Positions 1-39,917 of a DNA stretch of 39,917 nt are shown here, one piece after another. The stretch is from Flavobacteriales bacterium (lineage in GTDB: Bacteria > Bacteroidota > Bacteroidia > Flavobacteriales_H > JAHEZO01). The position numbers were made by a program, and so were the translations under genes. The stretch lies in NCBI GenBank assembly GCA_023250995.1, contig JAHEZO010000006.1:1-39917 (forward strand), read 5' to 3'. Positions within the stretch are counted from its first letter, which is position 1, and each line of letters opens with the position of its first letter. The notes below the pieces were generated by a model. It was given only the letters and a program-made list of their open reading frames with translations, searched no databases and was not told the DNA's origin.

Positions 1-1266
1 AATTTTTGCCTGTTTGCAATATTTATATTTTACACAATTAAGTGGCACCGGAATCCTTCCTTAAATTACTCTATTGCCCTTGGAATTTTATTTGGGTTAA
101 TTTCATTAATAAGACCTTCTAATTCAGTGGTCTTTTTATTTTTTTTATTTTATGAAATTTCTGATATCAATGAAATAAAAAAACGATATTCTCTGTTTAA
201 GGAGAAATATTTTCTAATTATCACAATTGTACTTGTCGGGTTTTTAATCTGGATTCCTCAGTTTTTATATTGGAAAATTTCTACCGGACATTTTTTCTTT
301 TATTCCTACACCCACGAAAAATTCTTTTTCAATAACCCAAAGATTCTGGAAGGATTGTTCAGCTTTAGAAAGGGTTGGCTTTTGTACACACCTATGATGG
401 TATTTGCATTATCCGGAATATTTATGATGGATAGTGAATTAAAGAAATTGAGGTTTCCAATAGTGTTTTTTGTGCTGATTAATATTTATATAGTTTTTTC
501 CTGGTGGTGCTGGTGGTATGGCGGAACATTTGGGCAGAGACCCATGATAGAAAGTTATGCGATATTAGCCATTCCCCTTTGCTCTTTTGTAAAGTTCATT
601 TCCGAAAAGAAAATATTTTATCGTGTGGCTTTTCTTTTCACGGTTTTGTTTTTTATCTGGCTTAATATTTTTCAAACTTTCCAATTTGAATACCAGTCCT
701 TGCACTGGGATGGAATGACGAAAGAACTCTATTTTAAGCAATTCTGGAAACTCGACAAGATTGAGAATTTTGATAAATATGTTGCCGGCCCTGATTATAA
801 AAAAGCGGAGACAGATGGAAAACCCGCACCAGAGGAACCAAACCAAATTCACGATTATTTTAATGGAAAAAAGGAAATTGGCAGGATTACATTTCAGCTA
901 AAGGCTTTTAATAATAAATATGTTTGTGCCGATGGAACATTAAACAATTTGGTTTTGGCCAATAAGGAAAAAGCCAGCACCTGGGAAACTTTTATATTAA
1001 TTAAATTTGAAAATAATGAATGTGCAATACTTGCCTACAACTATCGTTTTTTATGTTCCGAATTAGGAAATAAAAATGAAATTACTTCTACGAGGGAAAA
1101 AGTTGGCCCTTGGGAAACTTTTACAATGATAAACCTGAATAGTAATTTTATTGCTTTGAGGGCAAACAATGGCAAATACATGAATACAGATGAAAAATCG
1201 CTTCAGCTTTTTGCCAATTCGGGCTTTATCGGCAGGAATGAAAAATTTGAATTAATCCCTCAATGA
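1..1266 (+). CDS. GT-C-like membrane glycosyltransferase with C-terminal fascin-like beta-trefoil (5' partial)
   Basis: The frame is open from the first base, so the gene starts outside the window; 421 residues are visible. Roughly residues 1-230 are polytopic, with repeated hydrophobic segments and a Trp-rich stretch (SWWCWWYGG), like GT-C/PMT-type glycosyltransferases of Bacteroidota. The catalytic N-terminal loop would lie off-window. Residues ~295-421 form three ~40-residue repeats with the pattern 'hydrophobic-(K/R)-A-x-N-x-K-Y ... WETF', which fits a complete fascin-like beta-trefoil. The gene at 1923 has the same tail, so the two are paralogues or share a domain. The glycosyltransferase role is inferred from the fold; the trefoil may bind glycan or protein outside the membrane. 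The donor is probably a polyprenyl-phosphate sugar, as in the family. Confidence 0.7.
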   Translation, partial: NFCLFAIFIFYTIKWHRNPSLNYSIALGILFGLISLIRPSNSVVFLFFLFYEISDINEIKKRYSLFKEKYFLIITIVLVGFLIWIPQFLYWKISTGHFFFYSYTHEKFFFNNPKILEGLFSFRKGWLLYTPMMVFALSGIFMMDSELKKLRFPIVFFVLINIYIVFSWWCWWYGGTFGQRPMIESYAILAIPLCSFVKFISEKKIFYRVAFLFTVLFFIWLNIFQTFQFEYQSLHWDGMTKELYFKQFWKLDKIENFDKYVAGPDYKKAETDGKPAPEEPNQIHDYFNGKKEIGRITFQLKAFNNKYVCADGTLNNLVLANKEKASTWETFILIKFENNECAILAYNYRFLCSELGNKNEITSTREKVGPWETFTMINLNSNFIALRANNGKYMNTDEKSLQLFANSGFIGRNEKFELIPQ

Positions 1267-1300
1267 TTCTGCTGCTTGCAACACTCCAACTAAATTAACT

Positions 1301-1321
1301 ATTCCTAAAGAAATTAGGAAT
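1301..1321 (+). terminator. Stem-loop after the first glycosyltransferase gene
   Basis: ATTCCTAA and TTAGGAAT pair as a perfect 8-bp stem around a 5-nt loop, 35 bp past the stop codon at 1266. No strong T-run follows, so this is a possible weak terminator or RNA-stabilising hairpin. Confidence 0.4.
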
Positions 1322-1404
1322 CTTCAAATACTCTGTTGTGTCGGTTAACCATAAATTTGATTTAAGTAACAAGGCCTTTCATTGGCAAAACAACCTTTTT
1401 TGTT

Positions 1405-1679
1405 ATGGTCTTTTGCCCCATATTGTTTTTATAATATTTTTTTCCGGTTTTTTTTATCGTTTATTATCTTTTGCCCGGTGGATTGAAAAATTATTTTATC
1501 GTTTTTGCCAGCGTGCTTTTTTATGCAGGGGGCGCACCCACTTTTGTATTTGTTTTATCTGAGCAGTGATTTTTGATTTTTTCGTTGCACACTTTTTCCT
1601 TTTAAGCACCACCAAATTGGAAAATTGGAATTTTTTTTCCTGTTCGGCAATATGTGGAAATTGCCTTCAATCCATTTAA
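1405..1679 (+). pseudogene. Remnant of an AlgI-like (MBOAT) O-acyltransferase N-terminus
   Basis: Reading from ATG 1405 gives MVFCPILFL, a stop (TAA 1432-1434), then YFFPVFFIVYYLLPGGLKN and YFIVFASVLFYAGGAPTFVF up to TGA at 1567. This matches the usual start of AlgI/DltB-like MBOAT proteins (a first hydrophobic helix, LLP..LKN, then the LFYA.G.P motif). A shifted frame from 1569 continues with IFDFFVAHFFLL, the place where the family has a short 'S-T-hydrophobic-D-F/Y' segment, and stops at 1677. The rest of the ~470-residue protein is absent. At least one stop and one frameshift mark it as decayed. The remaining bases to 1922 contain only a short open stretch (1654-1794, about 46 codons) that I do not recognise. 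Confidence 0.6.
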
Positions 1680-1922
1680 TGAAAATTACTCTCCTATAAT
1701 GAAGGCATATATCACCTTGAAATATTACCCGATTCGATTGAAAGTCCGAAAAAATTCAGAATTATTCCTTTTGATAATTGACCATTATTTTTAATTAGTA
1801 ATTCAGTAATTTTGTTTATAAAGTTTACCCTTTTTACTATTCAGTATATTTACCCCCATTTTGAACCCTGTTTTATTATAAACGCCAATGAAGAAACAGG
1901 TGAAAAAAAATGACCTGTATTT

Positions 1923-3917
1923 ATGCACCATTTTTTTAATAAACTTTCTCTTTATAATTTCCTTCCTCAAATTGCTCTTGCCATATTTTTACTAATGGGA
2001 ATTTTAGTTTTTCGTGACTATGGTATGGGCTGGGATGAATACGCCCAAATGATTGATAAGGGGGAAACCGCCTATTCCTTTATTACAAACCGGGATGCAG
2101 AAAAATACTTAAAGAATCCGGATGTTTACCAGGGGCCGGCCTTTGAATTGCTTCTTACGGCATCTCAAAAAGCATTCAAAATAACTGATTCAAGAACCAT
2201 ATATTTTTTCAGGCATATCGTAACTTTTATTTTTTATTGGCTTTCAGGAATTGCATTTTTTATCCTTTTGAAAAAATCATATTCGGATACTTTTATAGTA
2301 TTTATTGGTATTTGCTGGTACTTTCTGATGCCGAGAATTTTTGCAGATTCTTTTTATAACTCCAAGGATGTTCCTTTTCTCGCAATGAATATTATTTGCA
2401 TACTGTTTATGATAAAATTTTTTGAAAAGCCTTCCTGGAAATCGGGTATTTTGCATGGGTTGTTTTGCGGTTTTATGATGGATATCCGGCTAATGGGGAT
2501 TCTCCTTCCGGCAGTAACTTGCTTTGTTTTGGCCATAAAAATTGCCGGGAGCAGGGACAGGGTGCAAAAAGGAAAATTATTCCTGGTGCCTTTTATTATT
2601 TTCATTTTATCAACCCTTGTATTTACCATTGCTTTTTGGCCTGTTTTATGGCTCAACCCGATTCATCATTTTATTAAAGGTCTAAAAGAAATGAGCCGGT
2701 TCACATGGATAAGCACCACTCTTTACTGTGGTGAATATGTTCAAACCAATAAACTACCCTGGCATTATGATTCCCTTTGGCTATTGATTACAACACCTTT
2801 GCAATATATTTTCTTTTTTTCAGCAGGTATTTTCCTAACGATAAAAACTTTTTTCTCCTTTGATAAAAAAAGAATTTCAAACCTCAAGCCCGAGTTTATT
2901 TCAATTCTGATTTTTTTTATTCCGCTCATTGTAATTATAATTCTTCATTCGGTGGAATATGATGCCTGGCGACATGTGTTTTTTCTTTATGGCCCTTTGT
3001 GTATTCTTTCCATAAGAGGAATGCAGGAAATCAAAAATTTACTTATCCCATTTATCAAGCCTGTTTTTATTAATGCAGGAATAATTTTAATTACCTTGCC
3101 AATTGCATTTAAAATGATTGAGATGCATCCTTATCAGAACATTTATTTTAACCGCCTTGTTGGCCCAAATGCCGGTGCCGCAAGGTTTAAATATGAATTG
3201 GATTACTGGGGGCTGGCCAACCGGGAAGCACTTGAAAAATTATTTTTAAAAACTGATGACAAAATTATTACTGTATATTCTCCAAATGTGAACTGTAACC
3301 TCAGCGCTGGCATTCTTCCCGTAAATATGAGAGAAAAATTTAAATTTATTAATCATGATTTGGCAAATTATTTTATATCTGATTACAGGTGGGCAAGGCA
3401 TGAACTTAATGACCTTAAAAGAATTGATTCAATAAAAGTGGATGGGGCGGTAATTTCTTCAACCTATATTTTAAATATGGAGAAAAGAAAAATTATTCAC
3501 TTGAAAGCTTCCAATAAAATGTATCTGGGAGTTGACCAAAATTTGAGCAATTTAATTTTTGCCAAAAAGGACGAACCAAGCATAAATGAAACATTTACTT
3601 TGATAAGGCTTGAAGGAAACAATTATGCCATTGTATCTAATGAAGAGCATTTTCTTTGCTCTGAATTGGAGAATAAAAATGAGCTTACTGCCACAAGAAC
3701 TAAGGCGGGTGAATGGGAAACTTTTAAATTGATTAATCTGGATAGCAATTTTGTTGCATTAAAAGCTTATAACAATAAATATTTAAGTATGGAAGAAAAA
3801 ACTTTTCAAATTTTGGCAAAAGCGGATACAATTGGGAAAAACGAAAAGTTTGAACTTATTGAAGGTTGTTTTGGCTGCAAACTTTTTCCGAAAGGCTATA
3901 TTTATTCTGAACCATAA
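1923..3917 (+). CDS. GT39/PMT-like membrane glycosyltransferase with C-terminal fascin-like beta-trefoil
   Basis: 664 residues. The N-terminal helix (~13-30) is followed by DYGMGWDEY (residues 32-40), the acidic first-loop motif of GT-C enzymes (D38/E39), and by about ten further hydrophobic segments up to ~residue 400, including MPRIFADSFYNSKDVPF, typical of the PMT_2 family. A soluble part follows. Residues ~521-640 form three trefoil repeats closely matching those of the gene ending at 1266 (CSELENKNE, TRTKAGEWETF). By family it would transfer a sugar from a polyprenyl-phosphate donor on the outer face of the inner membrane. The acceptor is unknown. ATG 1923 is chosen because the first hydrophobic segment begins directly after it. 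The fused beta-trefoil is unusual for this class. Confidence 0.72.
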   Translation: MHHFFNKLSLYNFLPQIALAIFLLMGILVFRDYGMGWDEYAQMIDKGETAYSFITNRDAEKYLKNPDVYQGPAFELLLTASQKAFKITDSRTIYFFRHIVTFIFYWLSGIAFFILLKKSYSDTFIVFIGICWYFLMPRIFADSFYNSKDVPFLAMNIICILFMIKFFEKPSWKSGILHGLFCGFMMDIRLMGILLPAVTCFVLAIKIAGSRDRVQKGKLFLVPFIIFILSTLVFTIAFWPVLWLNPIHHFIKGLKEMSRFTWISTTLYCGEYVQTNKLPWHYDSLWLLITTPLQYIFFFSAGIFLTIKTFFSFDKKRISNLKPEFISILIFFIPLIVIIILHSVEYDAWRHVFFLYGPLCILSIRGMQEIKNLLIPFIKPVFINAGIILITLPIAFKMIEMHPYQNIYFNRLVGPNAGAARFKYELDYWGLANREALEKLFLKTDDKIITVYSPNVNCNLSAGILPVNMREKFKFINHDLANYFISDYRWARHELNDLKRIDSIKVDGAVISSTYILNMEKRKIIHLKASNKMYLGVDQNLSNLIFAKKDEPSINETFTLIRLEGNNYAIVSNEEHFLCSELENKNELTATRTKAGEWETFKLINLDSNFVALKAYNNKYLSMEEKTFQILAKADTIGKNEKFELIEGCFGCKLFPKGYIYSEP

Positions 3918-3931
3918 ATCTTTACTTTTTC

Positions 3932-3952
3932 TTCCACTAAACCATGGTGGAA
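3932..3952. terminator. Possible bidirectional hairpin between convergent genes
   Basis: TTCCAC (3932-3937) pairs with GTGGAA (3947-3952) in the 54-bp gap between two converging genes. T-rich sequence lies on the left side and TAACTTTT on the right. The stem is only 6 bp, so the call is tentative. Confidence 0.35.
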
Positions 3953-3971
3953 TAACTTTTAAGTATAAATG

Positions 3972-5945
3972 CTAAGAATTTGACTTCCTTCCTTTAAACG
4001 ACAATTTCATACTATTTATATATACAGGCATTTTCTCTTTGTTCCAGATATAAGTTACTAAAAAGCTGTTCGATAAAATAGGATTCGTGAATGAGTTGGA
4101 TAGGCTAATTACAAAATTATTTTCTGCATCCGGGGATAGTGTTGAAACATCCAGACTTTTATACGAAACAGATTCTTTGCTTTGGGTTTCTATGGAAGAA
4201 ACAAGAAACAATGAATTTTTGGGTATCGCAGAATCTTTTTTCAAAGAAATAGAAACGGTTGTAATAAATTCACCTTCTTTTTTTGTTATTAATTCATTTT
4301 GGCTTATTCTGAAGGTGGGCCCAAATTCTTCATTTTCGAGGTTTAACCCCTGGGAAATTGTTGTGCCTGAACTATCATTATAGTAATTTTTTTCCTGCAG
4401 AATTTCTGTGATGAAATCACCTTGGTCTGTTTTTTTTCTATGAAATAGATAAACATTCTTTTGGCCCAATAATGATTCCCATTCAGGATCTGAAAATAAT
4501 TCCTCCAATTTAATATTAAATGATTCCGGGGTGAGGGGATAAGGATTGTTAGATTTTACCAGCAAAATATAATCCGCATCATCCACCACCGGGAAAAGGT
4601 ATATAACATCACGAAAAGCCAAATGCGAAACCAAAGGTGAACTGGCACTCACTTTGGCTGTATCCGGAATTAGTGCCATGGCTCCTTCAATTTTTTCCCG
4701 GTCGAAATCGCAGCCATAATGCCAGGGGCTGTAAAACCGGGCATTCAACGGCTCATACCATAAAGAAACCCGGTGTTCTAATTTATGAAACGTAGTAACC
4801 AGGGTGGAAACACAAACACCCGCTGCGAAAATCAATGATTTTAAATAGGTGGTTAAACTGCTTATCCAGATAAATAATGCAATCGAAATAACAGGAACAA
4901 ATTCTATTGAATATTGATAATTTAAACCCCACCGTTCAACAAAATCATTTAGTACCTTTTGACCAAATATCGGAATCAAAAAAATAAAAAATTTTGGTTT
5001 AAAAAAAAGTACAAATCCTCCTGACAAAAATAAGGTGATGTACATTTCTCTTTTTATTCCATCAGCTTCGGGCCAGTTCAGGTGATTGATAAAAAAAAGT
5101 TTAAAAAAATAAAATGGCCTGGTAACTATAGTGGTTAGGGCTTCTCCCAGGTTGTTCCCCAACGCCTTGAATGCAAAATGGTGATATCCTTTTTCGGGAT
5201 TCAGGTTTCCCAAATGAGGCATTAGAACTTTTACCACTAAAACAAAATACACTGAAGCAATAGCACAAAGAACAATCCCGCTGAATAAAAGTTTTTTGTC
5301 TTTGTAATGAATTGCTGCCAGCCCAAGGCTTATGAATACTGCCCACAAGGCCATATTCTCTTTGGTAATAAGTATGGCGACAAAGGTTAGCAAGGCAGGC
5401 CATTTCCTTTTCTGCTCAAAATAATAAATAAACCATGGAACGATGCAGGCAGCCACCACGTTATCATGGTAATCGAAAGCAAGGGCTGAATATATTCCCC
5501 ACATTGAAAAAAAATGGATTGCGGCTAATTCAGGAATCCGGGAATAAATGTTATTCCGGCTTTTAAAATAGGTGTAAACCCCAAAACCTCCCAAAAGAAG
5601 AGCAACAATTTGTACCATTAGCATGGAATAGGAACCTAGGAACCAATAGATGGGGGAAACCAATGGGGTTATCAAAGAAAAATGATCTGCTAAAGGGTTG
5701 GAAAATCTGTCCTTCATTAATACACAATCATTGGATCGGAAATGTGCAAAATCGAAGAGGGCATTATTGAATAAACCTAAATCAAATGCATAAGTGCGGT
5801 AGTTGAAATGATTAATAAAAGAAATTGAACAAAAAATAATTCCGAAACAAATCAGGATGATTTGAATCGGAGTGATTTTTTTTAAAACATTTAATTGATT
5901 CATTTTAATAAAATTGAATAAAACATTTTTTATTTTTCGAGTCAA
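3972..5945 (-). CDS. DUF2079 family polytopic membrane protein
   Basis: 657 residues from a TTG whose last two bases overlap the TGA stop of the upstream hydrolase gene. An ATG 14 codons further in (5903) is an equally good start. The DUF2079 signature is clear: 'YAFDLGLFNNALFDF' early on, 'DHFSLITPLVSPIYW', 'FDYHDN' and 'ITKEN' in order, with about ten membrane segments up to ~residue 400. Residues ~430-657 look soluble and beta-rich. DUF2079 is a GT-C-like fold family of unproven activity, so a sugar-transfer role is only inferred. The overlap implies co-transcription and perhaps translational coupling with the GH5-like gene. Confidence 0.8.
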   Translation of the reverse strand: MTRKIKNVLFNFIKMNQLNVLKKITPIQIILICFGIIFCSISFINHFNYRTYAFDLGLFNNALFDFAHFRSNDCVLMKDRFSNPLADHFSLITPLVSPIYWFLGSYSMLMVQIVALLLGGFGVYTYFKSRNNIYSRIPELAAIHFFSMWGIYSALAFDYHDNVVAACIVPWFIYYFEQKRKWPALLTFVAILITKENMALWAVFISLGLAAIHYKDKKLLFSGIVLCAIASVYFVLVVKVLMPHLGNLNPEKGYHHFAFKALGNNLGEALTTIVTRPFYFFKLFFINHLNWPEADGIKREMYITLFLSGGFVLFFKPKFFIFLIPIFGQKVLNDFVERWGLNYQYSIEFVPVISIALFIWISSLTTYLKSLIFAAGVCVSTLVTTFHKLEHRVSLWYEPLNARFYSPWHYGCDFDREKIEGAMALIPDTAKVSASSPLVSHLAFRDVIYLFPVVDDADYILLVKSNNPYPLTPESFNIKLEELFSDPEWESLLGQKNVYLFHRKKTDQGDFITEILQEKNYYNDSSGTTISQGLNLENEEFGPTFRISQNELITKKEGEFITTVSISLKKDSAIPKNSLFLVSSIETQSKESVSYKSLDVSTLSPDAENNFVISLSNSFTNPILSNSFLVTYIWNKEKMPVYINSMKLSFKGRKSNS

Positions 5946-7432
5946 TTTATTTCCTTAATCGGAACTAATTTTAAGACTCCCAGATTTACACCTGATAAAT
6001 TCTCACTTAAAATTTTCACAGAATCAGGCAAAACTTCCCCTCTTGCCATATTAAATAAAGTTGCGGAAGCCATCCAATGAAAATATTGAAAGTTACCAAA
6101 AAGCTCGAAACTTCCGTCTGGTTTGCTTACGGAATAAAACGAGTGAACCCAATTTTCATCCCATCCTAAAACAACTCCGCCAGCTATGGGATTGTTGTTG
6201 TTATCAAATAATTTTCCCTCTAACCTGAAGTGATTCAATCCCGAATAGTTGTAATAATTGGGCATACAAACGCAGCTATCTTTAATCCCGTTGTTTTCAA
6301 ATTCTCTAAAAGCTTCGGTAATTGGCTTTGGCTTACCTGAAACTAAATTCCCTTTTTTTGTTACTGTTTCACCTTCCCTGCTCATAACCCCCAAATAGTT
6401 TGGATAAAACACCTTCCAGTCAACATCCTTATATTGCCACCATGAATAACCGGATCCTCCACAGTTGTACACTTGTTTTAATGTTTTTCTTGCAAATGAT
6501 AATTGCCGGGTGTATGGAATAGAATCATCATCTGCCGGAAATCCTGTTTCGCCAATTATCCATGGTTTTTTTACATATTTTCCATACCAATAGGTTTCAT
6601 TCATTACCTGTTCGGGTTCATATTCATAAGGATGAAAGGAAACAAAATCAACCGCCAGTAGGTTTGGATCCCATTCAAAAACTTCTCTAACTCCGGCCAA
6701 TCCAACTGTAAATAATTGGTTTGGGGCATATTTATTCATTAGTTTTTTCCACCTTGAAGTTATTTCAAATGGTCCGGTTTTTTTTCTTTCGAGAGAATCA
6801 AAGTAAAGGGGTTCGTTAAAAAAATCATAAGCCAAAATAGTACTGTCAGAATTAAATTCACTCACAAATTTTATCAAATGTTGTTCGGGTAAGGAATATC
6901 CGGGTAACGTTTGAATCAGAAAAATAACTTTTAGTCCATTACTACTGGCGATAAAAAGCAAATCGCGGATAGCATTAAAATATTCTTTATAATTTTCATC
7001 TTCCCTAAATGAAATCTCTTTGTGACCCTCATTTCCGGTACTTGCAGAAATGGATAATTTTTGAGCGGTTTTATCAAAATTTAATTCCCCTATTCCAACA
7101 ATCCGAATGGTATTGAAGCCCATTTCGCTGATCATTTCAAATTCCGACATCAATTGTTTAAGGCAGGATTCTTTGGTGGTAAACTTATGCTTTGAATCAG
7201 AATTATAATCAGGAAAAATGCATGGCCATAAATTCTTTCCATCTGTTTGGAGAGATATTTTGCAATTTAAGACCATTGGGAAAAATATTTTTTCATGGAA
7301 CCTAAAAATATTATCAGTTATAGAAACGAACCCGGGAGAAGTTTTTTTTTTATCAATGAAATAAAATGGATAGGCCAAATAAATTATTGCAGAGATTGAA
7401 AAAATAATAAATACATATAGGTACTTTTTCAT
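5942..7432 (-). CDS. Membrane-anchored GH5-like glycoside hydrolase
   Basis: 496 residues. Residues 5-24 form an N-terminal signal-anchor helix. A TIM-barrel cellulase-like domain spans about residues 90-380: GFNTIRIVG (beta strand with Arg), AYDFFNEP with the probable acid/base Glu207, FVSFHPYEYEP, WIIGETGFP with the probable nucleophile Glu295, and the aromatic YSWWQYKD near the active site. This is the clan GH-A pattern. Residues ~400-490 (EGKLFDNNNNPIAGG...PDGSFELFG) look like a carboxypeptidase-regulatory or transthyretin-like beta domain. It probably acts on a beta-glycan in the periplasm or at the cell surface; the substrate is not predictable. It overlaps the DUF2079 gene downstream. 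Confidence 0.75.
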   Translation of the reverse strand: MKKYLYVFIIFSISAIIYLAYPFYFIDKKKTSPGFVSITDNIFRFHEKIFFPMVLNCKISLQTDGKNLWPCIFPDYNSDSKHKFTTKESCLKQLMSEFEMISEMGFNTIRIVGIGELNFDKTAQKLSISASTGNEGHKEISFREDENYKEYFNAIRDLLFIASSNGLKVIFLIQTLPGYSLPEQHLIKFVSEFNSDSTILAYDFFNEPLYFDSLERKKTGPFEITSRWKKLMNKYAPNQLFTVGLAGVREVFEWDPNLLAVDFVSFHPYEYEPEQVMNETYWYGKYVKKPWIIGETGFPADDDSIPYTRQLSFARKTLKQVYNCGGSGYSWWQYKDVDWKVFYPNYLGVMSREGETVTKKGNLVSGKPKPITEAFREFENNGIKDSCVCMPNYYNYSGLNHFRLEGKLFDNNNNPIAGGVVLGWDENWVHSFYSVSKPDGSFELFGNFQYFHWMASATLFNMARGEVLPDSVKILSENLSGVNLGVLKLVPIKEIN

Positions 7433-7472
7433 AGATGAAATTTGCCAGGCATTAATCCCTTCTTAATCCCCA

Positions 7473-7501
7473 TTTTCCGAAGATATTTATTAATAAATTT
7501 G
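7473..7501 (+). promoter_or_regulatory. Candidate Bacteroidota promoter for the gene at 7551
   Basis: TAAATTTG at 7494-7501 matches the -7 consensus TAnnTTTG exactly. A degenerate -33 element (TTTT, 7473-7476) lies 17 bp upstream. The expected transcript would begin near 7508, leaving a leader of about 40 nt. On the opposite strand, TATTTTTG (7516-7509) is also an exact -7 match and could serve the divergent hydrolase gene, but no TTTG lies at -33 there. Confidence 0.35.
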
Positions 7502-7550
7502 TTTCCGGCAAAAATAGTTTTAAATCAGTTTGTTTTATGAAAACCCGGAG

Positions 7551-8993
7551 ATGAAAATATTTGTGAAAATTGCTTTTTGCCTTTTCCTTTTGTTTTCGGT
7601 TGTTTTTTCCTTTAAAAGGTATTATTACTTTACTCTGGAGGGTGATTTGCCTGCCATTGTTTTGCCCGATTCGGGTTTTTATCAAACTGTAATGGATGAT
7701 CCCTTCGGGTTAAATGTAATTCTTCACGATTCTGTTTATCCTGCTACAAATCGTTTTTTTACTCATCTTGAAATTGAATGGTGTTTTAAAACACTTCCAT
7801 TTTGCTTTCAAAAACTTTCTACTCCTGTTAAAAGCATATATTATTCCTGTGCATTGGTAAAAACAGGCGTTCAATTCTTTTTGATTTTTCTAATGGCCTT
7901 TGTTATTACCGGAAGCCGAAAATTTTTTGGCTTTGATTTTTTATTTGTTGGTGTTCTCCTAATTCCATTTTTTCAAACTTTCGGGTTTAATCAATGGATG
8001 GGTATTATTGATCATTCAATAACCTACACTTTTTTTTATGCTCTTTCTTTAGGATTGGTTATGGCTTTTTTTCTACCCTTTTTTTATAATTGGTTTCACA
8101 AAGGATCATTAAAGATTAATTATTTAACTTTTATTCTCCTTATTTGCCTTTTGGTAATTATTTCTTTCAACGGACCGCTTAACCCTCCACTGATACTTTT
8201 AATTGGTTTAACCATTATTTTTAATTTTTTTTCCGGAATTTTTTTTTCTTTTAATGCAATTTCTATTTTTGAAAAAATCAAGATTTCATTAAAATCCATC
8301 CCATTAAACTTGTTTTTATTAATTTTCCTTGCCTGTTTAATGAGTGGGTATTCCTTTTACATTGGTTTAAATAACTCAGAAAATCTTTGGGAAAAAATTT
8401 CACTTGGTGAACGATACTCCCGCCTTCCTTCAGGTCTCTGGAATCAATATCTATCCGTACCAGGTCCGGTTTTGCTGATTACAATATTAATTTTAAATGT
8501 TTTTATTATTTATTTCCTTAAAGATGATTTGAAAAAGAAAAAAATCTTTTTCCTTCTTAAATGGTTTGCCATTTTGTGTTTAATTTATATTTTGCTTCTC
8601 CCGCTGGGTGGTTACAGGTCGTACAGGCCCGATATTATTCGTAGGGATACCATTTTGCCTGTTACTTTAGGACTTTTATTTTTTTATGGTTTGACTGCAT
8701 TTTATATTATTAAAACCGTTTCGGTTAAATACAAAAAACCATATTATTCTCTAATTTTTATTGTAGGACTAATATTTTTTGTTCACGATTTTGAGTTGAG
8801 AAAATACAACCTCTGCGAAAGAAACGCTTTCGAAAAAATATCCCAATCGCCCGACCGGGTTGTTTTTCTGGATAACGATTGTTCGGTGATGAACTGGGGA
8901 AAAACGCTCGATACCGCAAATTCAGAAAACAAAACAAAAGTGTTGCTTTATTGGGGGGTAATCAAAGAAAAGAAATTATATTATCAAAAATAA
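7551..8993 (+). CDS. Uncharacterised polytopic membrane protein
   Basis: 480 residues from ATG 7551. An in-frame TTG at 7530 would add seven residues, but the ATG sits directly before the first hydrophobic segment and is preferred. At least nine hydrophobic helices span about residues 5-420, followed by a short soluble tail containing RVVFLDNDCSVMNWGKTLD. There is a conserved-looking loop before the first internal helices (LPDSGFYQTVMDDPFG). It resembles the multi-spanning hypothetical proteins found in Bacteroidota polysaccharide loci but I recognise no named family. It ends 7 bp before the converging GT2 gene. A role in glycan export or transfer is inferred from neighbours only. Confidence 0.7.
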   Translation: MKIFVKIAFCLFLLFSVVFSFKRYYYFTLEGDLPAIVLPDSGFYQTVMDDPFGLNVILHDSVYPATNRFFTHLEIEWCFKTLPFCFQKLSTPVKSIYYSCALVKTGVQFFLIFLMAFVITGSRKFFGFDFLFVGVLLIPFFQTFGFNQWMGIIDHSITYTFFYALSLGLVMAFFLPFFYNWFHKGSLKINYLTFILLICLLVIISFNGPLNPPLILLIGLTIIFNFFSGIFFSFNAISIFEKIKISLKSIPLNLFLLIFLACLMSGYSFYIGLNNSENLWEKISLGERYSRLPSGLWNQYLSVPGPVLLITILILNVFIIYFLKDDLKKKKIFFLLKWFAILCLIYILLLPLGGYRSYRPDIIRRDTILPVTLGLLFFYGLTAFYIIKTVSVKYKKPYYSLIFIVGLIFFVHDFELRKYNLCERNAFEKISQSPDRVVFLDNDCSVMNWGKTLDTANSENKTKVLLYWGVIKEKKLYYQK

Positions 8994-9000
8994 AAACAGG

Positions 9001-9708
9001 TCAAAACGAATATTTAATAATACACCATAGGGCCCTCAGACCATCCTTCCAACCAATTTTTTTTCCTTCCTCGTAAGTACGTCCATAATAAGAAATCCCT
9101 ACCTCATAAATCCGAACTCCTGCAATCCGGGCCGTTTTTGCGGTAACCTCCGGTTCAAACCCAAATCTTTTTTCTGCCAGCTTAATTTTCTTTATTATTT
9201 CCGCCCTGAATAATTTGTAGCAGGTTTCCATATCTGTAAGGTTCAGGTTGGTGAACATATTTGAAAAAAAGGTAAGGAATTTATTTCCCAGTGAATGCCA
9301 GAAAAATAAAATCCGGTGGGGGTTTCCACCCATAAAACGAGAACCATAAACCACATCAGCAAAGCCATCAAGAATAGGCTGAAGCATCAGGTTGTATTCC
9401 CTTGGGTCGTACTCAAGGTCGGCATCCTGAATAATAATAAAATCACCCTTTGCCATTTCAATCCCCTTGTGTATGGCTGCGCCCTTGCCCATGTTTTTTG
9501 GTTGATTTATTAGTTGGATTGAAAGGGATGCGGTTTCCAATATATATTTTTCAATAGTTTCGAGGGTACTGTCGGCAGAGCAATCATTCACAATAATTAT
9601 TTCTTTTTGAATATTGTTTACCAGGTTTACTGCCAAAATCTTGTTTAAAATAAGATGAATGGTTTTGGCTTCGTTGTATGCGGGAATGATGATGGATAGT
9701 TTTTGCAT
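9001..9708 (-). CDS. Family 2 glycosyltransferase (dolichyl/polyprenyl-phosphate sugar synthase-like)
   Basis: 235 residues forming one GT-A domain. [13 protein letters not shown] opens the nucleotide-binding fold; [12 protein letters not shown] is the second-strand motif; [18 protein letters not shown] and QDADLEYDP (the DxD-like metal/NDP-sugar site) follow. No C-terminal membrane helices are present, so it matches soluble or peripheral DPM1-type enzymes that charge polyprenyl phosphate with a hexose. Such a lipid-linked sugar could feed the GT-C proteins at 1-3917, but that link is inference. It lies 9 bp downstream of the second GT2 gene, on the same strand, so the two are probably one transcript. 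Confidence 0.85.
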
Positions 9709-9717
9709 TTGAAAATT

Positions 9718-10641
9718 CTAAATATTTGTTTCCTTTACAATATACATCGGCCGGTTTCTGATGTTATTGCTCATCCGGCTGATATATTCGCCAATAATGC
9801 CAAGGCAAATCAGTTGAATCCCACCAATGAAAAGAACACTTAATATTAAGGAGGTCCAACCCTGTACAAAATCTTTTAAAATGAACCTTGAGTACAAGGC
9901 GTATAACATTAAAATAAATGCAACAAAGGAAACTGCAAACCCTGCAAGGGTGGCAAACTTTAACGGGAAATTGGAGAAAGATGTAATTCCATCGAGGGCA
10001 AAGCGCAACATTTTCTTAAACGGGTAACCCGTTTTTCCTGCATGTCTTTCATTTCTTTCATATTCCACAAATGTTTGGTTAAAGCCGGCCCAGGCAATTT
10101 GTCCGCGGAGGAACTTTTCCTGCTCGGGCATTTGCTTTAAAACCTCGGCAATTTTTTTATCAATAATCCTGAAATCACCCGTATCCAACGGAATATCAAT
10201 AGCGGTAATGGAAGAAAGAATCCGGTAAAAAATTTTTGCTGTAAGAAGTTTAAAAACACTTTCCCCTTTTCTTGTCTTCCGCTTTGCAAAAACAACTTCG
10301 TTCCCCTCTTTATATTTTTTATACATTTCCAAAATTAGTTCCGGAGGGTCTTGCAAATCAGCATCAATAATCACCATGGCATTTCCGGCTGCCAGGTCAA
10401 TTCCTGCACTCACCGCTACCTGATGACCGAAATTGCGGCTGAAATCAATGTATTTCACCGAGGGGTCTTCCGAGGATAATTTTTTAATCATCGCCATCGA
10501 ATTATCCCTGCTTCCATCGTTTACAAAAACCAATTCATAATGAGTTGTAATTTGAGAAACCACATTTTTCAAACGGGAATAGAGCAAGGTGATATTGCTG
10601 CTTTCGTTGTAAACCGGTATGATAATGGAAATATCTTTCAT
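9718..10641 (-). CDS. Family 2 glycosyltransferase with two C-terminal membrane helices (GtrB/ArnC-like)
   Basis: 307 residues from ATG 10641; an upstream TTG at 10656 would add five residues but lies inside a palindrome. The GT-A core runs from SIIIPVYNESSNI through FVNDGSRDNS, FSRNFGHQVAVSAGID and IDADLQDPPE (metal-binding DxD-like site). LDTGDFRIID and RGQIAWAGF follow. Two hydrophobic helices at the C-terminus (~residues 227-250 and 262-285) anchor it to the membrane. By family it makes a polyprenyl-phosphate-linked sugar at the inner leaflet. It is followed after 9 bp by the shorter GT2 gene. Confidence 0.88.
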   Translation of the reverse strand: MKDISIIIPVYNESSNITLLYSRLKNVVSQITTHYELVFVNDGSRDNSMAMIKKLSSEDPSVKYIDFSRNFGHQVAVSAGIDLAAGNAMVIIDADLQDPPELILEMYKKYKEGNEVVFAKRKTRKGESVFKLLTAKIFYRILSSITAIDIPLDTGDFRIIDKKIAEVLKQMPEQEKFLRGQIAWAGFNQTFVEYERNERHAGKTGYPFKKMLRFALDGITSFSNFPLKFATLAGFAVSFVAFILMLYALYSRFILKDFVQGWTSLILSVLFIGGIQLICLGIIGEYISRMSNNIRNRPMYIVKETNI

Positions 10642-10648
10642 TTTTTTA

Positions 10649-10666
10649 ATTAGCAAATTTGCTAAT
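10649..10666. repeat. 18-bp perfect palindrome in front of the GT2 operon
   Basis: ATTAGCAAATTTGCTAAT is identical to its reverse complement. It lies 7 bp upstream of ATG 10641 and 15 bp downstream of the scoB stop. It could be an operator, a cruciform-forming spacer, or a minimal member of the inverted NNNNCAA/TTGNNNN repeats seen at 17 and 18.5 kb (TTAGCAA then TTGCTAA). Confidence 0.7.
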
Positions 10667-10681
10667 CAGCTAATTATTTTT

Positions 10682-11335
10682 TTAAACCACCATCTCAGGA
10701 ATTTCCCCTTCCACAATCAATCTCCCCTGTGTTTTAGATTTAATTTCTTCCACCGTAACTCCGGGAGCCCGCTCAAGTAATTTAAAACCATCCGGTGTAA
10801 CATCCATAACGCAAAGCTCGGTAACAATTTTTTTAACACAATTAACTCCGGTGAGAGGCAGAGTACATTTTTTTAAAAGTTTGGAGTTCCCTGCTTTATC
10901 AGTATGCATCATCGTTACAATAATATTTTCAGCAGAGGCCACAAGATCCATTGCTCCTCCCATTCCTTTCACCATTTTCCCGGGTACTTTCCAGTTAGCG
11001 ATATCTCCTGTGTCGGTTACTTCCATGGCACCTAAAATAGTTAAATCCACATGCCTCCCCCTTATCATGGCAAAACTGGTGGCCGAATCAAAAAAACTTC
11101 CTCCCGGCAGAATTGTTACTGTTTGTTTGCCGGCATTTATTAAATCGGCTTGTTCTTCGCCTTCAAATGGAAATGGCCCCATTCCGAGCATTCCGTTTTC
11201 CGACTGAAATACCACTTTAATTCCTTCAGGGACATAATTCGCCACCAGCGTGGGAATTCCGATTCCAAGGTTTACATAATAGCCGTTCTTAAGTTCCCGG
11301 GCTATTCTTTTTGCGATTCCGTTTTTATCAAGCAT
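10682..11335 (-). CDS. scoB: 3-oxoacid CoA-transferase subunit B
   Basis: 217 residues, the normal length for the B subunit of succinyl-CoA:3-ketoacid or acetate-type CoA transferase. GYYVNLGIGIPTL near the N-terminus and VFQSENGMLG (catalytic Glu46 in the SENG motif, which forms the glutamyl-CoA intermediate) are diagnostic. GGSFFDSATSFAMIRGRHVD and KMVKGMGGAMDLV match family blocks. The enzyme moves CoA between an acyl-CoA and a 3-oxoacid in ketone-body or acyl-CoA metabolism and needs an A subunit. No A-subunit gene lies anywhere in this window; the upstream position, where it normally sits, is taken by a degraded toxin-antitoxin module. Specificity (scoB versus atoA) cannot be read from sequence alone. 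Confidence 0.92.
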   Translation of the reverse strand: MLDKNGIAKRIARELKNGYYVNLGIGIPTLVANYVPEGIKVVFQSENGMLGMGPFPFEGEEQADLINAGKQTVTILPGGSFFDSATSFAMIRGRHVDLTILGAMEVTDTGDIANWKVPGKMVKGMGGAMDLVASAENIIVTMMHTDKAGNSKLLKKCTLPLTGVNCVKKIVTELCVMDVTPDGFKLLERAPGVTVEEIKSKTQGRLIVEGEIPEMVV

Positions 11336-11338
11336 AGA

Positions 11339-11633
11339 TTAAAAAAAGTTGGGTGTTTTTTGAGGATTTACTACATTTATTTCTCTGAAATCTTTAAAGT
11401 GTTTTTCATTAAATGTGATGATGGAAGAAATTTTATGTTCAATCATCATGGCAGTAAGAATGGTGTCAAAAACAGATTGTTTTGAAATTCGGTATTTTTT
11501 TATCGGAGATTGAGGCATTAAAATCTCCATTCAATGCACCATTCACAATTTTAACCGACAACTTATGAAATGCAGAATTAAGATTGTAGGCATAAACAAG
11601 GATATTAGTATCTATCAGAAAGGAATTCTTCAT
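11339..11633 (-). pseudogene. Broken PIN-domain (VapC-like) toxin
   Basis: ATG 11633 gives MKNSFLIDTNILVYAYN, the PIN N-terminus with its first acidic residue (LIDTN), and continues for ~40 residues before hitting an unrelated stop near 11465. A different frame, open to the stop at 11339, supplies the PIN C-terminus: SVFDTILTAMMIEHKISSI followed by ITFNEKHFKDFREINVVNP, including the second acidic motif. The two parts together are ~90 residues against the usual ~130-140, so the middle of the domain and its central Glu appear deleted, with a frameshift at the join. The 5' end overlaps the antitoxin-like gene by 29 bp, as in intact vapBC-type operons. The toxin is most likely inactive. Confidence 0.75.
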
Positions 11634-11814
11634 AAATATTCTGTCGGTCCAAATTCAAAATTTTTCCTAAATCACCCGTTGGGAAATGTTTTTTGTTGGT
11701 TTTTTTTTTCCTGGTCATGAGAAAATAAACAAGAATCCTGTATTTTCTTTTTACCTTGGGATGGGCAGAAAGGATAACTTTCCCGTTTTCATAAATGCCT
11801 TCAACTGCTTTCAT
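11605..11814 (-). CDS. Antitoxin-like small protein (AF2212/DUF104-type)
   Basis: 69 residues. The start MKAVEGIYENGKVIL followed by a Lys-rich V-K-R-K segment and IxVxFL matches the short AF2212/DUF104-like proteins encoded before PIN toxins in Bacteroidota and archaea. The C-terminal half (GDLGKILNLDRQNIYEEFL) would wrap the toxin. The reading frame is intact although the partner toxin is broken, so it is either a relic or a retained neutralizer of a related toxin elsewhere. It begins 40 bp downstream of the M16 peptidase stop on the same strand. Confidence 0.7.
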   Translation of the reverse strand: MKAVEGIYENGKVILSAHPKVKRKYRILVYFLMTRKKKTNKKHFPTGDLGKILNLDRQNIYEEFLSDRY

Positions 11815-11854
11815 TGAGAGATTATTTTAATCAAAGATAAAAAAATATTGCATT

Positions 11855-14800
11855 TCAATTCACAAACAAATCCTTCTCCCCAACCAATTCCACTTTTCCA
11901 AATTTTTCAAGTCCTTTCATGTCTATCCGTTTTTTATCCCCAACAATTGAAATGGTAATTGGTTTTCCTTTTAATTCCCTGTTGTAAAATTCTACCAGAT
12001 TGGCAAAATTTAAATTGGGGTATAATCCATTTTTTATCTTGTTGGGGTCTTCCGAAAATCCCTGTTCCTGCCAGGCCTGGGTGGTTTCAATCAGATTTCT
12101 GAATGAAGGCCTTCGCGATTGCGATTTTTCTATTAAAGCTGTTTTAACCGAGTTCATCCGTTCTTCTTTTAATGGCATAAATAAAATTAATGAATCCATG
12201 GCCAAAAGAGCATCCATCGTTTTATCTCCCTGACATCCTACATAACCACTAAAAAGGGCATTTTTCCCTCTTAAAGGGGAAATATCAAATGTTGCATGAG
12301 TGGAATAGGCAAGTGATCTGAATTCCCTTATTTCCTGAAAAACCAAACTCGACATATCCCCGCCAAAATAATTGTTAAAGGCATCAATTACCGGCATTTC
12401 TTCAACTGAAAAGGCCTTGCCTTCAATATTAAAATTTATCTGGCTCTGCAAAACGTTACTTTTTTCGCAAACAACCACAGTGTTCTGGCTCCGGGCAACA
12501 CGGTCAATTACAATTTTCGGGGTTCGTACATTTTTAACAACCGGATAAAAATTTTCTAAAAAAATATTTTTGACCGATTGCGGGTCTTTTTTCCCGATAT
12601 AATTTATTGTTATTTCATATTCCTGTGCTGTTTTAAATGCCCCCACCATTTCTTTTCCTTTTAATTTGTTTAATTCAGCGGTTGATAGTTCCCTCAGAAA
12701 TTCAGAATTCTTTCCATATAAAACGTATTGCTGCAATGCATCGGAGATAAAAGAAGGCTCTCTTCTCGAAATTTTATGATCTGCGTTCATATCATCAATC
12801 AGCTTTTTCACTTTTTTGTCATCGGGTTTTACATGGGCGCAAAAAGAATTTACCAGTTGAATTGCCCCTGTGAGGTTTTCTTCGGCTCCGCCAATATTGA
12901 TTGAAAAGCTTTCTTCGGTAACCGAAAATGAAAAATCGCATCCTATTTTATAAAATTTTTCTTTCAACTCGTTGGCAGAAAGTGAATCGGTACCAAGCAT
13001 ATTAAGATATTGCGGACCATAAAACAGAAGGGGAATATTAAATTTCCCAACGCCAAATTTTATTTCCATACCGAAAACACTGTTGAATGGGTTCCTCACA
13101 AAATTCATTTCGATGCCTTTGGAAACATCTATCCGCTGCACATCTTTTTTAAAATCAACATATTTTGGAACAGGAGCAGCGGATGGAATTTTGCTGAATT
13201 CGCTCCTGAACGAAGAAAATGCCTCGCTTTTTGGAATGACCGGTTTGAATCCGGGTTTATCTAATTTTTCTTTTTTGGGAAATCCCATTTTAGAATAAAT
13301 GCATAAAAAATTGTCGCCATAGTATTGTTTTGCAACTCTGATAATTTCTTCTTTGGTAACCGAATTTATTTCTTTTTCATATTTTACATAATCACCCCAG
13401 GAGCGGTTTTGGGTAAAACAATCCGCCAGCTGCATCACCCTTTCGTTATTCGTTTCCCACCCCTTCTGGATTTCATTTTTTATTGAAAATTTAACCGCTT
13501 TTATTATCTCTTCATCAATGTTTCCATCCTGAATTTTCTTTATTTCATTTCGCACCATTTTTTCTACTGTACCTAATTTTTGCCCAACAATTTTTGGAAC
13601 AAAAATCAAAATGTTGGCACCATAGTCATTATATGGCAACGGGTAAATATAAGCTCCCATGAATTTACCGTCAATTACAAGTTTGTCAATTAAGCCCGTT
13701 TGTTTTTCATTGGATAAAAGCCGGTTGCAAATATCTACTGCGGCCCTGTCTTTATGCCCGTTTTGCGGTGCCCGGAAACCGAGCACCCCCATTTTTACCG
13801 GAGTCATTTTCAATTTAATAAATTCCCTTCCGTTAAAGGGGTCTTCTTTATATTCCGGGAAGTCAGGAATTTTTCCCATCCGCCAATCCCCAAATTTCTT
13901 TTCAATCACAGGCAATATTTCCTCGCTGTTAAAATCTCCGGCCAATATAAGGGCCATATTATTTGCAACATAATAGGTATTAAAATATTCATACATTTTT
14001 TTTAGGGGCGGATTTTTTAAATGTTCTGTTTTCCCAATTACAGTTTGCTGGCCATAAGGATGTTTTTTATAAAATTTTTCAAGAAATGTTTCGAAAAGTT
14101 TATTGAAGGCATTGTCGTTACCCCGGTTTTTCTCTTCATAAACGGTTTCCAGTTCCGATTGAAAAAGACGAAACACCGGCTGTTCAAACCGGTGGCTGTA
14201 AATTTCAAGCCAGCGTTCCGCCTGGTTTGATGGAAAAGTATTATGATAGGCGGTAAAATCTTCAGTGGTAAAAGCATTGGTTCCGGTGGATCCTATTTCG
14301 CCAAGGAGTTTATCAATTTCATTCGGAATGGCGAATTCGCCTGCCTTCACCGATTGCTCATTGATTTGCATCTGGATTTTTTTTCTTCCCTCAGGATCTT
14401 TTGTTTTTCCAAGCTCCTCATACAAATCATTTATTTTATCCAGAAATGGTTTTTCTCTTTCGTAATTGATGGTTCCCATGGTGGTGGTACCTTTAAATAG
14501 CATGTGTTCGAGATAATGGGCAAGGCCTGTGGCATCGGCCGGGTCATTTTTTCCTCCTGCTTTTACAACCACCATTCCGAAAACTTGTGGGATATCATGA
14601 TTTTCACTGAGTAAAACGGTTAACCCGTTTTTCAATACATATTGCTTTGTCTGAATCGGGTCATCAGGGAATGTTTTAAAACCTGTAGAGGGAATGGACT
14701 CCCTTAGCCCGGTCATTTCTCTCGGAAAATGGGGAACCCTTGGAACATTAATGGGAATTTGGGAAAAACATTTAGGGAAAGAAAAAGTAAATGTGAAAAG

Positions 14801-14872
14801 TAAAATTAACAATTTATGGAAAAATATTTTTGAAATTTTTCTGATACTATTTTGGCTGAATGGTTTTTTCAT
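11855..14872 (-). CDS. Secreted M16 family zinc metallopeptidase (pitrilysin-like, two-repeat)
   Basis: 1005 residues. A long signal peptide (~residues 1-38, basic then LLILLFTFTFSFPKCFSQ) sends it to the periplasm. The inverted zinc motif HYLEH is at residues 119-123 (His119, Glu122, His123), and ELETVYEEKNRG at ~241-251 supplies the distal Glu ligand. R/Y-type substrate residues of the M16 second half lie in the C-terminal repeat (SLAYSTHATFDIS). The size fits a single chain carrying both the catalytic and the inactive halves that form the clamshell chamber, which degrades short unfolded peptides. The start codon lies 5 bp after the stop of the helix-hairpin-helix gene, so the two are co-transcribed. 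Confidence 0.93.
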   Translation of the reverse strand: MKKPFSQNSIRKISKIFFHKLLILLFTFTFSFPKCFSQIPINVPRVPHFPREMTGLRESIPSTGFKTFPDDPIQTKQYVLKNGLTVLLSENHDIPQVFGMVVVKAGGKNDPADATGLAHYLEHMLFKGTTTMGTINYEREKPFLDKINDLYEELGKTKDPEGRKKIQMQINEQSVKAGEFAIPNEIDKLLGEIGSTGTNAFTTEDFTAYHNTFPSNQAERWLEIYSHRFEQPVFRLFQSELETVYEEKNRGNDNAFNKLFETFLEKFYKKHPYGQQTVIGKTEHLKNPPLKKMYEYFNTYYVANNMALILAGDFNSEEILPVIEKKFGDWRMGKIPDFPEYKEDPFNGREFIKLKMTPVKMGVLGFRAPQNGHKDRAAVDICNRLLSNEKQTGLIDKLVIDGKFMGAYIYPLPYNDYGANILIFVPKIVGQKLGTVEKMVRNEIKKIQDGNIDEEIIKAVKFSIKNEIQKGWETNNERVMQLADCFTQNRSWGDYVKYEKEINSVTKEEIIRVAKQYYGDNFLCIYSKMGFPKKEKLDKPGFKPVIPKSEAFSSFRSEFSKIPSAAPVPKYVDFKKDVQRIDVSKGIEMNFVRNPFNSVFGMEIKFGVGKFNIPLLFYGPQYLNMLGTDSLSANELKEKFYKIGCDFSFSVTEESFSINIGGAEENLTGAIQLVNSFCAHVKPDDKKVKKLIDDMNADHKISRREPSFISDALQQYVLYGKNSEFLRELSTAELNKLKGKEMVGAFKTAQEYEITINYIGKKDPQSVKNIFLENFYPVVKNVRTPKIVIDRVARSQNTVVVCEKSNVLQSQINFNIEGKAFSVEEMPVIDAFNNYFGGDMSSLVFQEIREFRSLAYSTHATFDISPLRGKNALFSGYVGCQGDKTMDALLAMDSLILFMPLKEERMNSVKTALIEKSQSRRPSFRNLIETTQAWQEQGFSEDPNKIKNGLYPNLNFANLVEFYNRELKGKPITISIVGDKKRIDMKGLEKFGKVELVGEKDLFVN

Positions 14873-14877
14873 TTTTA

Positions 14878-17010
14878 TTAAAATTTATAGCGCATTTGAA
14901 TTTTTACTTCCGTTTTTGTGTTTCCCTGAATTTCGCTCAGGCCGGAGCTAATCATGTTTTTGTTGTTGATATAAGTCTGCCCCAACCGAAGCCAAACATC
15001 AAATTTCCGGAGGAACTTATATTGAAAAATAACATACGTTCTAACCCCGCGGTAATAATAAGCCGGAATGGAATAGGCATACAAAACCTCATTTTCATAA
15101 GCGTAAATTCTCGAATTATATGATTCTGTTTCGAAAAGAGCAAAACGGAAAGAAAATGAAAAGGGGTTGCTGTGCGCCTTAAACATTACATCCTGGTAAA
15201 TTAAATAACCCGATTCGGGTTTCAGGTTTCCAAGTTGATATTTCAAAAACTCCACCCGGTTCCTTAGGGTTATATCCTCTGTAACTTTATATGAAGAATT
15301 AAACCTTAGGTTTTGTTTTTCCCTGTCAGCCAGATAATCTATGATGGCAGCAGGGTCTTTGGAATTTATGCCTGCAGTTTTTTGCCTGTAGCGTGTGTAA
15401 ATCTCAAGCTTTTTATTTGGTTTGTAGGTGAGCTGGGCCAGATAATCTGTTCCCCCTGAAGGAGCGTTAACCTGGTATTTCAACCATGGGAATTCAAACT
15501 TGTCAACAAACCCTGCAAAAGTGAAATCGGAATTTAATTTTGCATTAATTCCAAAGTACAACCCTTTTTCGTTATTGGTTCCGGTTGACTCAGAAAAGGC
15601 ATTGCTGTAAACCGAATTATAATTTCTTTGAAAATTACGGTGAAGTATTGAAACACTTACTTCGGGCGTAATGCTGGCAATAGCTCCGTTCAGAAAGGCA
15701 AAACCGCCACTTAAACTTCGGGCGACCTCCCCAAAAAAATTCAGATTACGGATAATAAAACTGTAATCAGCCCCCAGGTTTTGATTAGCGGAGGCATAAA
15801 AATCATATTGATTATATGCGTTGGTTTTTTTTTGCAGCCCCAATGCCCAAAGAGATTGAACTCCCGATAGTCCAAATTCAGCATTTTCCCTTTTGTAGGC
15901 AATATGGCCACCGGCAATCGTTTCCCCCACTTTGTTTTTATTAGCCACTTCATTGGGAGTTCGGTGAAATCCTGAAGTTTGAACCGAAACCAAAAAGGAT
16001 TCTTCCTGGGTACCGCTGGTATCAGTTGTTCTTGTAACCGAAGCATCAAGCCTTTGGGCGGATAAAAATCCGGTAATTTCAAATTTTTTGATTGCAATTG
16101 TGGTAGCGGCTCCACGCATAAATAAATTCTCCATGGCCGAAACAAAAGGCCGGATGGCCAAAGGATTTTTTTTAATATTCATCACATCGGCCGATTTTCT
16201 ATAGGCCAGTCCCGACCAAAAAGTTAAGCCTTGCCCGAAGTTTACCTGATAATCGCCCAGAGCGAGAAATTTTAATTTGCCGAAATTCCTGAAATAAAGG
16301 TGGGCGGAATAAAAATCAAAACCATTTTTCTGTGTCCCCTTAAAAAATTCTTCCCCGGGATCTTTTTCACAGGTTAATCCGGCACTGATGTTAGTTCTGA
16401 AATTGAAACGATACCTTGCATAAAGCTTATCAGGCCCTCCTAAGTATCGGCTGTTGGGGTTGGCAAGCAAGAGAGAATCGGAAGCAGGTTTAAATCCTTC
16501 CATTTGTTCCACTATCCTGGTTTCGCGTACAATTACCTGATTAACGCTGTTCCTCATCAGATCCTTAAAACCAATATGCGGAGAATTAAAATTATCGGTA
16601 ACCTTAATAAACGGGAGGATATTCTGAATGGTTTGCAGGTCGAATCCATCTACTGATTGCAATTCGTAAATAGAGATCAGTTTTCCGTTTTTTGAAATAT
16701 GATTGAGTAAATTATTAATCTGAACATCGGTGAGGAGGTTTAGTTGCTGTAGTTGCTCTTTTTCGGCAAAATTCAGGTCCAGCGGATTGTCGAAAAAAAA
16801 GAGGAGCTCATCAAACATTGTTGAGTAATCAATTTCTGTTTCCTCATTGGCTTCTGCAATGGTTTCGATTTTTTTTTCAATAATATAATTTTTTTGGGGT
16901 TCGGCAGGTTCCTGTGAAAAAACAACTTTTGGCAAAGAAAAACAGGTGAGAATTCCAAGGTAAAAAAAACCTTTCAAAAAAATAATTTTTTCAAATTTAT
17001 TTAGAGCCAT
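14878..17010 (-). CDS. Helix-hairpin-helix protein with outer-membrane beta-barrel-like C-terminus
   Basis: 710 residues. The signal peptide is residues 1-33 (ending VFSQ). Two helix-hairpin-helix-like motifs lie at ~residues 77-140 (LDLNFAEKEQLQQL..., ISIYELQSVDGFD), as in ComEA-like modules. The remainder is rich in alternating aromatic/polar strands and ends in MRYKF, with a terminal Phe typical of outer-membrane barrels. Proteins with this layout are common but uncharacterised in Bacteroidota. A DNA-uptake role is suggested by the HhH motifs only; the M16 gene immediately downstream gives no direct help. The start ATG 17010 directly precedes a normal signal peptide. Confidence 0.82.
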   Translation of the reverse strand: MALNKFEKIIFLKGFFYLGILTCFSLPKVVFSQEPAEPQKNYIIEKKIETIAEANEETEIDYSTMFDELLFFFDNPLDLNFAEKEQLQQLNLLTDVQINNLLNHISKNGKLISIYELQSVDGFDLQTIQNILPFIKVTDNFNSPHIGFKDLMRNSVNQVIVRETRIVEQMEGFKPASDSLLLANPNSRYLGGPDKLYARYRFNFRTNISAGLTCEKDPGEEFFKGTQKNGFDFYSAHLYFRNFGKLKFLALGDYQVNFGQGLTFWSGLAYRKSADVMNIKKNPLAIRPFVSAMENLFMRGAATTIAIKKFEITGFLSAQRLDASVTRTTDTSGTQEESFLVSVQTSGFHRTPNEVANKNKVGETIAGGHIAYKRENAEFGLSGVQSLWALGLQKKTNAYNQYDFYASANQNLGADYSFIIRNLNFFGEVARSLSGGFAFLNGAIASITPEVSVSILHRNFQRNYNSVYSNAFSESTGTNNEKGLYFGINAKLNSDFTFAGFVDKFEFPWLKYQVNAPSGGTDYLAQLTYKPNKKLEIYTRYRQKTAGINSKDPAAIIDYLADREKQNLRFNSSYKVTEDITLRNRVEFLKYQLGNLKPESGYLIYQDVMFKAHSNPFSFSFRFALFETESYNSRIYAYENEVLYAYSIPAYYYRGVRTYVIFQYKFLRKFDVWLRLGQTYINNKNMISSGLSEIQGNTKTEVKIQMRYKF

Positions 17011-17053
17011 CCAGGGTTTTGAATAACTAACTGAGTTTACGCAAAAACATTAA

Positions 17054-17113
17054 TTTCCAAAATACAAATATCAAAATACAAATAATATTCAAAATCAAAA
17101 TTTCAATTATCAA
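17054..17113. repeat. Left heptamer array, (NNNNCAA)n
   Basis: Units ending in CAA follow one another: TTTCCAA, AATACAA, ATATCAA and AATACAA in perfect 7-bp phase (17054-17081), then units of 11, 6, 8 and 7 bp, the last being TTATCAA at 17107-17113. The array abuts the 3' end of the four-helix-bundle pseudogene and is the mirror image of the array at 17496-17548. Confidence 0.75.
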
Positions 17114-17121
17114 ACCGTCTG

Positions 17122-17420
17122 CTAAATTGATTTTTCGATTATTGTCGAATAAATCTTCTCAAATTGATTTGCCTCGTCTTGTAAATGTTTTCCCTTATGT
17201 TCAAATTCCCGCGCATTTGCCTCATAAATTAATCGAAGAAAATATGCGCTTTCCTTTGCTTCGATATAATTACCTCCAACGGAACCTGACGATCTGATAA
17301 CTTGCTTTCCATCTTAAATAATATCGGTTGTTTTTGGAAAATTTTTAAAATATAAACGAACATTCTTAGCAAACTGAAATGTGCTTTCTTATACATAGTG
17401 CTACGTAGTTCAGGCGACAT
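17122..17420 (-). pseudogene. Decayed four-helix-bundle protein gene (S23/IVP family)
   Basis: ATG 17420 reads MSPELRSTMYKK, then a frameshift leads into FAKNVRLYFKNFPKTTDII, an in-frame TAA, DGKQVIRSSGSVGGNYIEA, KESAYFLRLIYEANAREFE and finally QFEKIYSTIIEKSI with a stop at 17122. IRSSGSVGGNYIEA is the hallmark of the four-helix-bundle family related to the protein encoded in 23S rRNA intervening sequences. About 25 residues normally found between NYIEA and KESAYFLRL appear deleted. A frameshift, a stop and a deletion together make the gene non-functional. It lies between inverted heptamer arrays, which suggests that gene and arrays arrived or moved as a unit. Confidence 0.85.
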
Positions 17421-17446
17421 TTTTTCATTGGAGAATCATGTCGCCT
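17412..17446. repeat. 9-bp inverted repeat over the pseudogene start
   Basis: AGGCGACAT (17412-17420) and ATGTCGCCT (17438-17446) pair perfectly around a 17-nt spacer. The left copy is the start codon region of the four-helix-bundle pseudogene, so a transcript would place its start codon in a hairpin. Confidence 0.6.
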
Positions 17447-17495
17447 ATGCAATGAACGAAGTAGTAAGTCGAATGGCGGTTTAGAATTTTCTTTA

Positions 17496-17548
17496 TTGGT
17501 TATTGGAATTTTTTTGCAATTTGATAATTGTTATTTGTTATTTGAAAT
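17496..17548. repeat. Right heptamer array, (TTGNNNN)n
   Basis: TTGGTTA (17496-17502) and a 12-nt unit with an expanded T-run, then five units in exact 7-bp phase at 17514-17548: TTGCAAT, TTGATAA, TTGTTAT, TTGTTAT and TTGAAAT. These are reverse-complement in type to the NNNNCAA units at 17054-17113, and the two arrays bracket the four-helix-bundle pseudogene. Confidence 0.75.
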
Positions 17549-17580
17549 AGGGAGGTTCGTAAATCAGTTATTAACATACC

Positions 17581-17601
17581 ACCCCTGCGGGGTCGAACCC
17601 C
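17581..17601. repeat. Alternating hairpin ACCCC-GGGGT-ACCCC
   Basis: ACCCC (17581-17585), GGGGT (17589-17593) and ACCCC (17597-17601) are each separated by 3 nt, so the central block can pair with either neighbour but not both. It lies 67 bp downstream of the barrel protein gene's stop codon (that gene is on the minus strand). It resembles GC-rich palindromes scattered between genes in Bacteroidota. Bases 17602-17668 hold nothing else I can identify. Confidence 0.5.
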
Positions 17602-17668
17602 TTAAATGTGAATTTCTATTTTTTTCTATTTTCCAATTTTGCAAAATGTAATTTAAAAGTATAATTAT

Positions 17669-18613
17669 TTATTCCCCTGATTTTTTTTTCTTTTTGGAAG
17701 TTTCTCTGATAAGGGAATAACTAAGTGACAATTGGGATGAATACCCTAAAACCGGATGCATGGATGCTGCAATGTCCATTTGAAAATTATGAAAAACCAC
17801 ACCTATCCCGAAATGGTTTACAAAGGGATTTGAGGATGTACCCGCTCTTAAATACAAAGATTCAATTACATGGTATTCCATACCGAATTTTACGATTGGT
17901 TTAAAATCAATGTCTTTTTCGGTTTCAATGCATAGGATAACTTTATCGGAAAATGAATATCCTGCTCCTGCCCTGAAAATGGTAGGAATTTTTTCGTTGT
18001 TGTAACTTGCCCCTTTTGCCCGGTTGATGTTAAATACATGCGCTCCGAGGGTAAGGTTTTTCGAAAGTTTGGCTTGCAATCCCGCTTCCCCGGCAATTAC
18101 ACCTTTGCTTCCGTAATTTTCAGCAATTTGAGTGCGCAAATAATCCAGTTGAATTCCGGCAGAAAAATTTTCTCCGAAGGTTCTTCCGTAGGCCAGCCCG
18201 TATTTGCTTTCGTTGTATTTTGAATATCCCAAAGAGGAAACATCCAACCCAAATACTCCGCTTTTGGTTGGAATAACGGCTATTCCCCCTTTTAACCCCA
18301 GGTTCGAAACAAAATATTTGCTTTCATAAAAAAGGCCTCCCGAAAAATTCTTTTGGTAGGCCAGTCCGGCCTGGTTATGATGAACGGCCCATGGGTCTGA
18401 AAGTGTAACAGAGGCATTTCCCATTCCCATTGACCGGGCTCCAATGGGGTAATTGTCAACGTAGGCGAAGGAAGAAGGAAGAAGAAAGAAAAAAGAAGAA
18501 ATAAAAAAGCCCCAAGCCCCAAGCCCCAAACTCCAAACCCCAAAGTGGTAGTTCTTTTGGGACTTGGGATTTTGGACTTTGAATTTGGAATTTATTTTTT
18601 TTTTATTCTTCAT
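17669..18613 (-). CDS. PorV/UPF0164-like outer-membrane beta-barrel protein
   Basis: 314 residues. After the signal region, YPIGARSMGMGNASVTLSDPWAVHHNQAGLAY matches the N-terminus of the PorV/PorQ/UPF0164 type of barrel (ARxxGMG-A, then D..A...N.AGLA). Alternating strands continue to SQLSLSYSLI near the C-terminus. PorV-like proteins shuttle or anchor T9SS cargo, and related barrels have unknown roles; assignment to T9SS is inferred from fold and from the adhesin nearby. The N-terminus is odd: residues ~8-35 are encoded by an inverted 7-bp repeat element (18509-18591), yet the frame stays open and the result still looks like a signal peptide ending at SSFA. No alternative downstream start precedes the hydrophobic core. 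Confidence 0.75.
   Translation of the reverse strand: MKNKKKINSKFKVQNPKSQKNYHFGVWSLGLGAWGFFISSFFFLLPSSFAYVDNYPIGARSMGMGNASVTLSDPWAVHHNQAGLAYQKNFSGGLFYESKYFVSNLGLKGGIAVIPTKSGVFGLDVSSLGYSKYNESKYGLAYGRTFGENFSAGIQLDYLRTQIAENYGSKGVIAGEAGLQAKLSKNLTLGAHVFNINRAKGASYNNEKIPTIFRAGAGYSFSDKVILCIETEKDIDFKPIVKFGMEYHVIESLYLRAGTSSNPFVNHFGIGVVFHNFQMDIAASMHPVLGYSSQLSLSYSLIRETSKKKKKSGE
18509..18591. repeat. Compact inverted heptamer element inside a coding sequence
   Basis: The left arm is five 7-bp units in phase (18509-18543): GCCCCAA three times, then ACTCCAA and ACCCCAA. After a 13-nt spacer the right arm (18557-18591) has five TTG-starting units of 7, 8, 7, 6 and 7 bp (TTGGGAC, TTGGGATT, TTGGACT, TTGAAT, TTGGAAT). 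The arms are inverted relative to one another, with the same NNNNCAA/TTGNNNN pattern as the arrays around the pseudogene at 17.1-17.4 kb. Confidence 0.8.
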
Positions 18614-18636
18614 TTTTTGTTCATTTTTCTTTTTTC

Positions 18637-19062
18637 TTAATGAAGCACTCCCAAACTATCCAGTTCACCGGGTGTAATGGAAGGAGGCATGATGTTATTT
18701 TTTATTTTAAAAGCTACAAACTCCCCGGTTTTTTTTGCAAAGTTTTCATTGCTGAAGCCTCTGTTTCCACTCACAGCGGGAATGTGGGGCTGGTGAACAT
18801 ATTGACTTTTGTTAATATAAACATCATATCCCCAGCCAAGGGAATCTTTAAAGGTTATTATTTCTACCGTGGCATCTTTATATGGATTTTCTTTTGGTTG
18901 GTTTCCCTGTATTTTTACCATTTCCTTATCAGCATCGTATCCAAAGCCGGGTTCATTGGCCGGATTTTGTTCCGTAGAATTTGCATTGGAATCCTCCACC
19001 GATTTTTCAGTGCAGGAAATTGCAAGAAAGAGTGGAATAATAAAAAGTAAAATAAATTTCAT
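18637..19062 (-). CDS. DUF4907 family lipoprotein
   Basis: 141 residues. A lipoprotein signal peptide ends in LAISC (lipobox, Cys17), so the mature protein is lipid-anchored. A charged, low-complexity linker follows. The DUF4907 core starts at ~residue 62: GWGYDVYINKSQYVHQPHIP, SGNRGFSNENFAKKTGEFVA and a closing PPSITPGELDSLGV. Its function is unknown. It sits between the surface adhesin (86 bp upstream, across a terminator) and the barrel protein (23 bp downstream), so it is probably co-transcribed with the barrel. Confidence 0.85.
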   Translation of the reverse strand: MKFILLFIIPLFLAISCTEKSVEDSNANSTEQNPANEPGFGYDADKEMVKIQGNQPKENPYKDATVEIITFKDSLGWGYDVYINKSQYVHQPHIPAVSGNRGFSNENFAKKTGEFVAFKIKNNIMPPSITPGELDSLGVLH

Positions 19063-19082
19063 AAAAATGTTTTTTACAAAAC

Positions 19083-19124
19083 TAAAAAAATAAACCCTTT
19101 GAATTAATTGATTTTTTCAAAGGG
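19083..19124 (-). terminator. Intrinsic terminator after the giant adhesin gene
   Basis: Read on the minus strand, CCCTTTGAA (19124-19116) pairs with TTCAAAGGG (19103-19095) as a perfect 9-bp stem around a 12-nt loop, followed by TTTATTTTTTT. It lies about 23 bp past the stop codon and should separate the adhesin transcript from the DUF4907 gene. Confidence 0.7.
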
Positions 19125-19147
19125 CTTTGAATTAAAATTAATGGCCG

Positions 19148-22100
19148 TTATCTCTGCAAAATAATTTTAAGGGGAAGTGAAATCCCCTCTTCCCTTAGAA
19201 CCTGCAAAAAATAAATTCCATTTCTGTTGCTGCCAATATCAACCTCCGATTTTTTATTCAAAATATCCGCTTCATATATTGTTTCCCCAAGAATATTTAT
19301 TACCCGCAACCTGCCATTCCCGGCTTTATATCCGTCATCCACTTGAACAATAAATTTCCCTTTGTTTGGATTTGGGAAAATCCTGTAATAATGATTTTGC
19401 GAATTTTCGGTTATTCCTATCTGGGTTGCAATGGTAATTGAAATAATTACAGAATCTCCTTCTGAATCTGTAATGGTACAATTATAAATTCCTGCACATA
19501 GGCCGCTGGCAGTTCCGGTGGTTTGACTGTTCAGATCATCCCATAGGAAAGAATAGGGTGCAATTCCACCTGTTGCGGTAATTGTTGCTGATCCGTCACA
19601 ATTACCCTGGGTGGCAGGAGTATTTGTTTCACTCGCATTAAGATCAACGGGTGTGGGTGCAAGCGGACTGGTTTTGTTTGACCGTGAAGAATTATGATTT
19701 TCTGATGACTTTGTAGCACTGCAACCTATTGGATGTTTTACTTCAACAAAATATCTTAAACCAAAAGGAGTGATGGTATCAAAATCAGTATAAGAGCTGA
19801 GGTTGCTCTGAAGAGAATCAATCAAGACCCATCCGGTAGCGGGTTTGTATCTCGAAATGTAATAAGTGGGGAAATAAAATCCCTGGTAATGATCCCAAAT
19901 AAGGTTAATGGTATTTCCGATTCCCTGATTAATGGTAAGATGAATGGTTTTATGTTCGGCACTCATGGGAGATTCGTTGCCACAGGAATCCAGCACAGAT
20001 AATTTATATCTCCAGGAATGTTGCATGGGGTTTGCAACCGGATCAACATACAAACTAAGTGAATCAAAAGGAACGGTTCCTGCCAGTTGATAAACTCCCG
20101 CCTGGGTTGATTCTTTGTAAACTTTGTAAGAAGAAATTCCTAACCCGAAATATTTTTGCCAAACAATTTTATTTGTCCCTAAGGCTGAATCAACGGTAAT
20201 AAGGCAAATCTCGGGAGCACCCGGCAGTTGCTGCAATATTTCGGCAGTCAGTGCGCCCTTGCATCCGTTTGCATCAGTCACAAGCAAATTATAAGTTCCT
20301 CCTCCAACCCCCACAAGATCTTCAGAAGTAAGCCCATTCGACCAGCTGTATAAATAGGGGGATGTTCCGAGACTAACCGAAACAAAAACGGACCCGTTTC
20401 CACCACAACCCGGGTTAATGATTGAATCAACCGTTACAGTTGGCCCTCCAATTTCCGCAATGGCCGCAGTGGCGGAAACATCGCAACCTTTAATATCAGT
20501 AACGGTAACCGAATATATTCCTGAGGCAAGTGCACTCAAAGATGAAGAAGTAGCTCCATTGCTCCACAAATAGGAATAAGGAGAAGTACCGCCAAGGGTG
20601 TTAATGATGGTACTCCCGTCAAAACTACCGCAGGTGGCATCGTTGGAAGTTACTGTAACCTCCATGGAAGGGGGCTCAACAACAGATAAGCTTTTTGTTG
20701 TCAAACATCCATTTGCATCCGAAACACTCACCTCATAAGGCCCAGCGGTTAGATTTGATAAATCCTGGGTTGTATAACCATTCGACCAGGAATAAATGTA
20801 GGGAGTATTACCCCCGGTAACATTTATATTTATAGCTCCTGAGTTTTCGCCATAACAATTTATTTGCGTAATTGAATTTACGGTTACCGTGGCACCACCT
20901 GTATCGCTAATGGTTGCAGCGGTAAAATTAGAACATCCTGAATTATCAAAAACAGTTACCGCATAAATCCCGGCACTTAAACTATCTGCTGATGCAAGGG
21001 TATCTCCGCTGCTCCACTGGTAATTGTATGGGGGATTTCCTCCCCCGGCACTAATCATGGCCGACCCATTGTTTACTCCACAGGAAGAACTAACGGTTGA
21101 TACAATCATTGAAATAGAATTGGGTTGACCAATAACTATACTGTCGGTTTTTGCACAACCTGAGGAATCAACTACCGTAACAAAATATGTTGCAGGACAC
21201 AGACCTCCTACGGCATCCCCATAATTCCCATCGCTCCAGTAAAAAGAATAGGGAGGAATTCCTCCGGTTGCGGTGGCCATTGCTGTTCCATCACAAGAAC
21301 CATTACAAAGCACATCTGTTTTCGAAAAGGAAACTGAAGTGGTGGATGGTGCAGTAATAAAATGTGATTTATATTTTGAGCAGCCATTTGCATCGGTTAC
21401 AGTAAGAGAATAATTTCCGGGGGATAAATTTCCAAGGTTTTGGGTGGTATCTCCGGTGGACCAATAAAAATCATAAGGCGAAACTCCTCCATTTACAAAA
21501 GCGTCAATATTTCCATCGGCATTTCCACAACCCGAGGCATCATAGCCGGCTAGGGATAAATTCATTGATGGAGGCTGATTAATTTGAACCGTTCCGCTGA
21601 TGGCACAACCGGTGTTATCAGTAACTGTACCCGAAAAAGTTCCTGAGGAAAGACCGGTAATTGTCTGGGAATTCTGTCCGTTACTCCAAAGGTAAACAAA
21701 TGGAGGGGTTCCACCGGAGGGAGTAATCGTAGCAGTTCCATTATTTGTTCCGCTGCAATTTATGTTTGTGGAATTAAAACTGGCCGTAAGACCGGATGTA
21801 GTTCCTACATTTACTGTTCCCACTTTTTTGCAGCCCTTATTATCGGTAACGGTAAGAAAATAATTTCCCCCGGCAAGCGAATTGGCCGAGGCACCCGTGG
21901 GTCCCCCCGGAGCTGACCATAAATATGAATAAGGCCCCGTTCCTCCAGAAACTGTAGCGGTTGCGCTTCCGGTGGCACTTCCGCAACCTGCAGGAACTAC
22001 ACTGAAAGATATTATTATTGCTGAAGGACTGATTAGGGTAATATTTCCGGTAGTTCCGCAACCGTTCACATCATTAACTGTTAAGTTGTAGGTACCTGCA

Positions 22101-24805
22101 GTAAGATCGGTAATTGCTCCTGAATTGGAGCCGTTACTCCATAGGTAATTGTAAGAAGGAATCCCTCCTGAAACAGAAACGCTTGCCGTTCCGTCATTCC
22201 CTCCATAACAATTAACATCTGTTTTAAAAAAACTTAAACTTACAGGAGGGGATTGAGAAATGTTAGCACTGGAAACAAGGTTACAACCGTTTGCATCGGT
22301 TACGGTAACAGTATAGATATTGGCACAAAGATTTTGAATGTTTTTCAAAGTATCTCCATTGGACCATTTATAAGTATAGGGGGAAACTCCTCCACTACCA
22401 GTTACGCTTGCATTCCCATTGCAGATACTGTTGCAGCCATTGGTCTTGGAAATAATAACTGAGATGGCAGAATCGGGTTCCGAAATTGTTGCCACATTCG
22501 TAAATGATTCCGAACATCCATTTGAATCAAATACTGAAATGGAATCTGAATATGTTCCGGCACAAAGTCCGGTAATGGATGCAGTAGTGTTCCCGTTATT
22601 CCATAAAAAGGTATAAGGTGACTTTCCTCCATTGGCTGAAACACCCACCGAACCATTGCATTGGCCCGAGCAGGAAATATTTGAAGAAGAAAACTGGGCA
22701 CTAATAATTGTTGCGTCATCAATTGTTAATGCTGTTGAAGAACTGCAGAAATTACCATCTGTGATAGTAACTGAATATGTTCCCGGACATAAGCCAGTTA
22801 CTGCGGAAGAAGTTTTTCCAGTGCTCCAAAAAAAGGTGTAAGGAGATAAACCCCCGCTAACAGTAACAGAAGCCGAACCATCACAAATTCCAAAACAAGA
22901 AACCGGATTGGAAGATGAGGTTACGGTAATTAAATCAGGTTGGCTAATATTAATACTGTCTGAAATGGTGCAACCATTGGCATCGGTTGCGGTTACAGTT
23001 GGTGTTCCTGCACATAATCCGGTTGCACTCTGGGATGAAGAATAATTTCCGGCTTCATTCCATTGATACGATGAATAGGGTGTGGTACCGCCTGAAACAG
23101 TTACTTGTGCAGATCCGCTGCAAATTCCATTGCATAATAAATCCGTTTTTGAGGTTGATGAGGATAGTTGGCCCGGCACGGCAATAGTAACCGAATCCAC
23201 CATCGAGCAGTTATTCGCATCAGAAAATGTAATTTTATATGTTCCCCCCGATAATCCGCTTAGGCTTGCACCGGAATTTCCGTTTGACCAAAGATAAGAA
23301 TAGGGTTGGGTTCCGCCAGAAAATTCCGGGTTGAGGGATCCATTATTTCCTCCGAAACAGGATACATTGGTTTGGTTAAAAGAAGATATTACAAGAGCTG
23401 TTGGCTCACTGATGGAATCAACAAGAAATAAATTACATCCATTGACATCAGTTACGGTGAGAGATAAATTGGATGAGCAAAGTGAATTTATTGATGAAGC
23501 GGTGGAGGTATTTGACCACAAATAGGAATAGGGTGAAGTTCCTCCCGATAAAGAATTAACAGAGGCATTTCCGTTACAAAGGCCATTGCATGTGGCATTG
23601 GCAACCGAAATACCAGCCGATAATGAAGGAGGTTCATTGATGTTTGAACCTGCAACTACAATACAATTTTTACTGTCGGTAACGGTAACATAATAATTAC
23701 CCGGACAAAGTCCCGAAGCAGTGGAACCGGTTTGTGAATTTCCATCACTCCAAATATAGGTGTAAGGGTTTGTGCCTCCGTTAGCTGTGGCAACAGCATT
23801 TCCATTGCAATCCCCAAAACATAAAACTGAAGCATCCGGTACTATTGCAGTTAATTCAAAAGGTTCGGTGAGGGTGATGCTTTTTGAAGCGGAACACCCG
23901 GATCCGTCAGTAACCACAACGGCATAAGTTCCGGCCGTTAATCCCGAGGCGGTTTGAGTTGCCTGTGCATTAATATCATCCCAAAGGAAATTAAAAGGAG
24001 AAGTTCCCCCGGAAACGTTAGCGGTTGCACTTCCGTTTGATCCTCCAAAGCAGGAAACATTTATTGCTGAAGATATGGTTAAGGCTGGAGCTCCTGCATC
24101 ACTCACTGTGGCCGAAGCAGTCTTTGTGCAATTATTTGCATCGGTAACAGTAACGGTATAAGCTCCGGAGGGAATTCCGCTGATTCCGGCTCCTGTCATT
24201 CCATTAGACCATGAATAAGAATAGGGGATAGTCCCGCCTGAAGCAGTGGCGGTAGCGGTACCATCTGAATTTCCACAGGTAGCAATCGTTGAAGTGCATG
24301 ATGCTGTAAGAGCAGTTGGTTCGCTAATAATTATTGTTCCGTTGCTTGTGCATCCGTTGGCATCTGTTACCGTGCCTGAGTATGAACCTGCACACAAACC
24401 GGTAATGGCGGGAGTGGTTTTTCCATCTGCCCATAAATAATTATAAGGAGAGGTCCCTCCGCTGGCAGCTACAGTTATAGAGCCATTGCAATTCCCAAAG
24501 CAATTAACATTTTCTTTAGTTACAAGTGATAATGTTAAATCCGTTGGTTGAGAAATGCTAACGCCTGAGGTAGTTAAACAACCATTGGCATCAGAAATAG
24601 TAGCCGAAAAAGTTCCTGGGCAAAGACCGGTAATGGCGGAATTTGTTTTTCCGTTTGACCAATTATAGCTATAGGGGGATGTGCCGCCATTTACTGTTAC
24701 CAATGCAGAACCATTGCAAAGTCCGTTGCAGCTAATATTTATTTTAGAACCTGCGGAAGTTAGCAAAGTGGGTTGAGTGACGGTGGCACTCCCGGTTTTG
24801 TACAT
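19148..24805 (-). CDS. SprB-repeat surface protein, 3' part of a frameshifted giant gene, with T9SS sorting domain
   Basis: 1885 residues as read from an internal ATG (24805). The true beginning is the gene ending at 24760: its last repeat, DNLGCTK, continues here as TGSATVTQPTLLT, one base out of frame. Twenty-one SprB repeats of ~70-80 residues (pattern GGTxPYxYxWSNG ... VTDxNGC) occupy residues ~1-1525 and ~1735-1790. Two FN3-like segments lie between (~1526-1695). Residues 1805-1885 form a type A T9SS sorting domain (YYRIFPNPNKGKF ... NGIYFLQV), so the product should be exported across the outer membrane and attached at the cell surface. SprB-repeat proteins act in adhesion and gliding. 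The first ~15 residues of this frame duplicate the overlapping end of the upstream frame, so this is not an independent gene start. Confidence 0.85.
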   Translation of the reverse strand: MYKTGSATVTQPTLLTSAGSKINISCNGLCNGSALVTVNGGTSPYSYNWSNGKTNSAITGLCPGTFSATISDANGCLTTSGVSISQPTDLTLSLVTKENVNCFGNCNGSITVAASGGTSPYNYLWADGKTTPAITGLCAGSYSGTVTDANGCTSNGTIIISEPTALTASCTSTIATCGNSDGTATATASGGTIPYSYSWSNGMTGAGISGIPSGAYTVTVTDANNCTKTASATVSDAGAPALTISSAINVSCFGGSNGSATANVSGGTSPFNFLWDDINAQATQTASGLTAGTYAVVVTDGSGCSASKSITLTEPFELTAIVPDASVLCFGDCNGNAVATANGGTNPYTYIWSDGNSQTGSTASGLCPGNYYVTVTDSKNCIVVAGSNINEPPSLSAGISVANATCNGLCNGNASVNSLSGGTSPYSYLWSNTSTASSINSLCSSNLSLTVTDVNGCNLFLVDSISEPTALVISSFNQTNVSCFGGNNGSLNPEFSGGTQPYSYLWSNGNSGASLSGLSGGTYKITFSDANNCSMVDSVTIAVPGQLSSSTSKTDLLCNGICSGSAQVTVSGGTTPYSSYQWNEAGNYSSSQSATGLCAGTPTVTATDANGCTISDSINISQPDLITVTSSSNPVSCFGICDGSASVTVSGGLSPYTFFWSTGKTSSAVTGLCPGTYSVTITDGNFCSSSTALTIDDATIISAQFSSSNISCSGQCNGSVGVSANGGKSPYTFLWNNGNTTASITGLCAGTYSDSISVFDSNGCSESFTNVATISEPDSAISVIISKTNGCNSICNGNASVTGSGGVSPYTYKWSNGDTLKNIQNLCANIYTVTVTDANGCNLVSSANISQSPPVSLSFFKTDVNCYGGNDGTASVSVSGGIPSYNYLWSNGSNSGAITDLTAGTYNLTVNDVNGCGTTGNITLISPSAIIISFSVVPAGCGSATGSATATVSGGTGPYSYLWSAPGGPTGASANSLAGGNYFLTVTDNKGCKKVGTVNVGTTSGLTASFNSTNINCSGTNNGTATITPSGGTPPFVYLWSNGQNSQTITGLSSGTFSGTVTDNTGCAISGTVQINQPPSMNLSLAGYDASGCGNADGNIDAFVNGGVSPYDFYWSTGDTTQNLGNLSPGNYSLTVTDANGCSKYKSHFITAPSTTSVSFSKTDVLCNGSCDGTAMATATGGIPPYSFYWSDGNYGDAVGGLCPATYFVTVVDSSGCAKTDSIVIGQPNSISMIVSTVSSSCGVNNGSAMISAGGGNPPYNYQWSSGDTLASADSLSAGIYAVTVFDNSGCSNFTAATISDTGGATVTVNSITQINCYGENSGAININVTGGNTPYIYSWSNGYTTQDLSNLTAGPYEVSVSDANGCLTTKSLSVVEPPSMEVTVTSNDATCGSFDGSTIINTLGGTSPYSYLWSNGATSSSLSALASGIYSVTVTDIKGCDVSATAAIAEIGGPTVTVDSIINPGCGGNGSVFVSVSLGTSPYLYSWSNGLTSEDLVGVGGGTYNLLVTDANGCKGALTAEILQQLPGAPEICLITVDSALGTNKIVWQKYFGLGISSYKVYKESTQAGVYQLAGTVPFDSLSLYVDPVANPMQHSWRYKLSVLDSCGNESPMSAEHKTIHLTINQGIGNTINLIWDHYQGFYFPTYYISRYKPATGWVLIDSLQSNLSSYTDFDTITPFGLRYFVEVKHPIGCSATKSSENHNSSRSNKTSPLAPTPVDLNASETNTPATQGNCDGSATITATGGIAPYSFLWDDLNSQTTGTASGLCAGIYNCTITDSEGDSVIISITIATQIGITENSQNHYYRIFPNPNKGKFIVQVDDGYKAGNGRLRVINILGETIYEADILNKKSEVDIGSNRNGIYFLQVLREEGISLPLKIILQR

Positions 24806-27800
24806 CCCAAATTATCGGTAATTGTAAGTGAGTAGGTATTTGGGCATAGGGAACCAACAGAAGCCGTGTTTGCTCCGGTTGACCAAAGATAGGTGTAAGG
24901 GGGAACCCCACCCGTGGGATTGGTTGCCGAGATGTTTCCGTTGCAGGCTCCGTTACAGGTTACATTATTTTTAATAACTGTGATGCCGATGTCAGAATTT
25001 TGTGTAACAGTAAATGATTTTGTTTGGGTACAATTATTATCATCAGTAACCGTAACAGAATAAGTTCCTGCTGCAACATTGCTCAGGTTTGAAGTGGTGG
25101 CCCCGTTTGACCAAAGGCTGGAATAAGCGGGAACCCCTCCGGTAGAATTAATAGTTACTGCCCCTGTACTTGCTCCAAAACAATTAATATTATTTCCCGA
25201 GCCCGTAATAGTAATCGAATCGGGTTGTGAAATTACGGCAGTAGAAGCCCCGGTGGTGTTTCCTCTGCATCCAAGAGAATCGGTTACTGTTACATTATAG
25301 TTTCCAATGGATAACCCTGTTGCAGGATTGGATGTTTGGCCGTTGCTCCAGCTGAATTTATAAGGGGGAGTTCCGTTGGCAATAATATCCGTGGCTGTTC
25401 CTGTGCTTCCTCCAAAACATAGAACATCGGTGGTAGTAGTGGATAAAGAAAGAGTTTTCAGGAGGTTTTGGTTTTTATATATTGAAAGTCCAACAATATT
25501 TGAGTTATTGGTAAAAATAAAATCCGGTTTGCCATTACCGTTCAAATCAGTTAGCACTACATCCTGCAATGCGGAGAGCGCGGGATATGTTACTTTGGGA
25601 GCAAAAGAAAATCCTCCGTTATTTTTTATTATTGAAGGAGTGGTATTATTGCTGAATCCAACCGAAATATCAGGCAAATTATCACCGTTAATATCGGCAA
25701 TTGAAATTCTTCTCGGTGCTGCCGTTATGGAGTAGTTTTGTGCAAGAATAAGATTTATGGAACCAATGCTGCTGGTATTTTTAAAAAGGGCAAGCTTGTC
25801 CCCGGTATTAACCGGAACAATCACATCCAGTTTTCCATCAAGATCCAGATCGCTTAAATCAATATCAAGGGAATTTGTTCCCCCGCCAGTTATAGGAAAA
25901 GAAAAAAGGGAAGAAGAAAAATTATCTACCGAGCAATTATTTTTTAAAATATAAAGGGTGGATGTGGCGGTTCCCAAAGCAAGGTCAGGTTTATTATCAC
26001 CGTCAAGATCTCCGGCCGCAATCCGGTAAATCAATTGCGAAATGCTCCAAAAAGTTTTTTGAACAAAAGAAAACTGGCCCACCTTACCCGTGTTCCGAAG
26101 GATAAAAACATTATTGTTTGAAGCCACAACCACGTCTGCTTTCCCATCCATATCCATATCGGTAATTACAGGGGCGTATAACCCGGTAAAAGTAAAGGTG
26201 GAAACAAGAGTAAATGAAATGTTGCCGATAAACGAAGAATTTTTATAAATCAAAAGTTTATTGCTGTTTTGACATGCGATGACCAAATCAGGTTTCCCAT
26301 CCCCGTCAATATCTCCAGCGGCAACATACTGGGGATTTGTGTTTGGACTAATGCTTAAATTAAAAGAGGTTAAAAAGGAAATAGTATCACCGCTGCTTGT
26401 GTTCCGAAAAATCATTACTGTATTTCCGTTTCCATTATTGGTTATTGCCAGATCGGTTTTTCCATCTCCGTCAAAGTCGGCTGAACCAATATCATAAGAC
26501 CCATTTTGACTCGATATATCCAATTTGGATCCGAAAGTAGAAGTGGTAATGGCTGGATCGGCACAATAAAACCGGGGAGTAAAAATTAACGAAGAATAAA
26601 CTGTTTGTGCACAATTATTTGTAACGCTGATTATTTGGTTTGCTGCTCCCGGGGGTACAACAACTTTTAAAAGGGTATCATTACCTGAAATTGAAGTGGC
26701 TAAAACTCTTCCGAAATTTACAAAATCCATCGAGGGGCTGGAACCGAAATTTGTCCCGGTTATTGTGAGGGTATCTCCCGGATAGGCATTCAGTGGTGAA
26801 AAAGAATTAATTGTTGGAACAGCAGGTGCTCCAATAAAAATTGTTGCACTTACCACACAACCATTATCATCTGTTACATTTGCGGTGTGGTTTCCGTTAT
26901 ATAAGCCCGAAACTGTGGGCGTGTTTCCACCCGATGACCAGCTGTAAGAATAGGCTGTTGTCCCTCCGGTTGGAGTGATTGAAGCGGTCCCGTCATTCAT
27001 TCCGCATGTGGAATTGGTTTTAGAAGTGGTGGCCGAAAATGTTCCGCAACGGTCGTATTCAAAAAAATCGGCTTTGTAAACGCCAGAGGCATCATAACCG
27101 GTACCCACATAACCTTTAGTACCAATAAAAAATCCTTTTGCACCATACCTGGCAGAACCTCCGAAATCCGCCTTTTGAAACCAGGAATCTTTTGAGGGGC
27201 TGTATTCCCAAAAATCATTTTTATATGATCCGTTGTATCCTCCTCCAATATAACCTTTAGAGTTTGAGGCAAACCCAAATGCCAAATACCTTGTTGATCC
27301 CCCGAATGCCGCCTTTTGTGCCCAGGTGTTCGCGGTGGTATCAAATTCCCAGAAATCGTTAAGATAACCAGTATCATAACCCGTTCCCAGGTATCCTTTG
27401 GATCCAATGGAAAAACCTACCCCGTACCTTCTTGCCGTACCTGCAAAATTGGCTTTGGCAACCCATGCATTGGTAAGTGAATTATATTCCCAAAAATCGG
27501 TGAGATTCGCTGATCCGGTATAACCCGTTCCCAAATATCCTTTGGTGCCTATTGAAAAGGCGACCGCGGCATATCTACCAACTCCTCCGAAATTTGCTTT
27601 GGCGGTCCAGGTGTTGAGCGAAGGATCGAATTCCCAAAAATCAACCGGGTAGGTAGGTGAAGTTGATGCAAGTCCGGTTCCAACATAACCTTTTGCTCCA
27701 ATGGCAAAACCAACGGCATGCTGGCGGGCAGTACCCCCGAAATCAGCTTTCTGAGTCCATACATTTGTGCCGGGGTCAAATTCCCAAAAATCTTTTTTAT

Positions 27801-28041
27801 ATGTTCCATCCGTACCGGTACCCAAATAACCTTTTGTTCCAATTGAAAATGCCACGCCAAATCTTCTGGCCCCTCCTCCGAAATCGGCTTTTGGGGTCCA
27901 GGTTCCTTGGGCGTGGCAATAGTTGGTAACTAACCCTGTTACTAAAAGAAAAAGTAAAAAAGGGCGAACCTGTCCTACGTAGGATTTCAGGTTTTGAGTT
28001 GCAAAAGGGGCAACCGAAAGAATGGGGTTGAGATTTTTCAT
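24760..28041 (-). CDS. Giant adhesin, 5' part: Kelch-like, TIG, FG-GAP and SprB repeats
   Basis: 1093 residues. The signal peptide is ~1-45 (ending YCHAQ). Six Kelch-like repeats of 45-50 residues span 46-332 (ADFGGxAR, GTKGYLGTG, DFWEFDPxxNxW). One SprB repeat (~333-400), a TIG/IPT domain (~402-490, with SFSPLNAYPGDTLTITGTNF) and several FG-GAP/VCBS repeats (~495-860, with Ca-binding DxDGDGKxD loops such as DFDGDGKTDLAI) follow, and three more SprB repeats close it. The frame then runs into a premature stop at 24760 after the A4 run at 24796-24799 (T4 on the plus strand). Joined to the next frame, the full protein would be about 2964 residues with 25 SprB repeats. The start lies 8 bp after the DUF2442 stop. 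Confidence 0.85.
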   Translation of the reverse strand: MKNLNPILSVAPFATQNLKSYVGQVRPFLLFLLVTGLVTNYCHAQGTWTPKADFGGGARRFGVAFSIGTKGYLGTGTDGTYKKDFWEFDPGTNVWTQKADFGGTARQHAVGFAIGAKGYVGTGLASTSPTYPVDFWEFDPSLNTWTAKANFGGVGRYAAVAFSIGTKGYLGTGYTGSANLTDFWEYNSLTNAWVAKANFAGTARRYGVGFSIGSKGYLGTGYDTGYLNDFWEFDTTANTWAQKAAFGGSTRYLAFGFASNSKGYIGGGYNGSYKNDFWEYSPSKDSWFQKADFGGSARYGAKGFFIGTKGYVGTGYDASGVYKADFFEYDRCGTFSATTSKTNSTCGMNDGTASITPTGGTTAYSYSWSSGGNTPTVSGLYNGNHTANVTDDNGCVVSATIFIGAPAVPTINSFSPLNAYPGDTLTITGTNFGSSPSMDFVNFGRVLATSISGNDTLLKVVVPPGAANQIISVTNNCAQTVYSSLIFTPRFYCADPAITTSTFGSKLDISSQNGSYDIGSADFDGDGKTDLAITNNGNGNTVMIFRNTSSGDTISFLTSFNLSISPNTNPQYVAAGDIDGDGKPDLVIACQNSNKLLIYKNSSFIGNISFTLVSTFTFTGLYAPVITDMDMDGKADVVVASNNNVFILRNTGKVGQFSFVQKTFWSISQLIYRIAAGDLDGDNKPDLALGTATSTLYILKNNCSVDNFSSSLFSFPITGGGTNSLDIDLSDLDLDGKLDVIVPVNTGDKLALFKNTSSIGSINLILAQNYSITAAPRRISIADINGDNLPDISVGFSNNTTPSIIKNNGGFSFAPKVTYPALSALQDVVLTDLNGNGKPDFIFTNNSNIVGLSIYKNQNLLKTLSLSTTTTDVLCFGGSTGTATDIIANGTPPYKFSWSNGQTSNPATGLSIGNYNVTVTDSLGCRGNTTGASTAVISQPDSITITGSGNNINCFGASTGAVTINSTGGVPAYSSLWSNGATTSNLSNVAAGTYSVTVTDDNNCTQTKSFTVTQNSDIGITVIKNNVTCNGACNGNISATNPTGGVPPYTYLWSTGANTASVGSLCPNTYSLTITDNLGCTKPGVPPSLNPLC

Positions 28042-28049
28042 GAGTGAAA

Positions 28050-28307
28050 TTATTTTAAAAAAAATTTAGCGGGGTTAATCGGTTGGCTTATTTCATAGAG
28101 ATATTCTGGTGCAAAATCTGCACCGTTATCCCACTCAATAGTATTGAAGGCAATTTTAAATGACTTAAACAAATTTAAGTCTTGCAACGGTAAGAACACT
28201 TGCCCTTGAAGCGAATTTTTTAAATCAACTATTTTTTTTTCTCCGTTATTAAACAGGATTTCTAATTGATAATCTTTAATATGATTTGCTGATTTTACTT
28301 CTAACAT
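28050..28307 (-). CDS. DUF2442 domain protein
   Basis: 85 residues covering the whole small DUF2442 domain: a start with the pattern A-xx-I-xxY-xLEILFNNGE, VDLKNSLQG, then FKIAFNTIEWDNGADFAPEYL. These proteins are often encoded next to DUF4160 proteins, as here (6 bp downstream of that gene), and the pair has been treated as toxin-antitoxin-like; activity is unproven. The very short 8-bp gap to the adhesin start means the pair and the adhesin probably share a transcript, which is an unusual neighbour for this module. Confidence 0.88.
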   Translation of the reverse strand: MLEVKSANHIKDYQLEILFNNGEKKIVDLKNSLQGQVFLPLQDLNLFKSFKIAFNTIEWDNGADFAPEYLYEISQPINPAKFFLK

Positions 28308-28313
28308 AATTAA

Positions 28314-28571
28314 TTAATTTAAAGGTTCAATTTTTTTTAAAGGAACTTTGTTTTTTGCATTTTCCCAGTTTTGCATTAGTTCATCCCGGTGAATTTCCAT
28401 CCAATCAAAAATTATTTTCAACGCTCGCTGAGGCATTTGTCCGTTTACAACACCTTCCATTATGGTTACGGTAATTTTATAATCACCATACCAAACATGG
28501 AAATGGGGAGGATTATGGTCGTTGTAGTTCATAAAGATGAACAATCCGTAAAACCTGCTTATTTCCGGCAT
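28314..28571 (-). CDS. DUF4160 domain protein
   Basis: 85 residues from ATG 28571. MPEISRFYGLFIFMNYNDHN is the usual family N-terminus and is followed by PPHFHVWYGDYKITV, with the conserved His cluster, and ALKIIFDWMEIHRDELMQNW. An in-frame ATG at 28619 would add 16 residues (MSHDDENYFQEKKLQS) not typical of the family, so the internal start is preferred but not certain. It forms an adjacent pair with DUF2442. The Asn/His-rich segment could be catalytic or metal-binding, but no activity is established. Confidence 0.88.
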   Translation of the reverse strand: MPEISRFYGLFIFMNYNDHNPPHFHVWYGDYKITVTIMEGVVNGQMPQRALKIIFDWMEIHRDELMQNWENAKNKVPLKKIEPLN

Positions 28572-28742
28572 GGATTGAAGTTTTTTTTCTTGAAAATAAT
28601 TTTCGTCATCATGGCTCATTACCGGACACTTAAGGAGAAACTTCTGAAATATTCAACGATTTTAAAAAAATGCCACAACCCATAAAAAAGAAGTTTGCCA
28701 ATTGTTCTGATTATTGCTTCCTTAAGTCTAAAATTAAGGTGT

Positions 28743-28774
28743 CAAATTTAACATTAGGGAAAGGATTAAAAAAA
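28743..28774 (-). promoter_or_regulatory. Candidate promoter for the DUF4160-DUF2442-adhesin operon
   Basis: On the minus strand TAAATTTG (28750-28743) matches the -7 consensus TAnnTTTG exactly. A T-run at 28774-28768 sits where the -33 element would be, without the usual G. Transcription would begin near 28739, giving a leader of 120-170 nt depending on the start codon. Confidence 0.4.
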
Positions 28775-28787
28775 CTTTTTTTAAAAC

Positions 28788-28803
28788 CGTGATTGGCATC
28801 ACG
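28788..28803. promoter_or_regulatory. Crp-type palindrome upstream of the adhesin operon promoter
   Basis: CGTGATTGGCATCACG has GTGA and TCAC half-sites with a 6-bp spacer, the layout of Crp/Fnr family operators. Its centre is about 56 bp upstream of the predicted transcription start of the DUF4160 operon, close to a class I activator position. The rest of the 28620-28960 gap holds no gene that I can see. Confidence 0.5.
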
Positions 28804-28960
28804 TAATTGAGAGCTGTTTAATGGTTAAAATTGCATTTACAAAAGAAATTCTCTGACCCCATCCAAAGTGGCCCCCAGGACAGAAACTTCATCCGCTGCA
28901 TAATAATTTTTCATGGAGCGGTTGTTTTTTTAGCAAGGCGGGAAAAAAGAATAAAAACTG

Positions 28961-29671
28961 CTAATTGCTGCATATTTCTTCAAGTTTCTTTTTGTCAATA
29001 ATTTTAATTTTTCTTCCCTTGAGAGAAATGATTCCTTCCCTTTTAAATTCAGCAAGTGTTCTGCTTGCGCTGGCAATGGTCATCCCGGAAAGGGAAGAAA
29101 GATCATCTCTTCTGAGCAAGGTATTCAATGTTTTCCCATCCGAATTATCAACTCCATATGAATTAAATAATTCAAGCAGGGCTTCCGCCAATCGTGCTTT
29201 CAGCTGTTTTTGCGAAAGTATTATTGTTTTCCGGTGAGCTAATGAAAGTTCTTTTGCTAAAAATGCCATTACTTTCATTGATAATTCCGGGTTACCCTGA
29301 AGGACTTTTAAAAAATTGCTTTTATCAATAATGCAAACGGATGAGTCAACAAGGGCAACTGCCCGGGTGGTATATTTTTCATCGGCCATCATTTCGGTAA
29401 AACCTAAAAAATCAACCGGCTTTTTCAATTCTACTATTATTTCCTTTTCCTTTTCTCCCGAGATAACAATTTTTACTTTTCCTGAGTTCAGGCAAATTAG
29501 GCCAAAGGGATTTAATCCTTCCTTATAAATTGTCTCCCCGGTTTTATAATTTACAATGGTACGTGTTTTTTCCAGAGTTTCTAGCTCCCCATAGCTTAAA
29601 TTGCAAATGAGCGAAAATCCCTTTTTGGTGCAATTCATACACGTGTTCTGATCATTTGATCTTTCAATCAT
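28961..29671 (-). CDS. Crp/Fnr family transcriptional regulator
   Basis: 236 residues. An N-terminal cluster C11-x2-C14-x8-C23 (CMNC ... LIC) precedes a cyclic-nucleotide-binding-like beta-roll (~residues 30-150; GETIYKEG, GLICLNSGKVKI). A long dimer helix follows, then a Crp-type helix-turn-helix at ~185-225 (LRRDDLSSLSGMTIASASRT, then LAEFKREGII). The cysteines could hold an Fe-S cluster or a redox switch as in Fnr-like sensors, but a fourth ligand is not obvious. It is transcribed divergently from the cytochrome oxidase operon and has NTGA-N6-TCAN palindromes on both sides, suggesting autoregulation and control of oxygen respiration. Confidence 0.92.
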   Translation of the reverse strand: MIERSNDQNTCMNCTKKGFSLICNLSYGELETLEKTRTIVNYKTGETIYKEGLNPFGLICLNSGKVKIVISGEKEKEIIVELKKPVDFLGFTEMMADEKYTTRAVALVDSSVCIIDKSNFLKVLQGNPELSMKVMAFLAKELSLAHRKTIILSQKQLKARLAEALLELFNSYGVDNSDGKTLNTLLRRDDLSSLSGMTIASASRTLAEFKREGIISLKGRKIKIIDKKKLEEICSN

Positions 29672-29729
29672 TTTTGTTTTTGTTTTTCAAAACAAAGAAA
29701 TGTTCCGGCATCAAAAAAAAACATGAGAT

Positions 29730-29737
29730 CAAACATA
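29730..29737 (-). promoter_or_regulatory. Candidate -7 box of the crp/fnr gene
   Basis: TATGTTTG on the minus strand (29737-29730) fits TAnnTTTG exactly, 58 bp upstream of the start codon at 29671. The -33 position falls inside the adjacent palindrome at 29744-29759. Confidence 0.45.
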
Positions 29738-29743
29738 TTTTTT

Positions 29744-29759
29744 TATGATAAATGTCATA
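29744..29759. promoter_or_regulatory. Crp/Fnr-type operator between the regulator and the oxidase operon
   Basis: TATGATAAATGTCATA has ATGA and TCAT half-sites 6 bp apart, 12 of 16 positions being symmetric. It overlaps the -33 region of the predicted crp/fnr promoter, so binding there would affect the regulator's own expression. It lies ~100 bp upstream of coxB. No clean TAnnTTTG box was found for coxB, which could therefore depend on an activator. Confidence 0.5.
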
Positions 29760-29857
29760 GACCCGAATTAAAATTGTTGTTTTTTTTGCTTCGAAAATTT
29801 GTTATAAAACAATTTTTATTTTGACGAAGGACAGTAAATAAATTTATTCAAAAGAAA

Positions 29858-30559
29858 ATGACCCTGTTCCCAGAAGACATAAGCACCTACGGCCATGAGA
29901 TAGATAATCTCTTTTATCTCATTTTAATTTTTTCAGGTCTTGCATTCATCATCAGTTTGTTTGCCCTTTTATACCCGGTTTTTATAAAAAGGGCAAAGGC
30001 AAATTATTTTACGGGAGATAAATGGAGCCATGTAAAATGGGTCGCCATACCTGTTATACTCCTTGCAGGAGCAGATTTTGTAATCCTTTATGTAGAACAC
30101 GGAACCTGGAAAAAGGTAGAGGAAAGTCCGGCAAAAACCGATTTGCAAATTGGAATTACGGGCCGTCAATGGAACTGGATTTTTACCTATCCCGGGCCCG
30201 ATAATCAGCTTTACACCAGCGATGATATTGTGGTGGATGAAATGGATGGGTCACTGCACGTTCCGGTAAATAAAACTGTTGAAATAAATCTTCGGGCAAG
30301 AGATGTAATTCATAGTTTTTCAGTTCCAAATCTCCGCTTTAAACAGGATGCCTTGCCTGGGAGAAATATTACAAGATGGATTCAGGCAACCAAGGCAGGT
30401 AAATTTGAAATTCAATGTGCCGAAATCTGCGGTATACTTCACGGAAAAATGCGCAATTTTCTTTTAGTTGAATCAGAATCCGATTACCTTAATTATTTGA
30501 AAGGTTTGATAAAGCCCGAGAAAAAAGAAACTGCAGATCTTGTTTCAGTATCAAAATAA
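29858..30559 (+). CDS. coxB: Cytochrome c oxidase subunit II
   Basis: 233 residues. Two N-terminal membrane helices (~17-42 and 60-80) lead to a periplasmic cupredoxin domain. The binuclear CuA site is complete: His152 (VIHSFSVP), then Cys187-Glu189-Cys191-His195-Met198 in CAEICGILHGKM. GRQWNWIF is the aromatic electron-entry segment. CuA accepts electrons from a cytochrome c, so this is a cytochrome rather than quinol oxidase. There is no fused C-terminal cytochrome c domain, so the donor is encoded elsewhere. No lipobox or signal peptide is apparent ahead of the first helix. It is the first gene of the operon. Confidence 0.96.
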   Translation: MTLFPEDISTYGHEIDNLFYLILIFSGLAFIISLFALLYPVFIKRAKANYFTGDKWSHVKWVAIPVILLAGADFVILYVEHGTWKKVEESPAKTDLQIGITGRQWNWIFTYPGPDNQLYTSDDIVVDEMDGSLHVPVNKTVEINLRARDVIHSFSVPNLRFKQDALPGRNITRWIQATKAGKFEIQCAEICGILHGKMRNFLLVESESDYLNYLKGLIKPEKKETADLVSVSK

Positions 30560-30586
30560 TTTACCAATAAATTAGAATTATTGTTT

Positions 30587-32269
30587 ATGAGCACCACCAA
30601 GGAAGGATTCTGGAGAAAGTATGTTTTTTCAACCGATCATAAGATAATTGGAAAACAATATACCATAACCGGACTAATTATGGCCTTGGTGGGCGGATAT
30701 TTAGCCTATGTTTTCAGAATGAATCTGGCCTTTCCCGGAAAGGCGATTCCTGTTTTCGGAGAGTTGGGCCCGCAGCAATACAATGCCTTTGTTACCATTC
30801 ACGGAATGATCATGTTTTTTTGGGTGGCCATGCCAATCCTACTTGCAGGTTTAGGAAATCTGTTGATCCCTTTAATGATAGGAACCGATGACATGGCCTT
30901 CCCCACAGTCAATATGATATCATTCTGGATTTTTCTTTTGAGCACAATAATTCTAATTGCTTCTTTTTTTGTTCCTGGCGGGGCCTCGGCAGGAGGCTGG
31001 ACTTTATATCCTCCGCTTTCAGCCAATGGGTATGTGAATGAAAGTCCTGATTTTTTCCCTACCCTTTTTTCGGGGACACCTTTATTAATTTTAGCAGTAG
31101 CACTTGAATTTACTTCAATGTTAATGGGAGGAATAAATTTTCTTACCACTACAATAAATAAAAGAGCACCCGGCTTAACTCCTTTCCGTCTTCCCCTTTA
31201 TGTTTGGTTTTCAAATATTGCAAGTTTGATTTTTATGTTCTCCGTTGGTCCTTTGGTTGCCGGAGCCTTAATGCTTTTAATGGATATTGTTACCGGTACA
31301 GGATTTTACAATGCCTACCGCGGTGGCGATCCAATTTTGTTTCAACATCTGTTCTGGTTTTTCGGCCACCCCGAAGTTTATGTGGTGTTGCTCCCTTCAT
31401 TAGGGGTTACAGCCGAAATTATTTCCACCTTTTCCAGAAAACCCCTTTTCGCTTACAAAGGAATTATTTATTTGGCATTAATTGCAGCGGTTCTTTCTGT
31501 TGTAGTATGGGCACACCACCAGTTTATTGCCGGAATTGACCCAAGGATGGCAACATTTTTTAGCGTTGGTACAATAATTATTTCGATTCCTTTCGCAGCA
31601 ATAATACTTTCTTTCATAAGCACATTATGGGGAGGGGCCATACGTTTAAAAATGCCCATGCTTTGGGCCATTGCAGGAATGGGAACATTTCTGGTTGGGG
31701 GCCTCACAGGATTATTTCTTGGTTCCTCCACTTTTGATATTTATGCACACGATACTTATTTTGTTGTAGCCCATTTTCATTTTGTACTTATCCCTGTGGT
31801 TTTCTTTGGAACTTTTGCCGCAATTTATTACTGGTATCCAAAATTTTTCGGGAGGATGCTCGATGAACGGCTTGGAAAAATCCATCTTTTTCTCACGGTA
31901 ACATCTTTTATATTTTTTGCATTCCCCCTGTTTTTCTCCGGCCTTGGAGGTGAACACCGTAGAATTTACGAATACTCAAGTTTTAATTCGCTTATGATTG
32001 GGCCATACCCTGCAATCCGTGTTATATCAACAGTAGCAACTATTATTATGATTTCATCCCAGCTTTTAATTATCATTAATGTATTGAGGAGTTATCGAAA
32101 AGGAAAAATTGCAGGAAAAAATCCATGGGAATCAAATACGTTAGAGTGGCAAACGGATTCCCCACCACCACATGGGAATTTCGAAAGTTATCCCGAAGTT
32201 TTCAGAGGTGCTTACGATTTTAGTTTGCCCGGAAAAGAGAAGGATTTTTTTCCGCAAAATGAAAAGTAA
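30587..32269 (+). CDS. coxA: Cytochrome c oxidase subunit I
   Basis: 560 residues from ATG 30587 (a TTG two codons earlier is less likely). It is the catalytic core with 12 or more membrane helices. Heme ligands are His72 (IHGMIMFFW) and His396/His398 (VAHFHF). CuB ligands are His261 in HPEVY, with Tyr265 for the His-Tyr crosslink, and His310/His311 (WAHHQF). It reduces oxygen to water and pumps protons across the inner membrane. It is 27 bp after coxB. Heme A synthase (ctaA) is not in the window, so whether heme A or O is used cannot be read here. Confidence 0.97.
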   Translation: MSTTKEGFWRKYVFSTDHKIIGKQYTITGLIMALVGGYLAYVFRMNLAFPGKAIPVFGELGPQQYNAFVTIHGMIMFFWVAMPILLAGLGNLLIPLMIGTDDMAFPTVNMISFWIFLLSTIILIASFFVPGGASAGGWTLYPPLSANGYVNESPDFFPTLFSGTPLLILAVALEFTSMLMGGINFLTTTINKRAPGLTPFRLPLYVWFSNIASLIFMFSVGPLVAGALMLLMDIVTGTGFYNAYRGGDPILFQHLFWFFGHPEVYVVLLPSLGVTAEIISTFSRKPLFAYKGIIYLALIAAVLSVVVWAHHQFIAGIDPRMATFFSVGTIIISIPFAAIILSFISTLWGGAIRLKMPMLWAIAGMGTFLVGGLTGLFLGSSTFDIYAHDTYFVVAHFHFVLIPVVFFGTFAAIYYWYPKFFGRMLDERLGKIHLFLTVTSFIFFAFPLFFSGLGGEHRRIYEYSSFNSLMIGPYPAIRVISTVATIIMISSQLLIIINVLRSYRKGKIAGKNPWESNTLEWQTDSPPPHGNFESYPEVFRGAYDFSLPGKEKDFFPQNEK

Positions 32270-32290
32270 GAATTTTTATTCAAAATTGCC

Positions 32291-32896
32291 ATGTCTCAAA
32301 CAACCGTTTCCGTTCCAGCTGCAAGATACATCCCTCAGGGCCGATTAGGCATCTGGATTCTTATAGCCGGGGAGTTAATTATTTTCGGGGGGCTTATTGC
32401 ATGCTACCTTTTATATCGCCTTCGTTTCCCCGAATGGGGTGCCCAGGCAGCCCACACCTCCACCCTTCTGGGGGCAATAAATACCCTTGTGCTTTTAACC
32501 AGCAGCTATACCATTGTTAGAGCTCATTCGGCCTCCCTCGAAAGGGAAAAAACAAAAATTATCAAATGGATGATTGCCACCATTTCACTTGGGTTTGTTT
32601 TTCTTGCTATTAAAACTATCGAGTACTCAAATGAAATAAGCCATGGATTCACCCTTACCAGCCCTTCACTCGTGAAGGCAGGAGATTCCGTTGGCGCCAA
32701 CTTCTGGTCATTTTATTATTTCATGACCGGATTGCACGCTACTCATGTGATTGTAGGTATGATCATAATGACTGCTGCAATTTTTCAGGTTAAAAAAGAA
32801 AAAAATTTTCACCGTGTGGAACTTGCCGGACTTTACTGGCACATGGTTGACATTATTTGGATTTTCCTATTCCCCTTACTTTATATTGCAAAATAA
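32291..32896 (+). CDS. Heme-copper oxidase subunit III-like protein (copy 1)
   Basis: 201 residues, five or so membrane helices, the short form of the subunit III family. LGIWILIAGELIIFGGL near the start corresponds to the helix with the conserved Glu, and FYYFMTGLHATHVIVGM and YWHMVDIIWIFLFPLLY are the two C-terminal family signatures. Subunit III stabilises subunit I and feeds protons to it. It is 21 bp after coxA and followed by a subunit IV-like gene after 9 bp. It is the first of four such paralogues in the operon. Confidence 0.9.
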   Translation: MSQTTVSVPAARYIPQGRLGIWILIAGELIIFGGLIACYLLYRLRFPEWGAQAAHTSTLLGAINTLVLLTSSYTIVRAHSASLEREKTKIIKWMIATISLGFVFLAIKTIEYSNEISHGFTLTSPSLVKAGDSVGANFWSFYYFMTGLHATHVIVGMIIMTAAIFQVKKEKNFHRVELAGLYWHMVDIIWIFLFPLLYIAK

Positions 32897-32905
32897 ATTT
32901 TTCTT

Positions 32906-33244
32906 ATGAATAATTACAGAGAATCTCACGAAGGCGTAATTCAACCCGAGCCGGAAACGGATTATCACGGCCATCCGAATTATACCAAAGTATTTTTTGC
33001 CCTGATCGGATTGCTTGCTTTTAGTTTGGTGCTTGGGTTTTTCACCTCTCCAATGATTGCAGTTTCACTTATTTTCTTTGTTGCAATTATTAAGGCAGGT
33101 TTTGTTGTAGGTAATTTTATGCATTTAAAATTCGAACCTATTTTAATTTGGATTGTGATTGGCGTAGTAATATTTATTCTTGCCACTTTTTTTCTTTGCC
33201 TTCTGCCGGATGTAACTTTTGTGGAGCGGATTCTTGCAAAATGA
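32906..33244 (+). CDS. Cytochrome c oxidase subunit IV family protein (copy 1)
   Basis: 112 residues with three hydrophobic helices (~30-45, 50-72 and 80-102). YTKVFFALIGLLAFSLVLG and GFVVGNFMHLKFEP match the prokaryotic subunit IV (COX4_pro/CyoD-like) family, with the conserved M-H-L before a short loop. It is a small accessory subunit thought to help assembly of CuB in subunit I. It pairs with the subunit III copy just upstream, mirroring the pair at 35801-37020. Confidence 0.88.
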   Translation: MNNYRESHEGVIQPEPETDYHGHPNYTKVFFALIGLLAFSLVLGFFTSPMIAVSLIFFVAIIKAGFVVGNFMHLKFEPILIWIVIGVVIFILATFFLCLLPDVTFVERILAK

Positions 33245-33278
33245 TTTTACCCGTATTCTGTAAAATATTCATATTTAA

Positions 33279-33878
33279 ATGAAAACCTTTTATCCACAAA
33301 CTCTTCAGTTAGAAAAGAATCAGGAGCAAACCATACCTAATATGGTATTGGGAATTCTTTTTTTAATCACCACTGAAATTATGTTTTTTGCCGGAATAAT
33401 AAGCGCTTTTATCGTGAATAAAGCCGGAATGGAATGGCCTCCTGAGGGACAACCCAGGCTTCCGGCAGAAGTTACAGGAATAAACACCCTGATTCTCCTT
33501 GTAAGCGGAGGAACTCTGTATTTTGCCATCAAAAGTTTTAAAAAGAACAGTTTGAAATTATCGAAGTATTTACTTTTTGCAAGCATATTTTTTGGAGGAA
33601 TGTTTTTGATTGTTCAGGGAAAGGAATGGATAAAATTAATCGGCTTTGGACTCACAACCACTTCAAGCATTTACGGAGCTTTTTTTTATTTCATTATTGG
33701 CACCCACGGGGTACATGCATTGGCCGGATTGTTTCTTTTGGTTTATTTATTTTTCAAAGTAAAAAACATTAAATCCATTCAAATGGATTTTTTAGAAAAA
33801 TTCTCTGCCTTCAGTTTGTTCTGGTCTTTCGTTGTGTGTATTTGGCCCGTTCTATATTGGCTGGTGTACCTGAATTAA
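33279..33878 (+). CDS. Heme-copper oxidase subunit III-like protein (copy 2)
   Basis: 199 residues. NMVLGILFLITTEIMFFAGI carries the Glu-containing first helix, AFFYFIIGTHGVHALAGLF is the family signature with both His, and SLFWSFVVCIWPVLYWLVYL is the final helix. In the last signature, FWSFV replaces the usual YWHFVD, so the conserved Trp-His-Phe-Val-Asp residues are not all kept; this copy may be a divergent structural subunit. It is followed 3 bp later by the small CxxC protein. Confidence 0.88.
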   Translation: MKTFYPQTLQLEKNQEQTIPNMVLGILFLITTEIMFFAGIISAFIVNKAGMEWPPEGQPRLPAEVTGINTLILLVSGGTLYFAIKSFKKNSLKLSKYLLFASIFFGGMFLIVQGKEWIKLIGFGLTTTSSIYGAFFYFIIGTHGVHALAGLFLLVYLFFKVKNIKSIQMDFLEKFSAFSLFWSFVVCIWPVLYWLVYLN

Positions 33879-33881
33879 AAT

Positions 33882-34109
33882 ATGAAAAAAACACTTCTTT
33901 TATTTTTCTTTTTATTCCTTCTTCCCATTATTCTTCAAAATTTGGGTATGGGTGTAGCAATGGCCTGCAGCGTTTGCAGGGGTGGTGCAACCAAACCTGA
34001 GCTTGATGCATACCTTATTACCATTGTAATCCTTGGATTATTACCAATAATAATCGGCATCGGGCTTTTCACCTGGATTTTCCGCAAAAAGGTTTCTAAA
34101 AACCAATGA
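33882..34109 (+). CDS. Small CxxC membrane protein of the oxidase operon
   Basis: 75 residues. A signal-like hydrophobic stretch (~1-20) precedes ACSVCRGG, a CxxC pair at residues ~29-32 expected on the periplasmic side. A second helix (LITIVILGLLPIIIGIGLF) and a basic tail follow. Comparable small proteins with C-x-V-C occur in Bacteroidota oxidase operons. No function is known to me. The CxxC and the position between a subunit III gene and ctaB suggest copper delivery or thiol chemistry during oxidase assembly. The start directly follows the subunit III stop, so the start codon is well supported. Confidence 0.75.
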   Translation: MKKTLLLFFFLFLLPIILQNLGMGVAMACSVCRGGATKPELDAYLITIVILGLLPIIIGIGLFTWIFRKKVSKNQ

Positions 34110-34245
34110 GAAAAATCGCAATTCTTACTAAAAAGATTTGGTAATCGCAACCGAATGATTTTTTTTGGTAAAATTGCAGGCCAAAAAAATTTATTTACAG
34201 GTAACTGAAAAGGTAATTATTCTTTTTTCAATATCCAATTTGAAA

Positions 34246-35139
34246 ATGACTCCCAAAACCGAATCGCTTTCCTTTCCCTCTATTATTTTAGCTAAGGTTT
34301 CCGATTTCGGACAATTGGTAAAATTGAGGCTCACCCTTCTTGTGCTCTTTTCTGCGGTGGCAGGATACATTCTGGGAGCAAATGTTTTTCTTTGGACCGA
34401 TTTGTTTTTCCTGATGGTTGGAGGCTTTTTGGTTACCGGCTCTTCCAATGCATTTAACCAGATAATAGAAAAGGAAACGGATAAGCTGATGGACCGGACT
34501 GCAAATCGCCCTCTTCCATCGGGTAGGATGATGGTATCGGAGGCCTTTGTGTTCGCTGCACTTATGGGAATAACCGGAGTAATTATTCTTTGGTTTTTTT
34601 TAAATCCGTTAAGCGGACTGCTGGGTTCATTGGCTCTGTTAATTTATGTTGCCATTTATACACCGCTTAAAAAAATTTCTCCCATAGCCGTTTTTGTAGG
34701 AGCATTCCCAGGGGCAATTCCCCCCCTTTTGGGTTGGGTAGCTGCTACCGGAAAATTTGGTGTGGAGCCCGGAGTATTATTTGCAATCCAATTCATTTGG
34801 CAATTTATCCACTTCTGGGCACTGGCCTGGAAACTGGATGGAGATTATAAAAAGGCCGGCTTCCGCTTATTGCCATCAGCAGGAGGGAAAAATAAATCCA
34901 CGGCCTTTCAGATTCTGGTTTATTCCTGTTTTTTAGTTCCTGCCGGCTTACTTCCTCTTATGTTTAATATTTCAGGTTATGTTTCCGCTGTTATTTCTAT
35001 TCTGGCCGGAGGGCTGGTGATTGTTAAAGCCGTAAAATTTTATTTCTCCTGTGATGATAAGGATGCTTTAAAATTAATGATTGCCGCTTATTTATATTTG
35101 CCGGTTATTTTACTGGCATATGTTTTTGACAAAGTTTGA
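34246..35139 (+). CDS. ctaB: Protoheme IX farnesyltransferase (heme O synthase)
   Basis: 297 residues from ATG 34246; a TTG at 34165 would add 27 residues that do not resemble the family. UbiA-superfamily prenyltransferase: the first Asp-rich motif is N71..D79..D83 (NAFNQIIEKETDKLMDRTAN), followed by RPLPSGRM, and the second is in DGDYKKAGFRLLP. Eight or nine membrane helices. It attaches a farnesyl group to heme b to make heme O, the precursor of heme A, for the oxidase encoded around it. The next gene starts 5 bp after the stop. It is also known as cyoE. Confidence 0.95.
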   Translation: MTPKTESLSFPSIILAKVSDFGQLVKLRLTLLVLFSAVAGYILGANVFLWTDLFFLMVGGFLVTGSSNAFNQIIEKETDKLMDRTANRPLPSGRMMVSEAFVFAALMGITGVIILWFFLNPLSGLLGSLALLIYVAIYTPLKKISPIAVFVGAFPGAIPPLLGWVAATGKFGVEPGVLFAIQFIWQFIHFWALAWKLDGDYKKAGFRLLPSAGGKNKSTAFQILVYSCFLVPAGLLPLMFNISGYVSAVISILAGGLVIVKAVKFYFSCDDKDALKLMIAAYLYLPVILLAYVFDKV

Positions 35140-35144
35140 CTAAC

Positions 35145-35747
35145 ATGAAAGCCGTTTCGGAAAATACCTTATTTCAGGAAGAAGAGCATTTGATTGCATC
35201 AAAAAGCAGAACTTCAAAATCCTTGTTATGGTTGGGAATTGTTAGCATTGTTATGCTTTTTGCCGGTCTTACGAGTGCTTACATTATCAGGCAAGCTAAA
35301 GGAGAATGGCTTAAATTTGATATTCCTTTTCAGTTTTATATCAGTACTGTACTTATCCTGCTCAGCAGCATTACACTTTTCGTTGCCGGCTCATCGGCAA
35401 AAAAAGATAAATATGGAGCAGTTACATTAAATGTTGGTGCGGCTGCTTTGCTCGGAACCGGCTTTATTGTTTCGCAATTTCTGGGTTGGGGTGCCATGGT
35501 TAAAAGCGGAATTTTTTTTACGGGGCCGGGAAGCAATGTATCTGCTTCATTTCTTTATGTTATTACCGCACTTCACGCAGCCCATGCTTTTGCCGGAATT
35601 ATTTCACTGATGATAATTTTTTTTAATTCCCTGAAAAACAAATACAATTCTAAAAATTTATTGGGCCTTCACCTTGGTTCAACTTATTGGCATTTTTTAG
35701 GTGCACTTTGGATTTATTTATTATTATTTTTGCAATTTATCAGATAA
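35145..35747 (+). CDS. Heme-copper oxidase subunit III-like protein (copy 3)
   Basis: 200 residues from ATG 35145, 5 bp after the ctaB stop; an upstream TTG would overlap that stop. About five membrane helices with the signatures FLYVITALHAAHAFAGIISL and GSTYWHFLGALWIYLLLFL. The first-helix Glu motif is poorly conserved here (MLFAGLTSAYIIRQ). It is immediately before the long-form subunit III at 35801, an order (cyoE, short III, long III, IV, SCO, DUF420) typical of Bacteroidota. Confidence 0.9.
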   Translation: MKAVSENTLFQEEEHLIASKSRTSKSLLWLGIVSIVMLFAGLTSAYIIRQAKGEWLKFDIPFQFYISTVLILLSSITLFVAGSSAKKDKYGAVTLNVGAAALLGTGFIVSQFLGWGAMVKSGIFFTGPGSNVSASFLYVITALHAAHAFAGIISLMIIFFNSLKNKYNSKNLLGLHLGSTYWHFLGALWIYLLLFLQFIR

Positions 35748-35800
35748 AAAATACAGTTATCATTTTATCCCCAATTCCCAAATTTTAACTAAATCATATT

Positions 35801-36610
35801 ATGTCAGGCGAAGCTTCAAAAACAATTCCCACTTCCGAATTATGGGCAGGAGGACGGTCTCCTTTTAGCGTTAGTTATGGTAAAATGTATATGTGGTTTT
35901 TCCTCATATCCGATGCCCTTACTTTTGGTGGCCTTTTAACTTCGTTGGGTTTTTATAAACATAAATATGCCGATATATGGCCGGCAAGTGAAAAAGTTTT
36001 TGTTCACTTTCCCTTTTGTGGAGAAACACATCTTCCCCTTCTTTATGTGGCCCTGATGACATTTATTCTCATTGTAAGTTCAGTAACTATGGTTCTGGCT
36101 GTTGAGGCCGGCCACCGGATGAACAGGAGCAAAGTAATATTCTGGCTTGGCCTTACTGTGGTTGGAGGATTTTTCTTTTTGTTTTCCCAGGTTTGGGAAT
36201 GGTCGCATTATATTCATGGCAGCGAACTCGGGGCACTTCAACTTTCTGACGGGCAAATTGCTCATTGGGCTGACGAGGGGAAACATGCAATTATTCTTGC
36301 CAACGGAACCGCTTTGGGAGCTCAGGAATCCGCCCCTCTTATCGCCAATGCAGCGGAGGTATTCGGGGCCAACCTTCATGTGAATGAATATGGAACCCAG
36401 CTATATGCCAACTTTTTCTTTTTTGTAACCGGGTTTCATGGCTTTCACGTTTTTAGTGGTGTAGTAATTAACCTGATAATTCTAATTATGGTTATCAAAG
36501 GGGTTTGCCAGAAAAGAGGACATTATGAATTAGTTGAAAAAACCGGTCTCTACTGGCATTTTGTAGACCTTGTATGGGTATTTGTTTTTACTTTTTATTA
36601 TCTACTGTAA
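35801..36610 (+). CDS. coxC: Cytochrome c oxidase subunit III, long form (copy 4)
   Basis: 269 residues. MYMWFFLISDALTFGGLLTS holds the conserved Asp in the first helix. A ~70-residue loop containing WSHYIHGSELG and ANLHVNEYG is an insertion relative to the short copies, and FFFFVTGFHGFHVFSGVVI plus GLYWHFVDLVWVFVFTFYY are intact family signatures. As the best-conserved member of the four copies it is the most likely canonical subunit III; the gene symbol is given on that basis. It is followed after 38 bp by the second subunit IV gene. Confidence 0.9.
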   Translation: MSGEASKTIPTSELWAGGRSPFSVSYGKMYMWFFLISDALTFGGLLTSLGFYKHKYADIWPASEKVFVHFPFCGETHLPLLYVALMTFILIVSSVTMVLAVEAGHRMNRSKVIFWLGLTVVGGFFFLFSQVWEWSHYIHGSELGALQLSDGQIAHWADEGKHAIILANGTALGAQESAPLIANAAEVFGANLHVNEYGTQLYANFFFFVTGFHGFHVFSGVVINLIILIMVIKGVCQKRGHYELVEKTGLYWHFVDLVWVFVFTFYYLL

Positions 36611-36648
36611 TTTCTCATTGTAAAATTTTATTCAAGAATTTTTAAACC

Positions 36649-37020
36649 ATGGAAAGAGACGATATTATTGAATATTCGCTGGATGCTCATCATAGCGAGG
36701 AGGAGGGAAAAGCCCTTAGAAAAAAAATTGTTTTTGTTACCATTCTTTTAGCCACAGTAACAGCTATTGAGGTGTTGCTGGGAGTATGGTGGAGTAGTTT
36801 GCATCTCCCCTGGACCATGGTAAAACTGGGTTTTATTGGTATGACTCTTTTAAAGGCAGGATATATTGTGCTTGTGTTCATGCACCTGGGAGATGAAAGA
36901 AAATCGTTGAAATGGGCTATCCTGGGGCCTTACATGCTTTTCATCAGTTACCTTATTTTTATTTGCCTTACCGAAGCCATGAAATTATATGACCTCCGGC
37001 ATTTGTTCGGCTGGCTTTGA
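36649..37020 (+). CDS. Cytochrome c oxidase subunit IV family protein (copy 2)
   Basis: 123 residues with an acidic/His N-terminus and three helices. LGFIGMTLLKAGYIVLVFMH is the COX4_pro signature (K-A-x-Y-I-V-x-x-F-M-H-L), and LGPYMLFISYLIFICLTEA gives the last helix. It duplicates the gene at 32906 in type but is clearly divergent. It follows the long subunit III and precedes SCO. Confidence 0.9.
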   Translation: MERDDIIEYSLDAHHSEEEGKALRKKIVFVTILLATVTAIEVLLGVWWSSLHLPWTMVKLGFIGMTLLKAGYIVLVFMHLGDERKSLKWAILGPYMLFISYLIFICLTEAMKLYDLRHLFGWL

Positions 37021-37087
37021 ATAATACAATAATATTCCCAAAAGCGTTTTATAGTTTTCCTTCCTTGATTTCTATTTTCAGGAATTT

Positions 37088-37756
37088 ATGAAACCTCACC
37101 ATAAAAAGTTCCTGGTTTTAATTGTTATCCTTCTTTTTCCCTCCATACTTTACCTTTTTTTAAAATCCGGAAGGCATCATATTAAAACCCTCGAAATTTT
37201 TGGCCCTCGGGAACTCAACGAAAAGGGAGATACCATATTTCATGTTATTCCGGATTTTGAATTTACCAACCAATACGGAAAATTAATTTCGAAAAAGGAT
37301 TTTGAGGGAAAATTTTTTGTTGCAGATTTTATTTTCACTACATGCAAAACCATTTGCCCAAAAATGAGTGAACAGATGGCAAATATCCAGGAAAAGGTGA
37401 AGGATATGGATGATGTACTTTTAATTTCTCACACTGTTGACCCTGAAGAGGATTCGGTTCCAGTGCTGTTTGATTATGCAAAAAAAATGGGAGCCAAAGA
37501 GGGAAAATGGCATTTGGTAACCGGTGATAAAAAGCGATTGTATGATATTGCCAGGCATGGGTATCTGGTTACCGCCATGGAAGGAGATGGAGGGCCGGAC
37601 GATTTTATTCATAGTGAAAAATTCTTATTAATTGACAAAGAAAGTAGAATCAGGGGGTTTTATGACGGAACCGATCCGGTGGAGGTTAAAAGGTTAACGG
37701 ATGAAATAAAGGTTTTAAAATTTGAAGAACAAATTCCAAGAAAAGAACGAAGGTAA
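37088..37756 (+). CDS. SCO family copper chaperone / thioredoxin-fold protein
   Basis: 222 residues. An N-terminal helix (~8-25) anchors a periplasmic thioredoxin-like domain. The copper site is complete: Cys86 and Cys90 in TTCKTICPKM and His175 in DDFIHSEKF. SHTVDPEEDS is another family block. SCO proteins load copper into the CuA site of subunit II or reduce its cysteines. It sits in the same transcript as its expected target, coxB. Confidence 0.93.
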   Translation: MKPHHKKFLVLIVILLFPSILYLFLKSGRHHIKTLEIFGPRELNEKGDTIFHVIPDFEFTNQYGKLISKKDFEGKFFVADFIFTTCKTICPKMSEQMANIQEKVKDMDDVLLISHTVDPEEDSVPVLFDYAKKMGAKEGKWHLVTGDKKRLYDIARHGYLVTAMEGDGGPDDFIHSEKFLLIDKESRIRGFYDGTDPVEVKRLTDEIKVLKFEEQIPRKERR

Positions 37757-37762
37757 ACTCCT

Positions 37763-38284
37763 ATGGCCAAAGCAAAAACCTACTTTTCCCTCATCATTTT
37801 TGCTTCCTTGTTAATTCCCCTTGTAGTTACCATACTTTATTTTGGTCCAAAATTAAAAGTAGGGGTTGACTTGAGTTTTCTCCCTGCATTAAATGCAACA
37901 CTTAACGGACTAACTGCGATAATGCTCACTCTGGGCTTTGTGGCAATCCGTAAAAAAATTATTGATGTTCATCAAAGGTTTATGACTTTTGCCATGATAT
38001 TATCGGTAATTTTTCTGGTTTCATACATTCTGTATCACAGCACTTCTGAGCCCACCCCATTCGGAGGTCAAGGGTTTGTAAAATACCTTTATTATTCGCT
38101 CCTTATTTCTCATATTTTTCTTGCCATAGTTATTGTACCGCTGGTACTGATCACCTATGTTAGGGCACTTTCAAAACAGTTTGATAAGCACCGGAGAATA
38201 GCAAAAATTACGTTGCCTCTCTGGCTTTACGTTTCGGTTTCGGGTTTTGTAGTTTACCTTATGATTTCGCCTTACTATAAATGA
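37763..38284 (+). CDS. DUF420 (CtaM-like) oxidase assembly membrane protein
   Basis: 173 residues with four or five helices. DLSFLPALNATLNGLTAIML, HQRFMTFAMILSVIFLVSYI and YYSLLISHIFLAIVIVPLVL with scattered His residues match DUF420. The related B. subtilis CtaM is required for active cytochrome aa3 oxidase. It lies 6 bp after SCO and ends 2 bp from the converging thiH stop, marking the end of the operon. Confidence 0.92.
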   Translation: MAKAKTYFSLIIFASLLIPLVVTILYFGPKLKVGVDLSFLPALNATLNGLTAIMLTLGFVAIRKKIIDVHQRFMTFAMILSVIFLVSYILYHSTSEPTPFGGQGFVKYLYYSLLISHIFLAIVIVPLVLITYVRALSKQFDKHRRIAKITLPLWLYVSVSGFVVYLMISPYYK

Positions 38285-38286
38285 AA

Positions 38287-39534
38287 TCAAATTTCATGGG
38301 GAATCAACTCAAAAGACCTGTCCCAATCCTTCCAAACCGGTTCAAAACCTTTTTGTTTGAGCATCTCTGAAATTATTTTTGGGGACCGTTCATCAGAGAT
38401 TTCAAATTGCTGCAGGGACATTTTTTCATCGGAAGATGTTATTTTTTCAAAATTATTTGAGTGAGAATATCCACCGGGGTTTGTTTTTGATCCGGCACTC
38501 ATGGTAGTTACACCCAGGTTAATAATGTTATCTCTGAAGCTTTCTGATTCTCGTGTAGAAATGGATAACTCCAGTTCAGGATTAAATATCCGGTAAGCAC
38601 AAATTAATTGCACAAGTTCTTTATCTGAAATACCCTCATCAAAGTATTTTGTAGTGGATGAATTGGTTGCTCCATTATCAACCTTTTTCTTATTAATTAA
38701 TACCGGCCCGGCAATTTCAATAGGCCTCAATCTTGGAAAGGACACAGAAAACTTAGTTTTCCAATAAATTTTTTCGAGATAGTGCAAATGTAGAGCACAA
38801 AAAAAGGAATTTGTACGCCAGGTTGAACCTTGTTTATCTTTTTTTCCCAATCCAAGCAGAACCCCCAAACCAATTTTGTGGATGTCGGCTTTACCCAACC
38901 GGTCGGGCGTTTCGAGACGGAAATAGAAATTTGATTTTTTTCCGCGGGGATGAAATAGCTTATAATCCTGTTTGTTGTATGTTTCCTGATAAACAAGAAC
39001 GGTATTTACACCAAGTGATTTCAGTTCCCGGTAATCTGGTTCATCCAGGGGCTGAACTTCAAAAGAAATATGGGAGAAATGCGGACGAATTAAAGGCAGC
39101 ATTTTTCTGAAATATTCCATGCCCACAGACTGTATCGCTTCTCCCGTTACAATTAGTATATGGTTAAACCCCAATTTTTTTAATACTGAAACCTCCTCCA
39201 TTATCCGTTCCTCAGTTAGAGTAATTCTTTTTATTTTATTATCGAAGCTGAAAGCGCAGTAGGTGCATATGTTCTGGCATTCGTTACTCAGGTACAGCGG
39301 AGCATAAAGCTGAATGGTATTCCCAAATCTCTTTCGTGTGAGATTATAACTTAATCCAGCCATTTCCTCCAGAAATTTTCCACCTGAGGGCGAGATGAGA
39401 GCCTTAAAATCTTCCAGGGTTCTTTTGGTGGTTTTCCGAAGGGCAATTTCAACGTCAGTGGAAGTTTTCAAAAAAATGCTTTCCATGGACTTTTCCCAGG
39501 AATGTTCATTAAAGATATCTGAAAAGGTTTTCAA
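38287..39534 (-). CDS. thiH: 2-iminoacetate synthase (radical SAM tyrosine lyase)
   Basis: 415 residues. The radical SAM cluster motif is Cys86-x3-Cys90-x2-Cys93 (ECQNICTYCAFS). ILIVTGEAIQSVG, SFEVQPLDEPDYRELKSLGV and YQETYNKQDYKLFHPRGKKS, plus LSISTRESESFRDNIINLGV and TTMSAGSKTNPGGYS, are ThiH blocks. It splits tyrosine to give dehydroglycine for the thiamin thiazole. It is longer than the usual ~370-380 residues because of a ~22-residue insert after FPRLRP (IEIAGPVLINKKKVDNGATN and onward). No other thiamin gene is in the window. Confidence 0.93.
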   Translation of the reverse strand: MKTFSDIFNEHSWEKSMESIFLKTSTDVEIALRKTTKRTLEDFKALISPSGGKFLEEMAGLSYNLTRKRFGNTIQLYAPLYLSNECQNICTYCAFSFDNKIKRITLTEERIMEEVSVLKKLGFNHILIVTGEAIQSVGMEYFRKMLPLIRPHFSHISFEVQPLDEPDYRELKSLGVNTVLVYQETYNKQDYKLFHPRGKKSNFYFRLETPDRLGKADIHKIGLGVLLGLGKKDKQGSTWRTNSFFCALHLHYLEKIYWKTKFSVSFPRLRPIEIAGPVLINKKKVDNGATNSSTTKYFDEGISDKELVQLICAYRIFNPELELSISTRESESFRDNIINLGVTTMSAGSKTNPGGYSHSNNFEKITSSDEKMSLQQFEISDERSPKIISEMLKQKGFEPVWKDWDRSFELIPHEI

Positions 39535-39652
39535 AAGGAGAATTATTTAGGCAAAAATAATATTAACAGGCCAATATTGGTAACCCTGAATTTATTGGAG
39601 GCCTGTTTCATTGGGCAGAATAAAATTTAAATAAATAAAAGTTACTTTTTTT

Positions 39653-39725
39653 TGCTGCAAAGACGCTAAGACACAATGAATTTTCTTAAACTTTTATTTT
39701 TTTGTGCCTTTGTGTTTCGGCAGCA
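39653..39725. repeat. Imperfect inverted repeat of CAAAG-type units upstream of ddl
   Basis: The left arm (39653-39676) begins TGCTGCAAAGACGCTAAGAC and carries CAAAG, CTAAG and CACAA at 8- and 6-bp steps. The right arm (39701-39725) ends in GCAGCA and has TTTG, TTTG and TTTCGG at mirrored 8- and 6-bp steps. The outer 6 bp (TGCTGC/GCAGCA) pair perfectly. The type resembles the inverted heptamer elements at 17-18.6 kb. The rest of 39535-39796 shows nothing else. Confidence 0.6.
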
Positions 39726-39796
39726 TTATAAAGCTTTAAAATTTTAATTTCGCTTTTAATAAACTAAACAGAAAACAATTCCTTCAAAACAATTTC

Positions 39797-39917
39797 ATGA
39801 AAAACATAGCCGTTGTAACCGGTGGGGATTCGGGAGAGGCAAAAATATCTTTCCAAAGTGCCGATCAGGTAATTTTAAATATCGACAGGAAAAAGTTCAT
39901 CCCTTATAAAATAATAA
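39797..39917 (+). CDS. ddl: D-alanine--D-alanine ligase (3' partial)
   Basis: 40 residues are visible before the window ends. MKNIAVVTGGDSGEAKISFQ followed by SADQVILNIDRKKFIPYKII matches the N-terminal ATP-grasp domain of Ddl (V-x-x-GGxSGE-xxIS). The enzyme makes D-Ala-D-Ala for peptidoglycan in the cytoplasm. The call rests on the N-terminus only. Confidence 0.8.
   Translation, partial: MKNIAVVTGGDSGEAKISFQSADQVILNIDRKKFIPYKII

Follow-up and report, generated by a model that had tools for sequence, protein, structure and literature searches.

A decayed S23 gene between facing heptamer arrays points to a probable mobile element related to rRNA IVSs and located between protein genes

The window analysed here, a stretch of 39,917 nucleotides from a Flavobacteriales genome (contig JAHEZO010000006.1), contains the remains of an S23 gene enclosed by two arrays of 7-bp repeats that face each other. 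On balance, we lean towards the view that such structures are mobile elements with an S23 core between facing 7-nt arrays, and that they are relatives of the rRNA IVS residing between protein genes. The copy in the window is best explained as a dead one, its core having been captured within a MITE whose spreading copies mostly lacked the gene. For prokaryotes at large, the best explanation is that the core (an S23 gene between an array and its inverted counterpart) forms a discrete insertion, which genomes acquire and lose and which can be reduced to a hairpin lacking the gene.

Results

The window element was delimited by alignment with copies from the same genome, its ends being set by eye, with 33 gene-less and five S23-bearing copies serving as reference set. 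It extends over 539 bp (17030..17568, no strand assigned); one of the other copies (C106) measures 540 bp from end to end. The left terminal inverted repeat (TIR; 17030..17043, plus strand) reads ACTGAGTTTACGCA, the family consensus being ACTGAWGTTACGCA. The right one (17556..17568, minus strand) is decayed and reads TTCGTAAATCAGT, where the aligned copies have TGTGCGTAACATCAGT. Inside these ends lie the two heptad arrays, which were located by TRF and whose extent was set by eye. The left array, with CAA corners, covers about 17054..17114 (plus strand), and TRF reports a 14-bp (2x7) consensus, CAAAATACAAATAT, at 17058-17084. The right array, with TTG corners, faces the left one at about 17495..17547 (plus strand), and here a 7-bp unit, ATTTGTT, is reported at 17519-17544. 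The original prediction had called the arrays exactly mirrored; both are indeed present and facing, but this wording is slightly too strong, as the 7-bp phase slips in places and one 8-bp step occurs on the left side. The window element folds end to end.

The decayed S23/IVP-type gene that had been proposed to lie between the arrays is present. Translation and alignment with a copy on contig C316 of the same genome place this four-helix-bundle pseudogene (TIGR02436, PF05635) at about 17131..17394 on the minus strand, where one frame reads QVIRSSGSVGGNYIEA joined to KESAYFLRLIYEANAREFEHKGKH. The C316 copy scores above the TIGR02436 cut-off (64 bits, E 3.4e-17) and shares 89-92% DNA identity with the window copy, in which an internal deletion of about 55 bp has occurred. 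The HMM search of the window S23 copy itself gave no match because this copy is too decayed.

The element lies between two protein-coding ORFs and outside any 23S rRNA gene. According to ORF and profile searches, these neighbours encode a protein of 710 aa without NCBIfam match (14878..17010) and a protein of 314 aa which is PorV/PorQ-like below the curated cut-off (17669..18613). Both are located on the minus strand, as is the S23 remnant, which is thus co-directional with its two neighbours and follows the general pattern described below. A further facing heptad array is found at 18507..18593 (no strand assigned); it encloses no gene and consists of five AAGCCCC units followed by TTGGGAC-type units; TRF detects the former at 18507-18543 and the latter at 18557-18579, in agreement with the facing-array scan. 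This array is located at the 5' end of the PorV/PorQ-like ORF. Further along the window, 19148-24805 encodes a protein of 1885 aa with a type IX secretion sorting domain.

A search of the genome with positions 17020-17580 as query returned 80 matching pieces. In most copies the gene is absent, so that hardly anything separates the left end (query 9-140) from the right end (457-555); S23 sequence, as a gene or its remains, is retained at five places in the genome. The aligned copies have sharp ends and differing flanks. With at most one mismatch, the end pattern ACTGAWGTTACGCAHA matches the genome 125 times, as compared to 0 times for the reversed control, and 56 elements running from TIR to TIR can be delimited, most of them without an S23 gene. 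A 5-bp target duplication is perfect in 27 of these 56 elements, where 4.4 are expected when partners are shuffled; the duplication of the window copy itself is decayed, with three of the five bases agreeing. The unit in the window therefore sits within a MITE that has its own 14-bp TIR and a family-specific 5-bp target duplication. The heptad arrays, which had been taken for the termini of the element, are not transposon ends here, because this copy spread as the interior of a MITE with its own TIR. The proposal of a spreading element with an internal gene holds as far as mobility is concerned, but the gene is optional and is missing from most copies in this genome. The same TIR also bounds other interiors, including elements of 100-184 bp. 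At five loci (L331, L333, L338, L320, L330), MITEs with window-type TIR enclose repeat hairpins of the GxxExxY type (see below). A transposase-bearing copy with the family TIR was not encountered among the loci examined, the assembly being in 341 contigs.

Furthermore, the association of S23 genes with facing arrays was assessed in other genomes, the search for arrays covering the surroundings of S23 genes and a sample of other stretches. A first contig scan with a broad alignment did not find a conserved stretch, and genus- and family-level searches for relatives returned the window genome only. TIGR02436 genes were found in 153 of 198 sampled genomes of the class, with up to 22 copies per genome. 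Flanks were obtained for 132 distinct S23 genes, and control ORFs were taken from the same loci. Arrays of 7/8 bp flank 97 of the 132 S23 genes on both sides, as compared to 3/201 control ORFs, the S23 sample being made up of best-scoring matches and thus non-random as to gene quality. As a second control, ParE toxins, another small multi-copy family, showed facing arrays in 0 of 24 cases. The original prediction of an enrichment of facing arrays over chance and of a link to four-helix-bundle genes is thereby borne out in this sample.

The pairing of the two arms was scored as ungapped complementarity with a threshold of at least 24. This score is reached at 78% of the S23 loci and by 4.5% of the control ORFs (Mann-Whitney p = 2e-39). 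It is reached by 4.6% of arms paired across different loci, by 11% in direct orientation and by 0.8% in shuffles, so the matching is specific for arms that share a locus. At the thresholds used, matched arms are missing from about a fifth to a quarter of the S23 loci. Outside Bacteroidia-type genomes, arrays flank both sides in 28 of 34 loci, drawn from 80 named loci in a scan of genome contigs; among them are Nitrospirae, Planctomycetes, Acidobacteria, Proteobacteria, Firmicutes, Chloroflexi and a Methanophagales archaeon. Facing arrays also adjoin most of the S23 genes examined on cyanobacterial plasmids and in viral contigs.

The unit sequence varies between loci, but within a locus the two arms match. 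When sites orthologous between species are compared, the left arm pairs better with its own right arm than with that of another species: the scores are 36 vs 18 at sufB/sufC (own partner best in 9 of 10 cases), 36 vs 16 between thiolase and acyl-CoA dehydrogenase (6 of 7), 33 vs 24.5 at sdhA/sdhB and 25 vs 17 at fadB/fadA. The arms of a locus thus change in concert, which either copying from one arm to the other or selection for pairing would bring about. The suggestion that units drift while the phase is kept agrees with these locus-specific units and matched arms, and the facing orientation is kept as well. Array length also changes in whole units: plasmid copies that are otherwise near-identical show length differences of exactly 14 bp and 7 bp in one array, as expected from slippage by whole units. 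Arm mismatches on the sense strand showed no excess of G-U over A-C (71 vs 79). With 71 on the sense and 79 on the antisense strand, there is therefore no sign of selected RNA pairing.

Read toward the gene, the arms are G-rich and C-poor (left arms A.38 C.09 G.24 T.29), and AG occurs in 72% of the unit consensuses as compared to 13% on the other strand, so that an inward polarity is fixed; the CAA units of the window are among the exceptions to this composition. A polarity set relative to the S23 strand was considered and dropped, as the inward polarity is symmetric under reversal. A TRAP-like ring binding AG triplets was also considered and is not claimed here, the enrichment of AG over composition being modest. 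Many Flavobacterium-like loci have units of 8 nt, and a Muribaculaceae locus has units of 9 nt (L189-L197, L228). When non-orthologous loci of different genomes are compared, arms of one locus reach a score of at least 24 with those of the other in about 1-2% of cases below 50% S23 protein identity, in 27% at 60-70% and in 64% above 70%, figures which undetected orthologs may inflate. That arm similarity is found mainly at 60% S23 identity or more would fit a joint movement of the gene and its arms.

Cyanobacterial plasmids provide the empty orthologous sites that had been proposed as a test, alongside occupied and gene-less versions. On conjugative plasmids of Nostocales, the element is present in Trichormus and Scytonema and absent from Nostoc linckia and N. 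carneum, the occupied and element-free plasmids sharing about 98% identity; a possible GTAAT duplication accompanies the occupied copy. In Calothrix, the element lies between an integrase gene and the next start codon and is absent from three relatives. At a third plasmid site, it is present in two Nostoc plasmids, absent from one and represented by gene-less facing arrays in another; these arrays are of the GGGAA type (L287). Related elements also occur at three unrelated sites, and their similarity stops at the arrays. An S23 gene on one Nostoc plasmid is interrupted by a gene-less hairpin of about 160 bp with the unit type of the resident arms (L376). A Stanieria site was rejected as an empty site, because one arm is still there and an internal deletion seems to have removed the rest. 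Target duplications, which had also been proposed as a test, are clear for the MITE family described above; for the core outside the MITE, no clean duplication was established, the possible GTAAT being confined to one site. Overall, the mobility of the element is well supported.

Most elements occupy intercistronic gaps within operons and are oriented in sense, and the examined loci lie between protein genes. Both neighbours are on the S23 strand for 112/130 S23 genes, as compared to 96/168 control triples. Recurrent sites, with gene names assigned from the neighbour sequences, are fadB/fadA, thiolase/acyl-CoA dehydrogenase, sufB/sufC, sufS/sufE, sdhA/sdhB, hisB/hisH and argC/argD. The sense orientation is a bias only: about 4 of 11 copies on cyanobacterial plasmids oppose their neighbours, and one S23 element of these plasmids lies antisense between nrdB and nrdA. 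Also on cyanobacterial plasmids, S23 elements are found between cas6 and cas4 of type I-D CRISPR operons (L272, L277). In Bacteroidia, gene-less facing arrays with matching unit type occur in other gaps near S23 elements. At one locus, such arrays lie in the gaps on either side of argG (L053, 4391-5812), with units of the type found in the nearby argC/argD S23 element.

The solved S23 structures 2GSC and 2RLD contain five chains each. One S23 relative matches PF05635 with E 1.5e-40, and S23 matches bAvd (PF22296) with 22.5 bits, below the 40-bit cut-off. In profile searches, two S23 relatives matched only PF05635 and, weakly, bAvd; there was no Y1 transposase domain, and no catalytic domain was recognised in S23.

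Facing arrays were initially regarded as exclusive to S23, an idea that was dropped as GxxExxY genes (TIGR04256; PF13366 PDDEXK_3) are flanked by them too, with a different unit. Here the facing units are CACAGAG/CGCAAAG, their spacing is irregular at about 8-12 nt (L290-L319), and 17 of 26 loci have matched arms. Counted on the two strands, the motif CRCRRAK occurs 71 vs 15 times in the left flank and 21 vs 63 times in the right flank.

Discussion

Taken together, these data suggest that the arrays and the S23 gene form a unit, probably a selfish element related to the 23S rRNA IVS whose S23 ring would recognise its own arms. In Coxiella and Leptospira, the IVS likewise carries an S23-family ORF in its loop, in sense orientation and within about 430 bp, and its terminal inverted repeats form a stem, to which the arms matched in most of our loci correspond. 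In Coxiella, tandem GACAGAT heptamers precede the S23 ORF in strain-variable number, and the stem has 28 bp (PMC4990558). In contrast to the IVS, the elements described here lie between protein genes, each of their arms is a heptad array that faces the other and has units specific to the locus, and gene-less copies as well as element-free sites exist.

On these grounds, a mechanism may be proposed. The two arms would fold together into a long hairpin, in RNA or in single-stranded DNA, and an S23 pentamer made from the transcript of the host operon could bind its own arms in heptad register, thereby protecting or mobilising them. Gene-less hairpins with a matching unit might be mobilised in trans as non-autonomous partners of S23. 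The arms would grow and shrink by 7-nt slippage and stay matched through copying between them or through selection for pairing, and capture inside a MITE, as in the window copy, would open a further route of spread. Inferred here are the binding of the arms by S23, the kind of nucleic acid that forms the active hairpin, and the enzyme responsible for moving the core.

Another system with similarities is REPIN-RAYT. RAYT is a Y1 tyrosine transposase, whereas S23 is a four-helix bundle, and the arms are heptad arrays here instead of single REPs. Common to both systems are palindromic arms and the occurrence of a rare gene-bearing element with gene-less palindromic relatives in one genome (for REPINs see PMC3116915).

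An unlikely alternative is that the window case is merely a MITE moved by a DDE transposase in trans, with S23 and the arrays as passengers. The 14-bp TIR, the 5-bp target duplication, the many short non-coding copies and the other interiors within the same TIR, including those of 100-184 bp, are all what a MITE would show. However, five copies of the window family keep the S23 gene or its remains, and the core element is found elsewhere without such a TIR. A MITE accounts for the spread of the window copy, but not for S23 genes between facing arrays of other units in many phyla, and it leaves unexplained why the identity between plasmid copies ends at the arrays; moreover, no transposase with the window TIR was found among the loci examined.

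To the same degree doubtful is a domesticated RNA device, in which the stem would form in the mRNA and be cut by RNase III, so that the S23 loop is excised and the expression of the flanking genes is tuned, as in rRNA IVSs. The intercistronic and mostly sense location at conserved operon junctions common to several families, the maintained complementarity of the arms and the RNase III precedent of IVS excision (PMC4990558) argue for it. On the other hand, G-U asymmetry is absent, antisense copies exist, and selfish turnover is suggested by near-identical plasmids that differ in the presence of the element, by decayed copies and by hairpins lacking the gene.

Less probable still is that S23 is the Avd-like part of a retroelement whose reverse transcriptase acts in trans, the arrays arising by slippage on the cDNA template. 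S23 shares with the Avd protein of diversity-generating retroelements the four-helix-bundle pentamer fold known from the literature and the weak, sub-threshold bAvd match, and Avd is required for retrohoming and resembles PF05635 (PMC10053308). Against this, neither a reverse transcriptase nor a template or variable repeat is annotated beside the S23 copies in the 11 cyanobacterial plasmid regions. Finally, that the arrays are ordinary intergenic heptanucleotide slippage tracts in or near which S23 genes insert is very improbable and largely contradicted: in many prokaryotes, heptamers form the most abundant class of intergenic tandem repeats (PMC6344855), and gene-less facing arrays do occur, but slippage alone yields neither the facing orientation nor matching within loci with mismatch between them, control ORFs at the same loci lack arrays, and the element-free plasmid sites (Stanieria excepted) show no pre-existing array.

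The mobile S23 element thus remains the reading that we prefer, and it bears on heptameric repeats that have been described separately (PMC4692102, PMC4679880, PMC6344855) from the rRNA IVS (PMC4990558). Like the arms found here, the repeats of Xanthomonas (GGGAATC) and Nostoc (GGGGAYT), the TAACTGA repeats and the cyanobacterial heptanucleotides are 7-nt units, intergenic and sometimes arranged in convergent pairs, of which one Xanthomonas genome has 70 (PMC4692102). TAACTGA arrays are the complement of the TCAGTTA-type arms found here. In contrast to our findings, these papers report no link to S23, with 0 mentions of it. In a search of open-licence papers, the association of S23 with facing arrays was undescribed, although an earlier description elsewhere is possible. 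More tentatively, and with chances that we rate slightly below even, S23 and GxxExxY may exemplify an undescribed mobile class in which a small gene is enclosed by facing phase-locked arrays recognised by its product (7/8-nt units for S23, CACAGAG/CGCAAAG for GxxExxY), a class that would include the rRNA IVSs and be a source of bacterial heptamer repeats.

Conclusions

Overall, the facing repeats of the type seen in the window belong to a widespread and apparently undescribed kind of small mobile element that lies between the genes of operons, and conserved operons such as suf, sdh, fad, his, arg and cas carry such insertions between their genes. The link between S23 and the arrays makes it testable that heptamer arrays are the arms, or the remains of arms, of S23 elements, and that the rRNA IVS is one niche of a far larger class of elements. 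The hundreds of natural pairs of protein and arms should be helpful as material for finding out how the S23 ring might recognise nucleic acid. S23 elements may thus explain the long-puzzling 7-base repeats of bacteria.
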